Below are positions 1 through 63,539 of a stretch of DNA of 63,539 nt, in pieces. The DNA is from Tsukamurella sp. 1534 (GTDB lineage Bacteria > Actinomycetota > Actinomycetes > Mycobacteriales > Mycobacteriaceae). A program made the translations under genes and the position numbers. The stretch spans positions 233,253 to 296,791 of the forward strand of contig NZ_HE997626.1 in NCBI RefSeq assembly GCF_000312385.1, given 5' to 3'. Numbering within the stretch: position 1 is the first letter of the stretch; every line of letters starts with the position of its first letter. The notes beneath the pieces are model-generated. The model was not told the DNA's origin and did not search any database. It saw only the letters and a list, made by a program, of their open reading frames with translations.

Positions 1-244
1 GCTGCCGCGCATCTCCGGCAGCCGCGCCGCGCAGCCCGACCTGCCGAGCCTCGGCAAGGACGGCGACCGCGCGCGCCGGACCGGGGACGCCCCGTCGGCT
101 CCCGGACGGTACGAGCACTACCGGGCGCCGCGGTACCGGCCCCAGCGCGACGAGCAGCCGGAGACCAACTTCCGTGACGATTTCACCGAGCCGGAGCCGG
201 CTCCCGAACGGCGGCAGATCCGCCGGTACCGCTACAAGGACTGA
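1..244 (+). CDS. C-terminal end of an uncharacterised protein (5' truncated by the window)
   Basis: An open frame enters from the window edge (codons from base 2) and ends at TGA 242-244. The visible 80 residues are hydrophilic, rich in Arg, Pro, Asp and Glu, with no membrane segment, so this looks like a disordered tail. In mycobacteria the neighbour of ispH and the DivIVA-domain gene is a membrane protein with a long charged C-terminus (DUF6542 type). That identity rests on gene position only. The last 13 bases overlap the convergent DivIVA-domain gene. Confidence 0.6.
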
Positions 245-402
245 CCGCCCTCGTACCGGGCCAGCCGGGCGTGCAGCTCGCGCAGAGACTCCTCGACGCG
301 GTCCAGGAACGCATCGACCTCGTCCTCGTTGTACCCGCGCCGCCCGATCGGCGGCTTGGAGAAGTGCACGTTGTGGACCTGGTCGGGCGTCAGGGGCTCC
401 AT
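232..402 (-). CDS. small DivIVA-domain protein
   Basis: A 56-residue protein that is essentially one DivIVA N-terminal motif: [15 protein letters not shown], then [21 protein letters not shown], which resembles the membrane-binding start of DivIVA/Wag31, followed by a short coiled-coil-prone tail. Full DivIVA proteins carry long coiled coils that are absent here, so it may be a polarity or septum accessory protein or a partner of Wag31. The ATG at 402 is chosen because the domain begins immediately after it, although the frame stays open further upstream. It ends inside the convergent gene and lies 41 nt downstream of ispH on the same strand. Confidence 0.75.
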
Positions 403-443
403 GCGCCCCAGCGTAGAACGAGGTGCGTCGACGGAAGCGTCGA

Positions 444-1394
444 TCAAGCGCGGGCGCGGGGCCGCAGCTCGCGCGGCAGGGCGAAGACGAGGGTCTCGTT
501 GGCGGTGGTGACCGTGTCCACGTCGGAGAAGCCCTCCCCGTCGAGGTACTCGACGACGCCCTTGACCAGGATCTCCGGCACCGATGCGCCGGAGGTGACG
601 CCCACCGTCTGCGCCCCCTCGAGCCACGCGGGATCGATCTCGCGGGCGTAGTCGATCAGGTACGACGTGCGGGCGCCGGCCTGAAGCGCCACCTCGACCA
701 GCCGCTTCGAGTTGGACGAGTTGTTGGACCCCACGACGATCACCACATCGCACTGGGCCGCCATCGCCTTCACCGCGACCTGGCGGTTCTGGGTGGCGTA
801 GCAGATGTCGTCGCTCGGCGGATCCTGCAGCTTCGGGAACTTCTCCCGCAGGCGGCGCACCGTCTCCATGGTCTCGTCCACCGACAGCGTGGTCTGCGAC
901 AGCCAGATGACCTTGTCCTCATCGCGCACCGTGACCGAATCCACGGAGTCCGGGCCGTCGACCAGCTGCACGTGCTCCGGCGCCTCGCCCGCGGTGCCCT
1001 CGACCTCCTCGTGACCCTCGTGGCCGATGAGCAGGATGTCGTAGTCGTCACGGGCGAAGCGCTTGGCCTCCTGATGCACCTTGGTGACCAGCGGGCACGT
1101 CGCGTCGATCGTGCGGAGGCTGCGCTCGGCGGCACCGGCGTGCACCGCCGGGGAGACGCCGTGCGCCGAGAAGACCAGCAGCGAGCCCTCGGGCACCTCG
1201 TCGGCCTCGTCGACGAAGATCACGCCCTTGTCCTGCAACGTCTCCACGACGTGCCGGTTGTGCACGATCTCCTTGCGCACGTACACCGGGGCGCCGTGCT
1301 TGTCGAGTGCCTTCTCCACCGTCTCCACCGCACGGTCGACGCCCGCGCAGTAGCCACGCGGCTCGGCCAGCAGGACCCGCTTGCCAGAACTCAT
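444..1394 (-). CDS. ispH: 4-hydroxy-3-methylbut-2-enyl diphosphate reductase (IspH/LytB)
   Basis: IspH catalyses the last step of the MEP pathway, reducing HMBPP to IPP and DMAPP with a [4Fe-4S] cluster in the cytosol. The 316-residue length is normal. The three cluster cysteines are visible at C16 ([11 protein letters not shown]), C100 ([11 protein letters not shown]) and C198 ([11 protein letters not shown]), with the substrate-binding histidines H45 (IVHNR) and H78 (FSAHGVS) and the GHEEVEGT segment near residue 130. It is divergent from the lipid-droplet-type gene at 1454, leaving about 60 bp for two promoters. Isoprenoid supply links it to the cis-prenyltransferase further along the window. 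Confidence 0.97.
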
Positions 1395-1453
1395 GCCTCC
1401 AGGCTACGGCACCTGACGGCGACACCGCTGCCTCGATGAGGCACCCTGGACAC

Positions 1454-2107
1454 ATGAGCCGTTTACCGTTCATGGTCCGCGTCGCGGCCGGTGCAGTCTC
1501 GTTCGCCGCCGAGAAGGGCCAGGAGATCGTCACAGGGGCCGTGACCGCACCGGTCACCCTCGGCAGCCTGTCCGCTCAGGCCTTCATCCGCATGCAGCAG
1601 GACCTCGCCGACCTGGCCGTTCGCGGTGACGCCGCGATCGAGACGATCTTCCCCGCGAAGGAGGAGGAGAAGGCCGCGTGGGCGACCTTCGACGACGACG
1701 AGGACGTCGACCTCGACCTGCCGGATCCGCCGAAGGCGGGTTTCGGTGACGTTCGTCGCGCCGAGGCCCCCGCGGTCCCTGAGCCGCCACGCGATGCGGA
1801 GGACCCCGCCCCGGCCGCCGCCGAGGACGCTCCGGAGCAGGAGGCACCGTCGGGCGCGGGCCGCTACGCGCTCTACAGCTCCCCCGCCCCGGCCCCGTCG
1901 CCCGCGGGCACCGCGACGGTCGAGGCCGATGCTGACCTGCCGGACGCGGCCCGCCGGATCGATTACACGGAACTGACCCTCGCGCAGCTCCGCGGCCGCC
2001 TGCCCGGGCTCAGCGCCGACGACCTGCGGTCGCTGGTCGAGTACGAGCGCGGTCATCGCTCGCGGGCGCCGTTCCTCACGATGCTCGAGAACCGCCTCCA
2101 TCGGTGA
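1454..2107 (+). CDS. lipid droplet-associated-type protein
   Basis: A 217-residue protein. The N-terminus (about 1-60) is an amphipathic/hydrophobic stretch rich in Ala, Val and Gly without charge clusters. The middle is acidic and proline-rich. The C-terminal 50 residues ([24 protein letters not shown]) resemble a helical SAP-like fold. Mycobacterial homologues beside xseA are annotated as lipid droplet-associated proteins; that assignment is from family and position. The ATG at 1454 starts the conserved [11 protein letters not shown]. Its TGA overlaps the GTG start of xseA, so translation is probably coupled. Confidence 0.75.
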
Positions 2108-3381
2108 CCACTCCCCCGGCAGCGCCGTCGGGCGGCGGGCCTTCCACGGCGGAGCACCCGTGGCCCGTGCGCGTCGTCTCCATGAAGGTGGCGCAGTGGA
2201 TCGACCGCCTCGGCGAGGTGTGGGTCGAGGGCCAGATCACCCAGCTCAACCGGCGCGGCGGCGGCACCGCGTTCCTCACGCTGCGCGACCCGTCGGCCAA
2301 CGTCTCGCTGCAGGTCACCTGCCTGCCCGCGGTGCTGGACCGGTCCGAGGTGCCGCTCACCGAGGGCACCCAGGTGATCGTCCGCGGCAAGTTCACCTAC
2401 TGGGCCGGCCGCGGCTCGCTCTCCCTGCGGATCACCGAGATCCGCGCCGTGGGCATCGGTGAGCTGCTCGCCCGAATCGAGCGGCTACGGCAGTTGCTGC
2501 ACGCCGAGGGCCTGTTCGACCCGCGGCTCAAGCGCCCGCTCCCGTTCCTGCCGCGCACCGTCGGGCTGGTGACGGCCCGCGCCAGCGCGGCCGAGCGGGA
2601 CGTGCGGTCCATCGCCGAGAGCCGGTGGCCGGCCGTGCGGATCCGCGCCGAGTACGCGACGGTGCAGGGACCGTCGGCGGTGCCGCAGCTGGTGACCGCA
2701 CTGCACGCGCTCGACGCCGACCCCGAGGTGGACGTGATCATCATGGCCCGCGGCGGCGGCAGCGTGGAGGATCTGCTGCCGTTCTCCGACGAGGCGCTGT
2801 GCCGGGCCGTGCACGCGGCCCGGACCCCCGTGGTGTCCGCGATCGGACACGAGCCCGACAACCCGCTGTGCGACCACGCCGCCGACGTCCGCGCCGCCAC
2901 ACCGACGGACGCGGCCAAGCGCGTGGTGCCCGACGTGGGCGCCGAACTGGCCCGTGTCGTCGAGCTCCGCGAACGGGCGGCGGCGGCGCTGCGCGGCTGG
3001 GTCTCCCGCGAGACCCACGCCCTCGACGCCCTGCGCTCGCGCCCCGTGTTCGCCCACCCGACGCGCATCGTCGACGACCGGGCCGACGACGTGGACCGCC
3101 TGCTGCGGGATGTGCGGCGCGACGTGCGGCGCACCGTCGACCGCGAGTCCGACACCGTGCGACACCTGGCCGCGCGCCTGACCGCTCTCGGCCCCGCCGC
3201 GACGATGGCCCGCGGCTACGCGGTGGTGCAGAAGGTGACGCCGGACGGCGAGAACCCGGTGATCCGCAGCATCGACGACATCGCGCCCGGCACGCAGCTG
3301 CGGGTCCGCGTGCCCGACGGTGCCGCGACCGCCGCCGTGATGGGCGTGAAACGACTGTCCCCCGAAACCGAGGAGAACTGA
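2104..3381 (+). CDS. xseA: exodeoxyribonuclease VII large subunit
   Basis: XseA is the catalytic and DNA-binding subunit of exonuclease VII, which degrades single-stranded DNA in both directions. The 425 residues contain an N-terminal OB-fold (about 20-115, [11 protein letters not shown]), the central nuclease domain with [21 protein letters not shown], the conserved SAIGHEPD and the D-A-R-A-A-TPT segment, and a charged helical C-terminus that contacts XseB. The GTG start at 2104 overlaps the preceding stop by the GTGA arrangement. xseB follows one base after the stop, which fits fixed-ratio co-translation. Confidence 0.96.
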
Positions 3382-3382
3382 G

Positions 3383-3601
3383 TTGGCAGCAGACGAGTCG
3401 ACCCCCGTGGCCGAGCTGGGCTACGAACAGGCCCGCGACGAGCTCGCCGGTGTGGTGCGGCTGCTGGAGCAGGGCGGCCTGGACCTGGACGAGTCGCTGA
3501 GCCTCTGGGAACGCGGCGAGGCGCTCGCCAAGCGCTGCGAGGAGCACCTCGCGGGCGCCCGCGAGCGGATCGAGAAGGCGCTCGGCGAGGCCGAGGAGTA
3601 G
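3383..3601 (+). CDS. xseB: exodeoxyribonuclease VII small subunit
   Basis: A 72-residue helical protein with the family pattern [41 protein letters not shown] read as two helices; it oligomerises along the XseA C-terminal helices. It starts with the rare codon TTG one base after the xseA stop; no ATG or GTG is available before the conserved region, and the upstream GAGGAG inside xseA serves as ribosome binding site. A TTG start together with tight coupling would keep its level tied to xseA. Confidence 0.93.
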
Positions 3602-3604
3602 GCG

Positions 3605-4246
3605 CTAGTTCGGCGTGCCGGCCGGCGCCGGGGTGTCGGCCGGCGGGGCCGCGCCGCCGGCAGCGGCCGGGAGCGGCTGCTGATCCTGGATCGCGGTCGC
3701 GATCTCGGTGAACCGCGGCACGGTCGCCGACCCGTACAACACCACGACCGCGCCCGTCTCGTTGAGCACCCATGCGCTGCGGTTCTTCTCGTTCGGCCCG
3801 TACACGGCCCACGTCCTGGCGCCGATGGGGATCGTGCCCGACTGCGAGGCGCGGGCACCGAAGACGGATTCCACGACGTTCGGCAGAGGCGCGTTCGACT
3901 GCGAGACCTGAAGCGAATTCTTCTCGGGCGTCACGTAATTGACGGTGAACACCGTGCCGCCGGTGATGTCCTCGTCGCGGGTGGCGGTGGCCTTCCACTC
4001 CGCCGGCACTCCGTTCTCGACGCCGGGGCCCGCGGGCATCCGCACGGGGAAGCGGAGGTTCTGCGCCGAGAGCGCGTAGACGGACTTCGGATCGATCGGG
4101 TCGACCGTCTCCTCGTCGGGGTTCGCACCGAACCCGAAGCGGAAATTCCCCGACGCGAAGACCGCGAGCAGGCACAGCGCGATCAGGGGCACCATCGTGA
4201 GCACCAGGTCGCGCCGGCCCTGCAGGAGTCGAGATTTCTCAGCCAC
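3605..4246 (-). CDS. DUF4245-type membrane-anchored protein
   Basis: About 213 residues: a short cytoplasmic start (KSRLLQGRRDLV), one membrane helix (about residues 14-33, VPLIALCLLAVFASG), then an exported domain with the conserved phrase NLRFPVRMP and a Pro/Ala-rich tail. It matches the DUF4245 proteins encoded next to glpX in mycobacteria; the function is unknown. The GTG at 4246 is preferred because a -10-like GATACT lies 7 nt upstream; an ATG at 4279 would add 11 residues. It is convergent with xseB and divergent from glpX. Confidence 0.7.
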   Translation of the reverse strand: MAEKSRLLQGRRDLVLTMVPLIALCLLAVFASGNFRFGFGANPDEETVDPIDPKSVYALSAQNLRFPVRMPAGPGVENGVPAEWKATATRDEDITGGTVFTVNYVTPEKNSLQVSQSNAPLPNVVESVFGARASQSGTIPIGARTWAVYGPNEKNRSAWVLNETGAVVVLYGSATVPRFTEIATAIQDQQPLPAAAGGAAPPADTPAPAGTPN

Positions 4247-4357
4247 GACGTCCAGTATCCCGAAGGCCCGGCGGAGCATCCGAGGCGGCATGGAAGAATC
4301 GCGGCAGAGCAGGGGGCGCCACACCCGCCCGTGCCGAACCGCTGAAGGGATTGCCGC

Positions 4358-5377
4358 ATGTCCGACACGCACGATCGTTCCGATCAGAACCCCATCGCCC
4401 CGGACCGCAACCTGGCCATGGAGCTCGTGCGGGTCACCGAGGCGGGCGCGCTGGCCGCGGGCCGCTGGGTGGGACGCGGCCAGAAGGAGTCCGGCGACGG
4501 TGCCGCCGTGGACGCCATGCGGCAGCTGGTGTCCACGGTCTCGATGAGCGGCGTCGTCGTGATCGGCGAGGGCGAGAAGGACGAGGCGCCCATGCTGTAC
4601 AACGGCGAGGAGGTGGGCAACGGCTTCGGACCGTCGACCGACGTCGCGGTGGACCCCGTGGACGGCACCACGCTGATGGCCAAGGGCATGCCCGGCTCGA
4701 TCGCGGTTCTCGCCGTGTCCGAGCGCGGCGCGATGTACGACCCGTCCGCCGTGTTCTACATGAACAAGATCGCCGTGGGCCCCGAGGCCGCGGGCGTCAT
4801 CGACATCAACGCCCCCATCGCGGACAACATCGCGAAGGTGGCGAAAGCCAAGGGCATCAAGGTCACCGACGTGACGCTGACGGTGCTCGACCGGCCTCGG
4901 CACGAGCAGCTGATCGCCGACATCCGCGCGACGGGCGCGATCGTGCGGCTCATCTCCGACGGTGACGTGGCCGGCGCCATCGCCGCCGCGCGCCCGGAGG
5001 CGAAGACCGACATCCTGGTCGGCATCGGCGGCACCCCGGAGGGCATCATCGCCGCGGCCGCGCTGCGCTGCATGGGCGGCGAGTTCCAGGGCACGCTCGC
5101 CCCGTCGTCCGACGAGGAGAAGCGGCGCCTCGCCGACCTCGGCATCGATCCCACCGAGGTGCTCACGACGACCGACCTGGTGCGCGGCGAGCACGTGTAC
5201 TTCGCGGCGACCGGCGTGACCGACGGCGACCTGCTGCGCGGTGTGCGGTACCGCGCGGACGGCGCCACCACGCAGTCGATCGTGATGCGCAGCAAGTCCG
5301 GGACCGTGCGCATGGTGGACGCCACACACCGCCTGGGCAAGCTCAAGACCTACGCGCCGATGTTCGAGGAGAAGTAG
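4358..5377 (+). CDS. glpX: fructose-1,6-bisphosphatase class II (GlpX)
   Basis: GlpX hydrolyses fructose-1,6-bisphosphate to fructose-6-phosphate in gluconeogenesis; it is the only FBPase type in most mycobacteria. The 339 residues show the lithium-sensitive phosphatase signatures [11 protein letters not shown] (70-80) and [13 protein letters not shown] (98-110), which bind the catalytic metals, plus the downstream [18 protein letters not shown] substrate region. An AAGGGA sequence lies upstream of the ATG. The class II fumarase follows on the same strand after 81 nt, the same pair as in M. tuberculosis. Confidence 0.96.
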
Positions 5378-5420
5378 GCCCCGCGCCCCGCGGTATTCCC
5401 GCCGAGATCCTTCCCACACA

Positions 5421-5453
5421 ACCCTGACCCCGGCCCACGGCCGGGGTTAGGGT
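5421..5453. terminator. 15-bp hairpin between glpX and fum, overlapping the fum -10 region
   Basis: Arms 5421-5435 and 5439-5453 pair over 15 positions with one G-U and a three-base loop. There is no long T run. The right arm contains TAGGGT (5448-5453), which is also the best -10 hexamer for a leaderless fum mRNA, so the same bases could end the glpX transcript and take part in fum initiation. Confidence 0.55.
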
Positions 5454-5458
5454 TAGGT

Positions 5459-6865
5459 ATGGCTAACTCTGACGGCGAATACCGGATCGAACACGACACG
5501 ATGGGCGAGGTCCGCGTCCCCGCGGACGCCTTGTGGCGGGCGCAGACGCAGCGCGCGGTGGAGAACTTCCCCATCAGTTTCCGGCCGCTGGAGCGGGCGC
5601 AGATCCGCGCCATGGGGCTGCTCAAGGCCGCCTGCGCGCAGGTGAACCAGGACCTGGGGCTGCTGGCGCCGGAGAAGGCGGCGGCGATCATCGCGGCGGC
5701 GCGGGAGATCGCCGACGGCGCGCATGACGACCAGTTCCCGATCGACGTGTTCCAGACCGGCTCGGGCACGAGCTCCAACATGAACACCAACGAGGTGATC
5801 GCGTCGATCGCCGGCGCGAACGGCGTCGCGGTGCACCCGAACGACGACGTGAACATGTCGCAGAGCTCGAACGACACCTTCCCCACGGCGACGCACGTCG
5901 CCGCCACCGAGGCCGCCGTGACCTCGCTCGTGCCCGCGCTGGAACACCTGCAGGCGGCGCTGGCGGCGAAGGCCACGGCGTGGCGCGACGTGGTGAAGTC
6001 CGGTCGCACCCACCTGATGGACGCGGTGCCGGTGACTCTGGGCCAGGAGTTCGGCGGCTACGCCCGGCAGATCGAGGCCGGCGTGGAGCGGGTGCGGGCG
6101 ACCCTTCCCCGCGTGGGCGAGGTGCCCATCGGCGGCACCGCGGTGGGCACCGGACTCAACGCGCCCGACCGGTTCGGTTCCCTCGTCGTGGCGGAACTGG
6201 TGAAGCTGACCGGCGTGGACGAGATCCGGTTGGCGAAGGACAATTTCGAGGCACAGGCGGCGCGCGACGGGCTGGTGGAGCTGTCCGGGGCGCTGCGGAC
6301 CGTCGCGATCTCGCTGACCAAGATCGCGAACGACGTGCGCTGGATGGGCTCCGGCCCCCTCACCGGCCTCGGCGAGATCGCCCTGCCCGACCTGCAACCC
6401 GGCAGCTCGATCATGCCCGGAAAGGTGAATCCGGTTCTGCCCGAAGCAGTTACGCAGGTCGCCGCGCAGGTGATCGGGAACGACGCCGCGGTGGCGTGGG
6501 GCGGCGGCAACGGCGCCTTCGAACTGAACGTGTACATCCCGATGATGGCGCGCAACGTGCTCGAGTCGGTGAAGCTGCTGGCCAACGTGTCCGTGCTGTT
6601 CGCCGACCGGTGCATCGAGGGGCTGGAGGCGAACGAGGAGCGGCTGCGGACGCTCGCGGAATCGTCGCCGTCGATCGTGACGCCGCTGAACTCGGCCATC
6701 GGTTACGAGGAGGCGGCGGCGGTCGCGAAGCAGGCGCTGAAGGAGAAGAAGACCATCCGGCAGACGGTGATCGACCGCGGGCTCATCGGCGACGACCTGT
6801 CGCTGGAGGAACTGGACCGGCGCCTCGACGTGCTGAAGATGGCGAACCTCGACCGCGAACGCTGA
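5459..6865 (+). CDS. fum: fumarate hydratase class II
   Basis: An oxygen-stable, iron-independent fumarase that interconverts fumarate and malate in the TCA cycle. The 468 residues carry [14 protein letters not shown] (about 97-110), [11 protein letters not shown] near 181 and the superfamily signature [12 protein letters not shown] at about 315-326 with the catalytic loop serine. Length is normal for the family. TAGGGT lies 5 nt before the ATG and no Shine-Dalgarno is visible, so a leaderless mRNA is likely. A second, unrelated class I fumarase lies only 1.9 kb away. Confidence 0.97.
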
Positions 6866-6871
6866 AGCCCG

Positions 6872-6901
6872 GACGGTGCCGGGCACGCGCCCGGCACCGT
6901 C
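6872..6901. terminator. bidirectional terminator hairpin between fum and the lipoprotein gene
   Basis: Perfect 13-bp arms at 6872-6884 and 6889-6901 with loop ACGC sit between two convergent genes. The arms are made from the iterated motif GACGGTGCC/GGCACCGTC that recurs through the window. Confidence 0.75.
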
Positions 6902-6906
6902 GAAGG

Positions 6907-7488
6907 TCAGATCAGGGAGGCCGCACCGATCGCCCCGTAGGGCGCCGGGGCGGGGGCGCACTCGCCCTCGGTGGCGAGCGCGGCGACGGTGACCGAGCGC
7001 GCGTCCCCGACGGGGACGGAGACGGTGACCGGCGGGGTGTCCCGGCGCAGGACGCGGGTGAGGCGGGTGTCCCCGTCGACGATGACGGACACCCGCACCG
7101 CCAGCGCGGCGGGAGTGTGCGGCTGGAGCCCCAGTACGCCGGTGAGCGTGGAGAACTCCCCGCCGAGACCGAACAGCGCCGTCGACGCGGTGCCCTCGCA
7201 ACCCACCCAGACGCCCGTGGCACCGCGGTAGGTGACGCCCCCGAGGGACGCGGTGAGTGCCTGGCCGGTGGCGCCCAGTGCGGTGCCGGTCGCGAACCGC
7301 GCGTACAGCGGGGTGCCGACCGGGGTGGTGGTCGCCGGGCGCTTCGCCGCGCCGATCTGAGCGACCTCCAGCTCGTGGACGGGGACGCCGTGCCCGGGGC
7401 TCTGCGCAGCCGGGGACGGCGCACCGCACCCGACGATCGCCATGCCCACCAGGCACGCCACCGGTGTGAAACTCGGTCTCCATCTCAC
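6907..7488 (-). CDS. putative lipoprotein
   Basis: A 193-residue protein with an export signal: RWRPS at the N-terminus, a hydrophobic core and lipobox IVGC at about residue 21, so the mature protein would be lipid-anchored on the cell surface. The rest is Ala/Val/Thr-rich with three further cysteines in the mature part. I do not recognise the family. The start is GTG at 7488; TAAACT lies 7 nt upstream, suggesting a leaderless transcript. It is convergent with fum and divergent from the methyltransferase gene. Confidence 0.7.
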   Translation of the reverse strand: MRWRPSFTPVACLVGMAIVGCGAPSPAAQSPGHGVPVHELEVAQIGAAKRPATTTPVGTPLYARFATGTALGATGQALTASLGGVTYRGATGVWVGCEGTASTALFGLGGEFSTLTGVLGLQPHTPAALAVRVSVIVDGDTRLTRVLRRDTPPVTVSVPVGDARSVTVAALATEGECAPAPAPYGAIGAASLI

Positions 7489-7610
7489 CGGCGTGAGTTT
7501 AGTGCGCCCCGCTTGTCAGTGGGACCGTGTCGGGCGTTCTCCGACAGTAGGGGTTGCACTCTCCCGGATCGGGGTGGGGCGGGCCGGGACGGGATCAGTA
7601 GATTCGAGAT

Positions 7611-8213
7611 ATGAGCACCCCGCGCTGGTTCACCGACACCAAGGAAGGCCACAGCGAGTGGTACATCGAGCGGTTCCGCTCGATGGCGCGGGAGGGCGCC
7701 GACCTCGCGGGCGAGGGCCGGCTGGTGGACGCGATGGTCGGGCGCGGGGCGCGCATCCTCGACGCCGGCTGCGGGCCCGGCCGCATCGGCGGCTACCTGC
7801 ACTCCGTGGGGCACGACGTGGTCGGGGTGGACGTGGACCCGAAGCTGATCGCCGCAGCCGAGGCCGACCATCCCGGTCCGCGCTGGATCGTGCAGGATCT
7901 GGCCGAGATGGATCTCGCCGCTCACGGGGAGGCCGAGCCGTTCGACGCGATCGTGTGCGCCGGGAACGTGCTCGTGTTCGTCGCCGAGGGCACCGAGGTC
8001 TCGGTGCTGGAGAACTTCCGGCGCCATCTCGCGCCCGGCGGGTTCGCGATCGTGGGGTTCCACGTGGACCGCGGTCTCTCCCCCGAGGCGCTCGACGCCT
8101 TCGCCGCCGAGGCCGGCCTGCGCACCGATATCCGGCTCGCGACGTGGGACGTGAAACCCTGGCACGACGGCGCCGATTTCGCTGTCACGGTGCTCCGCCC
8201 GACTGCCGGGTAA
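7611..8213 (+). CDS. class I SAM-dependent methyltransferase
   Basis: A 200-residue Rossmann-fold methyltransferase. Motif I is ILDAGCGPGRIGG (49-61), followed by the acidic end of strand 2, VVGVDVDPKLI (70-80), and motif IV-like FDAIVCAGNVLVF. It transfers a methyl group from S-adenosylmethionine to an unknown small molecule or protein. TAGATT (7599-7604) ends exactly 6 nt before the ATG, indicating a leaderless mRNA. It is convergent with the GtrA gene and nothing nearby points to a substrate. Confidence 0.88.
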   Translation: MSTPRWFTDTKEGHSEWYIERFRSMAREGADLAGEGRLVDAMVGRGARILDAGCGPGRIGGYLHSVGHDVVGVDVDPKLIAAAEADHPGPRWIVQDLAEMDLAAHGEAEPFDAIVCAGNVLVFVAEGTEVSVLENFRRHLAPGGFAIVGFHVDRGLSPEALDAFAAEAGLRTDIRLATWDVKPWHDGADFAVTVLRPTAG

Positions 8214-8235
8214 CCGCCGCGGGCCCACGCCGTGC

Positions 8236-8254
8236 CCCGCCCCCGTCGGGCGGG
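8236..8254. terminator. GC hairpin between the methyltransferase and gtrA-like genes
   Basis: Arms CCCGCCC (8236-8242) and GGGCGGG (8248-8254) with a 5-nt loop lie 23 nt after the methyltransferase stop and just before the end of the convergent gene. There is no T tract, as is common in GC-rich actinobacteria. Confidence 0.5.
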
Positions 8255-8267
8255 TCGCGGCCCGCTG

Positions 8268-8666
8268 TCACTCCCGGTGTGCCCGGAACACCCACACCGA
8301 CTGCAGCACGAAGTTCACCCCGGTGGCGACGGCCTGCGAGATCACCCAGGACACGACGAGGACGTGCGGTGCGTCCGGAAGCGTCTTCCGGACGATCAGG
8401 TCCACGACGACGGCCAGCCCGAAGCACACCGCGTACACGACGGCGGCGCGCGTCTTCTCCAGCCGGGAACGGTCGCCCGCGAATGTGAAGTGGCTGTTGA
8501 GGTAGTAGGCCACCGTGCTGCCCGCGATGTAGCTCACCGCTCGCGCCGCGGTGGGCGCCGCGCCGATCTCCAGGAGCAGTTGCCGCACACCGAAATCAGT
8601 GGCCGCTCCGGCCAGGCCCACGGCGCCGAACGCGGCCAGCCGCCGGATCAGGGGTGCCTGCGTCAC
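8268..8666 (-). CDS. GtrA-family membrane protein
   Basis: A 132-residue protein with four predicted membrane helices and family features: FGAVGLAGAATDFGVRQLLL in helix 1, YYLNSHFTFAG between helices 2 and 3, and the closing FVLQSVWVF. GtrA proteins act in transfer of lipid-linked sugars or polysaccharide precursors across the membrane; the substrate is unknown. The GTG at 8666 is chosen because GGAGG lies 5 nt upstream and it gives the normal family length; a GTG at 8720 would add 18 residues. Confidence 0.85.
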   Translation of the reverse strand: MTQAPLIRRLAAFGAVGLAGAATDFGVRQLLLEIGAAPTAARAVSYIAGSTVAYYLNSHFTFAGDRSRLEKTRAAVVYAVCFGLAVVVDLIVRKTLPDAPHVLVVSWVISQAVATGVNFVLQSVWVFRAHRE

Positions 8667-8752
8667 GAACTCCTCCTCCGTCCCCGCGACGCGCACACGA
8701 ACACCACTGCGACCCTCCACGGTTCCGTCACAGTGCGCGCTACGGGTGCGGG

Positions 8753-10447
8753 TCAGCGCTCCTTGGAGCGGATCCGGATGCCGCTGAGCGGAAGCGCGAC
8801 CTCACCGGACGGATCGGTGAAGAAGTCGTTGCCCTTGTCGTCGACCACGATGAACGCCGGGAAGTTCTCGACCTCGATCTTCCACACGGCCTCCATGCCG
8901 AGCTCGGGGTACTCGATCACTTCCTGCGACTTGATGCAGTCCAACGCCAGCCGCGCCGCGGGGCCGCCGATCGAGCCGAGGTAGAAGCCGCCGTAGGTGT
9001 CGCAGGCCGTGGTGACCTGCTTCGAGCGATTCCCCTTGGCCAGCATCACCATCGAGCCGCCCGCGGCCTGGAACTGGTCCACGTAGCTGTCCATGCGGCC
9101 TGCTGTGGTGGGGCCGAACGAGCCGGACGCCATGCCCTCGGGGGTCTTCGCGGGGCCGGCGTAGTACACCGGATGGTCCTTCAGGTACTGCGGCATCGGT
9201 GCGCCCGAATCCAGCAGGTCCTTGATCTTGGCGTGCGCGATGTCCCGGGCCACCACGAGCGGGCCGGTCAGCGACAGCCGCGTCTTCACCGGGTACTTCG
9301 ACAGCTCCGCGAGGATCTCGGGCATCGGCCGGTTCAGGTCGATCTCCACGACCGCGCCGCCCTCGATGTCCTCGGCCACACCGGCGTCCGGCATGTACTG
9401 CGCCGGGTCGGTCTCCAACTGCTCGAGGAACACCCCGTCGGCGGTGATCTTGCCCAGGGCCTGGCGGTCCGCGGAGCAGGACACCGCGATCGCGACGGGC
9501 AGCGAGGCGCCGTGCCGGGGCAGGCGCACCACGCGGACGTCGTGGCAGAAGTACTTGCCGCCGAACTGCGCACCGATCCCGAAGGACTGGGTCAGCTCGA
9601 AGACCTTCTCCTCCAGCTCTTTGTCCCGGAACCCGTGTGCCGCCATCGAACCCGACTCGGGCAGCTCGTCCAGGTAATGGGCGGAGGCGTACTTGGCGGT
9701 CTTGAGCGCGAACTCGGCCGAGGTGCCGCCGATGACGATCGCCAGGTGGTACGGCGGGCAGGCCGCCGTGCCGAGCGAACGGATCTTCTCGTCGAGGAAC
9801 TTCAGGATGCGATCGGGGTTGAGGATCGCCTTCGTCTCCTGGAACAGGAACGACTTGTTGGCCGAGCCGCCGCCCTTGGCCATGAACAGGAACTTGTACT
9901 CCGGCCCCTTCGGCCCCTGTTCGGTGGCGTAGATCTCCACCTGCGCGGGCAGGTTGGTGCCGGTGTTCTTCTCCTCGTACATCGTGATCGGCGCGTTCTG
10001 CGAGTACCGCAGGTTGAGCTTGGTGTACGCGTCGTACACGCCGCGGGAGATCCACTCGCCGTCCTCGACGCCGGTGAGCACGCCTTCGGCCTTCTTGCCC
10101 ATGACGATGGCGGTGCCCGTGTCCTGGCACATCGGGAGCACCCCGCCGGCGGAGATGTTGACGTTCTTGAGCAGGTCGAGCGCCACGAACCGGTCGTTGC
10201 CCGACGCCTCGGGGTCGTCGATGATCCTGCGCAGCTGCTTCAGGTGCGCGGGCCGCAGGTAGTGGCTGATGTCGTGCATCGCCTCCGCGGTCAGCTTCTG
10301 CAGCGCCTCCGGCTCCACCTTGAGGAACTTCTGCCCGTCCACGTCGAACGTGGACACGCCCTCGGTGGTGATCAGTCGGTACGGCGTCTGATCCGGGCCG
10401 ATGGGCAGCAGGTCTGAATAGATGAATTCGGGGCTGTTCGAAGTCAC
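8753..10447 (-). CDS. fumA: fumarate hydratase class I (iron-sulfur)
   Basis: A 564-residue [4Fe-4S]-dependent fumarase of the fused alpha-beta type, unrelated in sequence to class II. The N-terminal domain has the cluster-binding [13 protein letters not shown] and [12 protein letters not shown]; the C-terminal domain has [32 protein letters not shown]. Such enzymes are faster but oxygen- and superoxide-sensitive. The GTG start follows TACCCT (10454-10459) by 6 nt, so the mRNA is probably leaderless. Having both fumarase types this close together is unusual. Confidence 0.95.
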
Positions 10448-10525
10448 GTATCGAGGGTATTCCCCGGCATATCGGCGGTCCTGGTTAGGTTGCCCTACCT
10501 GCGGGAACCGTGCCCGACGGTGCGC

Positions 10526-10969
10526 TCACCGCAGCGCCGCGACGGCGAGGCCGAGCGTCCCGGCGGCGCACAACCACATCCGGGTCAGATTCCACGCGCC
10601 CCACGTCCGGGCGAACTCCACCCACTCGACGGTGCCCGCGGCCAAGCGCTGATTGAGGGGCACGTTGACGGCCATCGTCAGCGCGAGGGCGGCGATCGCC
10701 GCGACCGCGCCCGCCACCCCCGCGACCGTCCGGACATCCACGCCACCCCCGATGACCAGCCGGATCAGGGCGATGAACGCCAGCAGCGCCCCCAGCAGGA
10801 AGACCGCGATGAAGGGCGGCCGCTCGACGGCGGCGTTCATCCTGCGCATCGCCTCGGCACCGTCGGGGGCGGCGCGCTGCGCCGTGATCACCGTGGCGTA
10901 CGCGAAGTAGAAGCCCGTCAGCACGGCGCTGAGCAGGGCCGCGGATCCGAGGAGGAGTCTCAGTGTCAT
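10526..10969 (-). CDS. DUF1772-type membrane protein
   Basis: A 147-residue protein with four predicted membrane helices (about 3-25, 52-75, 80-100, 125-146). The stretch LSAVLTGFYFAYATV, followed by FIAVFLLGALLAF and NVPLNQRL, is typical of the DUF1772/anthrone oxygenase-like family. No catalytic role can be assigned from sequence. It is divergent from an AraC regulator with 81 bp between the starts; that gap contains a direct-repeat operator candidate, so the regulator probably controls it. The ATG at 10969 gives the family length. Confidence 0.75.
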   Translation of the reverse strand: MTLRLLLGSAALLSAVLTGFYFAYATVITAQRAAPDGAEAMRRMNAAVERPPFIAVFLLGALLAFIALIRLVIGGGVDVRTVAGVAGAVAAIAALALTMAVNVPLNQRLAAGTVEWVEFARTWGAWNLTRMWLCAAGTLGLAVAALR

Positions 10970-10999
10970 GCCTCCAGCATGAGTGGCCGCGTTAGCGGA

Positions 11000-11030
11000 A
11001 TCCATACGCGGATGCGGTGTATCCATACGC
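11000..11030. promoter_or_regulatory. direct-repeat operator candidate for the AraC regulator
   Basis: ATCCATACGC occurs twice in the same orientation, at 11000-11009 and 11021-11030, exactly 21 bp apart (two helical turns). This is the geometry expected for two AraC-family monomers side by side. The second copy ends 8 bp before TAGCCT, the likely -10 of the regulator gene, so autoregulation as well as control of the DUF1772 gene is likely. Confidence 0.6.
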
Positions 11031-11050
11031 ATTCGTCTAGCCTGGAGGGC

Positions 11051-11989
11051 GTGGATCCGCTCTTCCGCATGGTCTCCGGGCTCCGCGCCCACGGACTGTT
11101 CTCGTTGCGCCTCTCGATGGCGCCTCCGTGGTCGGTGGACGTCGACGACGGTGCGCCGCTCACCGCGATCGCCGTCGACCGGGGCGCCGCCTGGATCGAC
11201 GCGGCGGGCGGCGAGCGGATCCGGCTCGACGCGGGCGCGGTCGCGCTGATCGCGCACGGGCCGCGGTACGTCGTCGCCGACGAACCCGGCCGCCCGCCGA
11301 CAGTCCGGATCGAACAGGGCGGCACCTGCGTACCGCTCACCGAGTCGATGCGGTCGACGACGCACCGCGGCCTGCTCACCTGGGGCAACCACGACGACGG
11401 CCCGGACCAATTGCTGGTGGGCACGTACGCGTCGGCGTCCCAGGTCGGCCGGCACCTCGTCGGGCAACTCCCGGAGTTCACGGTGCTGCCGCCCGGCGAG
11501 GTCGACGAGGCGCTACTCGGGCTTCTGCGCCGCGAACTGGAGGATCCGCGGCCCGGCCACAGCTTCGTCATCGACCGCCTGCTCGACGTCGTGGTCTGTT
11601 CCGCGATCCGCGCCGCGGCGCGCACGACCGGCCGCGGCTGGCTGTCGGGCACCGTCGACGAGACGGTGGCCGGCGCCCTGGACCTCATCCACGAGTCGCC
11701 CGAGGCACCGTGGACGGTGGCCTCGCTCGCCGCCGCGCTGCACGTGTCCCGGGCGACCCTGGCGGCCCGGTTCCGGGAGGCGGTGGGCGATCCACCGGGC
11801 GGCTACCTCACGCGGTGGCGCCTCACCCTGGCGGCCGACGCGCTCACCTCGTCCGACGACGGGCTCGACGCCGTCGCCCGGCGCGTGGGCTACGGATCGG
11901 CGTTCGCGCTGAGCGCCGCGTTCAAGCGCCACCACGGGATGAGTCCGTCGCAGTACCGGCGCCGGGAGACGACGGCCGCCGTCAGATGA
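11051..11989 (+). CDS. AraC-family transcriptional regulator with cupin-type sensor domain
   Basis: A 312-residue protein. The N-terminal ~170 residues look like the cupin_6 sensor domain found in many actinobacterial AraC proteins (DPLFRMVSGLRAHGLFSLRLS). Residues about 215-305 hold the double helix-turn-helix: WTVASLAAALHVSRATLAARFREAVG and DAVARRVGYGSAFALSAAFKRHHGMSPSQYR. The inducer is unknown. GTG start at 11051; TAGCCT (11038-11043) lies 7 nt upstream, with GGAGGG in between, so it may be leaderless or weakly led. Divergent from the DUF1772 gene. Confidence 0.88.
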   Translation: MDPLFRMVSGLRAHGLFSLRLSMAPPWSVDVDDGAPLTAIAVDRGAAWIDAAGGERIRLDAGAVALIAHGPRYVVADEPGRPPTVRIEQGGTCVPLTESMRSTTHRGLLTWGNHDDGPDQLLVGTYASASQVGRHLVGQLPEFTVLPPGEVDEALLGLLRRELEDPRPGHSFVIDRLLDVVVCSAIRAAARTTGRGWLSGTVDETVAGALDLIHESPEAPWTVASLAAALHVSRATLAARFREAVGDPPGGYLTRWRLTLAADALTSSDDGLDAVARRVGYGSAFALSAAFKRHHGMSPSQYRRRETTAAVR

Positions 11990-13307
11990 AACCGAACAGC
12001 GGCGGGAAGGCGAGCGCCACCACGGCCGCCCAGGCCGCGAACGCGGGCAGCGACGCCGTCTGCCACTCCTCCACGTCGCCGAACCTCCGTGTCCCACGGC
12101 AGAATCCGAGCCCGAGCCAGGCGGAGCGGACGAGCACCACCACGAGCAGTAGGTTCAGCCCGAGCACGGCGACCTTGTTCGGCGACGTGCCGAACTCGGC
12201 GATCCGGGTGACCATCGCGACCAGGACCACCGCGTCCACGACCACGGCGGCCACCACCAGGGCCACCTGCAGCCGGTCGAACACGTCGGGCCGGCGACGG
12301 GGATCGCGGGCCGAGACCGCGTACAGCAGTAGTCCGACGACGAGCACGAGGACCACCGTCATCAGCACCAGCAGGTCGCGGTCGGCACCCACCAGCCCGG
12401 GCCGGGAAGCGAACGCCCCGAGCACCACGACCAGCATGAGCAGCGTGACCGGGGTGAAGATGCGGGTGAGCACGGGCGCGATGTTCTCGATCACCTCCTG
12501 CTTCGCCTCCACGAGCCAGGCCGCCACGAGCACGGCGCCCGCCGCGCACGCGGGCACGATCCACTCCCCCACCGCGACCTCGGCGTCGATGCCGACGGCG
12601 GACAGCGCCCCCACGGCGAGGCCTGTGACGGCGCCCCCGCCCAGGGCTATGAGCACGAAGTAGATGACGAACTCGCCGGTGAACCGCACGAAGTCCATCC
12701 GCCGAGGCGCCGAGCGCCACTCCCCGCCCGTGTACGCGACGGCGACGCCGCACCACAGCACCGCGGGAACCGCCATGGCCGTGAGGATCTCGGTGTCGCC
12801 GCCGGCACGGAACGGGTACAGCGCGAGCACGGCGGCGAGGACCGCGAAGACACCCGCGAGCGCCGCGACGGTGCGCCGCGACAGTTCCCGCTTCCACGCG
12901 AAGTAGCCGGCCAGGAACGGTGCGACGGCGAACCCGAGGAACCGGGGTGCCGCGTCGCCGAGCAGGTGGACCGAGGCCACCGTCGACAGCGCGGCGGCGA
13001 CGCCGAGCGCCAGCACCACGGCGAGCTCGTGCCGCCGGCCGGCCTCCTCGACGGGGCCGCCGAGAACCAGCTGCTTCCACAGCCGGTCGGAGTGTTCGCG
13101 GGCGAACTCGTGCGCGATCGCATCGGTCGAGCCCATCCGCTTCACGGCGACGAGGAACGACTCGTCGGCGTCGAGGCCGCGCTCCTCCAGGTCCTGCATC
13201 GATTCCCGCAGATGCGATTCGAGCTCGTCCACCTCGTCGGCGCGCATCCGGCGGCGGCCCTCCAGGTACCCGCGCCACTGCTGGACCTGGGCGTCCACGC
13301 CGCTCAC
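11982..13307 (-). CDS. multi-pass membrane protein with N-terminal permease-prefix-like domain
   Basis: A 441-residue protein. Residues 1-70 form a soluble helical domain (VDELESHLRESMQDLEERGLDADESFLVAVKRMGS) like the permease-prefix/HAAS domains encoded behind PadR genes. The remainder contains about ten membrane helices. Its GTG start overlaps the TGA of the padR-type gene by the GTGA arrangement, which is typical of this two-gene unit where PadR represses its own operon. The final 8 bases overlap the convergent AraC gene. Substrate or role unknown. Confidence 0.75.
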   Translation of the reverse strand: MSGVDAQVQQWRGYLEGRRRMRADEVDELESHLRESMQDLEERGLDADESFLVAVKRMGSTDAIAHEFAREHSDRLWKQLVLGGPVEEAGRRHELAVVLALGVAAALSTVASVHLLGDAAPRFLGFAVAPFLAGYFAWKRELSRRTVAALAGVFAVLAAVLALYPFRAGGDTEILTAMAVPAVLWCGVAVAYTGGEWRSAPRRMDFVRFTGEFVIYFVLIALGGGAVTGLAVGALSAVGIDAEVAVGEWIVPACAAGAVLVAAWLVEAKQEVIENIAPVLTRIFTPVTLLMLVVVLGAFASRPGLVGADRDLLVLMTVVLVLVVGLLLYAVSARDPRRRPDVFDRLQVALVVAAVVVDAVVLVAMVTRIAEFGTSPNKVAVLGLNLLLVVVLVRSAWLGLGFCRGTRRFGDVEEWQTASLPAFAAWAAVVALAFPPLFGFI

Positions 13308-13657
13308 GCGAGACCCTTCCGGGGCTCGGCGATCTCCAGCCAGATCTCGTCGAGGGCCTCGCTCACCGCGCGCCACTGGCTGCGCCGCTCCGCCAGCGCC
13401 GCGCGGCCGGTGGCGGTGATCGCGTAGTGCTTGCGGCGGCGCCCGGTGTCCGCGGTCTCCCACCGGTGCGTGACGTGGCCGAGCCGCTCCAGCCGGTGCA
13501 GCAGCGGGTAGAGCATCCCGTCGGACCACTCCAGCTTCCCGCCGGACAGCTCACGCACCCGCGTGAGGATCGCGTAGCCGTAGGTCTCGCCCTCGCAGAG
13601 GATGGCGAGGACCATCGGCGTCGCGGAGGCCGCGACCAGGTCCTTGTCGATGTGCAC
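13304..13657 (-). CDS. PadR-family transcriptional repressor
   Basis: A 117-residue winged-helix protein covering the complete PadR domain: VLAILCEGETYGYAILTRV (helices 1-2), LEWSDGMLYPLLHRLERLG (recognition helix) and the wing RRRKHYAITATGRAAL, with a short C-terminal dimerisation helix. GGAGG lies upstream of the ATG. It is the first gene of a two-gene operon with the membrane protein at 11982. A large inverted repeat (13668-13718) directly upstream is the likely operator. Confidence 0.93.
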   Translation of the reverse strand: MHIDKDLVAASATPMVLAILCEGETYGYAILTRVRELSGGKLEWSDGMLYPLLHRLERLGHVTHRWETADTGRRRKHYAITATGRAALAERRSQWRAVSEALDEIWLEIAEPRKGLA

Positions 13658-13667
13658 GCGTCGTCCT

Positions 13668-13718
13668 CCATACCTAGAACCGCTTGGTATCAGTTGTACC
13701 TTGTGGTTCTAGGTATGG
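13668..13718. promoter_or_regulatory. PadR operator candidate: perfect 14-bp inverted repeat
   Basis: Arms CCATACCTAGAACC (13668-13681) and its exact reverse complement (13705-13718) are separated by 23 bp that contain a smaller inverted repeat GGTA/TACC (13686-13689, 13697-13700). It lies 11 bp upstream of the padR-type start, where the promoter must be. The convergent gene on the other side ends at 13731, so only the PadR operon can be the target. Confidence 0.65.
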
Positions 13719-13730
13719 CAACGGGCCCGG

Positions 13731-14222
13731 TCAGGCGGGGCTCAGCACCCCCACCGGGAAGACCCGCGGCGAGTGCGCCGCGTACACGAGCATCCCCGGG
13801 TAGACCTCGGCGAACCGGCGCCGACAGTCCTCGACCTCGGCGGGGTCGCGGACCTCGCGGAACAACACGGGCCAGGACCGGCCGTCCACCTCGACGGTCG
13901 CCTCCCCCGCGGCGCGGAGATTGCGGAACCAGTTCGGCGTCCGTGGAGCGCCGGCGTTCCCGCCGATCACGACGACGTCGGGACCGCGGAACACCGCCAT
14001 GAGCGAGACGGTGCGCGGCTCACCCGACGTGCGGCCGCGCACCGTCAGGCGCAGTACCGGTGCGGAGAGCCAGAACCGGGTGATCAGCACGGCCGCAGGA
14101 CTGTCCGGATGACGGGAGTGCACGCGGGTCGCGGCACGCGCCACCGGGCCCAGGCGGGTGGTGGCGAAGGAGTTCGCGCGGGCCCGCAGGGTGGTCCATC
14201 GATCGACCGTTCCGAGTGTCAT
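13731..14222 (-). CDS. nitroreductase-family deazaflavin-dependent oxidoreductase (Ddn-like)
   Basis: A 163-residue split beta-barrel protein of the DUF385/Ddn family, which uses F420H2 or FMN to reduce quinones and nitro compounds. The core LRLTVRGRTSGEPRTVSLMAVFRGPDVVVIGGNAG and the NWFRNLRAAGEATVEVDGR segment, which lies along the cofactor, are clear. The N-terminal 40 residues are basic and amphipathic, as in membrane-associated Ddn. TAGCGT (14229-14234) lies 6 nt before the ATG, suggesting a leaderless mRNA. Confidence 0.85.
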   Translation of the reverse strand: MTLGTVDRWTTLRARANSFATTRLGPVARAATRVHSRHPDSPAAVLITRFWLSAPVLRLTVRGRTSGEPRTVSLMAVFRGPDVVVIGGNAGAPRTPNWFRNLRAAGEATVEVDGRSWPVLFREVRDPAEVEDCRRRFAEVYPGMLVYAAHSPRVFPVGVLSPA

Positions 14223-14291
14223 ACCGGAACGCTAGCCACCGTGCGCCGCGAGAACATCCACCCCAGGGCGGAATTCCGGCGCCGGCCGCCG

Positions 14292-14786
14292 TCAGAGCGC
14301 GCGACGGAAGGCCACCCGGTCCTGCCCCGGGCCGTCGTAATCGGTGTGCACGGGCACACCGTCGATCTCGCGGTCGCCCGGCTCGGCCTCGAACCCCATC
14401 GCCCGGTGGAACGCGATGGAGCCCCGGTTCTGCGGCGACGTGACGGCGCGGACCGTCGTGCGCCCGGCGGCCGCGGCGCGCTCGAAGAACGCGGTGTACA
14501 GGCGGCGCGCGGCGCCCCGCCCGCGCAGCGCCGGATCGACCCCGACGAAGTGGATGTACGCCTCGTCCGGCCTGTCCGCGGAATCGAATCCCACGAGGAA
14601 CGCCCGGACGCCGGACTCGTCCTCGAGCACCAGGCTGGTGCGCGCGAAGTGTTGCAGGAACAACCGCGGCAGCAGCAGCGACAGTTCGCGGGACTCCTCG
14701 GGGCTACGGGAATCGCCCCACCATCTCTGGACACCGCCCACCATCGCGGCGTGGTCCTCGGTCCTGGCCTCACGGAGCTGCGGCAT
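14292..14786 (-). CDS. GNAT-family N-acetyltransferase
   Basis: A 164-residue acetyltransferase. The acetyl-CoA loop is VDPALRGRGAARRLYTAFF (about 87-105), preceded by the beta strand SLVLEDESGVRAFLVGFDS and followed by AVTSPQNRGSIAFHRAMGFE, the classical motif B with the Asn/His/Phe pattern. The substrate cannot be inferred. The ATG is preceded by GGGAGAGGGG. It lies downstream of phoH on the same strand, but a strong hairpin separates them. Confidence 0.9.
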   Translation of the reverse strand: MPQLREARTEDHAAMVGGVQRWWGDSRSPEESRELSLLLPRLFLQHFARTSLVLEDESGVRAFLVGFDSADRPDEAYIHFVGVDPALRGRGAARRLYTAFFERAAAAGRTTVRAVTSPQNRGSIAFHRAMGFEAEPGDREIDGVPVHTDYDGPGQDRVAFRRAL

Positions 14787-14800
14787 GTCCCCTCTCCCGG

Positions 14801-14840
14801 GTTCGACGGTGCCGGACCGGGCGGCCCGGCACCGTCGAAC
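14801..14840 (-). terminator. terminator downstream of phoH
   Basis: Perfect 15-bp arms (14801-14815 and 14826-14840) with a 10-nt loop lie just after the phoH stop. Each arm contains one copy of the iterated 9-mer (CGACGGTGC at 14804-14812; GCACCGTCG at 14829-14837), giving an inverted pair like uptake-sequence terminators in Neisseria and Haemophilus. Confidence 0.8.
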
Positions 14841-14849
14841 CTACGAGAC

Positions 14850-16196
14850 TCAGGCGCCCGGGGCGAACTCCTCCAGCATCTCGGTTACCAGCGCCGCGAT
14901 CGGGGACCGCTCCGAGCGGGTGAGCGTGACATGCGCGAAAAGCGGGTGGCCCTTGAGCTTCTCGATGACGGCGGACACGCCGTCGTGCCGGCCGACCCGC
15001 AGGTTGTCGCGCTGCGCCACGTCGTGGGTGAGCACCACCCGCGAGCCCGAGCCCAGGCGCGACAGCACCGTGAGGAGCACGTTGCGCTCGAGGGACTGCG
15101 CCTCGTCGACGATGACGAAGGAGTCGTGCAGCGACCGGCCGCGGATGTGGGTGAGCGGCAGGACCTCGAGCATGCCCCGCGACATCACCTCGTCCATCAC
15201 CTCGGGAGAGGCCAGCCCGTCGAGGGTGTCGAACACCGCCTGCGCCCAGGGGCCCATCTTCTCGTTCTCGGTGCCGGGCAGGTAACCCAACTCCTGCCCG
15301 CCCACCGCGTACAGGGGCCGGAACACGACCACCTTGCGCTGGGTCCGCTTCTCCAGCACCGCCTCCAGGCCCGCGCACAGCGCGAGCGCCGACTTGCCGG
15401 TGCCGGCCTTGCCGCCCAGCGAGACGATGCCCACCGACTCGTCCAGCAGCAGGTCCAGCGCGACGCGCTGTTCGGCGCTGCGGCCGTGCAGCCCGAAGGC
15501 CTCGCGGTCGCCGCGCACCAGCTGCACCTGCTTGTCCGCGGTCACCCGGCCGAGGGCGCTCGACGTGCCGCCGAGCATTCGGACGCCGGTGTGGCACGGC
15601 AGGTCGCGGGCCTCGTCGATGTCGACGACGCCGTCGGCGAACAGCGAGTCGATGGCCGCGGGCGCCACCTCGAGCTCCTCCATGCCGGTGAAGCCGGAGG
15701 TCACCACGTCCTGGGCGCGGTACTCGTCCGCGGGCAGGCCCACCGCGCCGGCCTTGACGCGCAACGGGATGTCCTTGGAGACGAGCACCACGTTCCGGCC
15801 CTCCGCGCGCAGGTTGAGCGCGCAGGCCAGGATGCGGGAGTCGTTGGTCTCGGTGCGGAAGCCGACCGGCAGCACCATCGGGTCGACGTGATTGAGCTCC
15901 ACCTGCACCGTGCCGCCGCCCGAGGTGGCGATCGGCTGGTCCAGACGCCCGTACTCGAGCCGCATGTCGTCGAGCAGACGCAGCGCTTCCCGGGCGAACC
16001 ACCCCAGTTCGGCGTGATGCCGCTTCCCCTCCAGCTCGCTGATCACCACGAGCGGGAGCACGACGTGGTGCTCGGCGAACCGCGTGGTGGCCCAGGGATC
16101 GGAGAGGAGGACGGAGGTGTCGAGGACGTACGTCCGGGGGACGTCCGGGGTGGAACTCGTCGGCCCGCCGACGGTGGAGATCCGAGTCGTGGTCAC
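14850..16196 (-). CDS. phoH2: PIN domain-PhoH ATPase fusion
   Basis: A 448-residue fusion. Residues 20-150 are a PIN ribonuclease domain with acidic residues D25 (YVLDTSVL), E56 (SELEG), D119 and D142. Residues about 235-448 are a PhoH helicase/ATPase with Walker [10 protein letters not shown] (261-269) and Walker [12 protein letters not shown]. tuberculosis PhoH2 of this architecture is an ATP-dependent RNA helicase-RNase linked to a toxin-antitoxin system. The GTG at 16196 is chosen because AGGAG lies 7 nt upstream; a GTG at 16226 is possible. No antitoxin gene was recognised in the 200-nt leader. Confidence 0.92.
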
Positions 16197-16400
16197 GGTG
16201 ACGCTCCTAGCCTGCGCGGCGCCCACGCAGGGCTGTTGCTCCGGCCAGGGGTCCCAAACGCCGAGTTCGCGTGCGTAGCTACACGTCGTCGACGAGGACC
16301 GGGGCCGGCCCTCTCGCTGTCACTGGTCCGCCAGTCACGTCGGTTGGAACCTCCCGGGACGAAATGCTTCCCCGCAATCCGTCACCGCCAAACTAACGCC

Positions 16401-16438
16401 GAACGCGCCGCGCGGCCCGGAGGCTGCGCGGCGCGTTC
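16401..16438 (-). terminator. terminator downstream of the desaturase gene
   Basis: Perfect 13-bp GC-rich arms at 16401-16413 and 16426-16438 with a 12-nt loop lie 23 nt after the desaturase stop and before the phoH leader, isolating the two genes. No T run follows. Confidence 0.75.
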
Positions 16439-16461
16439 GTGAACAGTTCGTTACGCCTGAA

Positions 16462-17289
16462 CTACAGGGTGAGACCCCAGCGGGCGAGCAGGGTGTTCAG
16501 CACCTCGCGGTCGCGCTCGGGCGTGGCGATCTCGGCCTCGAGGACGACGCGACGGGCCTCGTCGAGCCCCTCGGCGGTCTCCGCACCGATGGCCGACGCG
16601 GCGCGCGCCTGCTCCACCAGGGCCTCCTTGGTGTAGCCCTCGTTGACGTCCAGCGCCACGTCGAGCAGCTTGCCCCAGTACTGCAGCTGCACGCGGTCGT
16701 CGTTGGCGACCTTGCGCAGGGTGGTGACCAGGCCGGCGGGCGTGCCCTCGGACTTCTCGGCGAAATCGGCGAGCCGGTCGAAGTAGTCTGCCGACAGTGC
16801 CTCGTGCGCCATCACCATGGCGATCTGCTGCGCGACCTGGATCTCCTCGCGGGTGCCCTCGTACTGGCGGTAGCCGCGGGTGACCGCCTCCAGGCGCCAG
16901 GCCTCCAGCTGCTCGACGTCGAAGGTGCGGCTGACCACGACGTGGTCCCGCAGCGCGATGGCGTGGCGGTTCTCCTCCGCCGTCCAGTGGCCGACGAACT
17001 TGCCCCAGTCCGACTCGATGAGGTGGTGCTGCGCCAGCAGGCGGTGGTACGAGGGCAGGTGGTCCTTGGTCAGCAGGCCGAGGACCAGGCCGTTGCTCAC
17101 CACCGGGTGGACCTTGACGTCCTCCGGGGTGAAGTCCTCGCCGCCGAGGAACGCGTAGTTGCGCCCGTCGTCCCACGGGACGTAGTCGTGCGGCTGCCAC
17201 GCGTCGCCCGCGTCGACGTACTCTGCGCGGATGTCCGGCAGCGCCTTGTCGATGGCGAGAGTCAGGTCCTCGGAAGTGCTGGAAGTCAC
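16462..17289 (-). CDS. desA2: acyl-ACP desaturase (DesA2-like)
   Basis: A 275-residue helical-bundle protein of the acyl-ACP desaturase (FA_desaturase_2) family, which inserts double bonds into ACP-bound fatty acids. The first ligand motif EENRH is at 105-109, within WTAEENRHAIALRDH. The second EExxH expected about 90 residues later is not visible (region MAHEALSADYF), as also noted for mycobacterial DesA2, so a normal di-iron site is doubtful. The GTG start has TAGAGT 6 nt upstream, suggesting a leaderless mRNA. glyA lies upstream on the same strand. Confidence 0.9.
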   Translation of the reverse strand: MTSSTSEDLTLAIDKALPDIRAEYVDAGDAWQPHDYVPWDDGRNYAFLGGEDFTPEDVKVHPVVSNGLVLGLLTKDHLPSYHRLLAQHHLIESDWGKFVGHWTAEENRHAIALRDHVVVSRTFDVEQLEAWRLEAVTRGYRQYEGTREEIQVAQQIAMVMAHEALSADYFDRLADFAEKSEGTPAGLVTTLRKVANDDRVQLQYWGKLLDVALDVNEGYTKEALVEQARAASAIGAETAEGLDEARRVVLEAEIATPERDREVLNTLLARWGLTL

Positions 17290-17362
17290 CGGGACACTCT
17301 AAAGCAGGCGCTGCCCGGCCTTCAAATCCCTGGTCGGGGCATTGCCCACCGCAAACCCCGGT

Positions 17363-18661
17363 TCACCGGGACAGCAGGCCCCAGTCCTCCAGGCCGTCGT
17401 ACAGCGGCACCTCCAGCGCCAGCGCGGAGACGCGGGCGCGGAGCGCGGCGGTATCGGCGTCCTTGCCCTGCGCCAGCGCGGCGCCGATGATGTCGGCGAC
17501 CTCGGTGAACTCCTTCTCGCCGAAACCGCGGCTGGCCAGGGCGGCGGTGCCGATCCGCAGGCCGGACGTGACCATCGGCGGGCGCGGGTCGAACGGCACC
17601 GCGTTGCGGTTCACGGTGATGCCCACCTCGTGCAGCAGGTCCTCGGCCTGCTGGCCGTCCAGATCGCTGTTGCGCAGGTCCACGAGCGCCAGGTGCACGT
17701 CGGTGCCGCCGGTGAGCACGGTGACGCCGGCGTCCGCCACGTCCTTGCCGCCCAGCCGCTCGGCGAGGATCCGCGCACCGTCGAGCGTGCGCTGCTGCTT
17801 CTCCCGGAACTCCTCGGTGCCCGCCACCTTGAGGGCGACGGCCTTGGCGGCGATCACGTGCATGAGCGGGCCGCCCTGCTGGCCCGGGAAGACCGCGGAG
17901 TTGAGCTTCTTGGCCCACTCCTGCTTCGCCAGGATGATGCCGGAGCGGGGGCCGCCGAGGGTCTTGTGCACCGTGCTCGACACGACATCGGCGTGCGGCA
18001 CGGGGCTCGGGTGCAGGCCCGCGGCGACGAGGCCGGCGAAGTGCGCCATGTCGACCCAGAGGTGGGCGCCCACCTCGTCGGCGATGGAGCGGAACGCCGC
18101 GAAGTCGAGGTGGCGCGGATACGCCGACCAGCCGGCGACGATCACCTTGGGCTTCGAATCGAGGGCGATCTTGCGCACCTCGTCCATGTCCACCCGGTGG
18201 TCCTCCTTGGACACGCCGTAGAAGACGTTCTCGTAGAGCTTGCCCGAGAAGTTCAGCCGCATGCCGTGCGTGAGGTGGCCGCCGTGCGCGAGATCGAGAC
18301 CCATGAGCGTCTCGCCCGGCTCCATCAGGGCCTGCAGCACGGCCGCGTTGGCCTGCGCGCCCGAGTGCGGCTGGACGTTGGCGAAGTCGGCGCCGAACAG
18401 CTCCTTGGCGCGGGCGCGGGCCAGGTCCTCCACCACGTCGACGTACTCGCAGCCGCCGTAGTACCGGCGACCGGGGTAGCCCTCGGCGTACTTGTTGGTG
18501 AGCACCGATCCCTGCGCCTGCAGCACGGCGCGCGGCACGAAGTTCTCGGAGGCGATCATCTCCAGCGTGTCCCGCTGGCGCGCGAGTTCGCCGTTCATGG
18601 CGGCGGCGACCTCGGGGTCGAGTTCGGCGAGGGACGCGGAGTTCACGCTGGAATCGCTCAT
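17363..18661 (-). CDS. glyA: serine hydroxymethyltransferase
   Basis: GlyA converts serine and tetrahydrofolate to glycine and 5,10-methylene-THF using PLP. The 432 residues include [26 protein letters not shown] near the N-terminus, [13 protein letters not shown], and the PLP-lysine motif [14 protein letters not shown]. Length is normal. TAGGAT (18668-18673) is 6 nt before the ATG, implying a leaderless mRNA even though a gene ends 31 nt upstream on the same strand. No glycine riboswitch was seen. Confidence 0.97.
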
Positions 18662-18691
18662 GCGTTCATCCTAGGTGTTCCGACCAGCAGG

Positions 18692-19909
18692 TCACCGGGC
18701 GGATGCCAACTCCCGGCGCAGCGCCGACGGGGTCAGCGGCTCGTCGAGCAGCCGGCCGAACCGATCGAGCCGCGGCGCCCCCGGGGCCGCCTCGTCCAGC
18801 CAGCCGCCGAGCAGGGCGTAGCCCTCGACGTACGTGCTGATGTAGGCGCGCCACAGCGGGGAGCCGAGGAACCGCAGCGACTGCCGCGCGCTCTTCTCGG
18901 TCGCCAGTCCCCAGCGGCGCAGGTACGCCACCACCTCGTCGTCGGTGCCGCCGCGGTCGTGCAGCAGCAGCGCCGCGTCCTGCCGCACGTGCAGCAGTCC
19001 CGCGGAGGCGTTAGCGATCGCCTCGGCCAGCTCCCCGTCGAACGCGAGGCCCAGGTCGGCGTAGATCTCCTGCGCCCACGCGCCCCAGCCAGGCCCGATC
19101 GCGGCGCCCAGGGCGTGGTCCGCGAGCCCCTCGGCCATGAGGCACTGCGGGGTGTTCACCAGGAAGATCGTCTGCTCGGGCTGGTTCCCTCCGTGCACCA
19201 GCAGCTGCTCCTTGCGGCAGTGCTCGGTGTGGTGCCCCGGATAGGCCTCGTGCGCGATCAGGTGCGGAAGGCTCGAAAGGTACTGCGGGAGGTCGCCGTT
19301 GACGGCCACCCGGGAACGGTAGTCGCCGAGGTAGTAGTTGAAACCCGACCAGGGCTTGTCGTGCTCGATCTCGAACGCCACGGTCTCCCGCTCCGGCAGC
19401 GGGAACCGGGTGCGGACCACCTCGCGGAGCGCACCGGCCAGCGCGTCGACCACCTCGGGCACGCGCTCGGGCGGCACCAGGAACCGCTCGCGCTGGGCCT
19501 GCAGGCGCTCGCGCAGCGGGCCGGGGCCGGGCAGCAGATCGGCCAGCTCCTCGTGCGCGGCCTCGTAGTCGGCGGTGTCGTGCGGCGCGATGGGCACGTC
19601 GAAGTACGCCTTCACCTCGTCCACGAAGCCGACCGGCGCACCGTCGAACTTGCGGGCCGAGCACTCCAGGGCCGCCACGTGCCCGCGCAGGAACTCGCGG
19701 CGCTGCGCGTCGAGAGAGGTGTCGGATTCGAGGTCGCGCAGCAGGTCCCGGGCCTGGACGGCGAGGTCGGCGGGGGCGGGCGCGTCCTCGCGTTCCACGG
19801 CCCGACGGTGCTCGGGGTCGCCGAAGTACGCGTCGACGAAGCCGTTCTCGACGCGGTCGAACCGCAACCCGAGCCGCAGGTAGCGGTCGGTGACACTGAG
19901 CTCGGTCAT
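18692..19909 (-). CDS. DUF885-family putative zinc metallopeptidase
   Basis: A 405-residue helical protein with HEAYPGHHTEH, the HExxH zincin core embedded as in the DUF885 family, plus QTIFLVNTPQCLMAEGLADHA, where the conserved Glu could be the third zinc ligand. Members are thought to be cytosolic or exported peptidases; no signal peptide is visible, so a cytosolic site is likely. It is followed 31 nt later by glyA on the same strand. TAGTCT lies 7 nt before the ATG. It is divergent from coaA across 50 bp. Confidence 0.8.
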   Translation of the reverse strand: MTELSVTDRYLRLGLRFDRVENGFVDAYFGDPEHRRAVEREDAPAPADLAVQARDLLRDLESDTSLDAQRREFLRGHVAALECSARKFDGAPVGFVDEVKAYFDVPIAPHDTADYEAAHEELADLLPGPGPLRERLQAQRERFLVPPERVPEVVDALAGALREVVRTRFPLPERETVAFEIEHDKPWSGFNYYLGDYRSRVAVNGDLPQYLSSLPHLIAHEAYPGHHTEHCRKEQLLVHGGNQPEQTIFLVNTPQCLMAEGLADHALGAAIGPGWGAWAQEIYADLGLAFDGELAEAIANASAGLLHVRQDAALLLHDRGGTDDEVVAYLRRWGLATEKSARQSLRFLGSPLWRAYISTYVEGYALLGGWLDEAAPGAPRLDRFGRLLDEPLTPSALRRELASAR

Positions 19910-19959
19910 GCGTGCCAGACTAAGGACATGTCTGCCCCGGCGCGCCAGGGAGTCGCCTC

Positions 19960-20883
19960 GTGAGCGAACCGAGCCCGTACATCGAGCTCGACCGCGCTCA
20001 GTGGCGCGAGCTCCGGCAGTCGACCCCGCTGTCGCTGACGGAGGAGGACCTGTCGCACCTGCGGGGTCTGGGCGAGCAGATCGACCTGGCCGAGGTCGCC
20101 GAGGTGTACCTCCCCGTGTCCCGTCTGATCCACCTGCAGGTGGCCGCGCGGCAGCGGCTGTACGCCGCCACCGCCACGTTCCTCGGCGAGCAGCGGCACG
20201 ACGCGCAGGTGCCGTTCGTGATCGGCGTGGCCGGATCGGTCGCCGTGGGCAAGTCGACTACGGCGCGCGTGCTGCAGGCGCTGCTGGCGCGGTGGGATTC
20301 GCACCCGCGGGTGGACCTGGTGACCACCGACGGCTTCTTATACCCCACGGCGGAGCTGGAGCGCCGCGGGATCATGCACCGCAAGGGTTTCCCCGAGTCC
20401 TACGACCGGCGGGCCCTGCTGCGCTTCGTCACGGCGGTGAAATCGGGCGCGGAGGACGTGACGGCCCCCGTCTACTCGCACACGCTCTACGACATCGTGC
20501 CGAACGAGTTCATCCACGTGCGCCGGCCCGATGTGCTCATCGTGGAGGGACTCAACGTGCTGCAGACCGGGCCGCGACTCATGGTCTCGGACCTGTTCGA
20601 CTTCTCGGTGTACGTGGACGCGCGGATCGAGGACATCGAGCGCTGGTACGTGGACCGCTTCCTGTCGATGCGGACCACGTCGTTCGCGGATCCGGCCTCG
20701 CACTTCCACCACTACGCCGGACTCTCCGACATCGAGGCGCGCGATCGCGCCGAGGGCATCTGGGCCGGCATCAACCGCCCCAACCTGGTGCAGAACATCC
20801 TGCCCACCCGTCCGCGGGCGACGCTGGTGCTGCGCAAGGACTCCGACCACTCGATCAACCGCGTGCGCCTGCGCAAGCTCTAG
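19960..20883 (+). CDS. coaA: type I pantothenate kinase
   Basis: CoaA phosphorylates pantothenate, the first and feedback-regulated step of coenzyme A synthesis. The 307 residues carry Walker [10 protein letters not shown] (92-100), [19 protein letters not shown] (catalytic Asp) and the C-terminal SIWAGIN-type region here as [19 protein letters not shown]. The GTG start is the only one that keeps the conserved [13 protein letters not shown]. It is divergent from the DUF885 gene and convergent with the hydrolase at 20902. Confidence 0.97.
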
Positions 20884-20901
20884 GCGAGACCGGCGGGCGG
20901 A

Positions 20902-21618
20902 TCACATCGCGGCGTAGCCCCGGGCGAGGGCCCGCAGCTGCCCCGCCCCGTCCCCCTCGTACGAGGCACCGTGCATGATCGCGAGCGTCCGCGGGTCCAG
21001 CGCCGCCAGGTCGTCCAGGGTGGAGCCGAGTTCCTTGGTCAGGGCGGTCGCGTGGAACATGCCGTCGGCGGCGAGCGCGGCGTCCACCACGTCGGAGTCG
21101 GTGATCGCCGGGCAGTGCCCGGTATGGGTTAGGAGATCGCCCGCGAAGAGGGTCCGGGTCTCCTCCTCGAACCACAGGCCCGCCTCCCAGTTGTGCGGAA
21201 CGTGCGGGGTCGACAGGAATCGCAACCGGTGGGAGCCGATGTCGAGCGGCTGTGCCTCGGGCCCCGAGGGCACGGCGACGGGTGGCCTGTCGCACATGTC
21301 GTTGAGGGACAGGGTGCACGCCAGCTCGCCGTGGATGACGGAGGCGGTGGGCGCGGCCGCGAGGAACCGATTCATGCTGCCGCACTCGTCCGCCTCGACG
21401 TGGCCGAAGGCGACCCACCGGAGGTCCTCCAGCGCGATGAGGCGGGCGACGGCCTCGGACACCAGTGGGAAGAGGCTCCGCATGCCCGTGTGGAACAGGA
21501 ACGGCTGCTCGTCGCGGATGAGGAACTGGTTGAAGGTGAACCCGTCCGGGGTGACCGCGTCCACCCACGTCGAGATCCGGAAGACATCGGGGCCGATCTC
21601 GGCGACGGACGTGTTCAT
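20902..21618 (-). CDS. flavodiiron-like metallo-beta-lactamase-fold protein
   Basis: A 238-residue protein matching the di-iron domain of flavodiiron (oxygen or NO reductase) proteins: H73-x-E75-x-D77 (FGHVEADECG), H139 in STPHVPH, D161 in LFAGDLL and H215 in LAIMHG, with the family's spacing. The flavodoxin domain that normally follows is missing, so electrons would need another partner; it may instead be an oxygen-binding ODP-type sensor. AAGGAGG lies 11 nt before the ATG at 21618. It is convergent with coaA. Confidence 0.8.
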   Translation of the reverse strand: MNTSVAEIGPDVFRISTWVDAVTPDGFTFNQFLIRDEQPFLFHTGMRSLFPLVSEAVARLIALEDLRWVAFGHVEADECGSMNRFLAAAPTASVIHGELACTLSLNDMCDRPPVAVPSGPEAQPLDIGSHRLRFLSTPHVPHNWEAGLWFEEETRTLFAGDLLTHTGHCPAITDSDVVDAALAADGMFHATALTKELGSTLDDLAALDPRTLAIMHGASYEGDGAGQLRALARGYAAM

Positions 21619-21805
21619 GCATCGATGATCCTCCTTCCGGCGCCCTATGACCAGGGGCTTCTTCGGCGACCCCGGCCGGCGGACCCGGCCGGCGAGCCCG
21701 CAGGCGCGCCGTCGCGACGGGCAGGGCGGGGCCTCCCCGCAGGGGTGGGACGGCTCCCCCGCTCGGGTGATTGCCGGGGCGGCCGCCCCCTGCGAGCGTG
21801 GTCGC

Positions 21806-23203
21806 ATGAGTCCGCACACCACGTCGATCCGGATCGCTCTCGTCCTCGCCGTCACCGCCGCCCTCGCCTGGGGGCCGCTCCCCCGCGCCGCCGCCGAGGA
21901 ACCCGATCACGTCGAGCGACATCCGGTCACCGTCGACCGCGGGGACGGCACCACGACCCCGGGGGTGGTGTTCGCGCCGCCGGGCGCCCGCTCCGTGCCC
22001 GGTGTGGTCCTGGTTCACGGCTCCGGCACCGGACGGGAGGACGCCGAACAGCGCGAGCGGTACGCCGGGTTCGCGACCGCGTTCGCCCGCGCCGGCGTCT
22101 CGGCCCTCCTCTACGACAAGCGGACCGACGACTACACGCCCGCGCACCGCGACTTCTCCCGCCTCGCCGACGACGCGCTCGCTGGCGTACGGGCGCTGCG
22201 GACCAGCGGGCTGGCCGATCCGCGCCGCGTGGGACTGTGGGGGCTCTCCGAGGGAGGCTGGGTCGCGCCGCTCGCCGCGTCGCGCGCGCCGGACACCGCG
22301 TTCCTCATCACCGTGGCCGCGAACATCGAATCACCAGCACGGCAGCAGGACTGGGCCAACCGGACCCGGCTGCACCTCGCGGGCGTCCGGGGGTCCCTCG
22401 CCGACCGGTTCGCGCCCACCGCGCTGCGGCAGATCGTCGGCGCGGGGGTGTTCGCGAACGCGGGCCACGACTCCGAGCCGGCGCTCGCGCGGCTGCGGAT
22501 GCCGGTCCTCGCGGTGTGGGGACAGAAGGACCGGCTCACCCCACCCGGCGAGAGCCTCACGGGCTTCCGGAATCTGTTCGATCGGATCGGTAAGCGGGAC
22601 TACACGCTTCGCGTGATCCCGAACGCGGACCACGGAGCGCACGTGACCGAGGACGGCTACGATCGACGCCCCGAGCTCGCCCCCGAGTACGAACGGATCG
22701 TCGCCGACTGGGTGCACGGCCTCCCCGGCAGTGCGGCAGCGCCGTTCGCGGACCCACCTCCTGCCCAAGCGCTCTCCAGCGCCCCCGTCGCGCCGCTCGC
22801 CCGGTGGGAGGGCGGCGCGGCACAGGCGGCGGGACTCGCGGTGCTCGGCGTGGGCCTGGGCGGCTTCGCGCTGACCGCCGCCCGCCGGCGGTGGCGGCTG
22901 CCCCGATCCGCCGCCCTCACGGCGACGGCGATGGCGGGGAGCACCGCCGTCGCGGGAGGGCTACTGGTGCACCTGATGTCGCCGCAGGCCGATCTCGGGC
23001 CGCTCGTGCTCGGGCGTCCGCTCGCCTGGCTGGCGGCGCAGGGCATGGCGGCCGCGGCGGTGGCCGGCGGCGCGTGGACCGCGGTCGCCACCGCCCGTGC
23101 CGGTGGAGCGGCGCCGGGTGCGACGGCGCGGCTGGGCCTGCTCGGGCTCGCGACGGCGGCGTTCGTTCCGCTCGCGCTCTACTGGGGAGTGCTGCTGCCC
23201 TGA
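21806..23203 (+). CDS. secreted or membrane alpha/beta hydrolase with C-terminal membrane domain
   Basis: A 465-residue protein. Residues 1-30 form a signal sequence (LVLAVTAALAWGPLPRAAAEE). Residues 40-300 are an alpha/beta hydrolase: GVVLVHGSGTGR (oxyanion loop), nucleophile in LWGLSEGGWV (Ser about 147), acid in WGQKDRLTP and histidine in PNADHGAH. Residues about 330-465 hold four predicted membrane helices, an uncommon extra module that would fix the enzyme at the membrane. The substrate is unknown; an ester or peptide is possible. A TetR gene follows 81 nt later. Confidence 0.8.
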   Translation: MSPHTTSIRIALVLAVTAALAWGPLPRAAAEEPDHVERHPVTVDRGDGTTTPGVVFAPPGARSVPGVVLVHGSGTGREDAEQRERYAGFATAFARAGVSALLYDKRTDDYTPAHRDFSRLADDALAGVRALRTSGLADPRRVGLWGLSEGGWVAPLAASRAPDTAFLITVAANIESPARQQDWANRTRLHLAGVRGSLADRFAPTALRQIVGAGVFANAGHDSEPALARLRMPVLAVWGQKDRLTPPGESLTGFRNLFDRIGKRDYTLRVIPNADHGAHVTEDGYDRRPELAPEYERIVADWVHGLPGSAAAPFADPPPAQALSSAPVAPLARWEGGAAQAAGLAVLGVGLGGFALTAARRRWRLPRSAALTATAMAGSTAVAGGLLVHLMSPQADLGPLVLGRPLAWLAAQGMAAAAVAGGAWTAVATARAGGAAPGATARLGLLGLATAAFVPLALYWGVLLP

Positions 23204-23284
23204 CCGGCGATGAAACCGGCTCAGCCCGTGCGGATCAGCATGGTGCGGCTCCACATGCCGGACAACGGGCCTACGATGCGGGTC

Positions 23285-23899
23285 ATGACCCGACCCGGCG
23301 CCTCGCTCCCCGAGCTGCTGATGTTGGCGCGCGCCCGCACGGACGTCAGCGACGCCGACGCCGCGGTCTACCGGGCGGCGTTGCGCGTGCTCGGCCGCAC
23401 CGGAACCCGGCACGCGACCGTCGACGCGATCGCCAGGGAGTACGGCGCCAGCCGGATGACGCTGTTCCGCAAGTTCGGCTCGAAGGACGAGATCCTGTCC
23501 GCGGCCATCGCCTGGGCGCTGGGCAGGCTGTGGCTGCAGACCGTCGACGTGATCGAACGGACCCCGCACGTGCCGACGCGGATCGAGGAGGTCTTCGTCC
23601 TGTGCTGCGGCCTGGGCCGCACGCTCCTCCCGCGCGGGGCGGTCGAGGAGCGGGCCACCCTGTTCGCCGACGACCGCATCGAGACGATGGACCTGGGGAT
23701 CCAGTTCGTCGCCGCGGTCCTCGCCCAGGACGAGAACACGAACTCCATGCCCCCGAACGAGATTCAGATTCGCGCGGACGCCCTGGCGCGGCTCACGACC
23801 GCGTGCTTCACCATTCCGCCGGCGCCCTTCGACATCGACGACGAGAACGCCGCGCGGAGGTACGCGCGCACCGCCCTGGTGCCGATCGTCACCGGCTGA
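23285..23899 (+). CDS. TetR-family transcriptional regulator
   Basis: A 204-residue regulator. The N-terminal helix-turn-helix is ALRVLGRTGTRHATVDAIAREYGASRMTLFRKFGSKDEIL (read as several helices, about residues 20-60); the rest is the helical ligand domain. TACGAT (23272-23277) lies 7 nt before the ATG at 23285, so a leaderless start there is preferred over the ATG at 23276. It is convergent with the MpaB-type oxygenase gene, whose promoter carries an inverted repeat that could be its operator. Confidence 0.88.
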   Translation: MTRPGASLPELLMLARARTDVSDADAAVYRAALRVLGRTGTRHATVDAIAREYGASRMTLFRKFGSKDEILSAAIAWALGRLWLQTVDVIERTPHVPTRIEEVFVLCCGLGRTLLPRGAVEERATLFADDRIETMDLGIQFVAAVLAQDENTNSMPPNEIQIRADALARLTTACFTIPPAPFDIDDENAARRYARTALVPIVTG

Positions 23900-23930
23900 T
23901 CCGGCGCACCGTCGACCGGGTGCTCCCGGA

Positions 23931-24923
23931 TCAGCCGAACGGGCAGCCCGCCGCCCGTTGGCGCTGGAACGCGGTGAAATCCGGGAGATCCCGGCCCTGC
24001 ATGGCCTGGATGGCCCGCGCCTGGCCGCGGGCGTGGTACGCGAGCGGCGTGAACCGCAGTCGCTCCGGCAGTGCGGACGACGCCCTCCGGATCGCGGCGG
24101 TGACGAACCGGTAGCCCTTCTCCTCGCGGCGGGTCCAGCCCAGCCCGAGGATCTCTCGGATCTCGGGGCGCAGCACGCCGACGGTGAGCAGGTACACCGC
24201 CCGGTTGACGGTGATGCCGACGGGCTTGAGCAGCGGCTCGACCGCGCGGAAGAACGGGCCGGTCTCCGGCGGCAGCGCCGGGCTGCCGTGGGCGAAGTCG
24301 TCGAGGAAGCGCATCGCGACCGGGTGCGCGACGAGCTTCTCGACCATCCCGTCGTAGTACTCCTCGAACTCGCCCCGGACCCAGGGCACGTGCCCCTCGG
24401 GGACCTGCACGATGTCGGCGATCTTGTGGGAGTCGGCCAGGATCCGGTCGTATTCGGCGTCTGCGACCGGCCTGCCGAGCGAGCGGGGCATGGAGTCCGC
24501 GATGGTGAGCGCGCCGGTGGCGATCACCCACGCGTAGGCCTCCGGGTTCAGGGCGCTGATGTGCTTGCCGTCGGCGTTGCGCATCTGCAGCGGCTGGTGC
24601 TGGGCGCGCAGGCGGTAGCCCTCCTCGATCGCCCCGGCGCCGCCGAAGTACCAGCGCTGCACCGAGTCCATGGATCGGACCGCGCGGCCGATCGGGTCGG
24701 TGAACGCGGCGCTGTACTCGCCCACGATGTCGCCGATCACGGGATGCATGAGCTGCAGCAGGAACGCGGCACCGTTGATGGGGAGGAAGGCCCACTGCCC
24801 GGCGGCCGTGCCGGTGATCCCCAGCGGGTCGACGAACGGGCTCTCCGGCCCGTATCTGCGCGGCTCCCCCGCCGCGGCCTCGGTGATCCGTCCCGTGACG
24901 CCGGACTCCATCAGCTGTGTCAT
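23931..24923 (-). CDS. oxygenase MpaB-family (DUF2236) protein
   Basis: A 330-residue DUF2236 protein. Family members include a latex-clearing-type oxygenase and mycophenolic-acid MpaB and are haem or iron proteins. Visible features are FLLQLMHPVIGDIVGEYS with its conserved His, a central WVRGEFEEYYDGMVEKL and the closing YHARGQARAIQAM. No signal peptide is visible. GGAGG lies 7 nt before the ATG. Just upstream is a 9-bp inverted repeat (24935-24966), so expression is probably repressor-controlled, possibly by the adjacent TetR protein. Confidence 0.82.
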   Translation of the reverse strand: MTQLMESGVTGRITEAAAGEPRRYGPESPFVDPLGITGTAAGQWAFLPINGAAFLLQLMHPVIGDIVGEYSAAFTDPIGRAVRSMDSVQRWYFGGAGAIEEGYRLRAQHQPLQMRNADGKHISALNPEAYAWVIATGALTIADSMPRSLGRPVADAEYDRILADSHKIADIVQVPEGHVPWVRGEFEEYYDGMVEKLVAHPVAMRFLDDFAHGSPALPPETGPFFRAVEPLLKPVGITVNRAVYLLTVGVLRPEIREILGLGWTRREEKGYRFVTAAIRRASSALPERLRFTPLAYHARGQARAIQAMQGRDLPDFTAFQRQRAAGCPFG

Positions 24924-24934
24924 GCCGCCTCCTC

Positions 24935-24966
24935 GATGTTACGACCGATAAAAAGACCGTAACATC
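24935..24966. promoter_or_regulatory. operator candidate upstream of the DUF2236 gene
   Basis: Arms GATGTTACG (24935-24943) and CGTAACATC (24958-24966) flank a 14-bp spacer that is AT-rich, unusual for this genome. The site starts 12 bp upstream of the gene, overlapping the expected promoter. TetR-type operators have this form. Confidence 0.55.
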
Positions 24967-25033
24967 ATGTGAGCCTGATCACCACCCTCATGTGAGTGAA
25001 CGTTCTCTCGCGCGCTCCGGGGCCGCGCGCCGG

Positions 25034-25864
25034 TCAGGCCCCGAATCGGCGGTGCCGGGCGGCGAAGTCGCGCAGCGCGCGCAGGAAGTCCACGCGGCGG
25101 AACTCCGGCCAATAGGCCTCGGTGAACCAGATCTCGCTGTAGGCGCTCTGCCACAACAGGAAACCGGACAGCCGCTGTTCCCCCGACGTGCGGATCACGA
25201 GGTCCGGATCCGGCTGCCCCTTGGTGTAGAGGTGCTGATCGATGCCGTCGACGGTGACCGCCTCGACGAGCTCCTCCGCCGTCGCGCCGTCGGCGAGCTT
25301 CGACGCGAGCAACGACTGCACGGCGTCCACGATCTCCTTGCGCCCGCCGTATCCGACGGCCACGTTGACGTGCGTCCCGGTGCGCCCGACGGTGCTCTCG
25401 GCCGCCTCGGTGAGCCGGCGCGCGGCGTCGGGCGGCAGGAGCGCCATGGCACCGACGATCTTCACCGACCAGTTCTTGTCCGGTGCCGAGATCTCCTCGA
25501 CCACGTCGGTGATGATCTCCAGCAGGGCCGCGAGCTCGTCCGGGTCGCGACGCAGGTTCTCGGTGGACAGCAGGTAGATGGTGGCCATCTCCACGCCGGC
25601 CTCGTCGCACCACCCGAGCATCTCGGCGATCTTCTTCGCGCCCATCCGGTAGCCGTGGCTCACGTCGTCGAACCCGGCGGCGCGGGCCCAGCGACGGTTG
25701 CCGTCGCACAGCACGGCCACGTGCCGGGGCCGTTGGGCCCCGTCGCGGTAGGCGTTGGTCAGCTCCGAGATGAGGCGCCGCTCGTACAGCGCGTACGCGG
25801 GTGCGACGAGCTTCCGCGCGGGGCCGGTGGGCAACGACACGGGAACTTTGGGGGCACTCACCAC
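25034..25864 (-). CDS. short-chain cis-prenyltransferase (Z-farnesyl diphosphate synthase type)
   Basis: A 276-residue undecaprenyl-synthase-fold enzyme that condenses isopentenyl diphosphate in cis. Hallmarks are VAVLCDGNRRWAR with the catalytic Asp, STENLRRDPDE, VGYGGRKEIVDA and RTSGEQRLSGFLLWQSAYSE. In M. tuberculosis the homologue in this neighbourhood makes omega,E,Z-farnesyl diphosphate for decaprenyl phosphate; product length here is inferred from that. The GTG at 25864 is preferred because TAATGT ends 7 nt upstream; GTGs at 25873 and 25888 are alternatives. It is downstream of the convergently placed oxygenase only by position. Confidence 0.9.
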   Translation of the reverse strand: MVSAPKVPVSLPTGPARKLVAPAYALYERRLISELTNAYRDGAQRPRHVAVLCDGNRRWARAAGFDDVSHGYRMGAKKIAEMLGWCDEAGVEMATIYLLSTENLRRDPDELAALLEIITDVVEEISAPDKNWSVKIVGAMALLPPDAARRLTEAAESTVGRTGTHVNVAVGYGGRKEIVDAVQSLLASKLADGATAEELVEAVTVDGIDQHLYTKGQPDPDLVIRTSGEQRLSGFLLWQSAYSEIWFTEAYWPEFRRVDFLRALRDFAARHRRFGA

Positions 25865-25906
25865 GGTGGCCACATTACGCCCGTGCACCTATGCGGCCGC
25901 TGAGGT

Positions 25907-26692
25907 TCAGCTGTGGGCCGCGTAGATCGCCTCGGCCAGTTCGGTGCGGATCGCCTGGAACTCCGGGGTGGCCATCACCGACGGGTCGCGCACCACACCG
26001 GGGCCGTCGCCGGGCAGCTCCACGGCCCGGTCGATGACCACGCGGCCGGGCCGGGCGCTCATCACCAGCGCACGCGTGCTGAGGAACACCGCCTCGTCCA
26101 CCGAGTGGGTGATGAACACGATGGTCTTGCCCGCGTCCCGCCAGATCTTCAGCAGGTCCACCTGCAGCCGCTCGCGGGTGAGCGCGTCGAGCGCGCCGTA
26201 CGGCTCGTCCATGAGCACGATCGCCGGATCGTTCACCAGCACGCGCGCGATCTGCGCGCGCTGCTGCATACCGCCGGACAGCTCGTAGGGCCGCTTCTCC
26301 CCGAAGTCGCCGAGGCCCACGAGGTCGAGCATCTTCTGCGCCGACGCGCGCCGCTCGGACTTGCCGACGCCGCTGACCTTGGGGCCGAACTCGACGTTCC
26401 CGCTCACCGTGAGCCAGGGGTAGAGGGTGGGGGCCTGGAACACCACGCCCCGGTCGGCCGACGGTGCGGTGACCCTCGCTCCGCCCACTTCGACGATCCC
26501 GTCGGTCGGGTCCTCGAACCCGGCGATGAGGCGCAGCAGGGTGGTCTTCCCGCAGCCGGACGGGCCGACGATGGAGACGAACTCCCCCGGCTCGATGGTC
26601 AGGTCGGTGGGCTGCAGCGCAACGGTCTGCCCGCTCGCGGTGTCGTAGGTCTTTCCGACGCCGGTCAATTCGACGCGTTCGGTGTCGCTCAT
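25907..26692 (-). CDS. tauB: taurine-type ABC transporter ATP-binding protein
   Basis: A 261-residue ABC ATPase of the nitrate/sulfonate/taurine group. Walker A is GPSGCGKT (43-50), the Q-loop is VVFQAPTLYPWLTV, the signature is LSGGMQQR (138-145) and Walker B is IVLMDEPYGALD. It energises uptake of an organosulfonate through the adjacent permease. Its ATG overlaps the stop of the binding-protein gene by 4 nt, so the three genes form one operon in the order permease, binding protein, ATPase. Confidence 0.92.
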   Translation of the reverse strand: MSDTERVELTGVGKTYDTASGQTVALQPTDLTIEPGEFVSIVGPSGCGKTTLLRLIAGFEDPTDGIVEVGGARVTAPSADRGVVFQAPTLYPWLTVSGNVEFGPKVSGVGKSERRASAQKMLDLVGLGDFGEKRPYELSGGMQQRAQIARVLVNDPAIVLMDEPYGALDALTRERLQVDLLKIWRDAGKTIVFITHSVDEAVFLSTRALVMSARPGRVVIDRAVELPGDGPGVVRDPSVMATPEFQAIRTELAEAIYAAHS

Positions 26693-27789
26693 CGGGGGCC
26701 GCCTTCCTGGCCGGACTGTGCGGGCGGGGCGGCGGCCGCGGCGCGGGCACCGTCGGCGTACACCCCGTCGGAGTAGTGCTGGGCGGGGCCCACGCCCTGG
26801 ACCTGCCCCTGGTCCAGGAGGAACTCGGCGGTCCTGCGGACGTCGGCCGCGAGCTGCCCGCCGAGCAGTGCGGGCTCGGCCTGCTTCGCGGCGTCGAAGT
26901 AGGAATAGCCCTTGACCTGGGTGAGCACCTGGTCGACGGGCACGCCGAGCTGGCCGGCGATGTGCTCGGCGGCCTTGTTCGGATCGCTGGCCAGCAGGGT
27001 GGCCGCCCAGCTCTGGGCTGCTGTCCAGGCCTTGAGGAACGCGGGGTTCTTCTGCACGAAGTCGCCGCGGGCGCCCTCGAGGTCGTACGTCGGGGCGCCC
27101 TGCCCGGCCACGTCGGCGCTGGTGGTCAGCACTTTCCCTCCGAGCTGCCCGAGGGTGGGCTCCCAGATGTACGTGGCGTCGATCTGCCCGCCGTTCCAGG
27201 CGCCGCGGACGGCCTCGGGGCTGAGGTTGATCACCTGCGCCGTGCCGCCGACGCCGGCCTTGTCGAGCGCCGTGAGGAGGCTGTAGTGGGCGGTCGAGGC
27301 GAACGGCACCGCGATCCGCTTGCCCCGGAGGTCGGCGACGGACCCGATCGCGGGGTCCTTCGCGACGAGCGATTCGGCGGCGCCGATCCGGTCCTGGACC
27401 CAGATCACCTTCATGTCGATGTTCAGCGGCGCCGACAGGGCCTTCGCGGCGGGCGCGCTGCCCAGCAGGCCGATGTCGAGGGAGTCTGCGCCGAACGCCT
27501 GGATCACGTCGCCGCCCGAGCTGAACTTGCTCCACACAGTCTTGACGTTGGGCAGGCAGGCGGTGAGCACGCCGGTGTCCTTGACCACGAGGTCCCCGTT
27601 CGGGATCTCCTGCCAGCCGATCCGGACGGTGCCGGTCACCGTCGGGTCCGGGGCGATGGGGCAGGGCGTGGCCCCGCCGAGGGACCTGGACTGTTCCGGC
27701 CTGCCGGACTCGACGATGCAGCCCGAGAGCGTGAGCCCCACGGTGGCGATCGCCGCGGCCTTGAGGCCCACGCGCGCAAGGCGGTTCAT
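26689..27789 (-). CDS. tauA: taurine-type ABC transporter substrate-binding lipoprotein
   Basis: A 366-residue lipoprotein with signal peptide and lipobox LSGC (cysteine at about 24). The mature part closely follows Escherichia coli TauA: KFSSGGDVIQAFGADSLDIG, GSAPAAKALS, LRGKRIAVPFASTAHYSLL, GAWNGGQIDATYIWEPTLG and GQGAPTYDL. Hence taurine or a related sulfonate is the expected ligand. The tail after about 330 is Ala/Pro-rich and dispensable-looking. It overlaps the permease stop and the ATPase start by 4 nt each. Confidence 0.92.
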   Translation of the reverse strand: MNRLARVGLKAAAIATVGLTLSGCIVESGRPEQSRSLGGATPCPIAPDPTVTGTVRIGWQEIPNGDLVVKDTGVLTACLPNVKTVWSKFSSGGDVIQAFGADSLDIGLLGSAPAAKALSAPLNIDMKVIWVQDRIGAAESLVAKDPAIGSVADLRGKRIAVPFASTAHYSLLTALDKAGVGGTAQVINLSPEAVRGAWNGGQIDATYIWEPTLGQLGGKVLTTSADVAGQGAPTYDLEGARGDFVQKNPAFLKAWTAAQSWAATLLASDPNKAAEHIAGQLGVPVDQVLTQVKGYSYFDAAKQAEPALLGGQLAADVRRTAEFLLDQGQVQGVGPAQHYSDGVYADGARAAAAAPPAQSGQEGGPR

Positions 27790-28646
27790 GCCTTCCCCTT
27801 CCACGGGACCAGCAGCACGCCGATCCATTTGATGAGCGCGTCGAGTGCGAGCGCGGTGATGCCGATGACGATGATGCAGGCGATGGTGAGCGGCGTGTTG
27901 AGCTGCTGGCCCGCGAGGTAGGCGAGGCCGCCGATGCCGGGGATGCCGTTGTTGAGCTCGGCGGCCACCACAGTGGTCCACGCGAACCCGACCGCGATCC
28001 GGATGCCGTTGATGACCTCCGGCAGGGTGGCGGGGACGATCACGCCGCGCACCGTCTGCAGCCGGTTCGCGCCGAGCGCGCGGGCGGCGTTGATCTGATC
28101 CTGGCTCACGCCCTGCACGCCGTTCACGGTGGAGATCGCGATGGCGGGGAACGCCGCCAGGAACAGCAGCCAGATCTTCGAGGTGTCGCCGATCCCGAAC
28201 CACACGATCAGCAGGCCGATGTAGCCGAGCGGCGGCAGCGCGCGCAGGAAGTTGAGGTACGGCTCGATGATGGTGTTGACGGTCTTCGACGTACCCATCG
28301 CGAAGCCGAGGAGCGGCCCCAGCACGATCGCCGCGCCGACGCCGGCGATGATCCGCTGCAGGCTGGCCACCAGGTGTTCCCACAGGAAGTAGTTCTGTTC
28401 GCCGAGCACCTCGCGCGGGACGCCCGGAGCGATCTGGTGCCACGTGCTGGCGCGCACCGCCGCGTCCCACACCGCCTTCGGGGTGGGCAGGAACTTCTCG
28501 TCGATCAGGTGCAGTCCGCTGATCAGCCACCACACCGCCAGGAACGCCAGCAGCGCCACCAGGCGCACCAGCCACGACCGGACGGTGTGTGGGAGCGGCT
28601 CGATCACCGCGTTCTTGACGCGCAGCAGCGGGGGCTCGCCTGCCAT
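27786..28646 (-). CDS. tauC: taurine-type ABC transporter permease
   Basis: A 286-residue inner-membrane permease with about six membrane helices. The EAA loop that contacts the ATPase is DQINAARALGANRLQTVRGV, followed by VPATLPEVINGIRIAVGFAWTTVVAAEL. GAGAGGA lies upstream of the ATG at 28646. It is first in the operon, with a promoter near 28720 (TACCCT on the minus strand) and an inverted repeat over it. No sulfonate dioxygenase is encoded in the window. Confidence 0.92.
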   Translation of the reverse strand: MAGEPPLLRVKNAVIEPLPHTVRSWLVRLVALLAFLAVWWLISGLHLIDEKFLPTPKAVWDAAVRASTWHQIAPGVPREVLGEQNYFLWEHLVASLQRIIAGVGAAIVLGPLLGFAMGTSKTVNTIIEPYLNFLRALPPLGYIGLLIVWFGIGDTSKIWLLFLAAFPAIAISTVNGVQGVSQDQINAARALGANRLQTVRGVIVPATLPEVINGIRIAVGFAWTTVVAAELNNGIPGIGGLAYLAGQQLNTPLTIACIIVIGITALALDALIKWIGVLLVPWKGKA

Positions 28647-28723
28647 GGGGGTCCTCTCGGTCCGTACCGCGTCTGCGGCACGGTGTAGAGACCCTTCCAG
28701 ACCCCGGGCGCCCGGAGGAGGGT

Positions 28724-28742
28724 AACGATCGTGGTGATCGTT
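28724..28742. promoter_or_regulatory. inverted repeat at the tau operon promoter
   Basis: AACGATC (28724-28730) and GATCGTT (28736-28742) with a 5-bp spacer lie just upstream of a minus-strand TACCCT that would serve as -10. The site is in the 170-bp region shared with the divergent lipoprotein gene. Confidence 0.4.
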
Positions 28743-28816
28743 TTTCGCGCACGGTATCCACCCCGGTGTCCGGTTAGAGGGTTCCGTTCGTTTGCTATCG
28801 CAGGTACCGTTTCGGT

Positions 28817-29425
28817 ATGCGGGGCACGTCGCACGCCCGACGGTCCGCGGGTCTCCTCGCCGCGGGCGCGCTGCTGGCGGGCCCGGCCGGGTGCGGAGCA
28901 CAGGCCTCCGACCGCGAGGATCGACGGTGCGCCGTCGACCGCCCGACGACGGGGGAGCTCACCGTCGGGCATCCGAAGACGGGCGACTCCTCCCCCACCG
29001 TCATCCTGATTCCCGGCTCACCCGAGCCGACGGCCCCCGGCGACCGGGGCCCGGCCCAGACGGTGCGCGCCGAGCCGGCGGCGGTGGTGGACGGGCCGCA
29101 GTCCTCGACGATCAGTTACCGGTTCACCGGGGACGGCGTCGTCGGCTGGTCCGCCAAGTCCGTCGCGATGGGCATGACGGAGGGCCGCTCGGAGCACGTT
29201 CCCATCGCCGGCCCCTGCACCCTGCAGGTCGATCTGAGCCTGTCCGCATCCGACGACGAGAATCCGGGCGTGCTCCGCGCCGACCGGCGGCCCGACGGTT
29301 CGCGGGTCACGGACCTCATCACGTCGGGACCACGCGGCGGCGTCCTGCAGTCCTTCGTCGGGACCTCCGCGACGCGGATCACCACGGCGGCCGACGGCGA
29401 CCAGCTGGTGCTGACGCTGCGCTGA
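28817..29425 (+). CDS. putative exported protein or lipoprotein
   Basis: A 202-residue protein with RGTSHARRS, a hydrophobic core LLAAGALLAGPAGC and then a soluble acidic domain with three cysteines (including RRCAVDRP and GPCTLQV). The sequence PAGC would be a non-canonical lipobox because position -3 is Pro; ordinary secretion is also possible. Family not recognised. TACCGT (28805-28810) lies 6 nt before the ATG, suggesting a leaderless mRNA. Divergent from the tau operon. Confidence 0.6.
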   Translation: MRGTSHARRSAGLLAAGALLAGPAGCGAQASDREDRRCAVDRPTTGELTVGHPKTGDSSPTVILIPGSPEPTAPGDRGPAQTVRAEPAAVVDGPQSSTISYRFTGDGVVGWSAKSVAMGMTEGRSEHVPIAGPCTLQVDLSLSASDDENPGVLRADRRPDGSRVTDLITSGPRGGVLQSFVGTSATRITTAADGDQLVLTLR

Positions 29426-29436
29426 TTCAGCTGCGG

Positions 29437-29581
29437 CGGTGCACGTTCCGCGCCGCTACCTGTCGCGGGGCATCTGGGGACGGCTCAGACGTTCCTCCGG
29501 TGCACGTTCCGCGCCGCTACCTGTCGCGGGGCATCTGGGGACGGCTCAGACGTTCCTCCGGTGCACGTTCCGCGCCGCTAC
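29437..29581. repeat. 61-bp tandem repeat, two full copies and a partial third
   Basis: Two identical copies (29437-29497 and 29498-29558) are followed by 23 bp of a third (29559-29581). The third copy runs into the 3' end of the SDR gene, and beyond it the repeat and the gene still resemble each other (both have GGGGCAT at the matching place). The array therefore looks like duplication of the SDR gene end. Confidence 0.9.
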
Positions 29582-30301
29582 TTGATCTCGGGGCATGATC
29601 TGCACCTGATCGATGTTCACGTGCGGCGGGCGGGTGACGGTCCAGGTGACCGCGTCGGCGACGTCGTCGGCGGTGAGGTTGTCCACCCCCTCGTAGATCT
29701 TGTCCGCGGCCTCGGCGTCGCCGCCCAACCGCACCAGGGAGAACTCCGTCTCCACCATGCCCGGATCGATCTCGATGACCCGGATCGGCTCGCCCTTGAG
29801 CTCCAGGCGCAGCACCCGGGTCACGGCGCGGGCGCCGAACTTGGCGGCGTTGTATCCGCCACCGGTCTCGTAGGCCTCAGTCGACGCCACGGACCCGATG
29901 GTCACGACGCTGGCCGCCGGGGACGCGCGCAGCTTGGGCAGCAGGGCCTGGGTCATGCGCAGGATCGACAGGACGTTGATGTCGTACATGCGGGACCAGT
30001 CGGCCTCGTCGGCGGTCTCGATCCTGTCCACGCCGAGGGCACCGCCCGCGTTGTTGACCAGCACGTCCACGGCACCGATCGCGTCGGCGAAGGCCTGCAC
30101 CGACGCCGTGTCCGAGACGTCCAGCGGCAGCGCGGTCACCACGCGCTCGGGGAACTCGGCCTCCAGTTGCGATTTGAGGTCCTCGAGCCGTTCGAGGCGG
30201 CGGGCGCCGATGACCACGTCGAATCCCGCGCGGATCAGGTGCCGTGCGGTCGCGGCGCCGATGCCGCTGCTCGCACCGGTGACGACGGCGATTTCAGCCA
30301 T
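29546..30301 (-). CDS. short-chain dehydrogenase/reductase (SDR)
   Basis: A 251-residue classical SDR. The NAD(P) site is TGASSGIGAATA (about 8-19), with NNAGG, the catalytic serine in IGSVAST and the YxxxK in YNAAK. R40-R41 after the second strand (GARRLERL) suggests NADPH. Substrate unknown. The C-terminal dozen residues (VAARNVHRRNV) are encoded inside the 61-bp tandem repeat and may be a recent extension past an older stop. The start overlaps the DinB-like gene by 8 nt, so the two are co-translated. Confidence 0.9.
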   Translation of the reverse strand: MAEIAVVTGASSGIGAATARHLIRAGFDVVIGARRLERLEDLKSQLEAEFPERVVTALPLDVSDTASVQAFADAIGAVDVLVNNAGGALGVDRIETADEADWSRMYDINVLSILRMTQALLPKLRASPAASVVTIGSVASTEAYETGGGYNAAKFGARAVTRVLRLELKGEPIRVIEIDPGMVETEFSLVRLGGDAEAADKIYEGVDNLTADDVADAVTWTVTRPPHVNIDQVQIMPRDQVAARNVHRRNV

Positions 30302-30869
30302 GGGACTCCTCCTGTGTCTCGGCGGCGGGCCGGGCGGGCAGCCCGACGTCCACGCGGTGGTGTTCCAGATCGTGCAGGGCGTAGGCGGCGAACGAGGCGA
30401 CCGTGAACGTGGAGCCGTTGGAGCGCAGCCCCTTCCGCTGCCACTGACCATCGTCGACGGCGCGGTAGGCGCCGGCGAACGCGGCGGCGGCCGCGGCCAG
30501 CTCGCGGGCGACGACGGCCGGATCCTGCGCGTGGTAGCGCTCCTCGGTCGCCGTCGCGTCCTGGTCCCAGTTCGCGAACGTCGCTCCGCCCGAGGCGCTC
30601 TCGTCGTAGCTCAGCATGAGTCCGAGGCGCTCGCGCATGAGGTCGTGCACGTCGCGGACGTGGCAGGCGTACTCCAGCGGCGACCAGGTCCCGTCGTCGG
30701 GGCGCTCACGCGCGGCCCGATCGGCCAGCACGCCGTCCCATCCGGCGGACGATGCGGCGATCCGCTCGGCCACCTCGGCGCGGCGCACCGTCGACGGATC
30801 GAATCCGCAGGCCGGGCACGACCGCTCCATCACCCACGTCCAGTCCTTGGTATCCGGTTCGATGGCCAC
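30294..30869 (-). CDS. DinB-fold protein
   Basis: A 191-residue four-helix-bundle protein of the DinB/mycothiol-transferase superfamily. Likely metal-binding histidines are in the helices YACHVRDVHD and YALHDLEHHR. An N-terminal CPACGFD motif could form an extra metal site. Many actinobacterial relatives are mycothiol-dependent transferases; that role is inference here. The GTG start follows TAGATT by 6 nt, suggesting leaderless translation. It overlaps the SDR start. Confidence 0.8.
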   Translation of the reverse strand: MAIEPDTKDWTWVMERSCPACGFDPSTVRRAEVAERIAASSAGWDGVLADRAARERPDDGTWSPLEYACHVRDVHDLMRERLGLMLSYDESASGGATFANWDQDATATEERYHAQDPAVVARELAAAAAAFAGAYRAVDDGQWQRKGLRSNGSTFTVASFAAYALHDLEHHRVDVGLPARPAAETQEESHG

Positions 30870-30946
30870 GGGTTCAATCTAGTCTCCCGTGCCCCGGCCC
30901 GCTTCGCCCGTCGCTTCCCGCGACGACGGGGTGCGGCGGCAGGGGC

Positions 30947-32005
30947 TCACCGGACGGCGGCGGCCAGGTCGCGGAGGACCTCGTCGGTGGTGCCGAAGTC
31001 CATGCACTTGTCGGTGACGGACTGGCCGTAGACCAGCGGGCCCGGGCCGGGCTGCTGCGCGCCCGCCACGAGGAAGGACTCCAGCATGAGGCCGCTGATC
31101 CCCTTCTCGCCCGCGCCGATCCGGGCGGCGATCTCGCGAGCCACCTCGGCCTGGCGCACGTGGTCCTTGCCGGAGTTCGCGTGCGAGCAGTCGACCATCA
31201 CCGACTGCTCCAGGCCCGATGTCGTCAGCGCCTGCGCGGCGTCGGCCACGGAGGCGGCGTCGAAGTTCGGGCCGCCGCGGCCGCCGCGCAGGATGATGTG
31301 GCAGTTGTCGTTGCCCACGGTCTCGACCACGGCGGCGGCACCGTCGTCGTCGGTGCCGAAGAACACGTGCCGGGCCGCGGCGGCGCGGACACCGTCGATC
31401 GCGACCTGGACGTTGCCGTCGGTGGCGTTCTTGAAGCCGATCGGCATCGACAGCCCGGAGGCCAGCTGGCGGTGCACCTGCGACTCGGTGGTGCGGGCGC
31501 CGATCGCGCCCCACGCGACGGTGTCGGCGATGTACTGCGGGCTGGTGGGCTCGAGGAACTCGCAGCCCACGGGCAGGCCGATCTCCAGGATGTCGAGCAG
31601 CAGCCGGCGGGCGGTGCGCAGGCCGCGGGGTACGTCGTACGACTCGTCCATGCCCGGATCGTTGATGAGGCCCTTCCACCCGACGGTGGTGCGGGGCTTC
31701 TCGAAGTACACGCGCATCACGATGAGCAACTCGTCGGCCAGCTCGTCCGCGATCGGCTTGAGCCGGCGGGCGTAGTCGAGGGCGGCCTCGGGGTCGTGCA
31801 CGGAGCACGGCCCCACCACGACGAGGAGCCGCTGGTCGCGGCCCGCGATGACGTCGGCGACGGCGGCGCGGTCGGCCTCGACCTGCGCGGCCAGGCGCGG
31901 GTGCAGAGGGAGTTCCTCGCGGAGCGCGACCGGCGACGGGATCGCGTGGAACGCGGAGACCCGACGGTTCGATGTGGAGGCCGGGCTCTCGAGCTCGATG
32001 GTCAT
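30947..32005 (-). CDS. aroG: 3-deoxy-7-phosphoheptulonate synthase, type I (DAHP synthase)
   Basis: The first enzyme of the shikimate pathway, joining phosphoenolpyruvate and erythrose-4-phosphate. The 352 residues show VVVGPCSVHDPEAALDYA, MRVYFEKPRTTVGWKGL, the KNATDGN segment, ILRGGRGGPNF and MVDCSHANSGKDH, all typical of the AroF/G/H type and unlike the plant-like type II enzyme best known from M. tuberculosis. AGGAAGG precedes the ATG. About 100 nt upstream lies a leader peptide with Tyr-Trp-Arg-Phe codons and a terminator, pointing to attenuation by aromatic amino acids. Confidence 0.95.
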   Translation of the reverse strand: MTIELESPASTSNRRVSAFHAIPSPVALREELPLHPRLAAQVEADRAAVADVIAGRDQRLLVVVGPCSVHDPEAALDYARRLKPIADELADELLIVMRVYFEKPRTTVGWKGLINDPGMDESYDVPRGLRTARRLLLDILEIGLPVGCEFLEPTSPQYIADTVAWGAIGARTTESQVHRQLASGLSMPIGFKNATDGNVQVAIDGVRAAAARHVFFGTDDDGAAAVVETVGNDNCHIILRGGRGGPNFDAASVADAAQALTTSGLEQSVMVDCSHANSGKDHVRQAEVAREIAARIGAGEKGISGLMLESFLVAGAQQPGPGPLVYGQSVTDKCMDFGTTDEVLRDLAAAVR

Positions 32006-32054
32006 GTCAACCTTCCTGGTGGGATACGGCACCAGACGGGACACCCGGTGCCAA

Positions 32055-32082
32055 TGAGAAAGGCAGCGATCGCTCGCTGCCT
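32055..32082 (-). terminator. attenuator terminator in the DAHP synthase leader
   Basis: Read on the minus strand, AGGCAGCGA (32082-32074), a 4-nt loop and TCGCTGCCT (32069-32061) form a perfect 9-bp stem followed by UUUCUC. A 10-base segment inside the leader ORF (GGCTCCGGGT, minus strand) is exactly complementary to ACCCGGAGCC just before this stem, giving a second helix next to or competing with it. Confidence 0.75.
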
Positions 32083-32106
32083 CGGCTCCGGGTTGTGGTG
32101 TTTCGG

Positions 32107-32187
32107 TTATCCGCGCATGCGCGCTTCGCCGACGGCCCCACCCGGAGCCTCGGTAAAGCGCCAATACGAACGCGCGGTCATACCCAC
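32107..32187 (-). CDS. leader peptide of the DAHP synthase gene
   Basis: A 26-residue ORF starting GTG at 32187 (or ATG at 32181, 24 residues) and ending TAA. It contains Ser-Tyr-Trp-Arg-Phe as codons 7-11, placing all three aromatic amino acids within four codons. TATGTT (32200-32195) lies 7 nt before the GTG, so the peptide is probably leaderless and translated as soon as it is transcribed. A terminator stem follows 25 nt after the stop. Aromatic leader peptides upstream of DAHP synthase are known in corynebacteria. Confidence 0.8.
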   Translation of the reverse strand: MGMTARSYWRFTEAPGGAVGEARMRG

Positions 32188-32208
32188 GCCTATGAACATA
32201 GCACAGCC

Positions 32209-34182
32209 TTACCCTGCGATTTCTGTGGCGAGGCTCTCACCGTCGGTCACGGGCAGGGAGCACACGGCGCCGCGACACACGTACGCCGCGGCCCTGCCGT
32301 CGACGGGGCCCCGCCCCTCCAGCAGGGGGTGCGAGTCCTTCTCCCCGGCGACGACGACCGCGCCGCCCGGTGCCAGGCGCCGGGCCTCCGCGAGCAGCGC
32401 GGCGGCCCCGGCACCGTCGGCGACGGCGATCTGCAGCCCGGCGGCGGCCTGTTCCGCGACGGCGAGGTGGTGCCCCGCGCCGCGCGGGACCCGCCGGATC
32501 AGCTCGCCCGAGCGCGCACGGGTGGCCGCGGCGAGCGCCGCGTAGCGCTCCCCGAGCAGCAACTCGGCGTACGTCAACGCCTCGGCCATCAGGCTCGCGC
32601 CCGACGGGGTCGCGCCGTCCGCGGGATCACGCGGACGGGTGAGCAACTGTTCCCCGTCGGCGGGGGCGTCGAACCAGCTCCCCTCCCCCGCGGGGTCGGA
32701 GAACCGGCCGATCGCGGCGTCGAGAATCGTTGCGGCGGAATCGGACCAGGCGGTGTCGCCGGTGCGCTGCGCGAGCGCGAGCAGGCCGGTGACGACCGCG
32801 GCGTAATCCTCGAGCATGCCCGGCGCGTCGCCCGCCCGGCCACCGAGAGAGCTGCGCCGCAACCGGTCTCCGTTCCAGTGCCGGTCCAGCAGGTAGCGCG
32901 CGCACGCCTCGGCGGCGTCAGTCCGGCCCGCCTCGGCGAGCGCGGTGATCGCCAGCCCGTTCCAGACGGACACCACCTTCGCGTCGAGCGCGGGCTGCGG
33001 GCGGCGCGCACGCTCCGCGAACAGCCGCTGCCGGACGTCGGCCAGGCGCACCGGATCGGGCTCGCCCCGCAGCTGCAGCGTGGACGTGCCGTGCTCGAAG
33101 GTGCCACGCTCCGAGACCGCGAAAACCTCTGCCGCCCAGGCACCGTCGGCGTCGCCGAGCACCTCGGCGAGCTGCCCCGGGGTCCACACGTAGGTGGCGC
33201 CCTCCACGGAGTGCCCGTCGACCACGGTGTCGGCGTCCAGCGACGACGCGAGGCCGCCGCCGTCCACGCCGAGGTCGCGGAGCAGGAAATCGGCGGTCTC
33301 CTCCGCGACCCGCAGCGCCAGCGGGGAGCCGGTGCGCCGCCCGAAGTGGGCGTAGAACCGCAGCAGGAGCGCGTTGTCGTAGAGCATCTTCTCGAAGTGC
33401 GGAACCACCCAGTCTGCGTCCACCGCGTACCGCGCGAAGCCGCCGCCGAGCTGGTCGTAGATGCCTCCGCGGGCCATCGCCTCCGCGCACCGCGCCGCCA
33501 CCCCGTAGGCCGTCGGGTCTCCCGTGCGCTCGTGATGCCGCAGCAGGGCCTCGGCGGTGGCGGACGGCGGGAACTTCGGGGCGCGCCCGAACCCGCCCGA
33601 CGGGTCCTCGTCGGCGCAGATCGCCTGCACGGAGGCGGCGAGGTCCTGCCGGGAGGCGGGCGCACCGTCGGGAAGGCCCGCCGCCGCCTGCCGCAGGTGG
33701 TCGGCCACCTTCTCCGAGACCCGGTCCACCTCGTCCCGGCGTTCGCGCCACGTCTCGCCGACGGCGGTGAGCAGCTGCGTGAAACTCGGCTGCCCGCCCC
33801 GCGGCTGCGGCGGGTAGTAGGTGCCGCAGTAGAACGGACGCCCCGACGGGGTGAGGAAGCACGTCATGGGCCAGCCGCCCTGGCCCGTCATGGCGACGGT
33901 GGCGTTCATGTAGATCGCGTCCAGGTCCGGGCGCTCCTCACGGTCCACCTTGATGCAGACGAAGCCTTCGTTCATGAGCCGCGCCGTGGCCTCGTCCTCG
34001 AAGGACCCGTGCGCCATGACGTGGCACCAGTGGCACGCGGCGTAGCCGATGGAGAGCAGGATCGGCACGTCCCGCTCGCGGGCCTCGGCGAGGGCCACGT
34101 CCGACCACTCCCGCCAGTGGACGGGGTTGTCGGCGTGCTGCCGCAGGTAGGGGCTGGTGGCCTGTGCGAGCTGGTTGGTCAC
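32209..34182 (-). CDS. DUF255 thioredoxin-fold protein (YyaL/SSP411 family)
   Basis: A 657-residue protein: an N-terminal thioredoxin-like domain (about 1-165) with HADNPVHWREW and the CxxC motif GYAACHWCHVM, followed by an (alpha/alpha)6 barrel-like domain resembling N-acylglucosamine 2-epimerases (GGGFARYAVDADWVVPHFEKMLYDN). Widely conserved but of unknown function; a redox or sugar-modifying role is possible. The GTG start has TACGCT 6 nt upstream. The gene end overlaps nothing, but the promoter of the aromatic leader peptide begins within 10 nt of its stop. Confidence 0.88.
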   Translation of the reverse strand: MTNQLAQATSPYLRQHADNPVHWREWSDVALAEARERDVPILLSIGYAACHWCHVMAHGSFEDEATARLMNEGFVCIKVDREERPDLDAIYMNATVAMTGQGGWPMTCFLTPSGRPFYCGTYYPPQPRGGQPSFTQLLTAVGETWRERRDEVDRVSEKVADHLRQAAAGLPDGAPASRQDLAASVQAICADEDPSGGFGRAPKFPPSATAEALLRHHERTGDPTAYGVAARCAEAMARGGIYDQLGGGFARYAVDADWVVPHFEKMLYDNALLLRFYAHFGRRTGSPLALRVAEETADFLLRDLGVDGGGLASSLDADTVVDGHSVEGATYVWTPGQLAEVLGDADGAWAAEVFAVSERGTFEHGTSTLQLRGEPDPVRLADVRQRLFAERARRPQPALDAKVVSVWNGLAITALAEAGRTDAAEACARYLLDRHWNGDRLRRSSLGGRAGDAPGMLEDYAAVVTGLLALAQRTGDTAWSDSAATILDAAIGRFSDPAGEGSWFDAPADGEQLLTRPRDPADGATPSGASLMAEALTYAELLLGERYAALAAATRARSGELIRRVPRGAGHHLAVAEQAAAGLQIAVADGAGAAALLAEARRLAPGGAVVVAGEKDSHPLLEGRGPVDGRAAAYVCRGAVCSLPVTDGESLATEIAG

Positions 34183-34243
34183 CCCACCAGCGTAGGTGCG
34201 GGCACCGACCGTCGGCGCGGCTCCGGCCGGGCGCGGCGGGCCG

Positions 34244-34657
34244 TCACGCCGTGAGGTCGCCGATCAGGCGGTGTCCGCGGGCGGTGTCGGCGTACTCGCG
34301 GACGCGGTGGACCCGGTCGCCGCGCACGTCGAAGACGAAGCAGTAGTCGACGTCGTACAGCCGGCCGCCGGGCAGCCTCCCCCGCACCGTCGCCTCCAGG
34401 GTCGCGCTCGTGCCGTCGCCGTGCGCGCCGGTGACGACGGGGTCGAGCCCTTCCGGGAACAGGCGGGGGAAGTCGGTGCCGAAGAACCGCGCGATGGCGT
34501 CCACCCCGACCATGTGGTGGGGCGCGCCGAGCGCGGTGGCGACGGCGTTGCCGGCGGGCGAGAGCCACTCGGCGTCCGGGGTGAACACCGCGCGGATCTG
34601 GTCGTCGTCGCCGGTGGTGAGCGCGTGCATGACACGGGGGATGAGGGTGTCGGTCAT
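34244..34657 (-). CDS. SnoaL/NTF2-like protein
   Basis: A 137-residue cone-shaped alpha+beta protein: HALTTGDDDQIRAVFTPDAEWLSPAG at the start, AIARFFGTDFP in the middle and YCFVFDVRGDRVHRVREYADT at the end follow the SnoaL-like pattern used by ketosteroid-isomerase-fold enzymes and binding proteins. No catalytic acid can be assigned. Divergent from an AraC regulator with 73 bp between the starts, so it may be that regulator's target. Confidence 0.8.
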   Translation of the reverse strand: MTDTLIPRVMHALTTGDDDQIRAVFTPDAEWLSPAGNAVATALGAPHHMVGVDAIARFFGTDFPRLFPEGLDPVVTGAHGDGTSATLEATVRGRLPGGRLYDVDYCFVFDVRGDRVHRVREYADTARGHRLIGDLTA

Positions 34658-34730
34658 GGTGCCAGCCTGCCCCGCGGGTGCCGCGGAGTACTGAACGAAT
34701 GTCGCGGGTCGGAGGGGCTAGCCTGGCGGC

Positions 34731-35600
34731 ATGGGCCCGATGGTGCACGGACCGATCGCCGGCTGGGAGGTCGTCCGGCGGGCCGGCCCCGGCCGGCCGC
34801 CGCGCATCCGCATGGCCGGCTTCCGCACCGCGGGCACGGCGCCGGTCGACGTGCGCGTCGTCCCGCACCCGGCCGTCTCGGTCGCGCTGGCCCTGGGCGA
34901 CGGTCCGCGCGTCGTGGACACCGTCAGCGGCAGGCAGCGGCGCGGGGACGTCGCGCTGGGGTTCCTGCACGGAGCCGTCCGCGTGCGGGGCACGGGCATC
35001 GAGTGCATCCAGGTCCGGCTGTCCCCGGTCGTCGCCCGCGCCGTGCTGGGCGTCTCCCCCGCCGAGCTGGGGAACGACCTGGCCTCGCTCGACGACCTGT
35101 GGGGCCGCGACGCGCGGCGGATCCGGCACCGTCTCAACGAGACGCCGTCCTGGGAGGAACGTTTCTCCCTGGCGGAGGAGCTGCTCCTCGCCCGCGCGGA
35201 GGGCGGGCGAGCCCTGGATCCCGAGGTCGTCCGGGCCTGGGACCTGCTGGTCCGCACCCGCGGCCGGGCCCGGATCGATGCGCTGGCCGCCGATGTCGGG
35301 TGGAGCCGCAAGCGCCTGTGGACCCGGTTCCGGGCGCAGACCGGGATCGCCCCGAAACGCGCCGCGGGGCTGATCCGCTTCGACCACGCGGCGCACCGTC
35401 TGGCCACCGGGAGGCGGGCGGCGGCGGTGGCGGCCGAAGCCGGCTACGCGGACCAGTCCCATCTCCATCGGGACGTGGTGGCGTTCAGCGGCGTGACCCC
35501 GTCGACGGTGGCCGACGGCGCGTGGATGGCGGTGGACGACGTCGCGTGGGCCGTCACGTCCGCCGCGCCAGCAGCCAGGACGCGACGGCCAGGAACGTGA
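34731..35600 (+). CDS. AraC-family transcriptional regulator
   Basis: A 289-residue regulator with an N-terminal beta-rich sensing domain and a C-terminal AraC domain (about 180-275): IDALAADVGWSRKRLWTRFRAQTGIAPKRA and AAVAAEAGYADQSHLHRDVVAFSGVTPS. This resembles regulators that sit beside small SnoaL or DoxX genes. TAGCCT (34719-34724) lies 6 nt before the ATG, indicating a leaderless mRNA. Its last 47 bases overlap the antisense 29-residue ORF. Confidence 0.88.
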   Translation: MGPMVHGPIAGWEVVRRAGPGRPPRIRMAGFRTAGTAPVDVRVVPHPAVSVALALGDGPRVVDTVSGRQRRGDVALGFLHGAVRVRGTGIECIQVRLSPVVARAVLGVSPAELGNDLASLDDLWGRDARRIRHRLNETPSWEERFSLAEELLLARAEGGRALDPEVVRAWDLLVRTRGRARIDALAADVGWSRKRLWTRFRAQTGIAPKRAAGLIRFDHAAHRLATGRRAAAVAAEAGYADQSHLHRDVVAFSGVTPSTVADGAWMAVDDVAWAVTSAAPAARTRRPGT

Positions 35601-35643
35601 GGCACAGCGCCGTCCGCAGGTCGGCGTCGATCAGGTCGGTCAC
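35554..35643 (-). CDS. 29-residue hydrophobic peptide ORF
   Basis: GTG (35643) to TGA: VTDLIDADLRTALCL, then LTFLAVASWLLA and a basic end ARRT, i.e. one short membrane helix with a positive C-terminus. The start lies 6 nt after the stop of the upstream 99-residue gene, and that gene's end supplies GAGGTGTGAGG as ribosome binding site, so coupled translation is plausible. The 3' half is antisense to the AraC gene end. Too short for standard gene calling. Confidence 0.45.
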   Translation of the reverse strand: MTDLIDADLRTALCLTFLAVASWLLARRT

Positions 35644-35649
35644 CGGGCC

Positions 35650-35949
35650 TCACACCTCGGCGGACTCGCGCCGGTCCTCGTCCTCCTCGGTGAGGAGCGG
35701 TCTGCCGCGGGTGCGCCGCGGCATCTCGGTGATGAGCACCGTCGTGTCCATTCCCGGGAATTCGCGTTCCAACGAGCGCGCGGCACGGGTGTCGAGTGCG
35801 TAATCCTGTGACAATCGGACCAATCGCGTGCGGGTCGACACGGGCGACGATTCCCCGAATTCGTTCTTCACGCCGGCCGCCAGATCGTCGGCCATCGCAT
35901 TCATTCTCTGCGTGGCGAGTCCAGGGTCGGCGATGAGGAGCAGTTCCAT
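35650..35949 (-). CDS. hypothetical 99-residue protein
   Basis: Starts MELLLIADPGLATQRMNAMADDL and ends in a very acidic tail (EEDEDRRES). The body reads as an alternating alpha/beta fold, with TRTRLVRLSQDY and MDTTVLITEMPRRTRGRPLL as its strands. Family not recognised. The ATG at 35949 follows a run of GGCGGAA/GGTGGA purines; a TTG at 35973 would add eight residues. Local sequence upstream is less GC-rich than its surroundings. It lies downstream of the CsbD and GlsB-like stress genes on the same strand but behind a terminator. Confidence 0.65.
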   Translation of the reverse strand: MELLLIADPGLATQRMNAMADDLAAGVKNEFGESSPVSTRTRLVRLSQDYALDTRAARSLEREFPGMDTTVLITEMPRRTRGRPLLTEEDEDRRESAEV

Positions 35950-36020
35950 TCCACCGGTTCCGCCTTCCGCCAATAATTCCTTCCTCTCCCTTTTCGCCGG
36001 GCGTGGGGCCCGGAAACGCG

Positions 36021-36072
36021 GGGCTCCCGCAGCGTCGTCGCGCGGAATGCGCCCGGACGGCTGCGGGAGCCC
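36021..36072 (-). terminator. terminator downstream of the csbD-like gene
   Basis: Perfect 13-bp arms GGGCTCCCGCAGC (36021-36033) and its complement (36060-36072) enclose a 26-nt loop, beginning 17 nt after the csbD-like stop. It separates the stress-protein pair from the downstream 99-residue gene. Confidence 0.7.
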
Positions 36073-36089
36073 GAGTCGTGCGGCGACGG

Positions 36090-36287
36090 TCAGTCGCCGG
36101 TGACCTTCCCGATCACCTCGTTGGCCTTGTCCTTGACGTCCTCGACCTTCTGCTTGACGGCCGACGTCGCCTGGTCGCTCTTGCCCTCGTTCTTGAGGTC
36201 GTCGTCGCCGGTGGCGGCGCCCGTCGCCTCCTTGGCGCGGCCCTTCAGGTCCTCCGCCTTGTTCTCGAACTTGTCGCTGATACCCAT
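36090..36287 (-). CDS. CsbD-family stress protein
   Basis: A 65-residue, highly charged, disordered-looking protein with the CsbD pattern: MGISDKFENKAEDLKGRAKEATG followed by KNEGKSDQATSAVKQKVEDVKDKANEVIGK read as two Lys/Glu-rich helices. CsbD proteins accumulate under general stress, often under an alternative sigma factor. AGGAGG lies upstream of the ATG (minus strand). It follows the GlsB-like gene by 47 nt. Confidence 0.9.
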   Translation of the reverse strand: MGISDKFENKAEDLKGRAKEATGAATGDDDLKNEGKSDQATSAVKQKVEDVKDKANEVIGKVTGD

Positions 36288-36334
36288 TCGAACCTCCTGT
36301 GTCTCATGGTTTCCGCCCGCGGCACGGGCGGCGT

Positions 36335-36616
36335 CTATCCGCGGCGGGGACCGCGACGGCCGGTGACGAGACCGACGAGGAACAACAGGACGCAGGCGCC
36401 GGTGAGGCAGGTGAGGAAGCTGAACAACCAGCCGCCACCGGCGACGTCCACGCCGACCAGCTGCAGGACGAAGCCGCCCAGGAGTCCGCCCACCACACCG
36501 ACCACGATGTTGAGGACGATCCCCTGCTGCGCATCGGTGTTCATCAGCTTCGATGCGCCCCAACCCGCGATGCCTCCGATGACGATCCATCCGAGGATGC
36601 TCAGTGACAAGGTCAT
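36335..36616 (-). CDS. GlsB/YeaQ/YmgE-family stress membrane protein
   Basis: A 93-residue protein with three membrane helices and the glycine-rich family signature GWIVIGGIAGWGASKLM, NIVVGVVGGLLGGFVLQLVG. These small proteins (transglycosylase-associated family) are induced by acid or envelope stress. It heads the CsbD unit and is divergent from an orphan LuxR response regulator across 215 bp, which holds both promoters. Confidence 0.9.
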   Translation of the reverse strand: MTLSLSILGWIVIGGIAGWGASKLMNTDAQQGIVLNIVVGVVGGLLGGFVLQLVGVDVAGGGWLFSFLTCLTGACVLLFLVGLVTGRRGPRRG

Positions 36617-36788
36617 TCTTTTCGAGCCTTTCGTCGGTCAGGACGCACGCATCGAAGCATTTCTCCGGCGCACGCTCCCGCTATTCCGTTGTCGCGGTCG
36701 GCGCCCGGGAATCGGCGTATCGAAAACGTCGTTTCCGTGCCGCCCCGGACCCGCCTGCAATTCCTATCACGATCACCCACCGCGCTGT

Positions 36789-36808
36789 CTTCACCCGTAA
36801 GGGTGAAG
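36789..36808. promoter_or_regulatory. perfect palindrome in the response regulator promoter
   Basis: CTTCACCC (36789-36796), spacer GTAA, GGGTGAAG (36801-36808). It overlaps the -35 position of a promoter whose -10 is TACACT (36820-36825), 6 nt before the GTG start. This position suits autorepression, or control of the stress genes on the other strand. Confidence 0.6.
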
Positions 36809-36831
36809 CCCACACTCGGTACACTGCGTCG

Positions 36832-37467
36832 GTGAACCCGATCAAGGTGGCGATCGTCGACGATTACGAAGTCGTGGTCCAGGGAGTGGCGGCGATGCTC
36901 CGCGCCTACGAGGAGCACATCCGGGTGGTCGAGATGGCGGTCAACGCCGCGGTGCGCGAATCCGTCGACATCGCGCTCTACGACTCCTACGCGAACCCGC
37001 AGGGCGACGCCGCCGAGGTGCGCAGGCTCTCCCGGAACGCGTCCGTCTCCAAGGTCGTCGTGTACTCGTGGAACCTCCACCGCAGCCTGATCGACGCGGC
37101 CCTCGGCAACGGCGCCCACGGGTACATCGCCAAGGGGTTGCCCGCGTCCGAGCTCGTGTCCGCCCTTCGGTCGATCCACCGTGGCGAGCAGGCCGTGCAC
37201 CTCGACGGGCGCGCGAGCCGGGTGGTGGCGGGCGATTGGCCCGGGCGGGAGGAGGGACTCACGCAGCGCGAGTCGGAGGTCCTGGCGCTCATCACGCAGG
37301 GTCTGAGCAACGTCGAGGTGGCCGAACACGCCGGCCTGTCCATCAATTCGGTGAAGACGTACATCCGCTCGTGCTACCGGCGGATCGGCGTGAGCACCCG
37401 GTCCCAGGCCGTGCTGTGGGGCGTGGACCACGGATTCGTCCCGGACCGAGGCAGATTCACGGACTGA
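36832..37467 (+). CDS. orphan NarL/LuxR-type response regulator
   Basis: A 211-residue two-domain regulator. The receiver begins VAIVDDYEVVVQG (acidic pair D10-D11), the likely phospho-Asp is in DIALYDSYA (about 52) and the switch Lys in YIAKGLP. The C-terminal LuxR domain is LTQRESEVLALITQGLSNVEVAEHAGLSINSVKTYIRSCYRRIGV. No histidine kinase is adjacent. The GTG start is leaderless by position. Its placement opposite GlsB/CsbD-type genes suggests a general-stress role. Confidence 0.9.
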   Translation: MNPIKVAIVDDYEVVVQGVAAMLRAYEEHIRVVEMAVNAAVRESVDIALYDSYANPQGDAAEVRRLSRNASVSKVVVYSWNLHRSLIDAALGNGAHGYIAKGLPASELVSALRSIHRGEQAVHLDGRASRVVAGDWPGREEGLTQRESEVLALITQGLSNVEVAEHAGLSINSVKTYIRSCYRRIGVSTRSQAVLWGVDHGFVPDRGRFTD

Positions 37468-37494
37468 CGAGGCCGGAGGGGCCTGCCACGGGGG

Positions 37495-37812
37495 TCAGGG
37501 GCGTGGCGGTTCCCCGCCGGGCCCGTCCGGCCCGTCGGCGTCCCGGCCGGACGAGGGCGCACCGTCGGGCGACTCGATGCCGGCGTGGTCGGTGCCCCCG
37601 GCCTCGTCGCCCTCGCCGGGCTGCTCGTCGTCGAAGGACTCCGGCAGGTTCTTGACGTGCTTGTTCATCGACCGGATGAGCAGGAAGGTGACCGCGAGCA
37701 GCGCCACGATCACGAACAGGCCGAGCGGCGTGGCCTTGCCGAACTCCGGGCCCTTGGGCTTGGGCTCGGCGAGGAACGAGACCTCCGCGGCGAGGTGGAC
37801 GAGTCCGCCCAT
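37495..37812 (-). CDS. small single-pass membrane protein linked to mca
   Basis: A 105-residue protein with one membrane helix (TPLGLFVIVALLAVTFLLI, about 28-46), then MNKHVKNLPESF, a conserved basic-to-acidic transition, and a long disordered Asp/Gly/Pro tail. A similar small gene accompanies mca in mycobacteria. Its ATG overlaps the mca TGA by one base (TGATG), implying coupled translation. Function unknown. Convergent with the response regulator. Confidence 0.75.
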   Translation of the reverse strand: MGGLVHLAAEVSFLAEPKPKGPEFGKATPLGLFVIVALLAVTFLLIRSMNKHVKNLPESFDDEQPGEGDEAGGTDHAGIESPDGAPSSGRDADGPDGPGGEPPRP

Positions 37813-38678
37813 CACAGCTCGATCCCGCTGAACAGCTCGGTCTCGGGCATCCGGGTGCTGACGTTCGTCTTGGCCAGTTCGTACTCCTCGGTGGGCCACA
37901 GCCGCTGCTGCCACTCCATCGGGACCGCGAAGAACGGGCCGTTGGGGTCGATCTGGGTGGCGTGCGCGCGCAGCGCGTCGTCCCGGACGGGGAAGTACTT
38001 GCCGCACTCGACCTGCGTCGTGACGCGGGCCATCATGTCGTTCTTCTCGTCCTTCCAGCGGGCCAGCCACTCGTCGTACGGGTTCGGCAGGCCGTTCTTC
38101 TCGAACTCGTCGGCGAACGACTGGAACTTCCCGCGGAGGAAGCCGTGGCTGTAGTAGACCTTCGAGATCTGCCAGGGCTCACCGGCGTCGGGGTACTGCT
38201 CCGGATCCGCGGCGGCCTCGTACGCGGCCATCGACACCGTGTGGGTCATGATGTGGTCCGGATGCGGGTAGCCGCCGTTCTCGTCGTACGTGATCATCAC
38301 GTGCGGACGGAACTCGCGGATGAGCCGCACCAGCACCTCGGTGGGCACCTCGACGGGCAGCGTCGCGAAACTGCCCTCGGGCAGTGGGGGCAGCGGGTCC
38401 CCCTCGGGGAGGCCCGAGTCGACGAAGCCCAGCCAGCGGTGCTCGACGCCGAGGATCGCCGCGGCCTTGGCCATCTCCTCGCGGCGCACCTCGGGCAGGC
38501 GGTCCTTGACGCCCGGGACGTCCATCGCGGGGTTCAGGATGTCCCCCGCTTCGCCGCCGGTGAACGTCGCGACCAGCACGTCGTCGCCCTCGGCCGCGTA
38601 CCGCGCCATGGTGGCGGCACCCTTGCTCGACTCGTCGTCCGGGTGTGCATGAACGGCAAGAAGCCGGTATCCGGTCAT
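37812..38678 (-). CDS. mca: mycothiol S-conjugate amidase
   Basis: Mca cleaves mycothiol conjugates of electrophiles into a mercapturic acid for export and GlcN-Ins for recycling. The 288 residues contain the zinc site AHPDDES (H12, D15), [10 protein letters not shown] near 141 and the closing GMEW-like [17 protein letters not shown]. MshB, the related deacetylase, lacks that ending. It is diagnostic of a mycothiol-producing actinobacterium. It is followed by the small membrane protein in an operon. Confidence 0.95.
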
Positions 38679-38740
38679 GCCCGCCAGTCTTCCACGATCG
38701 TCCGACGGTCCGCTGCGGCGGGTGTGCTTCCATGGAGGTC

Positions 38741-39169
38741 ATGTCGACCGCCCCCGTCCGACCGTCCGACCGGTATCCGGACGAACAGGATCCCGCCCGC
38801 ACGAGGCGGCTGTTCATCATCGGCCTCGTCGTCGTGGTGATCGCGGGCCTCGGGATCGCCTGGCTGGGCTACGACAAGTTCGCGCGCCAGCCCGTCAAGG
38901 GCGAGACCGCGGGCTATCAGATCGTCTCCGACACGACGGTGGAAGTGCAGGTCACGGTGACCCGCAACGACCCGTCGCAGCCGGTCAGCTGCATCGTGTA
39001 CGCCAAGGACAAGGCCGGTAACGAGATCGGCCGCCGGGAGTTCTACGTCGCCCCGTCGAGCGAGCCCGTGGTGGTGGCGACCAGCGAGGTGCGCACCACC
39101 GAACCGCCGGCCGTGGGGGACGTGTTCGGTTGCGGAACGGACGTACCCGCGTACCTTGACCGTTCGTGA
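38741..39169 (+). CDS. DUF4307-type membrane-anchored protein
   Basis: A 142-residue protein with one N-terminal membrane helix (LFIIGLVVVVIAGLGIAWLG, about 24-43) and an exported immunoglobulin-like beta domain (VEVQVTVTRNDPSQPVSCIVYAKDKAGNEIGRREF), with a cysteine pair that could form a disulfide. It matches the DUF4307 family found next to mca. ATG 38741 starts MSTAPVRPS; an ATG at 38732 is possible. The following transporter gene overlaps its stop by 4 nt. Confidence 0.78.
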   Translation: MSTAPVRPSDRYPDEQDPARTRRLFIIGLVVVVIAGLGIAWLGYDKFARQPVKGETAGYQIVSDTTVEVQVTVTRNDPSQPVSCIVYAKDKAGNEIGRREFYVAPSSEPVVVATSEVRTTEPPAVGDVFGCGTDVPAYLDRS

Positions 39170-39933
39170 GCACTGACAACACACCCGGAACCGAACCGAA
39201 GTCTGGGCGGCCGGCCCGCAAGCGCGCGCCGGCGTTCGCCACGATCTCCAGTCCCTACTTCCCCATGCTCGTCGGCCTCTTCGTCGGCGTCATGATCATC
39301 TCGAACATCACCGGCACCAAGGCCGTACTGTTCGCCCCGGACCTGCACCTGAACATCCTCGGCCTGCAGGTCGACGGGATCGCCACCGACGGCGCCTTCT
39401 ACCTGTTCCCCCTCGCCTACGTCCTCGGCGACGTGATCTCCGAGGTCTACGGCTTCCGCGCCATGCGCCGCGTGATCGCCACGGGATTCGCGATCCTCGC
39501 GCTCGCCGCGCTGTGCTTCTGGGTGACCACGCTGCTACCCGCGGCGCCGGGCTGGCCCAACGACGAGGCCTTCAAGACCGTCGCGGGCGTGGTGCCCCGG
39601 TTCCTCATCGCCGGCCTCGCCGGCTACCTCGTGGGCGAACTGATGAACTCGTTCGTCCTGGTGAAGATGAAGGAGTGGACGGGCGAGAAGCACCTGTGGT
39701 CGCGACTACTGGGCTCGACGGTGGTCGGCGAGTTCTTCGACACCCTGGTGTTCTGCTCGATCGCCGCGCCCGCCCTGGGCTTCACCAGCCCCGGCCAGTT
39801 CCTGAACTACCTGATCCTCGGGTTCGTGTGGAAGACGCTCGTCGAGATCGTGATCATGCCGCTCAGCTACGCGCTGTGCGCCTTCCTCAAACGCCACGAG
39901 CCGACGTACCAGCAGGCGCTCCTGGCGGCGTGA
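39166..39933 (+). CDS. queuosine precursor transporter (YhhQ/VUT family)
   Basis: A 255-residue inner-membrane protein with about six helices and the family motifs IISNITGTKAVLF, FPLAYVLGDVISEVYGF and LGSTVVGEFFDTLVFCSIA. YhhQ imports queuosine precursors such as preQ0/preQ1 for tRNA modification. No queuosine biosynthesis or tgt gene is in the window, so salvage is inferred from the family. GTG start overlaps the upstream stop (GTGA). Confidence 0.88.
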   Translation: MSTDNTPGTEPKSGRPARKRAPAFATISSPYFPMLVGLFVGVMIISNITGTKAVLFAPDLHLNILGLQVDGIATDGAFYLFPLAYVLGDVISEVYGFRAMRRVIATGFAILALAALCFWVTTLLPAAPGWPNDEAFKTVAGVVPRFLIAGLAGYLVGELMNSFVLVKMKEWTGEKHLWSRLLGSTVVGEFFDTLVFCSIAAPALGFTSPGQFLNYLILGFVWKTLVEIVIMPLSYALCAFLKRHEPTYQQALLAA

Positions 39934-39955
39934 ACTCGGGCTTCGGGGCCGGTAT

Positions 39956-40000
39956 CGTGCTATCATGAGCTGATACACGGTTCCGCGGGGAACCGTGTAT
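39956..40000 (+). promoter_or_regulatory. two overlapping hairpins in the greA leader region
   Basis: Hairpin A pairs CGTG+TATCA with TGATA+CACG (39956-39979, one bulged base). Hairpin B has perfect 12-bp arms 39973-39984 and 39989-40000 with loop GCGG. They share 39973-39979 and cannot form together. TATCAT (39961-39966) may instead be a -10, which would put hairpin B at the 5' end of the greA mRNA. Hairpin B could also terminate the transporter transcript. Confidence 0.55.
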
Positions 40001-40097
40001 TGCTGCATTTACGGGCCCCGGCCAGCCCGGGGCCGGCCCGCTCGCGCCCCGTCGGCGCGCAGGCGGGCCCTGAACCACTACGACGAACGGAAGTGAC

Positions 40098-40592
40098 ATG
40101 ACGGACACTCAGGTGACGTGGCTGACCCCCGAGTCGCACGAGCGCCTCAAGCACGAGTTGGACGCGTTGATCGCCAACCGCCCCGTCATCGCCGCCGAGA
40201 TCAACGAGCGCCGCGAAGAGGGCGACCTCAAGGAGAACGGCGGCTACCACGCGGCACGTGAGGAGCAGGGCCAGCAGGAGGCGCGGATCCGCCAGCTGCA
40301 GGAGCTGCTCAACAACGCGAAGGTCGGCGAGGCGCCCACCCAGTCCGGTGTGGCACTTCCCGGCTCCGTGGTGAAGGTGTACTACGACGGCGACGAGAAG
40401 GACACCGAGACCTTCCTCATCGCCACCCGCGAGGAGGGCGCCCAGGACGGCGGCCTCGAGGTCTACTCGCCCAGCTCGCCGCTCGGCGCGGCGCTGATCG
40501 ACGCGAAGGTCGGCGAGACCCGCGAGTACACGATCCCCAGCGGTGCCACCATCAAGGTGACCCTGGTGAGCGCGGAGCCCTACCACTCCTGA
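40098..40592 (+). CDS. greA: transcript elongation factor GreA
   Basis: GreA rescues backtracked RNA polymerase by stimulating transcript cleavage. The 164 residues show the N-terminal coiled coil with the tip acidic pair in [26 protein letters not shown] (read as two segments; D and E near 42-45) and the C-terminal FKBP-like domain ending [16 protein letters not shown]. The 5' UTR after hairpin B (about 97 nt) is very GC-rich and structured. It is followed by a very long perfect hairpin. Confidence 0.95.
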
Positions 40593-40611
40593 TCAGCATG
40601 ACCTGATCGAA

Positions 40612-40655
40612 CGCGAACGGCCGGCCACGATGTGCATCGTGGCCGGCCGTTCGCG
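40612..40655. terminator. bidirectional terminator between greA and the NodB-like gene
   Basis: Perfect 21-bp arms at 40612-40632 and 40635-40655 with only two central bases, an unusually long and complete palindrome. It lies between convergent genes ending at 40592 and 40668. No T tract. Confidence 0.8.
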
Positions 40656-40667
40656 TATCGGGCGGCT

Positions 40668-41774
40668 CTACCCCGCGGAGCGCGACCGCAGCAGCTGGCT
40701 GACGGTGACGAACGCGTAGCCCTGCTTCTCCAGCTCGGTGAGGGTGCGGTCCAGGGCGGTGGCGGACGCCTCGAAGGTGTCGTGCAGCATGACGATCTGG
40801 CCCGGCTTCGCCTGCAGCAGGACCTTGGTCAGCCCGTCGGGATCGCCCTGGTAGGCGTAGTCGCGGGAGTCGAGATCCCAGAGGATCTGGCTCAGCCCGA
40901 GCCTCTTGCCCGCGTCCACCACCGCCGGCGAGGTGTGCCCGCCCATCGGCCGGAACAGCGTGGGCGTGGTGCCCACCGAGTTCCTGATGGCCTCGTTGGT
41001 CCGCTGCAGTTGGTCCGTGCCCTCGGCATCGGACAGCGTCGTCATGTCGGGCTGCGTCCAGGTGCCGTTGCCCACCTCGTTCCCGGTGCCCGCGATCGCG
41101 GTCATGATGTCCGGGTTCAGGTTCACCTGCGCGCCGGTCACGAAGAACGTGCCGTGTGCGTCGTGGGCGTCGAGGGTCTGCAGGAACTGCCGCGTCGCGG
41201 GGCCGGGGCCGCCCGAGAAGGTGAGGGCGACGCACTTGCTCTTGGCGCAGTCGACGGTGCCGTCGGCCAGCATGACGGGCTTACTGACCTGCGACGGGGC
41301 GGCGGAGCTGCTCGGTGCGGGCCGCTCGTTCGACGGTGCGCCGTCCTGCTGACCACCACCGTTCGACGGTGCGCCACCCGCCGCCGGGGTGGGCGGCGCG
41401 GCGGGGCCGGCGGGCACCGTCGGCGCGCCGGCGGCGGGTTTCGGCGCGTTCGGCGGGGGCACCACGACCGTCATGGTCGGCGGCGCGGGCGGGGCGGGCG
41501 TGGCCGCGGGCTGCCCGTTGGGGAGCTTGCCCGGGTTGACCCCTGCGCTGGGCGCGGCGGACGCGCCCGACGGGGCCGACGACGGCAACGGATCGAAGGT
41601 GAGGCTCGATCCCGCGTCGTTGGAGGACGAACCGCCCAGTGTGCATGCGGCCGCCACCGCACCGGCGACCACCACCGCACTGCCCATGACCGCGTAATTG
41701 CGGACCTTCCGGCTCTGATTCGGCCTCAAGAACTCACTCCAGCCACTTGTGTCATTTTCTACAACATGCGCCAC
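40668..41774 (-). CDS. polysaccharide deacetylase (NodB) homologue with degenerate active site
   Basis: A 368-residue protein: basic N-terminus, one membrane helix or lipoprotein-like signal (VVVAGAVAAACT), a Pro/Ala/Gly linker of about 120 residues, then a NodB fold (about 180-365). The catalytic motif TFDDGP reads TFSGGP (185-190), and the metal histidines of the HxxxH motif are Gly237 and Gln241 (GNGTWTQPD). The later motifs LWDLDSRDY and VMLHD are intact. It is therefore probably a non-catalytic wall-binding protein. The GTG at 41774 is uncertain; the frame is open 27 codons further upstream. Confidence 0.82.
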   Translation of the reverse strand: MAHVVENDTSGWSEFLRPNQSRKVRNYAVMGSAVVVAGAVAAACTLGGSSSNDAGSSLTFDPLPSSAPSGASAAPSAGVNPGKLPNGQPAATPAPPAPPTMTVVVPPPNAPKPAAGAPTVPAGPAAPPTPAAGGAPSNGGGQQDGAPSNERPAPSSSAAPSQVSKPVMLADGTVDCAKSKCVALTFSGGPGPATRQFLQTLDAHDAHGTFFVTGAQVNLNPDIMTAIAGTGNEVGNGTWTQPDMTTLSDAEGTDQLQRTNEAIRNSVGTTPTLFRPMGGHTSPAVVDAGKRLGLSQILWDLDSRDYAYQGDPDGLTKVLLQAKPGQIVMLHDTFEASATALDRTLTELEKQGYAFVTVSQLLRSRSAG

Positions 41775-41939
41775 ACTAGTCTCAGATTCCTCATATCGGA
41801 AGTCGTGAGGCGTGATAGTGACCGAGTCGTTACGCCGCGCCCCGCGAAAATGCACTGCTGAGCGGCCTCGCGGCCACTATGGCCGCGACCGGCCGCTGCA
41901 GCGAAGATTCGCGAGCCGCTCCGGCCCGGAAACGACAAC

Positions 41940-41969
41940 GGCACCGCGGGCCGAGTGGCCTGCGGTGCC
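41940..41969 (-). terminator. terminator downstream of metB
   Basis: Arms 41940-41952 and 41957-41969 pair over 13 positions with one G-U and loop GAGT, beginning 18 nt after the metB stop on the minus strand. Seen directly; no T run. Confidence 0.7.
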
Positions 41970-41987
41970 GCGTACAGCTGGGGAGGA

Positions 41988-43160
41988 TCAGCCCAGGGCG
42001 TTCTCCAGGTCGGCGAGGATGTCGCCGATGTCCTCGATACCCACGGACAGCCGGACGAGATCCTCGGGGACCTCGAGCTGCGAGCCGGCGGTAGACGCGT
42101 GCGTCATGGCCGCGGGGTGCTCGATGAGCGATTCGATGCCGCCGAGCGACTCGGCCAGGGTGAACACCTCGGTGCGGGCGCACAGCCGCTGCGCCGCCTC
42201 CCGGCCTCCGGCTAGGCGCACGGACACCATGCCGCCGAAGCGCTTCATCTGCTTGCCCGCGACGGCGTGGTTCGGGTGCCCCTCCAGGCCCGGGTACAGC
42301 ACCGTCGACACCTCCGGGCGGCCCTGCAGGAACTCGACCACACGCTCGGCGTTGTCGCAGTGCCGGTCCATCCGCACACCGAGCGTCTTGATGCCGCGCA
42401 GGGTGAGGTAGACGTCGAACGGGCCGGGCACCGCGCCCGCGCCGTTCTGCAGGAACGCGAAATCGGTGTCGAGCTGCTCGTCGTTCGTGACGAGGGCCCC
42501 GCCCACCGTGTCGCTGTGCCCGCCCAAGTACTTGGTGACCGAGTGCAGCACCACGTCGGCGCCCAGGGCGAGCGGGGTCTGCAGGTAGGGGCTGGCGAAG
42601 GTGTTGTCCACCACCAGCTTCGCGCCGCCGGCGTGCGCGACCTCGGCCAGGGCTTCGATGTCGCCGATGTTGAGCAGCGGGTTGGTGGGCGTCTCGATCC
42701 ACACCAGCTTGGTGTTCGGGCGGATCGCGGCGCGCACGGCGTCCACGTCGTTCACGGCGGCCGGGGTGTGCTCGATCCCCCACTGCGAGAACACCTTGTC
42801 GATGAGGCGGAACGTGCCGCCGTAGGCGTCGTCGGGGATCACGAGGTGGTCGCCGGGGCGCAGGGTGGCGCGAAGCAGGGTGTCGGTGGCGGCCATGCCG
42901 GAGGCGAAGCCGCGGCCGAAAGTGCCCTCCTCGATCGCGGCGAGGTTGGCCTCGTAGGCGCGCCGAGTGGGGTTGCCGGTGCGGGCGTACTCGAAGCCGC
43001 CGCGCATGCCGCCCACGCCGTCCTGCGCGAACGTCGAGCTGGCGTAGATGGGCACGTTGACCGCGCCGGTCAGCGGATCGGGTTCGTAGCCCGCGTGGAT
43101 CGCGCGGGTCGAGAAGCCCTGCGCCGCATGCTTGTCGATCGCGCTCTTCTGCTCGCTCAT
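41988..43160 (-). CDS. metB: cystathionine gamma-synthase
   Basis: A PLP enzyme of 390 residues that joins an activated homoserine and cysteine to cystathionine for methionine synthesis. Visible are FSTRAIHAGYEPDPLTGAVN, YARTGNPTRRAYE, the PLP-lysine in HSVTKYLGGHSD and the C-terminal LVRLSVGIED. The related lyase or O-acetylhomoserine sulfhydrylase cannot be fully excluded, but pairing with cbs matches the mycobacterial metB. AAGGG precedes the ATG. Only 13 nt separate it from cbs. Confidence 0.93.
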   Translation of the reverse strand: MSEQKSAIDKHAAQGFSTRAIHAGYEPDPLTGAVNVPIYASSTFAQDGVGGMRGGFEYARTGNPTRRAYEANLAAIEEGTFGRGFASGMAATDTLLRATLRPGDHLVIPDDAYGGTFRLIDKVFSQWGIEHTPAAVNDVDAVRAAIRPNTKLVWIETPTNPLLNIGDIEALAEVAHAGGAKLVVDNTFASPYLQTPLALGADVVLHSVTKYLGGHSDTVGGALVTNDEQLDTDFAFLQNGAGAVPGPFDVYLTLRGIKTLGVRMDRHCDNAERVVEFLQGRPEVSTVLYPGLEGHPNHAVAGKQMKRFGGMVSVRLAGGREAAQRLCARTEVFTLAESLGGIESLIEHPAAMTHASTAGSQLEVPEDLVRLSVGIEDIGDILADLENALG

Positions 43161-43173
43161 GGTGCGGCCCTTT

Positions 43174-44556
43174 CTACTTGCCGTGGGAGAGGAAGTTCAG
43201 CACGTCGTGCCGGGTGATGACGCCGACGGGCTTGCCGTCGTCGATCACCATGAGGGCGTCGGACTCGCGCAGAGCGGTGTTGGCGGCCGAGATCGGCTCG
43301 CCCGCGCCGATGAGCGGGAACGCGGGGCCCATGTGCTTGCTGACCGGATCGGCGAGGTTCGCCCGGCCCTCGAAGACCGCCGAGAGCAGCTCGCGCTCGG
43401 TGACGGCCCCGGCCACCTCGCCCGCCATGATCGGGGGCTCGGCGCCCACGACCGGCATCTGGGAGACGTTGTACTCGGCGAGGATCTCGATGGCGTCGCG
43501 GATCGTCTCCGACGGGTGCGTGTGCACCAGGTCGGGCAGCTCGCCCTTCTTGCCGCGCAGGATGTCGCCCACGAGCGACTCCTGCTCCTTGGGATCCAGC
43601 GGAGCGCGCAGGAAGCCGTAGCTCGACATCCACTTGTCGTTGAAGATCTTCGACAGGTAGCCGCGGCCCCCGTCGGGCAGGAGCACGACGACCACGGCGT
43701 CGGGGTCGCGCTCGGCGACGCGGAGCGCGGCGACGACGGCCATGCCGCACGAGCCGCCGACGAGCAGTCCCTCCTCGCGGGCGAGGCGGCGGGTCATCTC
43801 GAAGGAGTCGGCGTCGGAGACGGCGATGATCTCGTCCGGCACGTCGGGGTCGTAGGCGGTGGGCCAGAAGTCCTCGCCCACGCCCTCCACGAGGTACGGC
43901 CTGCCGGTGCCGCCGGAGTACACGGAGCCCTCGGGGTCGGCGCCGATCACCTTCACCGCGCCGCCGGAGACCTCCTTGAGGTACCGGCCGGTGCCGGTGA
44001 TGGTGCCGCCGGTGCCCACGCCCGCCACGAAGTGGGTGATCTTCCCCTCGGTGTCGCGCCAGATCTCGGGACCGGTGGTCTCGTAGTGCGACGCGGGGCC
44101 GTTGGGGTTGGAGTACTGGTTCGGCTTCCACGCGCCCGGGATCTCGCGGGTGAGCCGGTCGGAGACGTTGTAGTACGAGTCCGGGTGCTCGGGCGCGACG
44201 GCGGTCGGGCACACGACGACCTCGGCGCCGTACGCCTTGAGCACGTTGCGCTTGTCCTCGCTCACCTTGTCCGGGCACACGAAGACGCATTTGTAGCCGC
44301 GCTGCTGCGCGACGATCGCGAGGCCCACGCCCGTGTTGCCCGACGTGGGCTCGACGATGGTGCCGCCGGGCTTCAGCTCGCCCGACTCCTCCGCGGCGTC
44401 GATCATCTTCACCGCGATCCGGTCCTTGCTGGACCCGCCGGGGTTGAGGTATTCGAGCTTGGCCGCGACCAGGCCGGATCCGGGGGCGACCACGGAGTTC
44501 AGCCGAACCAGTGGGGTGTCGCCGATCAACTCGCTGACGTGTCCTGCGATACGCAT
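43174..44556 (-). CDS. cbs: cystathionine beta-synthase
   Basis: A 460-residue PLP enzyme condensing serine and homocysteine to cystathionine. PLP-lysine motif PGGSSKDRIAVKMI (about 43-56), the phosphate loop PTSGNTGVGLA and GVGTGGTITGTGRYL are clear; residues about 335-460 form a CBS-domain pair for nucleotide or SAM sensing. The haem-binding N-terminal extension of the animal enzyme is absent. With metB it allows both directions of transsulfuration. The ATG at 44556 is chosen from the conserved MRIAGHVSELIGDTPLV. Confidence 0.95.
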   Translation of the reverse strand: MRIAGHVSELIGDTPLVRLNSVVAPGSGLVAAKLEYLNPGGSSKDRIAVKMIDAAEESGELKPGGTIVEPTSGNTGVGLAIVAQQRGYKCVFVCPDKVSEDKRNVLKAYGAEVVVCPTAVAPEHPDSYYNVSDRLTREIPGAWKPNQYSNPNGPASHYETTGPEIWRDTEGKITHFVAGVGTGGTITGTGRYLKEVSGGAVKVIGADPEGSVYSGGTGRPYLVEGVGEDFWPTAYDPDVPDEIIAVSDADSFEMTRRLAREEGLLVGGSCGMAVVAALRVAERDPDAVVVVLLPDGGRGYLSKIFNDKWMSSYGFLRAPLDPKEQESLVGDILRGKKGELPDLVHTHPSETIRDAIEILAEYNVSQMPVVGAEPPIMAGEVAGAVTERELLSAVFEGRANLADPVSKHMGPAFPLIGAGEPISAANTALRESDALMVIDDGKPVGVITRHDVLNFLSHGK

Positions 44557-44681
44557 GCTCCCATCGTCCCAGAAGGCGTTCCCGCACCGCGCGGCCGGAT
44601 CCGCTCTCCGCCGCCCGCGGAGCGTGCCGCGCCCCGCCGCGCCGCACACACGGATCGGTCCGCGCCCCTTAGATTGGGTGC

Positions 44682-45623
44682 ATGGGGTACTCCCGAAGCA
44701 GGCTCACCCGCGACGCGTTGTACACATCGGCCGCCGCCGTCGGCGGCGCCGGGGCCACCTGGGGCGCCTACACCCTGCTGAACCGGCAGGCGCGCACCGC
44801 CCGCACCGTCATCCCCCACCGCACCGACAAGGCACCGTCGAAGGACGGCGTCTACTCCCCCGGCACGACGGAGGTGGCGCGACCCGGGCCGGCGCACCCG
44901 GCCGACGTGAAGATCATGGTGTTCGGGGACTCGACGGCCGCGGGTCTCGGGGTCGACGATGCCGAGCACACGCCCGGCGTTCTCATCGCGCGGGGCGTGG
45001 TCGCCGAGACGGGCCGCACCGTGCAGTTGGCGGTGAAGGCGATCGTCGGGGCCACATCGCGGGGCCTGGCGGGGCAGATCGAGGCGACGTTCATCGCGGG
45101 CCACGTGCCCGATGTGGCGGTGATCATCGTGGGCGCCAACGACGTGACGGCGCTGAACGGCATCGAGCCGTCGGCGCGGCGCCTGGGCGCCGCGGTCCGG
45201 CAGTTGCGCGATGCGGGTGCCGAGGTGGTGGTGGGAACCTGCCCGGACATCGGTGTGGTGCAGGCGATCCCGCAGCCGTTGCGGTCGGTGATCCGCAGCT
45301 ACGGCCTGCAGCTGGCGGCGCGGCAGCGGGCGCACGTGCTGGCGGCGGGCGGGCATCCGGTGCCGTTCGCGGACACGCTGACCCCGGAGTTCCTGCAGGC
45401 ACCGGAGACCATGTTCTCGCCGGACCACTTCCATCCGTCGGCGGCGGGCTACGAGTTGGCCGCGCGCCTGCTGCTGCCCGAGGTGCTCGCGGTGCTCGGC
45501 GAGTGGCACGGGCCGCTGCCGCAGCCGCCGGAGGTGTCCGAGGCGGCGGACGCCCGCAGCCTCACGGGGCGCCTGCGCCGGGCCGAGCACCGCACCGGCG
45601 AGGGACATCCGCATCCGGGCTGA
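44682..45623 (+). CDS. SGNH/GDSL-family esterase
   Basis: A 313-residue protein with an N-terminal membrane segment (LYTSAAAVGGAGATWGAYTLL), then an SGNH hydrolase: block I VFGDSTAAGLG (nucleophile Ser), block II Gly in IVGATSRGLAGQ, block III IIVGANDVTA (Asn) and block V PDHFHPSAAGY (Asp, His). The M. tuberculosis homologue beside cbs is an esterase. TAGATT (44670-44675) lies 6 nt before the ATG, suggesting leaderless translation. Divergent from cbs. Confidence 0.9.
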   Translation: MGYSRSRLTRDALYTSAAAVGGAGATWGAYTLLNRQARTARTVIPHRTDKAPSKDGVYSPGTTEVARPGPAHPADVKIMVFGDSTAAGLGVDDAEHTPGVLIARGVVAETGRTVQLAVKAIVGATSRGLAGQIEATFIAGHVPDVAVIIVGANDVTALNGIEPSARRLGAAVRQLRDAGAEVVVGTCPDIGVVQAIPQPLRSVIRSYGLQLAARQRAHVLAAGGHPVPFADTLTPEFLQAPETMFSPDHFHPSAAGYELAARLLLPEVLAVLGEWHGPLPQPPEVSEAADARSLTGRLRRAEHRTGEGHPHPG

Positions 45624-45676
45624 GACCCGGCCGGGACGGCGCCGCCACCGCGCGGTGACGGGCGCCGAGCAGCATC

Positions 45677-46951
45677 GTGGCCGTGCGTACCGACCCACCG
45701 ACCACCGTCCTGCCGCGGATCGGCGGGTACACCGTCGTCCGCCGCCTCGGTTCCGGCGGGATGGGCGAGGTGTACCTCGCCCGCCACCCGCGGCTCCCCC
45801 GGCTCGACGCGGTGAAGGTGCTGCGCGCGCAGCCCGCCCCGTCGACGCCGGAGACGCTCGCCCGGTTCCATCAGGAGGCCGGCATCCTCGCGCGGCTCAC
45901 GCACCCGAACATCGTCGAGGTCTACGACCGCGGTGAAGCGGACGGGCGCCCGTGGATCGCGATGGAGTACGTGGCCGGAGTCTCCGCCGGCGAGATCTCC
46001 CGCCGCGGGCCGCTGCCGCCCGCGGTCGCCCTCACCGTGCTCCGCGCGGTGGCGTCCGCGCTGGACTACGCGTGGACGCGGCACCGCGTGGTGCACCGGG
46101 ACGTGAAGCCGGACAACGTGCTCCTGGTGGGCGACGGGCACAGCATCGCGCAGGTGAAGGTGGCCGATTTCGGGATCGCCAAGACGATCGACCGGCCCGC
46201 GGGGATCACCGCGTTCGGGATGACGGTGGGCACGGTCGGCTACGCGGCGCCGGAGGTGCTCACGGCGGAGGGATGCGATCACCGCTCGGACCAGTACAGC
46301 CTCGCCGCCACCGCGCACACACTGCTCACCGGCGCGCCGCCGTTCCGGGGCGCCCGCACCGCGGTGCTCGCCGCGCAGCTGGCCGAGGCGATCCCGCCGC
46401 TGCCGCGCACGCTGCCGCCGCGGACCGCCGCGGTGTTGCACCGCGGGCTCGCGGCGGACCCCGCCGCGCGCTACCCGTCGTCGGGCGCGCTGGTCGCCGA
46501 TCTGGTGCGCGCGCTGGCGCCTCGTCCGGCGACACCCCCGCGCCCGGTCCCCCGCACCGTCGGCGCCTCCCCCGCCGCGACGGCGCGAAAGCCGGTGCAG
46601 CGCACGGCTCCGGTCCGTCGTTCCCGGCGGGGCCGTCGCCTCGCTCTGGCCGGCGCGGTGTGCGCGGCGGCGGGCGCCGCGCTCGTCGGTCTCGCGGTCG
46701 CCGCCCCGCCCGAGTCCCGGACGGCGACGTCGGGCGGAGCGGGCGCACCGTCGAGCGCCGCCCCCGTTCCGGCGGGCCCGACGGTGCCCGACCTCCGGGG
46801 CCTGCTGCCCGAGGAGGCCGCCGAGCGGGCGGCGGAGGCGGACCTCTCGCTGCGGGTGCAGGCGGGCACCGGGTCGGGTGTGGTGGTCGGGCAGTCGCCC
46901 GAGCCGGGCGTTCGGGCACCGGGCGGCGAAGTCGACGTGTGGCTCGGATGA
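45677..46951 (+). CDS. serine/threonine protein kinase with one PASTA domain
   Basis: A 424-residue Hanks-type kinase. The P-loop is GSGGMGEVYLA (25-35), the ATP lysine K47 (LDAVKVLR), catalytic loop HRDVKPDN (D142), DFG at 164-166 and APE in YAAPEVLT. A membrane helix at about 313-335 is followed by a single PASTA repeat (TVPDLRGLLPEEAAERAA to the end) that would bind wall muropeptides; PknB has four. GTG start; an in-frame GTG two codons on is equally possible. Convergent with the Bax-inhibitor-type gene. Confidence 0.93.
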   Translation: MAVRTDPPTTVLPRIGGYTVVRRLGSGGMGEVYLARHPRLPRLDAVKVLRAQPAPSTPETLARFHQEAGILARLTHPNIVEVYDRGEADGRPWIAMEYVAGVSAGEISRRGPLPPAVALTVLRAVASALDYAWTRHRVVHRDVKPDNVLLVGDGHSIAQVKVADFGIAKTIDRPAGITAFGMTVGTVGYAAPEVLTAEGCDHRSDQYSLAATAHTLLTGAPPFRGARTAVLAAQLAEAIPPLPRTLPPRTAAVLHRGLAADPAARYPSSGALVADLVRALAPRPATPPRPVPRTVGASPAATARKPVQRTAPVRRSRRGRRLALAGAVCAAAGAALVGLAVAAPPESRTATSGGAGAPSSAAPVPAGPTVPDLRGLLPEEAAERAAEADLSLRVQAGTGSGVVVGQSPEPGVRAPGGEVDVWLG

Positions 46952-46966
46952 CCACGCCGATACGAC

Positions 46967-47000
46967 GAGGCCCCCTCCGGGCGATTCCGGAGGGGGCCTC
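46967..47000. terminator. bidirectional terminator after the PASTA kinase gene
   Basis: Perfect 14-bp arms at 46967-46980 and 46987-47000 with a 6-nt loop lie between the convergent kinase and Bax-inhibitor-type genes. Confidence 0.85.
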
Positions 47001-47033
47001 GAGGTCGTGCCGGCGGGTGCCGGCGGTGCACTG

Positions 47034-47963
47034 CTAGTCGCTGCTGTAGAAGTAGCTCAGCAGGCGCAGGATCTCGACGTAGAGCCACACCAGGGTGACG
47101 GTCAGGCCGAGGGCCACGCCCCATGCCGCCTTCGACGGTGCGCCGGCGCGGATCAGCTGGTCGGCCTGGTCGAAGTCGAGCAGGAAGCTGAACGCCGCGA
47201 TGGCGATGCAGACGAGCGAGAAGATGATGGCGATCGGGCCGCCGTCGCGGAGCACCCCCACGCTGCCGGTGAACATGCCGATCACCATGTTGCCGATCGC
47301 GAGCACCAGCACGCCGATCATGGCGCCGACCAGCATGCGGGTGAAGCGCGGCGTCACGCGGATGGCGCCGGTCTTGTAGACCACGAGCATGCCGATGAAC
47401 ACACCGATCGTGCCGAGAACGGCCTGCGAGATGAGCGCGCCCGCGCTGACGCCGCTGACCATGAAGTTCGCGAACACGAACGAGATCGCGCCCACGAAGA
47501 GGCCCTCGAAGCCTGCGTAGGAGAGCACGATGGCCGGGTTGTCGCTCTTGCGGCCGAAGCTGGCGATGAGCACCAGCACGAGGCCGCCGATGGCGCCCAC
47601 GATCGCGAGCGGGGCGGCCAGGCCCGGGTTGGAGCTGGCCAGGAAGTACGAGCCGATCGCGAACAGGATGAGCACGCCGAGCGTCGACGCGGTCTTGGTG
47701 ACCACGTCGTCGATGGTCATCGGCCGGGTGCCGGCGTCCTGCTGGTAGGGGGCCTGGGGCTGCTGCTGGAACTGCATGCCCTGGCCCGCGGCGGCCGCGC
47801 CCATGCCGAAGTTGGCGGTCCGCTCGAAGCCGCCGGGACCGTGGGAGTAGCCGGCCTGCTGACCCTGCTGCGGGAAGGTGGCCTGCGGGTAGCCCTGCGG
47901 CGCACCCGCCTGCCCGTTTCCGCCCTTCAGGTTACGGAAGATCGGGTTGCTGCTCTCGCGCAC
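47034..47963 (-). CDS. Bax inhibitor-1/YccA-family membrane protein
   Basis: A 309-residue protein: a Gln/Gly/Pro-rich cytoplasmic N-terminus of about 85 residues, then seven membrane helices typical of BI-1 proteins (pH-dependent Ca2+ leak or protease regulation in other bacteria). Signature stretches are NPAIVLSYAGFEGLFVGAIS and SFLLDFDQADQLIRAGAP with the conserved acidic residues. GTG start with AAAGGA 8 nt upstream. Cellular role in actinobacteria is unknown. Confidence 0.9.
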   Translation of the reverse strand: MRESSNPIFRNLKGGNGQAGAPQGYPQATFPQQGQQAGYSHGPGGFERTANFGMGAAAAGQGMQFQQQPQAPYQQDAGTRPMTIDDVVTKTASTLGVLILFAIGSYFLASSNPGLAAPLAIVGAIGGLVLVLIASFGRKSDNPAIVLSYAGFEGLFVGAISFVFANFMVSGVSAGALISQAVLGTIGVFIGMLVVYKTGAIRVTPRFTRMLVGAMIGVLVLAIGNMVIGMFTGSVGVLRDGGPIAIIFSLVCIAIAAFSFLLDFDQADQLIRAGAPSKAAWGVALGLTVTLVWLYVEILRLLSYFYSSD

Positions 47964-48090
47964 CGAGGTGTCCTTTCACTCGTCATGTGCACTAACACTC
48001 TGTACAACGAACTCGCCCGCCGGTGCGTTCCCGAATCGGCCGAACCCCTTTACGAAAAGCTTACCCGTGCCGCGAGGCGGAGCACCACGA

Positions 48091-48630
48091 TTAGGCGGCC
48101 GTACTATCCAGCAGCCCGTAAAGACGACCCCTGAGCTGCTCTTTCTCGATGACCGCCGCGATCGCCGCGAGGGCGTCCGGATCGTCGCTGCGGATCACCC
48201 CGAGCAGGACGTGCTCGGCCCCGATGCTGCGGTCCTTGCGGTGCACGGCCTCGCGGAGCGCGAGCTTGAGCGTCTTCTTGGCGCCGGGGCCGAACGCGAT
48301 GTTGCCGGTCTGGAACCGTTTGCGAATGGGCCGGCGGATGTCGAACCCGAAACGGTCGGAGACCGCGTCGGCGACCGCGGACACGTCGATCCCGATGCCC
48401 TGGAGCGCGTCGGCGTCGCTGTCGGTGAGCACGCGGCCGGCGGACGACTCCCGGACCGCGTCGGCGGTCAGCCCGATGTCGGCGAGCTCCGCCTTCAGCG
48501 CCCCGTCGGCGCTGTCGAGCACGCCGAGCATGAGGTGGACGGGGGTGATGCGCTCGGCGCCGGCGTCGCGCGCCTCCTCCTGGGCGATGACGACCGCGAC
48601 CCGGGCGCTCTTGGTGAATCTCTCGAACAC
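48091..48630 (-). CDS. Clp N-terminal-domain protein
   Basis: A 179-residue protein consisting of two Clp-N repeats: FERFTKSARVAVVIAQEEARDAGAERITPVHLMLGVL and the second copy around FGPGAKKTLKLALREAVHRKDRSIGAEHVLLGVI, given here in pieces. There is no ATPase domain, so it may be an adaptor or a sensor for Clp substrates. GTG start with GGAG 6 nt upstream. It follows the small HTH gene by 12 nt in one operon. Confidence 0.88.
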   Translation of the reverse strand: MFERFTKSARVAVVIAQEEARDAGAERITPVHLMLGVLDSADGALKAELADIGLTADAVRESSAGRVLTDSDADALQGIGIDVSAVADAVSDRFGFDIRRPIRKRFQTGNIAFGPGAKKTLKLALREAVHRKDRSIGAEHVLLGVIRSDDPDALAAIAAVIEKEQLRGRLYGLLDSTAA

Positions 48631-48642
48631 GACTGGCTCCTT

Positions 48643-48849
48643 TCATTTTCCGTACTTCTTGTGCACCGCCTGGCGCGAGACGTCGAGGCGTTCCGCGATG
48701 TCCTGCCAGGACCAACCGAGACTGCGGGCGTTGGCCACTTGGACCGCCTCCAGCTGATCGGCGAGTTTCCGCAGTGCGACGACGGCCCGCAGCCCCTCCG
48801 AGGGGTCCTCCGATGCCGCCGATCCGACGAGGGTGGGTGGTGAGCTCAC
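48643..48849 (-). CDS. small helix-turn-helix regulator of the Clp-N module
   Basis: A 68-residue protein whose C-terminal half is a helix-turn-helix (ARSLGWSWQDIAERLDVSRQAVHKKYGK); the N-terminal helix LRAVVALRKLADQLEAVQ probably dimerises. Such HTH-Clp-N pairs occur in actinobacteria. The GTG start is predicted leaderless: TTGACA (48885-48880), an 18-bp spacer, TAGATT (48861-48856), then 6 nt to the GTG. Two palindromes over this promoter suggest strong autoregulation. Confidence 0.88.
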   Translation of the reverse strand: MSSPPTLVGSAASEDPSEGLRAVVALRKLADQLEAVQVANARSLGWSWQDIAERLDVSRQAVHKKYGK

Positions 48850-48851
48850 GC

Positions 48852-48897
48852 TGTCAATCTACGTTGACACCATGGAGGGTGTCAACCGCGATTGACA
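48852..48897 (-). promoter_or_regulatory. promoter with two TGTCAA-N6-TTGACA operators
   Basis: Two 18-bp palindromes, 48852-48869 and 48880-48897, are 28 bp centre to centre and together form a larger imperfect palindrome. The upstream one contains the -35 hexamer TTGACA; the other covers the -10 and the start of transcription. Binding at both would block the HTH/Clp-N operon. Confidence 0.75.
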
Positions 48898-49084
48898 GAT
48901 TCCGTTCGCACCGTCTCCCGCATCGGCACCGAGAAGTCGTTGGCGAAGGGCTGGTGCACTCGATCCACCCGGCCGGTTCGGTGCGCGAGGAGGCATGCGC
49001 GATCGCGCGGCCCGCACACCTCCGGTGCGCCGCGAGGGCTTGATCGATCGAGCCGGCCGCCCGGCGACCTGGCATGCTGTCCTC

Positions 49085-49158
49085 GCGCCCCCATAGCCCA
49101 ATTGGCAGAGGCGGCGGACTTAAAATCCGCGCAGTGTCGGTTCGAGTCCGACTGGGGG
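49085..49158 (+). tRNA. tRNA-Leu(UAA), unusual short variable arm
   Basis: 74 nt. Seven-pair acceptor stem (GCCCCCA/TGGGGGC) with discriminator A, a D arm of the leucine style (AATTGGCAGA loop, three stem pairs), five-pair anticodon stem GCGGA/TCCGC with loop CTTAAAA (anticodon TAA), a variable region of only about five bases and a perfect T stem GTCGG/CCGAC. CCA is not encoded. The anticodon reads UUA, very rare in this genome. Bacterial tRNA-Leu normally has a long variable arm, so charging identity deserves a check. Confidence 0.88.
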
Positions 49159-49161
49159 CAC

Positions 49162-49260
49162 TCAGGTCATGCCGAAGATCAGCAGGCCCACGACGACGGC
49201 GCCGACGATCCAGGGCCATTTCCGACGGTGCGCGACGAGTTCCGCTTCAGGGGTGGCCAT
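49162..49260 (-). CDS. 32-residue membrane peptide
   Basis: ATG to TGA encoding MATPEAELVAHRRKWPW, then the membrane helix IVGAVVVGLLIFGMT. GAGGAG lies 5 nt before the start, a good ribosome binding site. A basic/aromatic interface followed by one hydrophobic helix is typical of small membrane proteins. It is the only plausible gene between the tRNA and the RibD-type gene. Confidence 0.6.
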   Translation of the reverse strand: MATPEAELVAHRRKWPWIVGAVVVGLLIFGMT

Positions 49261-49673
49261 GGGTGCTCCTCGGTGGTGCACGGATCCCTTCCGGCTCCAC
49301 CTTCCACAGTGGCACAATTCCGAGGTCCGCGTGCTGGAGAAGTAGCGGGCTTCGCGGCCCGAGATATGGACAAGGCCGGCGGTGCCTGTAACCACACCCC
49401 GGCCTCTAGTGCAACACGCGTATTTACAGATTCGCGGTAGACTTGTCGTTATTTTAGCACGGCATCAATAGCGTCTTATCCGGACCTCGATCAGACCCGT
49501 GATTCACGCTCCCGCGATCATCTGCTCCTCCCGCGATCAATGCCTGCTCCCGCGCGACCTCCCGCGATCGTCGTTCCTTCCCGCGATCGCCATGGTGATC
49601 GCGGGAACGGCGCGCTGTCGCGGGAAGCCGAGCGGTCGGCGGACCGACGGGCGGGCGGACCGTCGGGGCGGTT
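49261..49673. other. 413-nt region without a convincing gene
   Basis: No supported reading frame. The right half, about 49420-49480, is AT-rich for this genome, and 49511-49607 carries an iterated CCCGCGATC motif. It contains the promoter of the 32-residue ORF and the 3' region of the RibD-type gene. Confidence 0.6.
49511..49607. repeat. iteron-like array of CCCGCGATC
   Basis: CCCGCGATC starts at 49511, 49530, 49561 and 49580; a variant (CCCGCGCGA) lies at 49549, and the inverse GATCGCGGG at 49597-49605. Spacings are 19, 19, 12 and 19 bp. The last direct and the inverted copy form 11-bp arms (49578-49588, 49597-49607) around an 8-bp centre with CCATGG. Confidence 0.75.
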
Positions 49674-50237
49674 CTACCGGACCACTCGATAGTGGGTGAA
49701 CGTGACGCCCGAGGGGAAGGCGCGCGTGTCGAGGACCTCGAGCTTCTCCTGCCGTCCGTCGTGCGGGAACAGCGGGAGGCCGCCGCCCAGGAGGAAGGGA
49801 TGGGTCCGGATCCGGTACTCGTCGATGAGCCCGAGGCGCGCGGCCTCGGCGGCGAGGGTCGCGCCTCCGATCCCGATGTCCCCCTCCCCCGGCTCCGCGC
49901 GAAGCCGCGCGATCTCCTCCGCCAGCCCACCGGTCGCAAGGCGGGCGGCGCTCCCATCGACCTCGGTCAGCGTGCGGGAGAACACGACCTTGGGTAGCGG
50001 GTTCCACGATGCGGCGAACCCCCGCTCGTCCGGGTCGAGCGCTGCGGGATCGACGGTCTCCCAGTACCGCATCGTCTCGTAGAGCTTCCGCCCCATGAGG
50101 TGCACGCCGAGCGCGCGCACCTCGTCCCAGGCGAACCGGAACACGTCGGGCGCCGGAACGGACCAGTCGAATTCGCCGTCGGGGCCCACGATGTACCCGT
50201 CGGCCGTCATCCCCATCGAGAAGGTGACCTTGCGCAT
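49674..50237 (-). CDS. RibD C-terminal-domain (dihydrofolate reductase-like) protein
   Basis: A 187-residue reductase-fold protein: MRKVTFSMGMTADGYIVGPDGEFDW at the start (as two strands), VHLMGRKLYETMRYW, KVVFSRTLTEVD and IGIGGATLAAEAARLGLIDEY, the NADPH-binding glycine motif. Stand-alone members are often called dihydrofolate reductase family proteins, and their true substrates are mostly unknown. GGAGG lies upstream of the ATG. Its neighbours give no functional hint. Confidence 0.88.
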   Translation of the reverse strand: MRKVTFSMGMTADGYIVGPDGEFDWSVPAPDVFRFAWDEVRALGVHLMGRKLYETMRYWETVDPAALDPDERGFAASWNPLPKVVFSRTLTEVDGSAARLATGGLAEEIARLRAEPGEGDIGIGGATLAAEAARLGLIDEYRIRTHPFLLGGGLPLFPHDGRQEKLEVLDTRAFPSGVTFTHYRVVR

Positions 50238-50301
50238 GGCGCCTCCGCTCCGCCGGCACGCCGGCCGTTTCAGCCGACCCCTCGACGGTAACGCCGCACC
50301 C

Positions 50302-51270
50302 TCACTCCGCGGTGCTGTTCGGCGTCAGCGACACCGGAATTCCCGTGCGGTACGGCGGGGCGATGCCGTTGTCGTCGAAGGCCCGCAGGATGCGGCGGCG
50401 CAGCTCGCGCTCGACCGCCCACTGCTGGTTCGCCCGCACCCGCACGGTGAGACGCAGGCTCACCCGGTCGGCGGTCGCCCCGTCCACGCCGAGCATCTCG
50501 GGCGGCCCCAGCACGTACCCGGACAGCGGCTCGTCACCCACGGCCTCGACGGCGGCGTCCTCCGCCACCCGGCAGGCGAGATCCACGTCGGCGGTGTACG
50601 AGATGGGGAGCTGCAGGAACGCCACCGCGTAGTCCTGGCTGAAGTTGGCCACCCGCACGATCTCGCCGTTGCGCACGTACCAGAGCGTGCCCTGCACGTC
50701 GCGGATGGTGGTGATCCGCATGCCCACGGTCTCGACGGTGCCCGTCACGTCGCCCACGTCCACCACATCGCCCACACCGTACTGGTCCTCGATCAGCATG
50801 AAGATGCCGGAGATGAAGTCCCGCACCAGGTTCTGCGCACCGAAGCCGAGGGCGACGCCCACCACGCCTGCCGACGCGATGAGCGGCGCCACGTTCACGC
50901 CCATGATCGCCAGCGACTGGATGACCACCCAGATCAGCACCAGGAACGACACGGCCGATTTGAGCACCGAGCCGATGGTCTCGGCCCGCTGGGCCCGCCT
51001 CGCCCGGCTCTCCCGGTTCCGCTCGGCCCGCGCCGGGTCCTCGTCGCGGCGGCGGACGGCGGCCAGCTTGCCGCCCCCGAGCGATCCGAGCCCGAACCGG
51101 CGCTGCTTCGGCGGCCCCTCGCGGCGGTTGCCACGCACGAGGCGGTCGATCGCCTTGTGCAGCACGAACCGCAACGCGACCGCGAGCAGCACGTACATGC
51201 CGATCTCGAGGGGCGTGTGGATCAGCCACTGCCGACCGTTCTCGCTGAGCTGCAGTGCTAGATCCGACAT
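50302..51270 (-). CDS. small-conductance mechanosensitive channel (MscS family)
   Basis: A 322-residue channel with helix 1 at about 23-41, a charged loop of some 50 residues, helix 2 near 98-118 and the pore helix ASAGVVGVALGFGAQNLVRDFISGIFMLIEDQ (given as one continuous Gly/Ala-patterned helix around 130-160; key residues are the Gly/Ala pairs and Gln). The beta domain VGDVVDVGDVTGTVETVGM follows. It releases solutes on hypo-osmotic shock. TACCGT lies 7 nt before the ATG, suggesting leaderless translation. Confidence 0.92.
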   Translation of the reverse strand: MSDLALQLSENGRQWLIHTPLEIGMYVLLAVALRFVLHKAIDRLVRGNRREGPPKQRRFGLGSLGGGKLAAVRRRDEDPARAERNRESRARRAQRAETIGSVLKSAVSFLVLIWVVIQSLAIMGVNVAPLIASAGVVGVALGFGAQNLVRDFISGIFMLIEDQYGVGDVVDVGDVTGTVETVGMRITTIRDVQGTLWYVRNGEIVRVANFSQDYAVAFLQLPISYTADVDLACRVAEDAAVEAVGDEPLSGYVLGPPEMLGVDGATADRVSLRLTVRVRANQQWAVERELRRRILRAFDDNGIAPPYRTGIPVSLTPNSTAE

Positions 51271-51466
51271 GGCCCCGACGGTACTGAGACTGCTCGATCA
51301 CGCAAGTTCCGACAACGGTGGCTGTCGCGCGCTTGACGGGATGCCGCTGGGCACAGCGCGATCCGGGTGCGGGGCATTCGGTGTCGTCAAGTCGCGACGA
51401 TCCACCCCACGAGCGGAGTTGCCATCGCACGCGGGTCGGGTACCCTCGAAGCCGTCGACAGGACAT

Positions 51467-51508
51467 CCGGACGAGGCGCACCGTACCCGGTCAGCGACAA
51501 GACGGTGC
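51467..51508 (+). ncRNA. guanidine-III (ykkC-III) riboswitch
   Basis: The 42-nt element follows the ykkC-III consensus almost exactly: CCGGACGAGG, then GCACCGTACCCGGTCAG, GACAAGACGGTGC, with the double pseudoknot pairings CCGG/CCGG and GCACCGT/ACGGTGC. It binds free guanidinium. It lies 22 nt upstream of an exporter of the matching type, which strongly supports the call. Control is probably at translation: the 3' strand can alternatively pair with bases beyond the ribosome binding site. Confidence 0.93.
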
Positions 51509-51527
51509 GAACGTCAAGGAGGTTCGC
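51507..51527 (+). promoter_or_regulatory. ribosome-binding-site sequestering hairpin (riboswitch expression platform)
   Basis: GCGAAC (51507-51512) and GTTCGC (51522-51527) form a 6-bp stem whose loop holds most of AAGGAGG (51516-51522), the ribosome binding site. The first bases of the stem (51507-51508) are also part of the aptamer's 3' strand, so ligand-bound aptamer and closed hairpin exclude each other. Confidence 0.7.
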
Positions 51528-51530
51528 ATC

Positions 51531-51845
51531 ATGGCATGGATCGTTCTCGTCATCTCCGGTGTGCTCGAAGCCGTTTGGGCCACCGCACTCGGCAGGTCCG
51601 AGGGATTCTCGAAGCTCACTCCGTCGGTGGTGTTCGGCATCGCGCTCGTCGCCAGCATGGCCGGCCTGGCCTACGCGATGCGGGAACTGCCCGTCGGCAC
51701 GTCGTACGCCGTGTGGGTGGGCATCGGCGCCACACTCACGGTGATCTATGCGATGGCCACCGGACAGGAGTCCGCGTCGCTGGTGAAGGTCGTGTGCATC
51801 ATGGCGATCGTGGGCGGCGTGATCGGCCTCAAGCTGGCCCACTGA
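51531..51845 (+). CDS. gdx: guanidinium exporter, SMR family
   Basis: A 104-residue protein with four membrane helices. It follows SugE/Gdx rather than EmrE: WIVLVISGVLEAVWATAL with the essential E13, GFSKLTPSVV, MRELPVGTSYAVWVGIG and the ending GVIGLKLAH. Gdx exchanges guanidinium for protons as a dual-topology dimer. AAGGAGG lies 8 nt before the ATG. The guanidine-III riboswitch immediately upstream confirms the substrate assignment. Confidence 0.95.
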   Translation: MAWIVLVISGVLEAVWATALGRSEGFSKLTPSVVFGIALVASMAGLAYAMRELPVGTSYAVWVGIGATLTVIYAMATGQESASLVKVVCIMAIVGGVIGLKLAH

Positions 51846-51900
51846 GACCGCCCGGGCGGCCAGGACCGGAGCGCCCGCACGGGAGCCGGAGCGGAGCCCG

Positions 51901-52197
51901 TCAGGCCGCGCGCGCGGCGAGCACGCCCGCCGGGTCCAGCACCCGCCCGACGGGGCCGTTGCGCCGCTCGGCGCGCAGCACCGCGGTGTCCCACTGCTCG
52001 GGGTCGGCGAGGTCCGCGACCATCACGTAGACGTCGCCGCTGAGCACCGCCACCACATCGCGGAAGGAGCTGCCCACCGCCGTGACCCTGGTACCCGCGC
52101 GGGTCATCTCCCCGACCATCTCGGCTGTCGCCGCGGTGCCGTCGAGCACCACGATCACGCTCTCCTCGAGATCGGTCGCACCGGTCACGTTCTGCAT
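51901..52197 (-). CDS. hypothetical 98-residue protein
   Basis: Starts MQNVTGATDLEESVIVVLDG and alternates strands and helices (SVIVVLDG, VTAVGSSFRDVVAVLSGDVYVMVADL, AVLRAERRNGPVGRVLDP), possibly a small Rossmann-like or swivelling domain. Family not recognised. The ATG at 52197 has AAGGGAG 5 nt upstream; a GTG at 52221 would add eight residues. It lies downstream of ppx on the same strand. Confidence 0.65.
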   Translation of the reverse strand: MQNVTGATDLEESVIVVLDGTAATAEMVGEMTRAGTRVTAVGSSFRDVVAVLSGDVYVMVADLADPEQWDTAVLRAERRNGPVGRVLDPAGVLAARAA

Positions 52198-52289
52198 GTC
52201 CGCTCCCTTCGCCTGGGTCACCCCATCACGGTAAGCCGCGAAACCTGCTCCCGCCGTGCGGGAACGCTGGGAAGGAGGTCAACAACGCG

Positions 52290-53264
52290 TTAATTCTGGG
52301 GGACCGCGGCCAGGCCCATCGCCACGCCGTCCAGAATGTCGTGTTCGGACACGACGAGTTCGCTGACGCCCACCGCGGCGAGACGTTCCGCGAGCCGCAT
52401 GGCCACGAGGGCGCCGCCGCCGATCACGTCCGCGCGACCGGGGTGCATCGGCCCCAGCGCCAGCCGCTCCGCCGCGGTCATGCCCACCAGCTTCCGGCAG
52501 AGGGCGACGAGGTCGTCCAGGGGCACGCGGGACGCGTGGATCCGCGCGGGGTCGTACTCCGCGAGTCCGTGCGCGAGTGCCGCCAGCGTGGTGAAGGTGC
52601 CGGCGACGCCGACCCAGGTGCGGACGCCGTCGATCGGCACCGCGGCCACGGCCTGGTCGAGCGCGGCGTCGATCACGGCGACGGCCTCGTCGACCTGCTG
52701 CGCGGACGGCGGGTCGCCGGGCAGGGCCCGCTCGGTGATCCGCACGCAGCCGATGTTCGCCGAGAAGGCGTGCGCCACCTCGCCCTCCGAGCCCTCGACC
52801 AACTCGGTCGAGCCGCCGCCCAGGTCCACGACGAGGACCGGATCCGCCACGGCGAGCCCGGCGGTGGCGCCGCGATAGGACAGCTCCGCCTCCTCGGTGC
52901 CCTCGATGACCTCGGCGACGGCGCCGGGGGCGATCCTGCCGAGTTCCTCGGCGGTGAGGGTGAAGAACGCGTCGCGGTTACCGGCGTCGCGCGCGGCGGA
53001 GGTGGCCACCATCCGCACTCGGGTGGCGCCCAGTTCCAGCGCCTGCGTGACGTAGTCGTGCAGCGCCGCCCGCACGCGGTCGAGGGCGTCCGGAGCGAAC
53101 TCGCCGGTCGCGTCCACGCCCTGGCCGAGCCGGACGATCCGCATCTCGCGGGCGAGCTCCACCAGGCGGTCGCCCTCGGAGCGGGCCACGTACAGGCGAA
53201 TACTGTTGGTACCGCAATCGATCGCGGCCACGACGGGACCGCCGGCGGCGCCGGGTGCGGTCAC
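52290..53264 (-). CDS. ppx: exopolyphosphatase/guanosine pentaphosphatase (Ppx/GppA family)
   Basis: A 324-residue ASKHA-fold phosphatase: AAIDCGTNSIRLYVA (phosphate 1 loop), TSAARDAGNRDAFF, VIEGTEEAELSYRGA and VLVVDLGGGSTELVEG (phosphate 2 loop with catalytic Glu nearby). It hydrolyses polyphosphate or pppGpp. The short two-domain form resembles the mycobacterial enzyme encoded next to eno and divIC. Its start overlaps the DUF501 stop by 4 nt, placing it last in a co-translated unit. Confidence 0.93.
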   Translation of the reverse strand: MTAPGAAGGPVVAAIDCGTNSIRLYVARSEGDRLVELAREMRIVRLGQGVDATGEFAPDALDRVRAALHDYVTQALELGATRVRMVATSAARDAGNRDAFFTLTAEELGRIAPGAVAEVIEGTEEAELSYRGATAGLAVADPVLVVDLGGGSTELVEGSEGEVAHAFSANIGCVRITERALPGDPPSAQQVDEAVAVIDAALDQAVAAVPIDGVRTWVGVAGTFTTLAALAHGLAEYDPARIHASRVPLDDLVALCRKLVGMTAAERLALGPMHPGRADVIGGGALVAMRLAERLAAVGVSELVVSEHDILDGVAMGLAAVPQN

Positions 53265-53791
53265 TCGCCGCCCCAGGGGAACGCCGGCTCCGGCCAGTCC
53301 GCGGGGACCGCGCTGCCGCGCAGCCCGGCCGCGGCGGCGAGCGCCACCGCCTCGTCACCCAGCCGTACGGTGCCGGGCCCCTCGGCCAGCGCGTACGCGA
53401 TGAGCACGTGCAGGCACTTCACCCGGTCGGGCATGCCGCCGCCGGTGAAATCGGTGCCCAGGTCGTCGATCGCGTTCCGCTCGGCGAGGTAGTGCTCATG
53501 GGCGGCACGGTAATTCGCGGCGACCTCGGCGTCGGAGGCGAGAAGCGCCTCCATCTCACGCATGAGGCCCGCGCTCTCCTGCCTGCTGGCCTCCGCGGTG
53601 AGCCGCTGGTCCGTCAGGTAGTAGAGGGTCGGGAACGGCGTACCGTCGGGCAGCCGGGGCGCGGTCTTGACGACGGCGGGTTCGCCGTCCGGGGTGCGGT
53701 ACGCGACGGCGAGCACGCCGCGCGGGGCGCGGCCCAACTGCTCGGCCACCCGGTCCAGATCGGCCTGGGCGACCGCTGCCTCGCCGGGCAT
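53261..53791 (-). CDS. DUF501 protein
   Basis: A 176-residue protein of the DUF501 family conserved between divIC and ppx in actinobacteria. Characteristic stretches are LGRAPRGVLAVAYRTPDGEPAVVKTAPRLPDGTPFPTLYYLT (in pieces), LMREMEALL and GMPDRVKCLHVLIAYALAEG. Function unknown. Its ATG overlaps the divIC-type stop by one base (TGATG), and its stop overlaps the ppx start by four. Confidence 0.88.
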   Translation of the reverse strand: MPGEAAVAQADLDRVAEQLGRAPRGVLAVAYRTPDGEPAVVKTAPRLPDGTPFPTLYYLTDQRLTAEASRQESAGLMREMEALLASDAEVAANYRAAHEHYLAERNAIDDLGTDFTGGGMPDRVKCLHVLIAYALAEGPGTVRLGDEAVALAAAAGLRGSAVPADWPEPAFPWGGE

Positions 53792-54213
53792 CAGTGCGGG
53801 ACGGCGATCGTGCGCCACACGTTGGTGTACCAGGGGTTCTGCTTGGCCTTCTCCGCCTCGATCTGCTCCGGCGTCTGCTCCGGGGCGCCGGGGTGCTGGA
53901 TGCGGTACGGCGTCTCGCCGGGCATCACGTACTGCAGGCGGATGCGGGCCTGCTGCTTGACGTACTCGTCGTCGCCCTGCAGCCGCTTGCGCTCCTCGAG
54001 CGCGGCGATGTCGCTGAGCAATTGGGAGTGCTCCGCGGTCACCTTGTCCTCGCGAGCCTGTTCGGACAGGTACGTCCGAACAGGCACCGCGAGGGTGAGG
54101 GCGAGGACGCACAGCACGAGGAACAGCACGACGGTGCGCCCGGCGCTCCTCGGTTCGGAACGGTCTCCGTCCCGGAGGGTGCGCGCGCTGACGACGCGGG
54201 ACCTGCTGCTCAC
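53791..54213 (-). CDS. FtsB/DivIC-family septum formation initiator
   Basis: A 140-residue bitopic protein: basic N-terminus, one membrane helix (TVVLFLVLCVLALTLAVPV, about 27-45), a coiled coil (EQAREDKVTAEHSQLLSDIAALEERK as heptads) and the family end VKQQARIRLQYVMPGETPYRI. It belongs to the FtsB-FtsL-FtsQ divisome module that activates septal wall synthesis. It lies 22 nt after eno on the same strand, as in mycobacteria. Confidence 0.92.
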   Translation of the reverse strand: MSSRSRVVSARTLRDGDRSEPRSAGRTVVLFLVLCVLALTLAVPVRTYLSEQAREDKVTAEHSQLLSDIAALEERKRLQGDDEYVKQQARIRLQYVMPGETPYRIQHPGAPEQTPEQIEAEKAKQNPWYTNVWRTIAVPH

Positions 54214-54235
54214 TCTGCCGTACTCCCCTCGTCCG

Positions 54236-55618
<1,383 letters not shown>

Positions 55619-55671
55619 TCACCGCGATCCGATCCCGACCAGTGGGAACGCTCCGGCGTTACCCTCCGGGC

Positions 55672-56664
55672 ATGAGCACCGTCCCCGTCCTCGACATGTC
55701 CCTCCTGGACACCGATCCGGCGCGGTTCGACGCGCAGGTCCGGGCCGCCGCGCACGACGTGGGCTTCTTCCACCTCACCGGGCACGGGCTGCCCCGGCAC
55801 CGGATCGACGAGGTGCTCGATACGGCCCGCGCGTTCTTCGCGTTGCCGCAGGGGGACAAAGACGCGATCGCCATGCTGCGCTCGCCGCACTTCCGCGGCT
55901 ACACCCGCCTGGGCGGCGAGCGCACGCGCGGCGCCGTCGACTGGCGCGAGCAGATCGACATCGGCCGGGAATCGCCCGCGCCGTCCGGGCCGGGGCCGGA
56001 CTGGCGCAACCTGCTCGGCCCCAATCAGTGGCCGGAGCGGTTGCCGCGGCTGCGCGCGGTGATGGAGCGCTGGGACGCGGACCTCTCCCGGATCTCGCTG
56101 GCGCTGCTCCGGTCGTGGGCGCGCTCGCTGGGCGCGGACCCCGGGGTGTTCGACGATGCCTTCGCGCACGACCCGGCGACGCTCATCAAGGTCGTCCGGT
56201 ACCCCGCGGGGACGCGGACCGATCAGGGCGTGGGGGCGCACAAGGACTCGGGGGTGCTCACACTACTGCTGGCTGATCCGTCCTCGGAGGGCCTGCAGGT
56301 GCTGCCGCCGGGCGAGCGCGAGTGGATCGACGTTCCGCCGGTACCGGGCGCGTTCATCGTCAACATCGGCGAGATGCTGGAGGTGGGCACGGACGGTTAC
56401 CTGCACGCCACGGAGCACCGGGTGGTCAACCGCGGCGCCGGCGGCGACCGGATCTCGGTGCCCTACTTCTTCAATCCGTCGGTCGACGCCCGCATGCCGC
56501 ATCTGCCGCTGCCCGCGGAACTGCGGACGGGGGTCACCGCCGATCCGGAGAACCCGATCTTCGACACCTACGGAGCGAACGCCTGGAAGAGCCGGCTACG
56601 GGCGCACCCGGATGTCGCTGCTCGTCATTATCCGGACACCGCGTCGGGCGCGGTCCTATCGTGA
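55672..56664 (+). CDS. isopenicillin N synthase-like 2-oxoglutarate/Fe(II) oxygenase
   Basis: A 330-residue double-stranded beta-helix oxygenase. The N-terminal DIOX_N part is VPVLDMSLLDTD to GFFHLTGHGLP; the iron triad is in GVGAHKDSGVLTLL (His, Asp) and HATEHRVVN (His), with the 2-oxoglutarate Arg in RISVPYFF. Substrate unknown. TACCCT (55660-55665) lies 6 nt before the ATG, so it is probably leaderless. The next gene begins 4 nt after its stop. Divergent from eno. Confidence 0.88.
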   Translation: MSTVPVLDMSLLDTDPARFDAQVRAAAHDVGFFHLTGHGLPRHRIDEVLDTARAFFALPQGDKDAIAMLRSPHFRGYTRLGGERTRGAVDWREQIDIGRESPAPSGPGPDWRNLLGPNQWPERLPRLRAVMERWDADLSRISLALLRSWARSLGADPGVFDDAFAHDPATLIKVVRYPAGTRTDQGVGAHKDSGVLTLLLADPSSEGLQVLPPGEREWIDVPPVPGAFIVNIGEMLEVGTDGYLHATEHRVVNRGAGGDRISVPYFFNPSVDARMPHLPLPAELRTGVTADPENPIFDTYGANAWKSRLRAHPDVAARHYPDTASGAVLS

Positions 56665-56668
56665 GGGC

Positions 56669-57064
56669 ATGACCGGCGCAGCCCCGCTCGTCCTCGTCTA
56701 CTCCTCGCACGCGCACCACCGCGCGGAGATCATCGCCGCCCTCGGCACCCGTCCGGCGCCGGCCCTGCCCGCCATCGAGGTGGTGGAGACCGCCACGGCC
56801 GCCGCGGTGGTGGACCGGCTCGACCGGGGCGGCGTCAGCCTCGCGATCCTCGACGGGGAGGCGATGCCGGCCGGAGGGATGGGCGTCGCGCGGCAATTGC
56901 GGGACGAGATCGAGCCGTGCCCGCCGTTGCTGGTGATCATCGCCCGCAAGGCCGACGGCTGGTTGGCACGGTGGTCCCATGCCGACGGCTGGGTCTCGCA
57001 CCCGCTCGATCCCTTCGAGCTCGCCGCCGCGGCCGCGCGGCTCCTGGCCCCCGCCCCCGGATAG
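56669..57064 (+). CDS. receiver-like (pseudo-receiver) protein preceding nuo
   Basis: A 131-residue single receiver domain without an output domain, corresponding by position to the response-regulator gene upstream of nuoA in M. tuberculosis. D62 (LAILDGEAMPAGG) matches the phospho-acceptor, but the acidic pair is replaced by Tyr-Ser-Ser (VLVYSSH), the switch Thr by Ala92 and the conserved Lys by His111 (VSHPLD). Phosphorylation is therefore doubtful. TATCGT inside the upstream gene lies 6 nt before the ATG (leaderless). Confidence 0.78.
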   Translation: MTGAAPLVLVYSSHAHHRAEIIAALGTRPAPALPAIEVVETATAAAVVDRLDRGGVSLAILDGEAMPAGGMGVARQLRDEIEPCPPLLVIIARKADGWLARWSHADGWVSHPLDPFELAAAAARLLAPAPG

Positions 57065-57119
57065 GCGACACGCGCCCGCCCGAAATGGAGAAACCGGGCC
57101 CCCAACGAGTCATCGGACC

Positions 57120-57142
57120 TATAGTTGTGGCGTAGCTCACAA
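57120..57142 (+). promoter_or_regulatory. nuo operon promoter with Crp-type site
   Basis: TATAGT (57120-57125) is a near-consensus -10. TTGTG-N8-CACAA (57125-57142) overlaps its end and the expected transcription start near 57132. The half-sites match GTG-N8-CAC of Crp/Fnr-family regulators. Binding here would be expected to repress. A 70-80 nt leader follows. Confidence 0.55.
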
Positions 57143-57150
57143 TCCAGGTC

Positions 57151-57175
57151 AGGGGAGCCTAACCGGTTCTCCCCT
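57151..57175 (+). promoter_or_regulatory. hairpin in the nuo leader
   Basis: AGGGGAG (57151-57157) and CTCCCCT (57169-57175) pair perfectly over 7 bp with an 11-nt loop; TCGGG and then TTTT follow. It resembles a weak terminator or mRNA stabiliser between promoter and nuoA. Confidence 0.4.
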
Positions 57176-57211
57176 TCGGGTTTTCGCACACGAGGCGGAA
57201 GGAGCGTGGCC

Positions 57212-57571
57212 GTGAACCTGTACGTGCCGATCCTGGTACTCGGGGCGATAGCGACCGCCTTCGCCGTGTTCTCCGTCGGCGTCGCGCGGTTCGTCGGTCC
57301 CCGCCGGCGCAACCGCGCCAAGCTCGAGGCGTACGAGTGCGGCATCGACCCGTCCCCCACCCCCGAGGGCTCCGCCCGGTTCCCCGTGAAGTTCTATCTC
57401 ACGGCGATGTTGTTCATCATCTTCGACATCGAGATCGTCTTCCTCTACCCGTGGGCCGTGCACTTCGACGTCCTCGGCGGCTACGGGCTGTTCGTGATGG
57501 CCCTGTTCCTCGTCAACGTCACGGTCGCCTACGTCTACGAGTGGCGGCGGGGAGGCCTCGCATGGGATTAG
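57212..57571 (+). CDS. nuoA: NADH-quinone oxidoreductase subunit A
   Basis: A 119-residue membrane subunit of complex I with three helices. Typical stretches are [46 protein letters not shown], quoted by its key residues: the loop Cys and the Asp/Glu pair in FDIEIVF that belong to the quinone-proton connection. The GTG at 57212 is favoured over the one at 57206 because AAGGAG is then 7 nt upstream. First gene of nuoA-G; overlaps nuoB by 10 nt. Confidence 0.96.
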
Positions 57572-58116
57572 AGGACAAGGTCCCGGGCGGGTTCCTGCTG
57601 TCGACGCTGGAGACGGTGGCGGGGTACGCGCGGAAGGGTTCGCTCTGGCCCGCCACGTTCGGCCTCGCCTGCTGCGCGATCGAGATGATGGCCACCACGG
57701 GTCCCAAGTTCGACATCGCCCGGTTCGGCATGGAGGCCTTCCGCGCCTCGCCGCGCCAAGCGGACCTGATGATCGTCGCCGGCCGGGTCAGCCAGAAGAT
57801 GGCGCCCGTGCTGCGGCAGGTGTACGACCAGATGGCCGAGCCGAAATGGGTTCTGGCGATGGGGGTCTGCGCAAGCTCCGGCGGCATGTTCAACAATTAC
57901 GCGATCGTGCAGGGCGTGGACCACGTGGTGCCGGTGGACATCTACCTCCCCGGCTGCCCGCCACGGCCGGAGATGCTGCTCAACGCGCTCATCGCGCTGC
58001 ACGACAAGGTGGGGAGCACCCCGATGGGCGTGCACCGGGAGGAGGCGCGCCGCGCCGCCGAGGAGGCCGCGCTGTCGGCCACGCCCACCATCGAGCTCAA
58101 GGGGCTGCTGCGATGA
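57562..58116 (+). CDS. nuoB: NADH-quinone oxidoreductase subunit B
   Basis: A 184-residue peripheral-arm subunit holding cluster N2, which passes electrons to quinone. The four ligands are C37, C38 ([10 protein letters not shown]), C103 (GVCASSGG) and C132 (PGCPPRPE). Starts within nuoA and its TGA overlaps the nuoC ATG (ATGA), so translation is coupled. Confidence 0.97.
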
Positions 58117-58835
58117 CGGACCGCCCCGACGCACCGGAGCCGGAGCGCGCCGTCGAACCGGCCGCGCCCGCGCCCGATGTGGTGCGCACGCGCCGCGGCA
58201 TGTTCAGCGAGGGCACCGGGGACACATCGGGTTACGGCCGGATCCGGCGGCCCGTCGCCATGCCCGGGCAGGGCGCCGAGCCCCTGCCGGAGGGGTACGG
58301 CGGCGTGGTCGCCGCGCTGCGGGAATCGCTCGCGGAGACCGACGGTGCGCCGGCCTTCGCCGACGCGGTGGACGCCGTGGTGGTGTACCGGGGCGAGGTC
58401 ACGCTGCGGGTGCCCCGCGAGCACCTGGTGGCGGTGGCGCAGCGGCTGCGGGACGAGCCCGACCTCCGGTTCGAGATGTGCCTGGGGACCTCGGGCGTGC
58501 ACTTCCCCGAGGACGCCGGCGCCGAGCTGCGCGCGGTGACGCACCTGCAGTCGATCACCTGGGGTCGGCGCCTGCGCCTCGAAACCTGTTGCCCCGACGA
58601 CGATCCGCACGTTCCGTCGTTGTTCTCCGTGTACCCCACCGTGGACTGGCACGAGCGGGAGACCTTCGACTTCTTCGGGATCGTGTTCGACGGGCACCCG
58701 TCGCTCACCCGGATCGAGATGCCGGACGACTGGGACGGACATCCCCAGCGCAAGGATTACCCACTGGGCGGCATCGGGGTGCAGTTCCGCGGCGCGGAAG
58801 TGGCGCCGCCCGAATCGCGGAGGTCGTACTCGTGA
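58113..58835 (+). CDS. nuoC: NADH-quinone oxidoreductase subunit C
   Basis: A 240-residue peripheral-arm subunit. An acidic/proline-rich N-terminal extension of about 60 residues precedes the 30-kDa domain with [15 protein letters not shown]-like [39 protein letters not shown] and the ending [12 protein letters not shown], cited as landmarks. It is separate from NuoD, unlike the fused CD of enterobacteria. ATGA/GTGA overlaps on both sides. Confidence 0.95.
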
Positions 58836-60112
58836 CCGCCACCTACACCGCCATGGGCTCCGACTGGGAAGACATCGCCGCCGAGGCGGTAGGCCACGAG
58901 CGGATCGTGGTCAACATGGGCCCGCAGCACCCCTCCACGCACGGCGTGCTGCGCCTGATCCTGGAGTTGGACGGGGAGACCGTGACCGAGGCGCGCTGCG
59001 GGATCGGGTTCCTGCACACGGGGATCGAGAAGAATCTCGAGTTCCGCAACTGGACGCAGGGCACCACGTTCGTCACCCGGATGGACTATCTGGCGCCGTT
59101 GTTCAACGAGACCGCCTACTGCCTGGCGGTGGAGAAGCTGCTGGGCGTCACGGAGGAGATCCCGGAGCGGGCCACCGTGATCCGGGTGCTCATGATGGAG
59201 CTCAACCGGGTCACCAGCCACCTGGTGGCGCTGGCGACGGGCGGCATGGAACTGGGCGCGGTGTCCCCCATGCTCAAGGGTTTCGAGCTGCGCGAGCACG
59301 TCCTGGACGTGTTCGAGACCATCACCGGCCTGCGGATGAACCACGCCTACATCCGTCCCGGCGGAGTGGCCGCGGACCTGCCCGAGGAGGCGGTGCCGCA
59401 GATCCGCGCGCTGCTCACGGAGCTGCCGCCCGAGCTGGACGCGATGGCGTCGATGCTCAACGAGAACCCGATCTGGATCGCGCGCACCAAGAACGTGGGC
59501 TACCTGGACCTCACCGGCTGCATGGCGCTGGGCATCACCGGCCCCGTGCTCCGGTCCACCGGCCTCCCGCACGATCTGCGTCGCGCCGAACCGTACTGCG
59601 GATACCAGGATTACGAGTTCGACGTGATCACCGACGACGGCGCCGACTGCTACGGGCGGTACATCATCCGGGTCAAGGAGATGGCGCAGTCGCTGCGCAT
59701 CGTGGAGCAGTGCCTGGACAGGCTGCGGCCGGGACCGGTGATGATCGACGACGCCCGGTTGGGCTGGCCGGCCGACCTCACGGTGGGGCCGGACGGGCTG
59801 GGCAACTCGCGCGCACACATCGCCGAGATCATGGGCGAGTCCATGGAATCGCTGATCCACCACTTCAAGCTGGTGACGGAGGGCTTCGCGGTGCCGCCCG
59901 GCCAAGTGGCCGTGTCCGTGGAGGCGCCGCGCGGCGAACTGCTGGTGCACGCGGTCAGCGACGGGGGGACGCGCCCGTACCGGGTGCACTTCCGCGACCC
60001 GTCGTTCACGAATCTGCAGGCGGTGGCGGCGATGTGCGAGGGCGGCATGGTCTCCGACGTGATCGCCGCGGTCGCCAGCATCGATCCGGTGATGGGAGGC
60101 GTCGACCGATGA
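58832..60112 (+). CDS. nuoD: NADH-quinone oxidoreductase subunit D
   Basis: A 426-residue 49-kDa-type subunit forming the quinone cavity with NuoB. Landmarks are [17 protein letters not shown] (quinone-binding His), [22 protein letters not shown] and the C-terminal [11 protein letters not shown]. The GTG start overlaps nuoC; an internal ATG eight codons on is less likely. Overlaps nuoE by ATGA. Confidence 0.96.
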
Positions 60113-60836
60113 CCGATCCCGTGTTCGTACCGCTCGCCGAATTCGGCGCCCGGCCGCAGGAGTCCGTACAGCTGTACCGGCCCGGCGCCCGCACCGCGTA
60201 CCCGGCGGACGTGACCGCCCGCCTGGACGCCGACGCCGCAGTCCTCGTGGCCCGCTATCCCGAGGCCCGCTCCGCGCTGCTGCCGCTGCTGCACCTGGTG
60301 CAGGCCGAGGACGGCTACATCACCCCCGCGGGGATCGAGTTCTGCGCCCGCACACTGGGGCTCACCGCCGCCGACGTGGTCTCGGTGGCCACCTTCTACT
60401 CCATGTACCGCCGCGGCCCCACCGGCGAATACCTGGTGGGCGTGTGCACCACCACGCTGTGCGCGGTGCTGGGCGGCGACGCGATCCTCGACGCGCTGTG
60501 CGCGCACCTCGGCGTCCAGCCCGGCGGCACCACCGAGGACGGCACCGTCACCGTCGAGCGCATCGAGTGCAACGCGGCGTGCGACTACGCACCCGTGGTG
60601 ATGGTCAACTGGGAGTACTTCGACGACCAGACGGTGGCGAGCGCCCGGGCCCTGGTGGACGCCCTCCGCACCGGTACCCCGCCGAACCCCACCCGTGGCG
60701 CCCCGCTCTGCGGGTTCCGCGAAACCTCCCGGCTCCTGGCGGGATTCGATGACGACCGTCCGGGCGCGGTGTCTGCCTCCGGGGTGGGCGGCGAGCCGAC
60801 GCTGGCCGGCCTGCGAGCGGCCCGGGAGGCGGAGTC

Positions 60837-60840
<4 letters not shown>
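60109..60840 (+). CDS. nuoE: NADH-quinone oxidoreductase subunit E
   Basis: A 243-residue thioredoxin-like [2Fe-2S] subunit (N1a). Ligands are C113, C118 ([10 protein letters not shown]), C154 and C158 ([11 protein letters not shown]). A C-terminal extension of about 60 residues beyond the core (rich in Arg, Gly, Ser, Glu) is seen in actinobacterial homologues. Overlaps nuoF by ATGA. Confidence 0.95.
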
Positions 60841-62176
<1,336 letters not shown>

Positions 62177-62180
<4 letters not shown>

Positions 62181-63539
62181 CGGACACGGTCAAGGCCAGC
62201 ATCGACGGCATCGACATCGAGGTGCCCCCGGGCACGCTCGTGATCCGTGCCGCGGAGCAGCTGGGCATCGCCATCCCCCGCTTCTGCGATCACCCGCTGC
62301 TCGCGCCCGCCGGCGCCTGCCGACAGTGCCTGGTGGACGTGGAGGGCCAGCGCAAGCCGCTCGCCTCCTGCACCACCACGGTGACCGACGGGATGGTGGT
62401 GCGCACGCAGGCCACGTCCACCGCCGCGGCGGGCGCGCAGCGCAGCGTGATGGAGCTGCTGCTGGTGAACCATCCGCTCGACTGCCCGGTGTGCGACAAG
62501 GGCGGCGAATGCCCGCTGCAGAACCAGGCCATGTCGTCGGGCCGGGCGCAGTCACGGTTCCCCGCCGCCGACAAGCGGACCTACCCCAAGCCCATACCGA
62601 TCTCCGCGGAGGTGGTGCTGGACCGTGAGCGGTGCGTGCTGTGCGCGCGGTGCACGCGCTTCGCGGACGAGATCGCGGGCGACGACTTCATCGAGCTGCT
62701 CGACCGCGGCGCCCTGCAGCAGGTGGGCACTGCGGGCGACGAGCCGCTCGACTCCTACTTCTCCGGGAACACGGTGCAGATCTGCCCCGTGGGCGCGCTC
62801 ACGTCCACGAGGTACCGGTTCCGGGCCCGCCCGTTCGACCTGACGTCCACCCCGTCCTCGTGCGAGCACTGCGCCAGCGGGTGCGCGCTGCGCGTCGACC
62901 ACCGCCGCGGCGAGGTGCTGCGGCGCCTGGCCGGTGAGGATCCCGACGTGAACGAGGAGTGGAGCTGCGACAAGGGCCGTTGGGCCTTCGCCTCCTCCAC
63001 CCTCCCGGACCGGTTGACGGGCCCGCTGGTCCGCGGGGCGGACGGTGCGCTGCACCCCGCGTCGTGGCCCGAGGCGATCGACGCGGCCGCGCGGGGCCTG
63101 GCGGACCGCGCCGCCGGGGTACTCGCGGGCGGTAGGGGCACGGTCGAGGATCTGTACGCGTACGCCGCGTTCGCGCGGATCGCGCTGGGCACCAATGACA
63201 TCGATTTCCGGTCCCGGCCGCACAGCGCGGAGGAGGCGTCGTTCCTCGCCTCGGGCGCCGCGGGGGGCGTGACGTACGCGGACCTCGAGGCGGCGCCCGC
63301 GGTGCTGCTCGCGGGCTTCGAGCCGGAGGAGGAGTCCCCCATCGTGCACCTGCGGCTGCGGAAGGCCGTCCGCGCCGGAGGTACCCGCGTGCTGTCCGTC
63401 GCGCCCTTCGCATCCCGCGGGCTGGGCAGGCTCCGCGGCGAGCTACTGGCCTGCCGGCCCGGCGCCGAGGCCGCGGCCCTCACGGATCCCGCACTGGCCG
63501 ACGGCCTCCCGGCGGGGTCGGTGATCCTCGTGGGAGAGC
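62177..63539 (+). CDS. nuoG: NADH-quinone oxidoreductase subunit G (3' truncated by the window)
   Basis: The first 454 codons are present and the frame is still open at the edge. N-terminal [2Fe-2S] ligands are C37, C48, C51 and C65; [18 protein letters not shown] carries the His/Cys-ligated N5 cluster; CVLCARC begins the next [4Fe-4S] set; [12 protein letters not shown] opens the molybdopterin-oxidoreductase-like domain with a further cluster. The GTG start overlaps the nuoF stop. Complex I genes H-N would be expected just outside the window. Confidence 0.96.

Follow-up and report, generated by a model that had tools for sequence, protein, structure and literature searches.

The leader of the Corynebacterium glutamicum aroF operon, aroR, was reportedly described by Neshat et al. 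in 2014. A more distant precedent is the erm-type translational attenuator, in which a drug signal acts through a chain of mutually exclusive helices that ends at the Shine-Dalgarno sequence. For C. glutamicum, the available parts of PMC11802643 and PMC11525245 describe a Phe-dependent attenuation of aroF through aroR; the former, a review, states that aroF transcription responds to limitation of Phe and not of Tyr, and the latter likewise places the control at transcription. The available part of PMC7356990 terms aroR a translational regulatory leader peptide, and the leader is also covered in the portion of PMC4046766 that was accessible.

Other actinobacterial leader peptides (trpL, ilvL, leuL and further ones; S. 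lividans and corynebacteria) resemble the leader studied here in being short, often leaderless ORFs upstream of an amino acid biosynthesis gene but belong to other pathways (PMC8079986, PMC5784534 and PMC1262725, in the parts available). The 2005 survey (PMC1262725) listed candidate actinobacterial leaders of Trp, Cys, Leu and ileS genes; for the remaining amino acid pathways, its accessible text reported no conserved structures ahead of the genes. No aro leader appears in the leader lists for S. lividans (PMC8079986) and C. diphtheriae (PMC5784534) as available, nor are aroF, aroG or aroH named in the accessible main text of two surveys of leaders and premature terminators (PMC4833913 and PMC2965389). 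In the open-licence PMC papers that were searched, an aromatic leader upstream of a DAHP synthase was found described for C. glutamicum alone.

The window analysed in this study is a 63,539-nt stretch of DNA from Tsukamurella sp. 1534, in which a preliminary description had proposed an aromatic leader peptide and attenuator upstream of a DAHP synthase gene. We confirmed that the aromatic leader and the attenuator-like region in front of this gene are real. The features are as follows, each with the evidence on which it rests.

32195..32200, minus strand: -10 hexamer TATGTT, 7 nt upstream of the GTG; predicted leaderless start at 32187.
32107..32187, minus strand: leader ORF of 26 codons plus TAA, VGMTARSYWRFTEAPGGAVGEARMRG (read from the sequence; relatives carry it).
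32155..32166, minus strand: control codons TAT TGG CGC TTT, that is Tyr Trp Arg Phe; the Trp codon starts 14 nt upstream of A.
32140..32149, minus strand: segment A, GGCUCCGGGU, within the ORF and right behind the control codons (partner-swap and pair-change tests).
32134..32139, minus strand: segment A' (GGGGCC), local hairpin partner of A (folding).
32084..32093, minus strand: segment B, ACCCGGAGCC, predicted to pair with A or C (covariation with both).
32053..32083, minus strand: hairpin T (stem 32083-32060) with a short U-rich tail, a putative terminator or pause hairpin (folding and tail counts).
32043..32052, minus strand: segment C, GGCACCGGGU, 3' of T, predicted to pair with B or D (partner-swap tests and window fold).
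32028..32035, minus strand: segment D, CUGGUGCC, predicted to pair with C or the Shine-Dalgarno region (partner-swap tests and window fold).
32011..32021, minus strand: segment E, CACCAGGAAGG, containing the Shine-Dalgarno sequence AGGAAGG (partner-swap tests and window fold).
30947..32005, minus strand: type I DAHP synthase gene (aroFGH family), the proposed controlled gene (NCBIfam and Pfam).

The leader ORF runs from GTG at 32187 to TAA at 32109-32107, with a further in-frame ATG at 32181. As the preliminary description had stated, its 26 codons include those for Tyr, Trp and Phe (TAT-TGG-CGC-TTT, 32166-32155), the hexamer TATGTT is present 7 nt upstream of the ORF at 32200-32195, and a segment of the ORF is complementary to the 10 bases just before the hairpin, with segment A (GGCTCCGGGT) matching segment B (ACCCGGAGCC) at 10 of 10 positions. 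The perfect 9-bp stem followed by TTTCTC that had been placed upstream of the DAHP synthase gene was also seen; hairpin T lies directly 3' of segment B, has nine perfect pairs (AGGCAGCGA / TCGCTGCCT) and spans 32083-32060 with a tenth, G-T, pair included. The DAHP synthase gene begins with ATG at 32005, preceded by AGGAAGG, and its product was assigned to type I by NCBIfam TIGR00034 (aroFGH, 506.8 bits) and Pfam DAHP_synth_1 (294.3 bits). The RNA from 32187 to 32000 surpassed 200 of 200 dinucleotide shuffles in folding (z of -4.1).

A simple consensus scan of 31900-32400 called no sigma-70-type promoter and passed over hairpin T, whose tail TTTCTC is weak; its single terminator-like call was at 32189-32172 on the minus strand, inside the leader ORF. 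The leader region of the window had no Rfam match at the gathering score and none up to an E value of 5, and the two leader peptides that were queried against NCBIfam and Pfam gave no match. Elsewhere in the window, a Guanidine-III riboswitch was found at 51446-51511 (62.8 bits) upstream of an ORF resembling a small multidrug-resistance-type exporter (family judged by eye), which appears to be an ordinary guanidine exporter arrangement. Repeats were observed at 29437-29596 (a 61-bp unit, 2.6 copies, 96% matches) and at 49508-49638 (two short tandem arrays with units of 19 and 18 bp), the latter near a tRNA gene at 49087-49160.

A protein search detected DAHP synthase in 16 of 16 genomes of the genus and 127 of 151 genomes of the family. 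The leader was present in 95 of 96 upstream regions from the GTDB family, a set made up of 16 regions from the genus, 20 from the family fetched by search and 60 fetched by place, with 38 of 128 family places outside it. Among the best 80 named loci (of 589), 63 carry a related leader, 58 of them recognised by pattern and 5 added later; some records are shared by the family set and the named-locus set. No leader was recognised in the other 17 of these best 80, which comprise all eight Bifidobacterium loci (0 of 8 with a leader), two from Nocardiopsis, one each from Thermobifida and Gryllotalpicola, and five MAG or single-cell records, two of them non-actinobacterial by name. Loci L017 and L018 (fragment, weak match) and L225 (weak match) were excluded from the counts and L118 and L140 (misplaced start) from the start-codon tests, as were loci with no assigned start or with a T-to-start distance outside 40-110 nt.

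Two types of leader were distinguished. Type 1 (YWRFxxAPGGA, WYWRF or similar) occurs in Tsukamurella, Mycobacterium, Gordonia, Williamsia, Dietzia, Cellulosimicrobium, Streptomyces, Glycomyces, Kribbella and others, and in Corynebacterium as RFYF; type 2 (YFWFSxPAPGG or similar) occurs in Rhodococcus, Nocardia, Amycolatopsis, Pseudonocardia and others. Of the two type I DAHP synthase genes in genome G090 (L097 and L098), only the copy at L098 is preceded by a leader. A contig labelled Acidobacteriaceae (CAJCHX010000355.1, locus L101) encodes a DAHP synthase 85% identical to that of the window together with a Tsukamurella-like leader, and was probably mis-binned.

A covariance model, R1, was built from 34 type-1 sequences, and its consensus fold picked both A:B and T unaided. 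With stricter filters, R1 matched 46 of 296 class genomes, giving 48 matches in all; 44 of the 46 genomes had one match, and in G253 and G367 a second, weak match lay at that position on the opposite strand. Of the 48, the best 30 all lay upstream of a DAHP synthase on the same strand (30 of 30, several of these genomes having supplied model sequences), which bears out the proposed link to this enzyme. Both the aromatic codons and the stem, on whose conservation the preliminary description had depended, were kept in relatives, and compensatory changes were seen. Short ORFs are common, as a chance ORF and hairpin in GC-rich DNA would require, but a chance origin is ruled out because the leader is conserved across relatives, and the covariation described below also speaks against it; its probability is negligible.

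In 36 of 36 type-1 and 22 of 22 type-2 clusters (58 of 58), TANNNT ended 6 to 8 nt upstream of an in-frame ATG or GTG. The shuffle expectations were 1.6 (type 1) and 0.8 (type 2), values that are somewhat low because the nearest start codon alone was counted. This is the spacing expected for transcription starting at the start codon, and a leaderless mRNA is therefore predicted, as had been proposed from the window.

The type-1 control codons (36 clusters) comprised 36 TTT versus 4 TTC and 38 TAT versus 1 TAC, whereas the background in 81 DAHP synthase genes was 29:522 for TTT:TTC and 23:382 for TAT:TAC. Since TTT and TAT are rare in the DAHP synthase genes yet dominate the type-1 leaders, rare synonyms have been kept, to slow decoding or else to suit the RNA structure. 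In the 34 type-2 leaders, TAT:TAC was 31:3 and the Phe codons were mixed (TTT:TTC, 38:27). Tyr, Trp and Phe were all present in 32 of 36 type-1 clusters and in 33 of 34 type-2 leaders, and one peptide may sense the three together, as the preliminary description had proposed. The codon 14 nt upstream of A was Trp in 25 of 36 type-1 and 22 of 22 type-2 clusters, suggesting that Trp may be dominant among the amino acids sensed. In Corynebacterium, the same position was occupied by Phe in 11 of 14 rows, namely those read in frame; out-of-frame rows in this count were L209, L214 and L219 from Corynebacterium and also at least L033 and L138. The footprint of a ribosome with its A site on a codon 14 nt upstream of A should end just before A.

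The wide conservation of APGG after the aromatic cluster raises the question of whether the peptide itself is active, for instance as a small protein or as a sequence-driven ribosome arrest peptide. However, third codon positions are conserved too, the APGG codons fall on RNA segment A and its loop, B changes in step with A, and the leaders of Corynebacterium and Kribbella differ in residues yet keep A:B. An active peptide is therefore quite improbable.

To relate the window to aroR, we used the aroR upstream primer sequence given in the available part of PMC7356990, which was found in 1 of 151 genomes of the G047 genus, at locus L209; this genus was taken as Corynebacterium on the basis of an enzyme 93% identical to that of C. 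amycolatum. The aroF start at L209 is slightly unlike the ATCC 13032 primer, indicating a close relative and not that strain. By eye, the L209 leader reads MFAARFYFMSGSGAF..., with TAAGGT eight bases upstream of the ATG; its segment A (GGCTCCGG) is the same as in the window, its segment B (TCCGGAGTC) includes one G-U pair, and the hairpin is followed by six U. Inspection by eye showed no segment C in either L209 or C. amycolatum (L117). Given the shared A, B, hairpin and -10, we took C. glutamicum aroR and the window leader as one family, and by these features the Corynebacterium form is the published aroR attenuator, making the leader part of a wider family with a known member. The RFYF form was found, as judged by eye, in 13 of 15 strongly matching Corynebacterium loci; of the other two, L220 has Tyr-Tyr alone by eye and L224 has none. 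The suggestion that a leaderless YWRF leader is a distinct version found no support, since YWRF is the common form in the relatives covered here and the C. glutamicum relative L209 shares A, B, hairpin and -10 by eye. The window leader is thus like aroR in its clustered aromatic codons upstream of a type I DAHP synthase and in its RNA core of A, B and hairpin (by eye). It differs in its control codons: aroR has FYF and no Trp, and in the YWRF of the window the Trp codon lies 14 nt upstream of A.

In an alignment of 34 sequences, 97.4% of the cells belonging to A:B and T were paired. Twelve pairs had changed on both sides versus 5.1 in shuffles, and the covariation score was 0.252 versus 0.099, with 0 of 500 shuffles as high. 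Within A:B, 6 of 10 pairs are invariant and 3 have double changes. An alignment in which segment C was misplaced in rows outside Mycobacteriaceae was kept out of these counts.

The pairings were further assessed by a partner-swap test, in which the duplex energy of two segments within a species is compared with that obtained when partners are exchanged between species, the kinship of the sequences being handled in part only. Across 36 clusters, A:B (z of -7.9) and B:C (z of -4.9) both reached the smallest possible p value of 0.0002, and four controls gave p values of 0.19 to 0.86. For type 2 (22 clusters), the values were 0.0004 for A:B and 0.010 for B:C. C:D (p of 0.0004) and D:E (p of 0.0002) were evaluated in 24 clusters, 3 of 27 having been dropped for segments that were too short, with six controls at 0.077 to 0.59. 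When swaps were stratified, either within Mycobacteriaceae or among the others, the p values were 0.0002 for A:B and B:C, 0.0006 for C:D and 0.0026 for D:E; seven of eight controls were flat (0.13 to 0.67) and C:E gave 0.032. These tests supersede the earliest version, in which the C and D windows overlapped and a strict pattern dropped the most divergent sequences; there, the pairing of A' with E, one of four controls for type 1, failed at a p of 0.002, and among 8 type-2 clusters C:D alone passed (p of 0.017).

The A:B pairing, initially noted as a single complementarity in the window, therefore covaries beyond both shuffles and swapped partners. Taken together, the partner-swap results indicate alternative partners for each of three segments (A or C for B, B or D for C, and C or the Shine-Dalgarno region for D), which suggests a chain of alternative helices running from the leader to the ribosome-binding site. 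The extension of A:B into the 5' arm of T also gained more pairing in matched than in swapped species (p of 0.0002; stratified p of 0.0056), with a p of 0.059 for the flanks of A and B by themselves.

At least four U were present within 9 nt after T in 75 of 85 type-1 sequences versus 9.9% of background windows, and 10 of the 85 hairpins have no U-rich tail. Tail-less type-1 hairpins were seen at L118 and L140 (Dietzia), at L039, L053 and L060 (inferred genus of L140), and at L057, L061, L064 and L068; such leaders are natural cases bearing on whether T acts as a terminator. In type 2, a U-rich tail followed 0 of 32 recognised hairpins, tails being scored where the hairpin-arm pattern matched (32 of 34). 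Two loci with type-2-like codons, L096 and L178, nevertheless show by eye a terminator-like hairpin 3' of B, complete with a run of U.

In computed ensembles, covering A raised the expected number of B:C pairs from 2.3, with A free, to 8.6, a rise seen in 33 of 36 clusters, and C:D was greater with A free in 25 of 27 clusters. The minimum-energy fold of the window with A free contained A:B, T and C:D; with A covered it contained B:C around T, with D paired both beside and into the Shine-Dalgarno sequence. The probability of T was 0.87 to 1.00 in the free, stalled and covered states of 48 of 48 type-1 sequences, which argues against displacement by A:B at equilibrium. Thermodynamic exclusion of T by A:B was accordingly ruled out, T being folded in every computed state. 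A:B overlaps T solely through the weak extension into the T 5' arm, which in these models cannot displace T at equilibrium and could act kinetically.

These results bear on plain transcription attenuation as in C. glutamicum aroR, with A:B and its extension as the antiterminator, T as the terminator and the RNA beyond T incidental. The U-rich tails of type 1 and the covarying extension into T are consistent with it, as are the Corynebacterium RFYF leaders, which have A, B and a strong T too, and the accessible text of PMC11802643 and PMC11525245, where aroF attenuation in C. glutamicum is reported as transcriptional. B:C, C:D and D:E covary, however, and involve RNA beyond T, 32 of 34 type-2 leaders have no U-rich tail after the hairpin, and T is folded in all computed states. 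We regard this explanation as possible, at less than even odds.

In a first test, Shine-Dalgarno accessibility showed no difference in 20 type-1 clusters (0.39 versus 0.41, p of 0.52), in 8 type-2 clusters (p of 0.125) or in 48 type-1 sequences (p of 0.26). A small difference was found in 14 type-2 sequences (10 of 14, p of 0.021, means equal to two decimals), and another slight one, 0.37 versus 0.30, in 13 Tsukamurella or Tsukamurella-like sequences (10 of 13, p of 0.024). Scrambling A caused no significant change in this accessibility. In a second test, of 27 clusters, the Shine-Dalgarno sequence was slightly more open with A free (0.49 versus 0.44, 20 of 27), the start codon was less open (0.44 versus 0.60), and pairs of the Shine-Dalgarno region were not fewer (6.2 versus 5.5). 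Pairing of D to the Shine-Dalgarno sequence did not rise in the computed off state. In the window itself, the Shine-Dalgarno region was unpaired at 0.57 with A free versus 0.20. Equilibrium accessibility was rejected as proof of a relay, being null or weak in the first test and mixed in the second.

Translational attenuation alone, in which T would serve for pausing or spacing and the relay would stop at the Shine-Dalgarno sequence, would account for the missing terminator tail in 32 of 34 type-2 leaders, the covariation of D:E and the more open Shine-Dalgarno region of the window with A free, and would suit the term translational regulatory leader peptide used for aroR in the available part of PMC7356990. 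Against it, mean accessibility shows slight shifts, none, or shifts of opposite sign, the U-rich tails of type 1 are far above background, L096 and L178 have their terminator-like hairpin (by eye), and PMC11802643 and PMC11525245, as far as available, name transcription for C. glutamicum. We consider it unlikely. For most type-2 leaders, a translational output is nonetheless likely, and the shares of termination and translation in the output probably differ between lineages.

The best explanation, to which we assign a probability of roughly 0.8, is that the leader acts as a ribosome-mediated attenuator like aroR, by which DAHP synthase expression would be set by the supply of charged aromatic tRNA. 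Sequence comparison established the clustered aromatic codons, the -10 at leaderless spacing, the predicted pairing A:A' or A:B, the position of T after B, and the mutually exclusive pairings predicted for B with C, C with D and D with the Shine-Dalgarno region. The sensing half of the proposal is thus well supported by comparison, and its output would be transcriptional, translational or both.

Under a shortage of Trp or Tyr (or Phe), the ribosome would halt with its front edge just upstream of A. A would then capture B, and T would be opposed, the extended A:B helix overlapping its base; in RNA reading past T, A:B would leave C free for D and thereby release the ribosome-binding site. When amino acids are sufficient, A would be occupied or folded back and B free, and T would terminate or pause transcription; in longer RNA, B:C would form and D could shut the ribosome-binding site.

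A broader version of this attenuator is a class-wide actinobacterial relay, in which the leaderless ORF drives A:A', A:B, B:C, C:D and D:Shine-Dalgarno, the position of the ribosome at the codon 14 nt before A governs both T and the ribosome-binding site, and the amino acid sensed is that of this codon, Trp in most lineages and Phe in Corynebacterium. Phe at this codon would explain the response to Phe and not Tyr reported for Corynebacterium. We offer the class-wide relay tentatively and consider it rather doubtful.

The proposed attenuator is like the classical trp-type attenuator in that the position of the ribosome would select between exclusive RNA helices, and differs from it in that A, next to the control codons, pairs with B, the overlap with T is slight, and covarying pairings extend past T to the ribosome-binding site. 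With the erm type it would have in common a chain of exclusive helices reaching the Shine-Dalgarno sequence, whereas here the signal would be codon starvation, the segments are more numerous, and type 1 has a terminator-like hairpin within the chain. What appears to be new, on sequence grounds, is the -10 spaced for a leaderless start in 58 of 58 clusters, the rare TTT and TAT codons of type 1, and the covariation of A:B, B:C, C:D and D with the Shine-Dalgarno region.

DAHP synthase governs the flow into all aromatic amino acids. The leader would represent a conserved regulator of this step in many actinobacterial genera, with a mostly fixed distance from codon to switch and with predicted pairings that reach the ribosome-binding site. 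With it one can test directly which amino acid is sensed and whether a single leader controls both termination and translation, and it is a natural target in the engineering of aromatic production.
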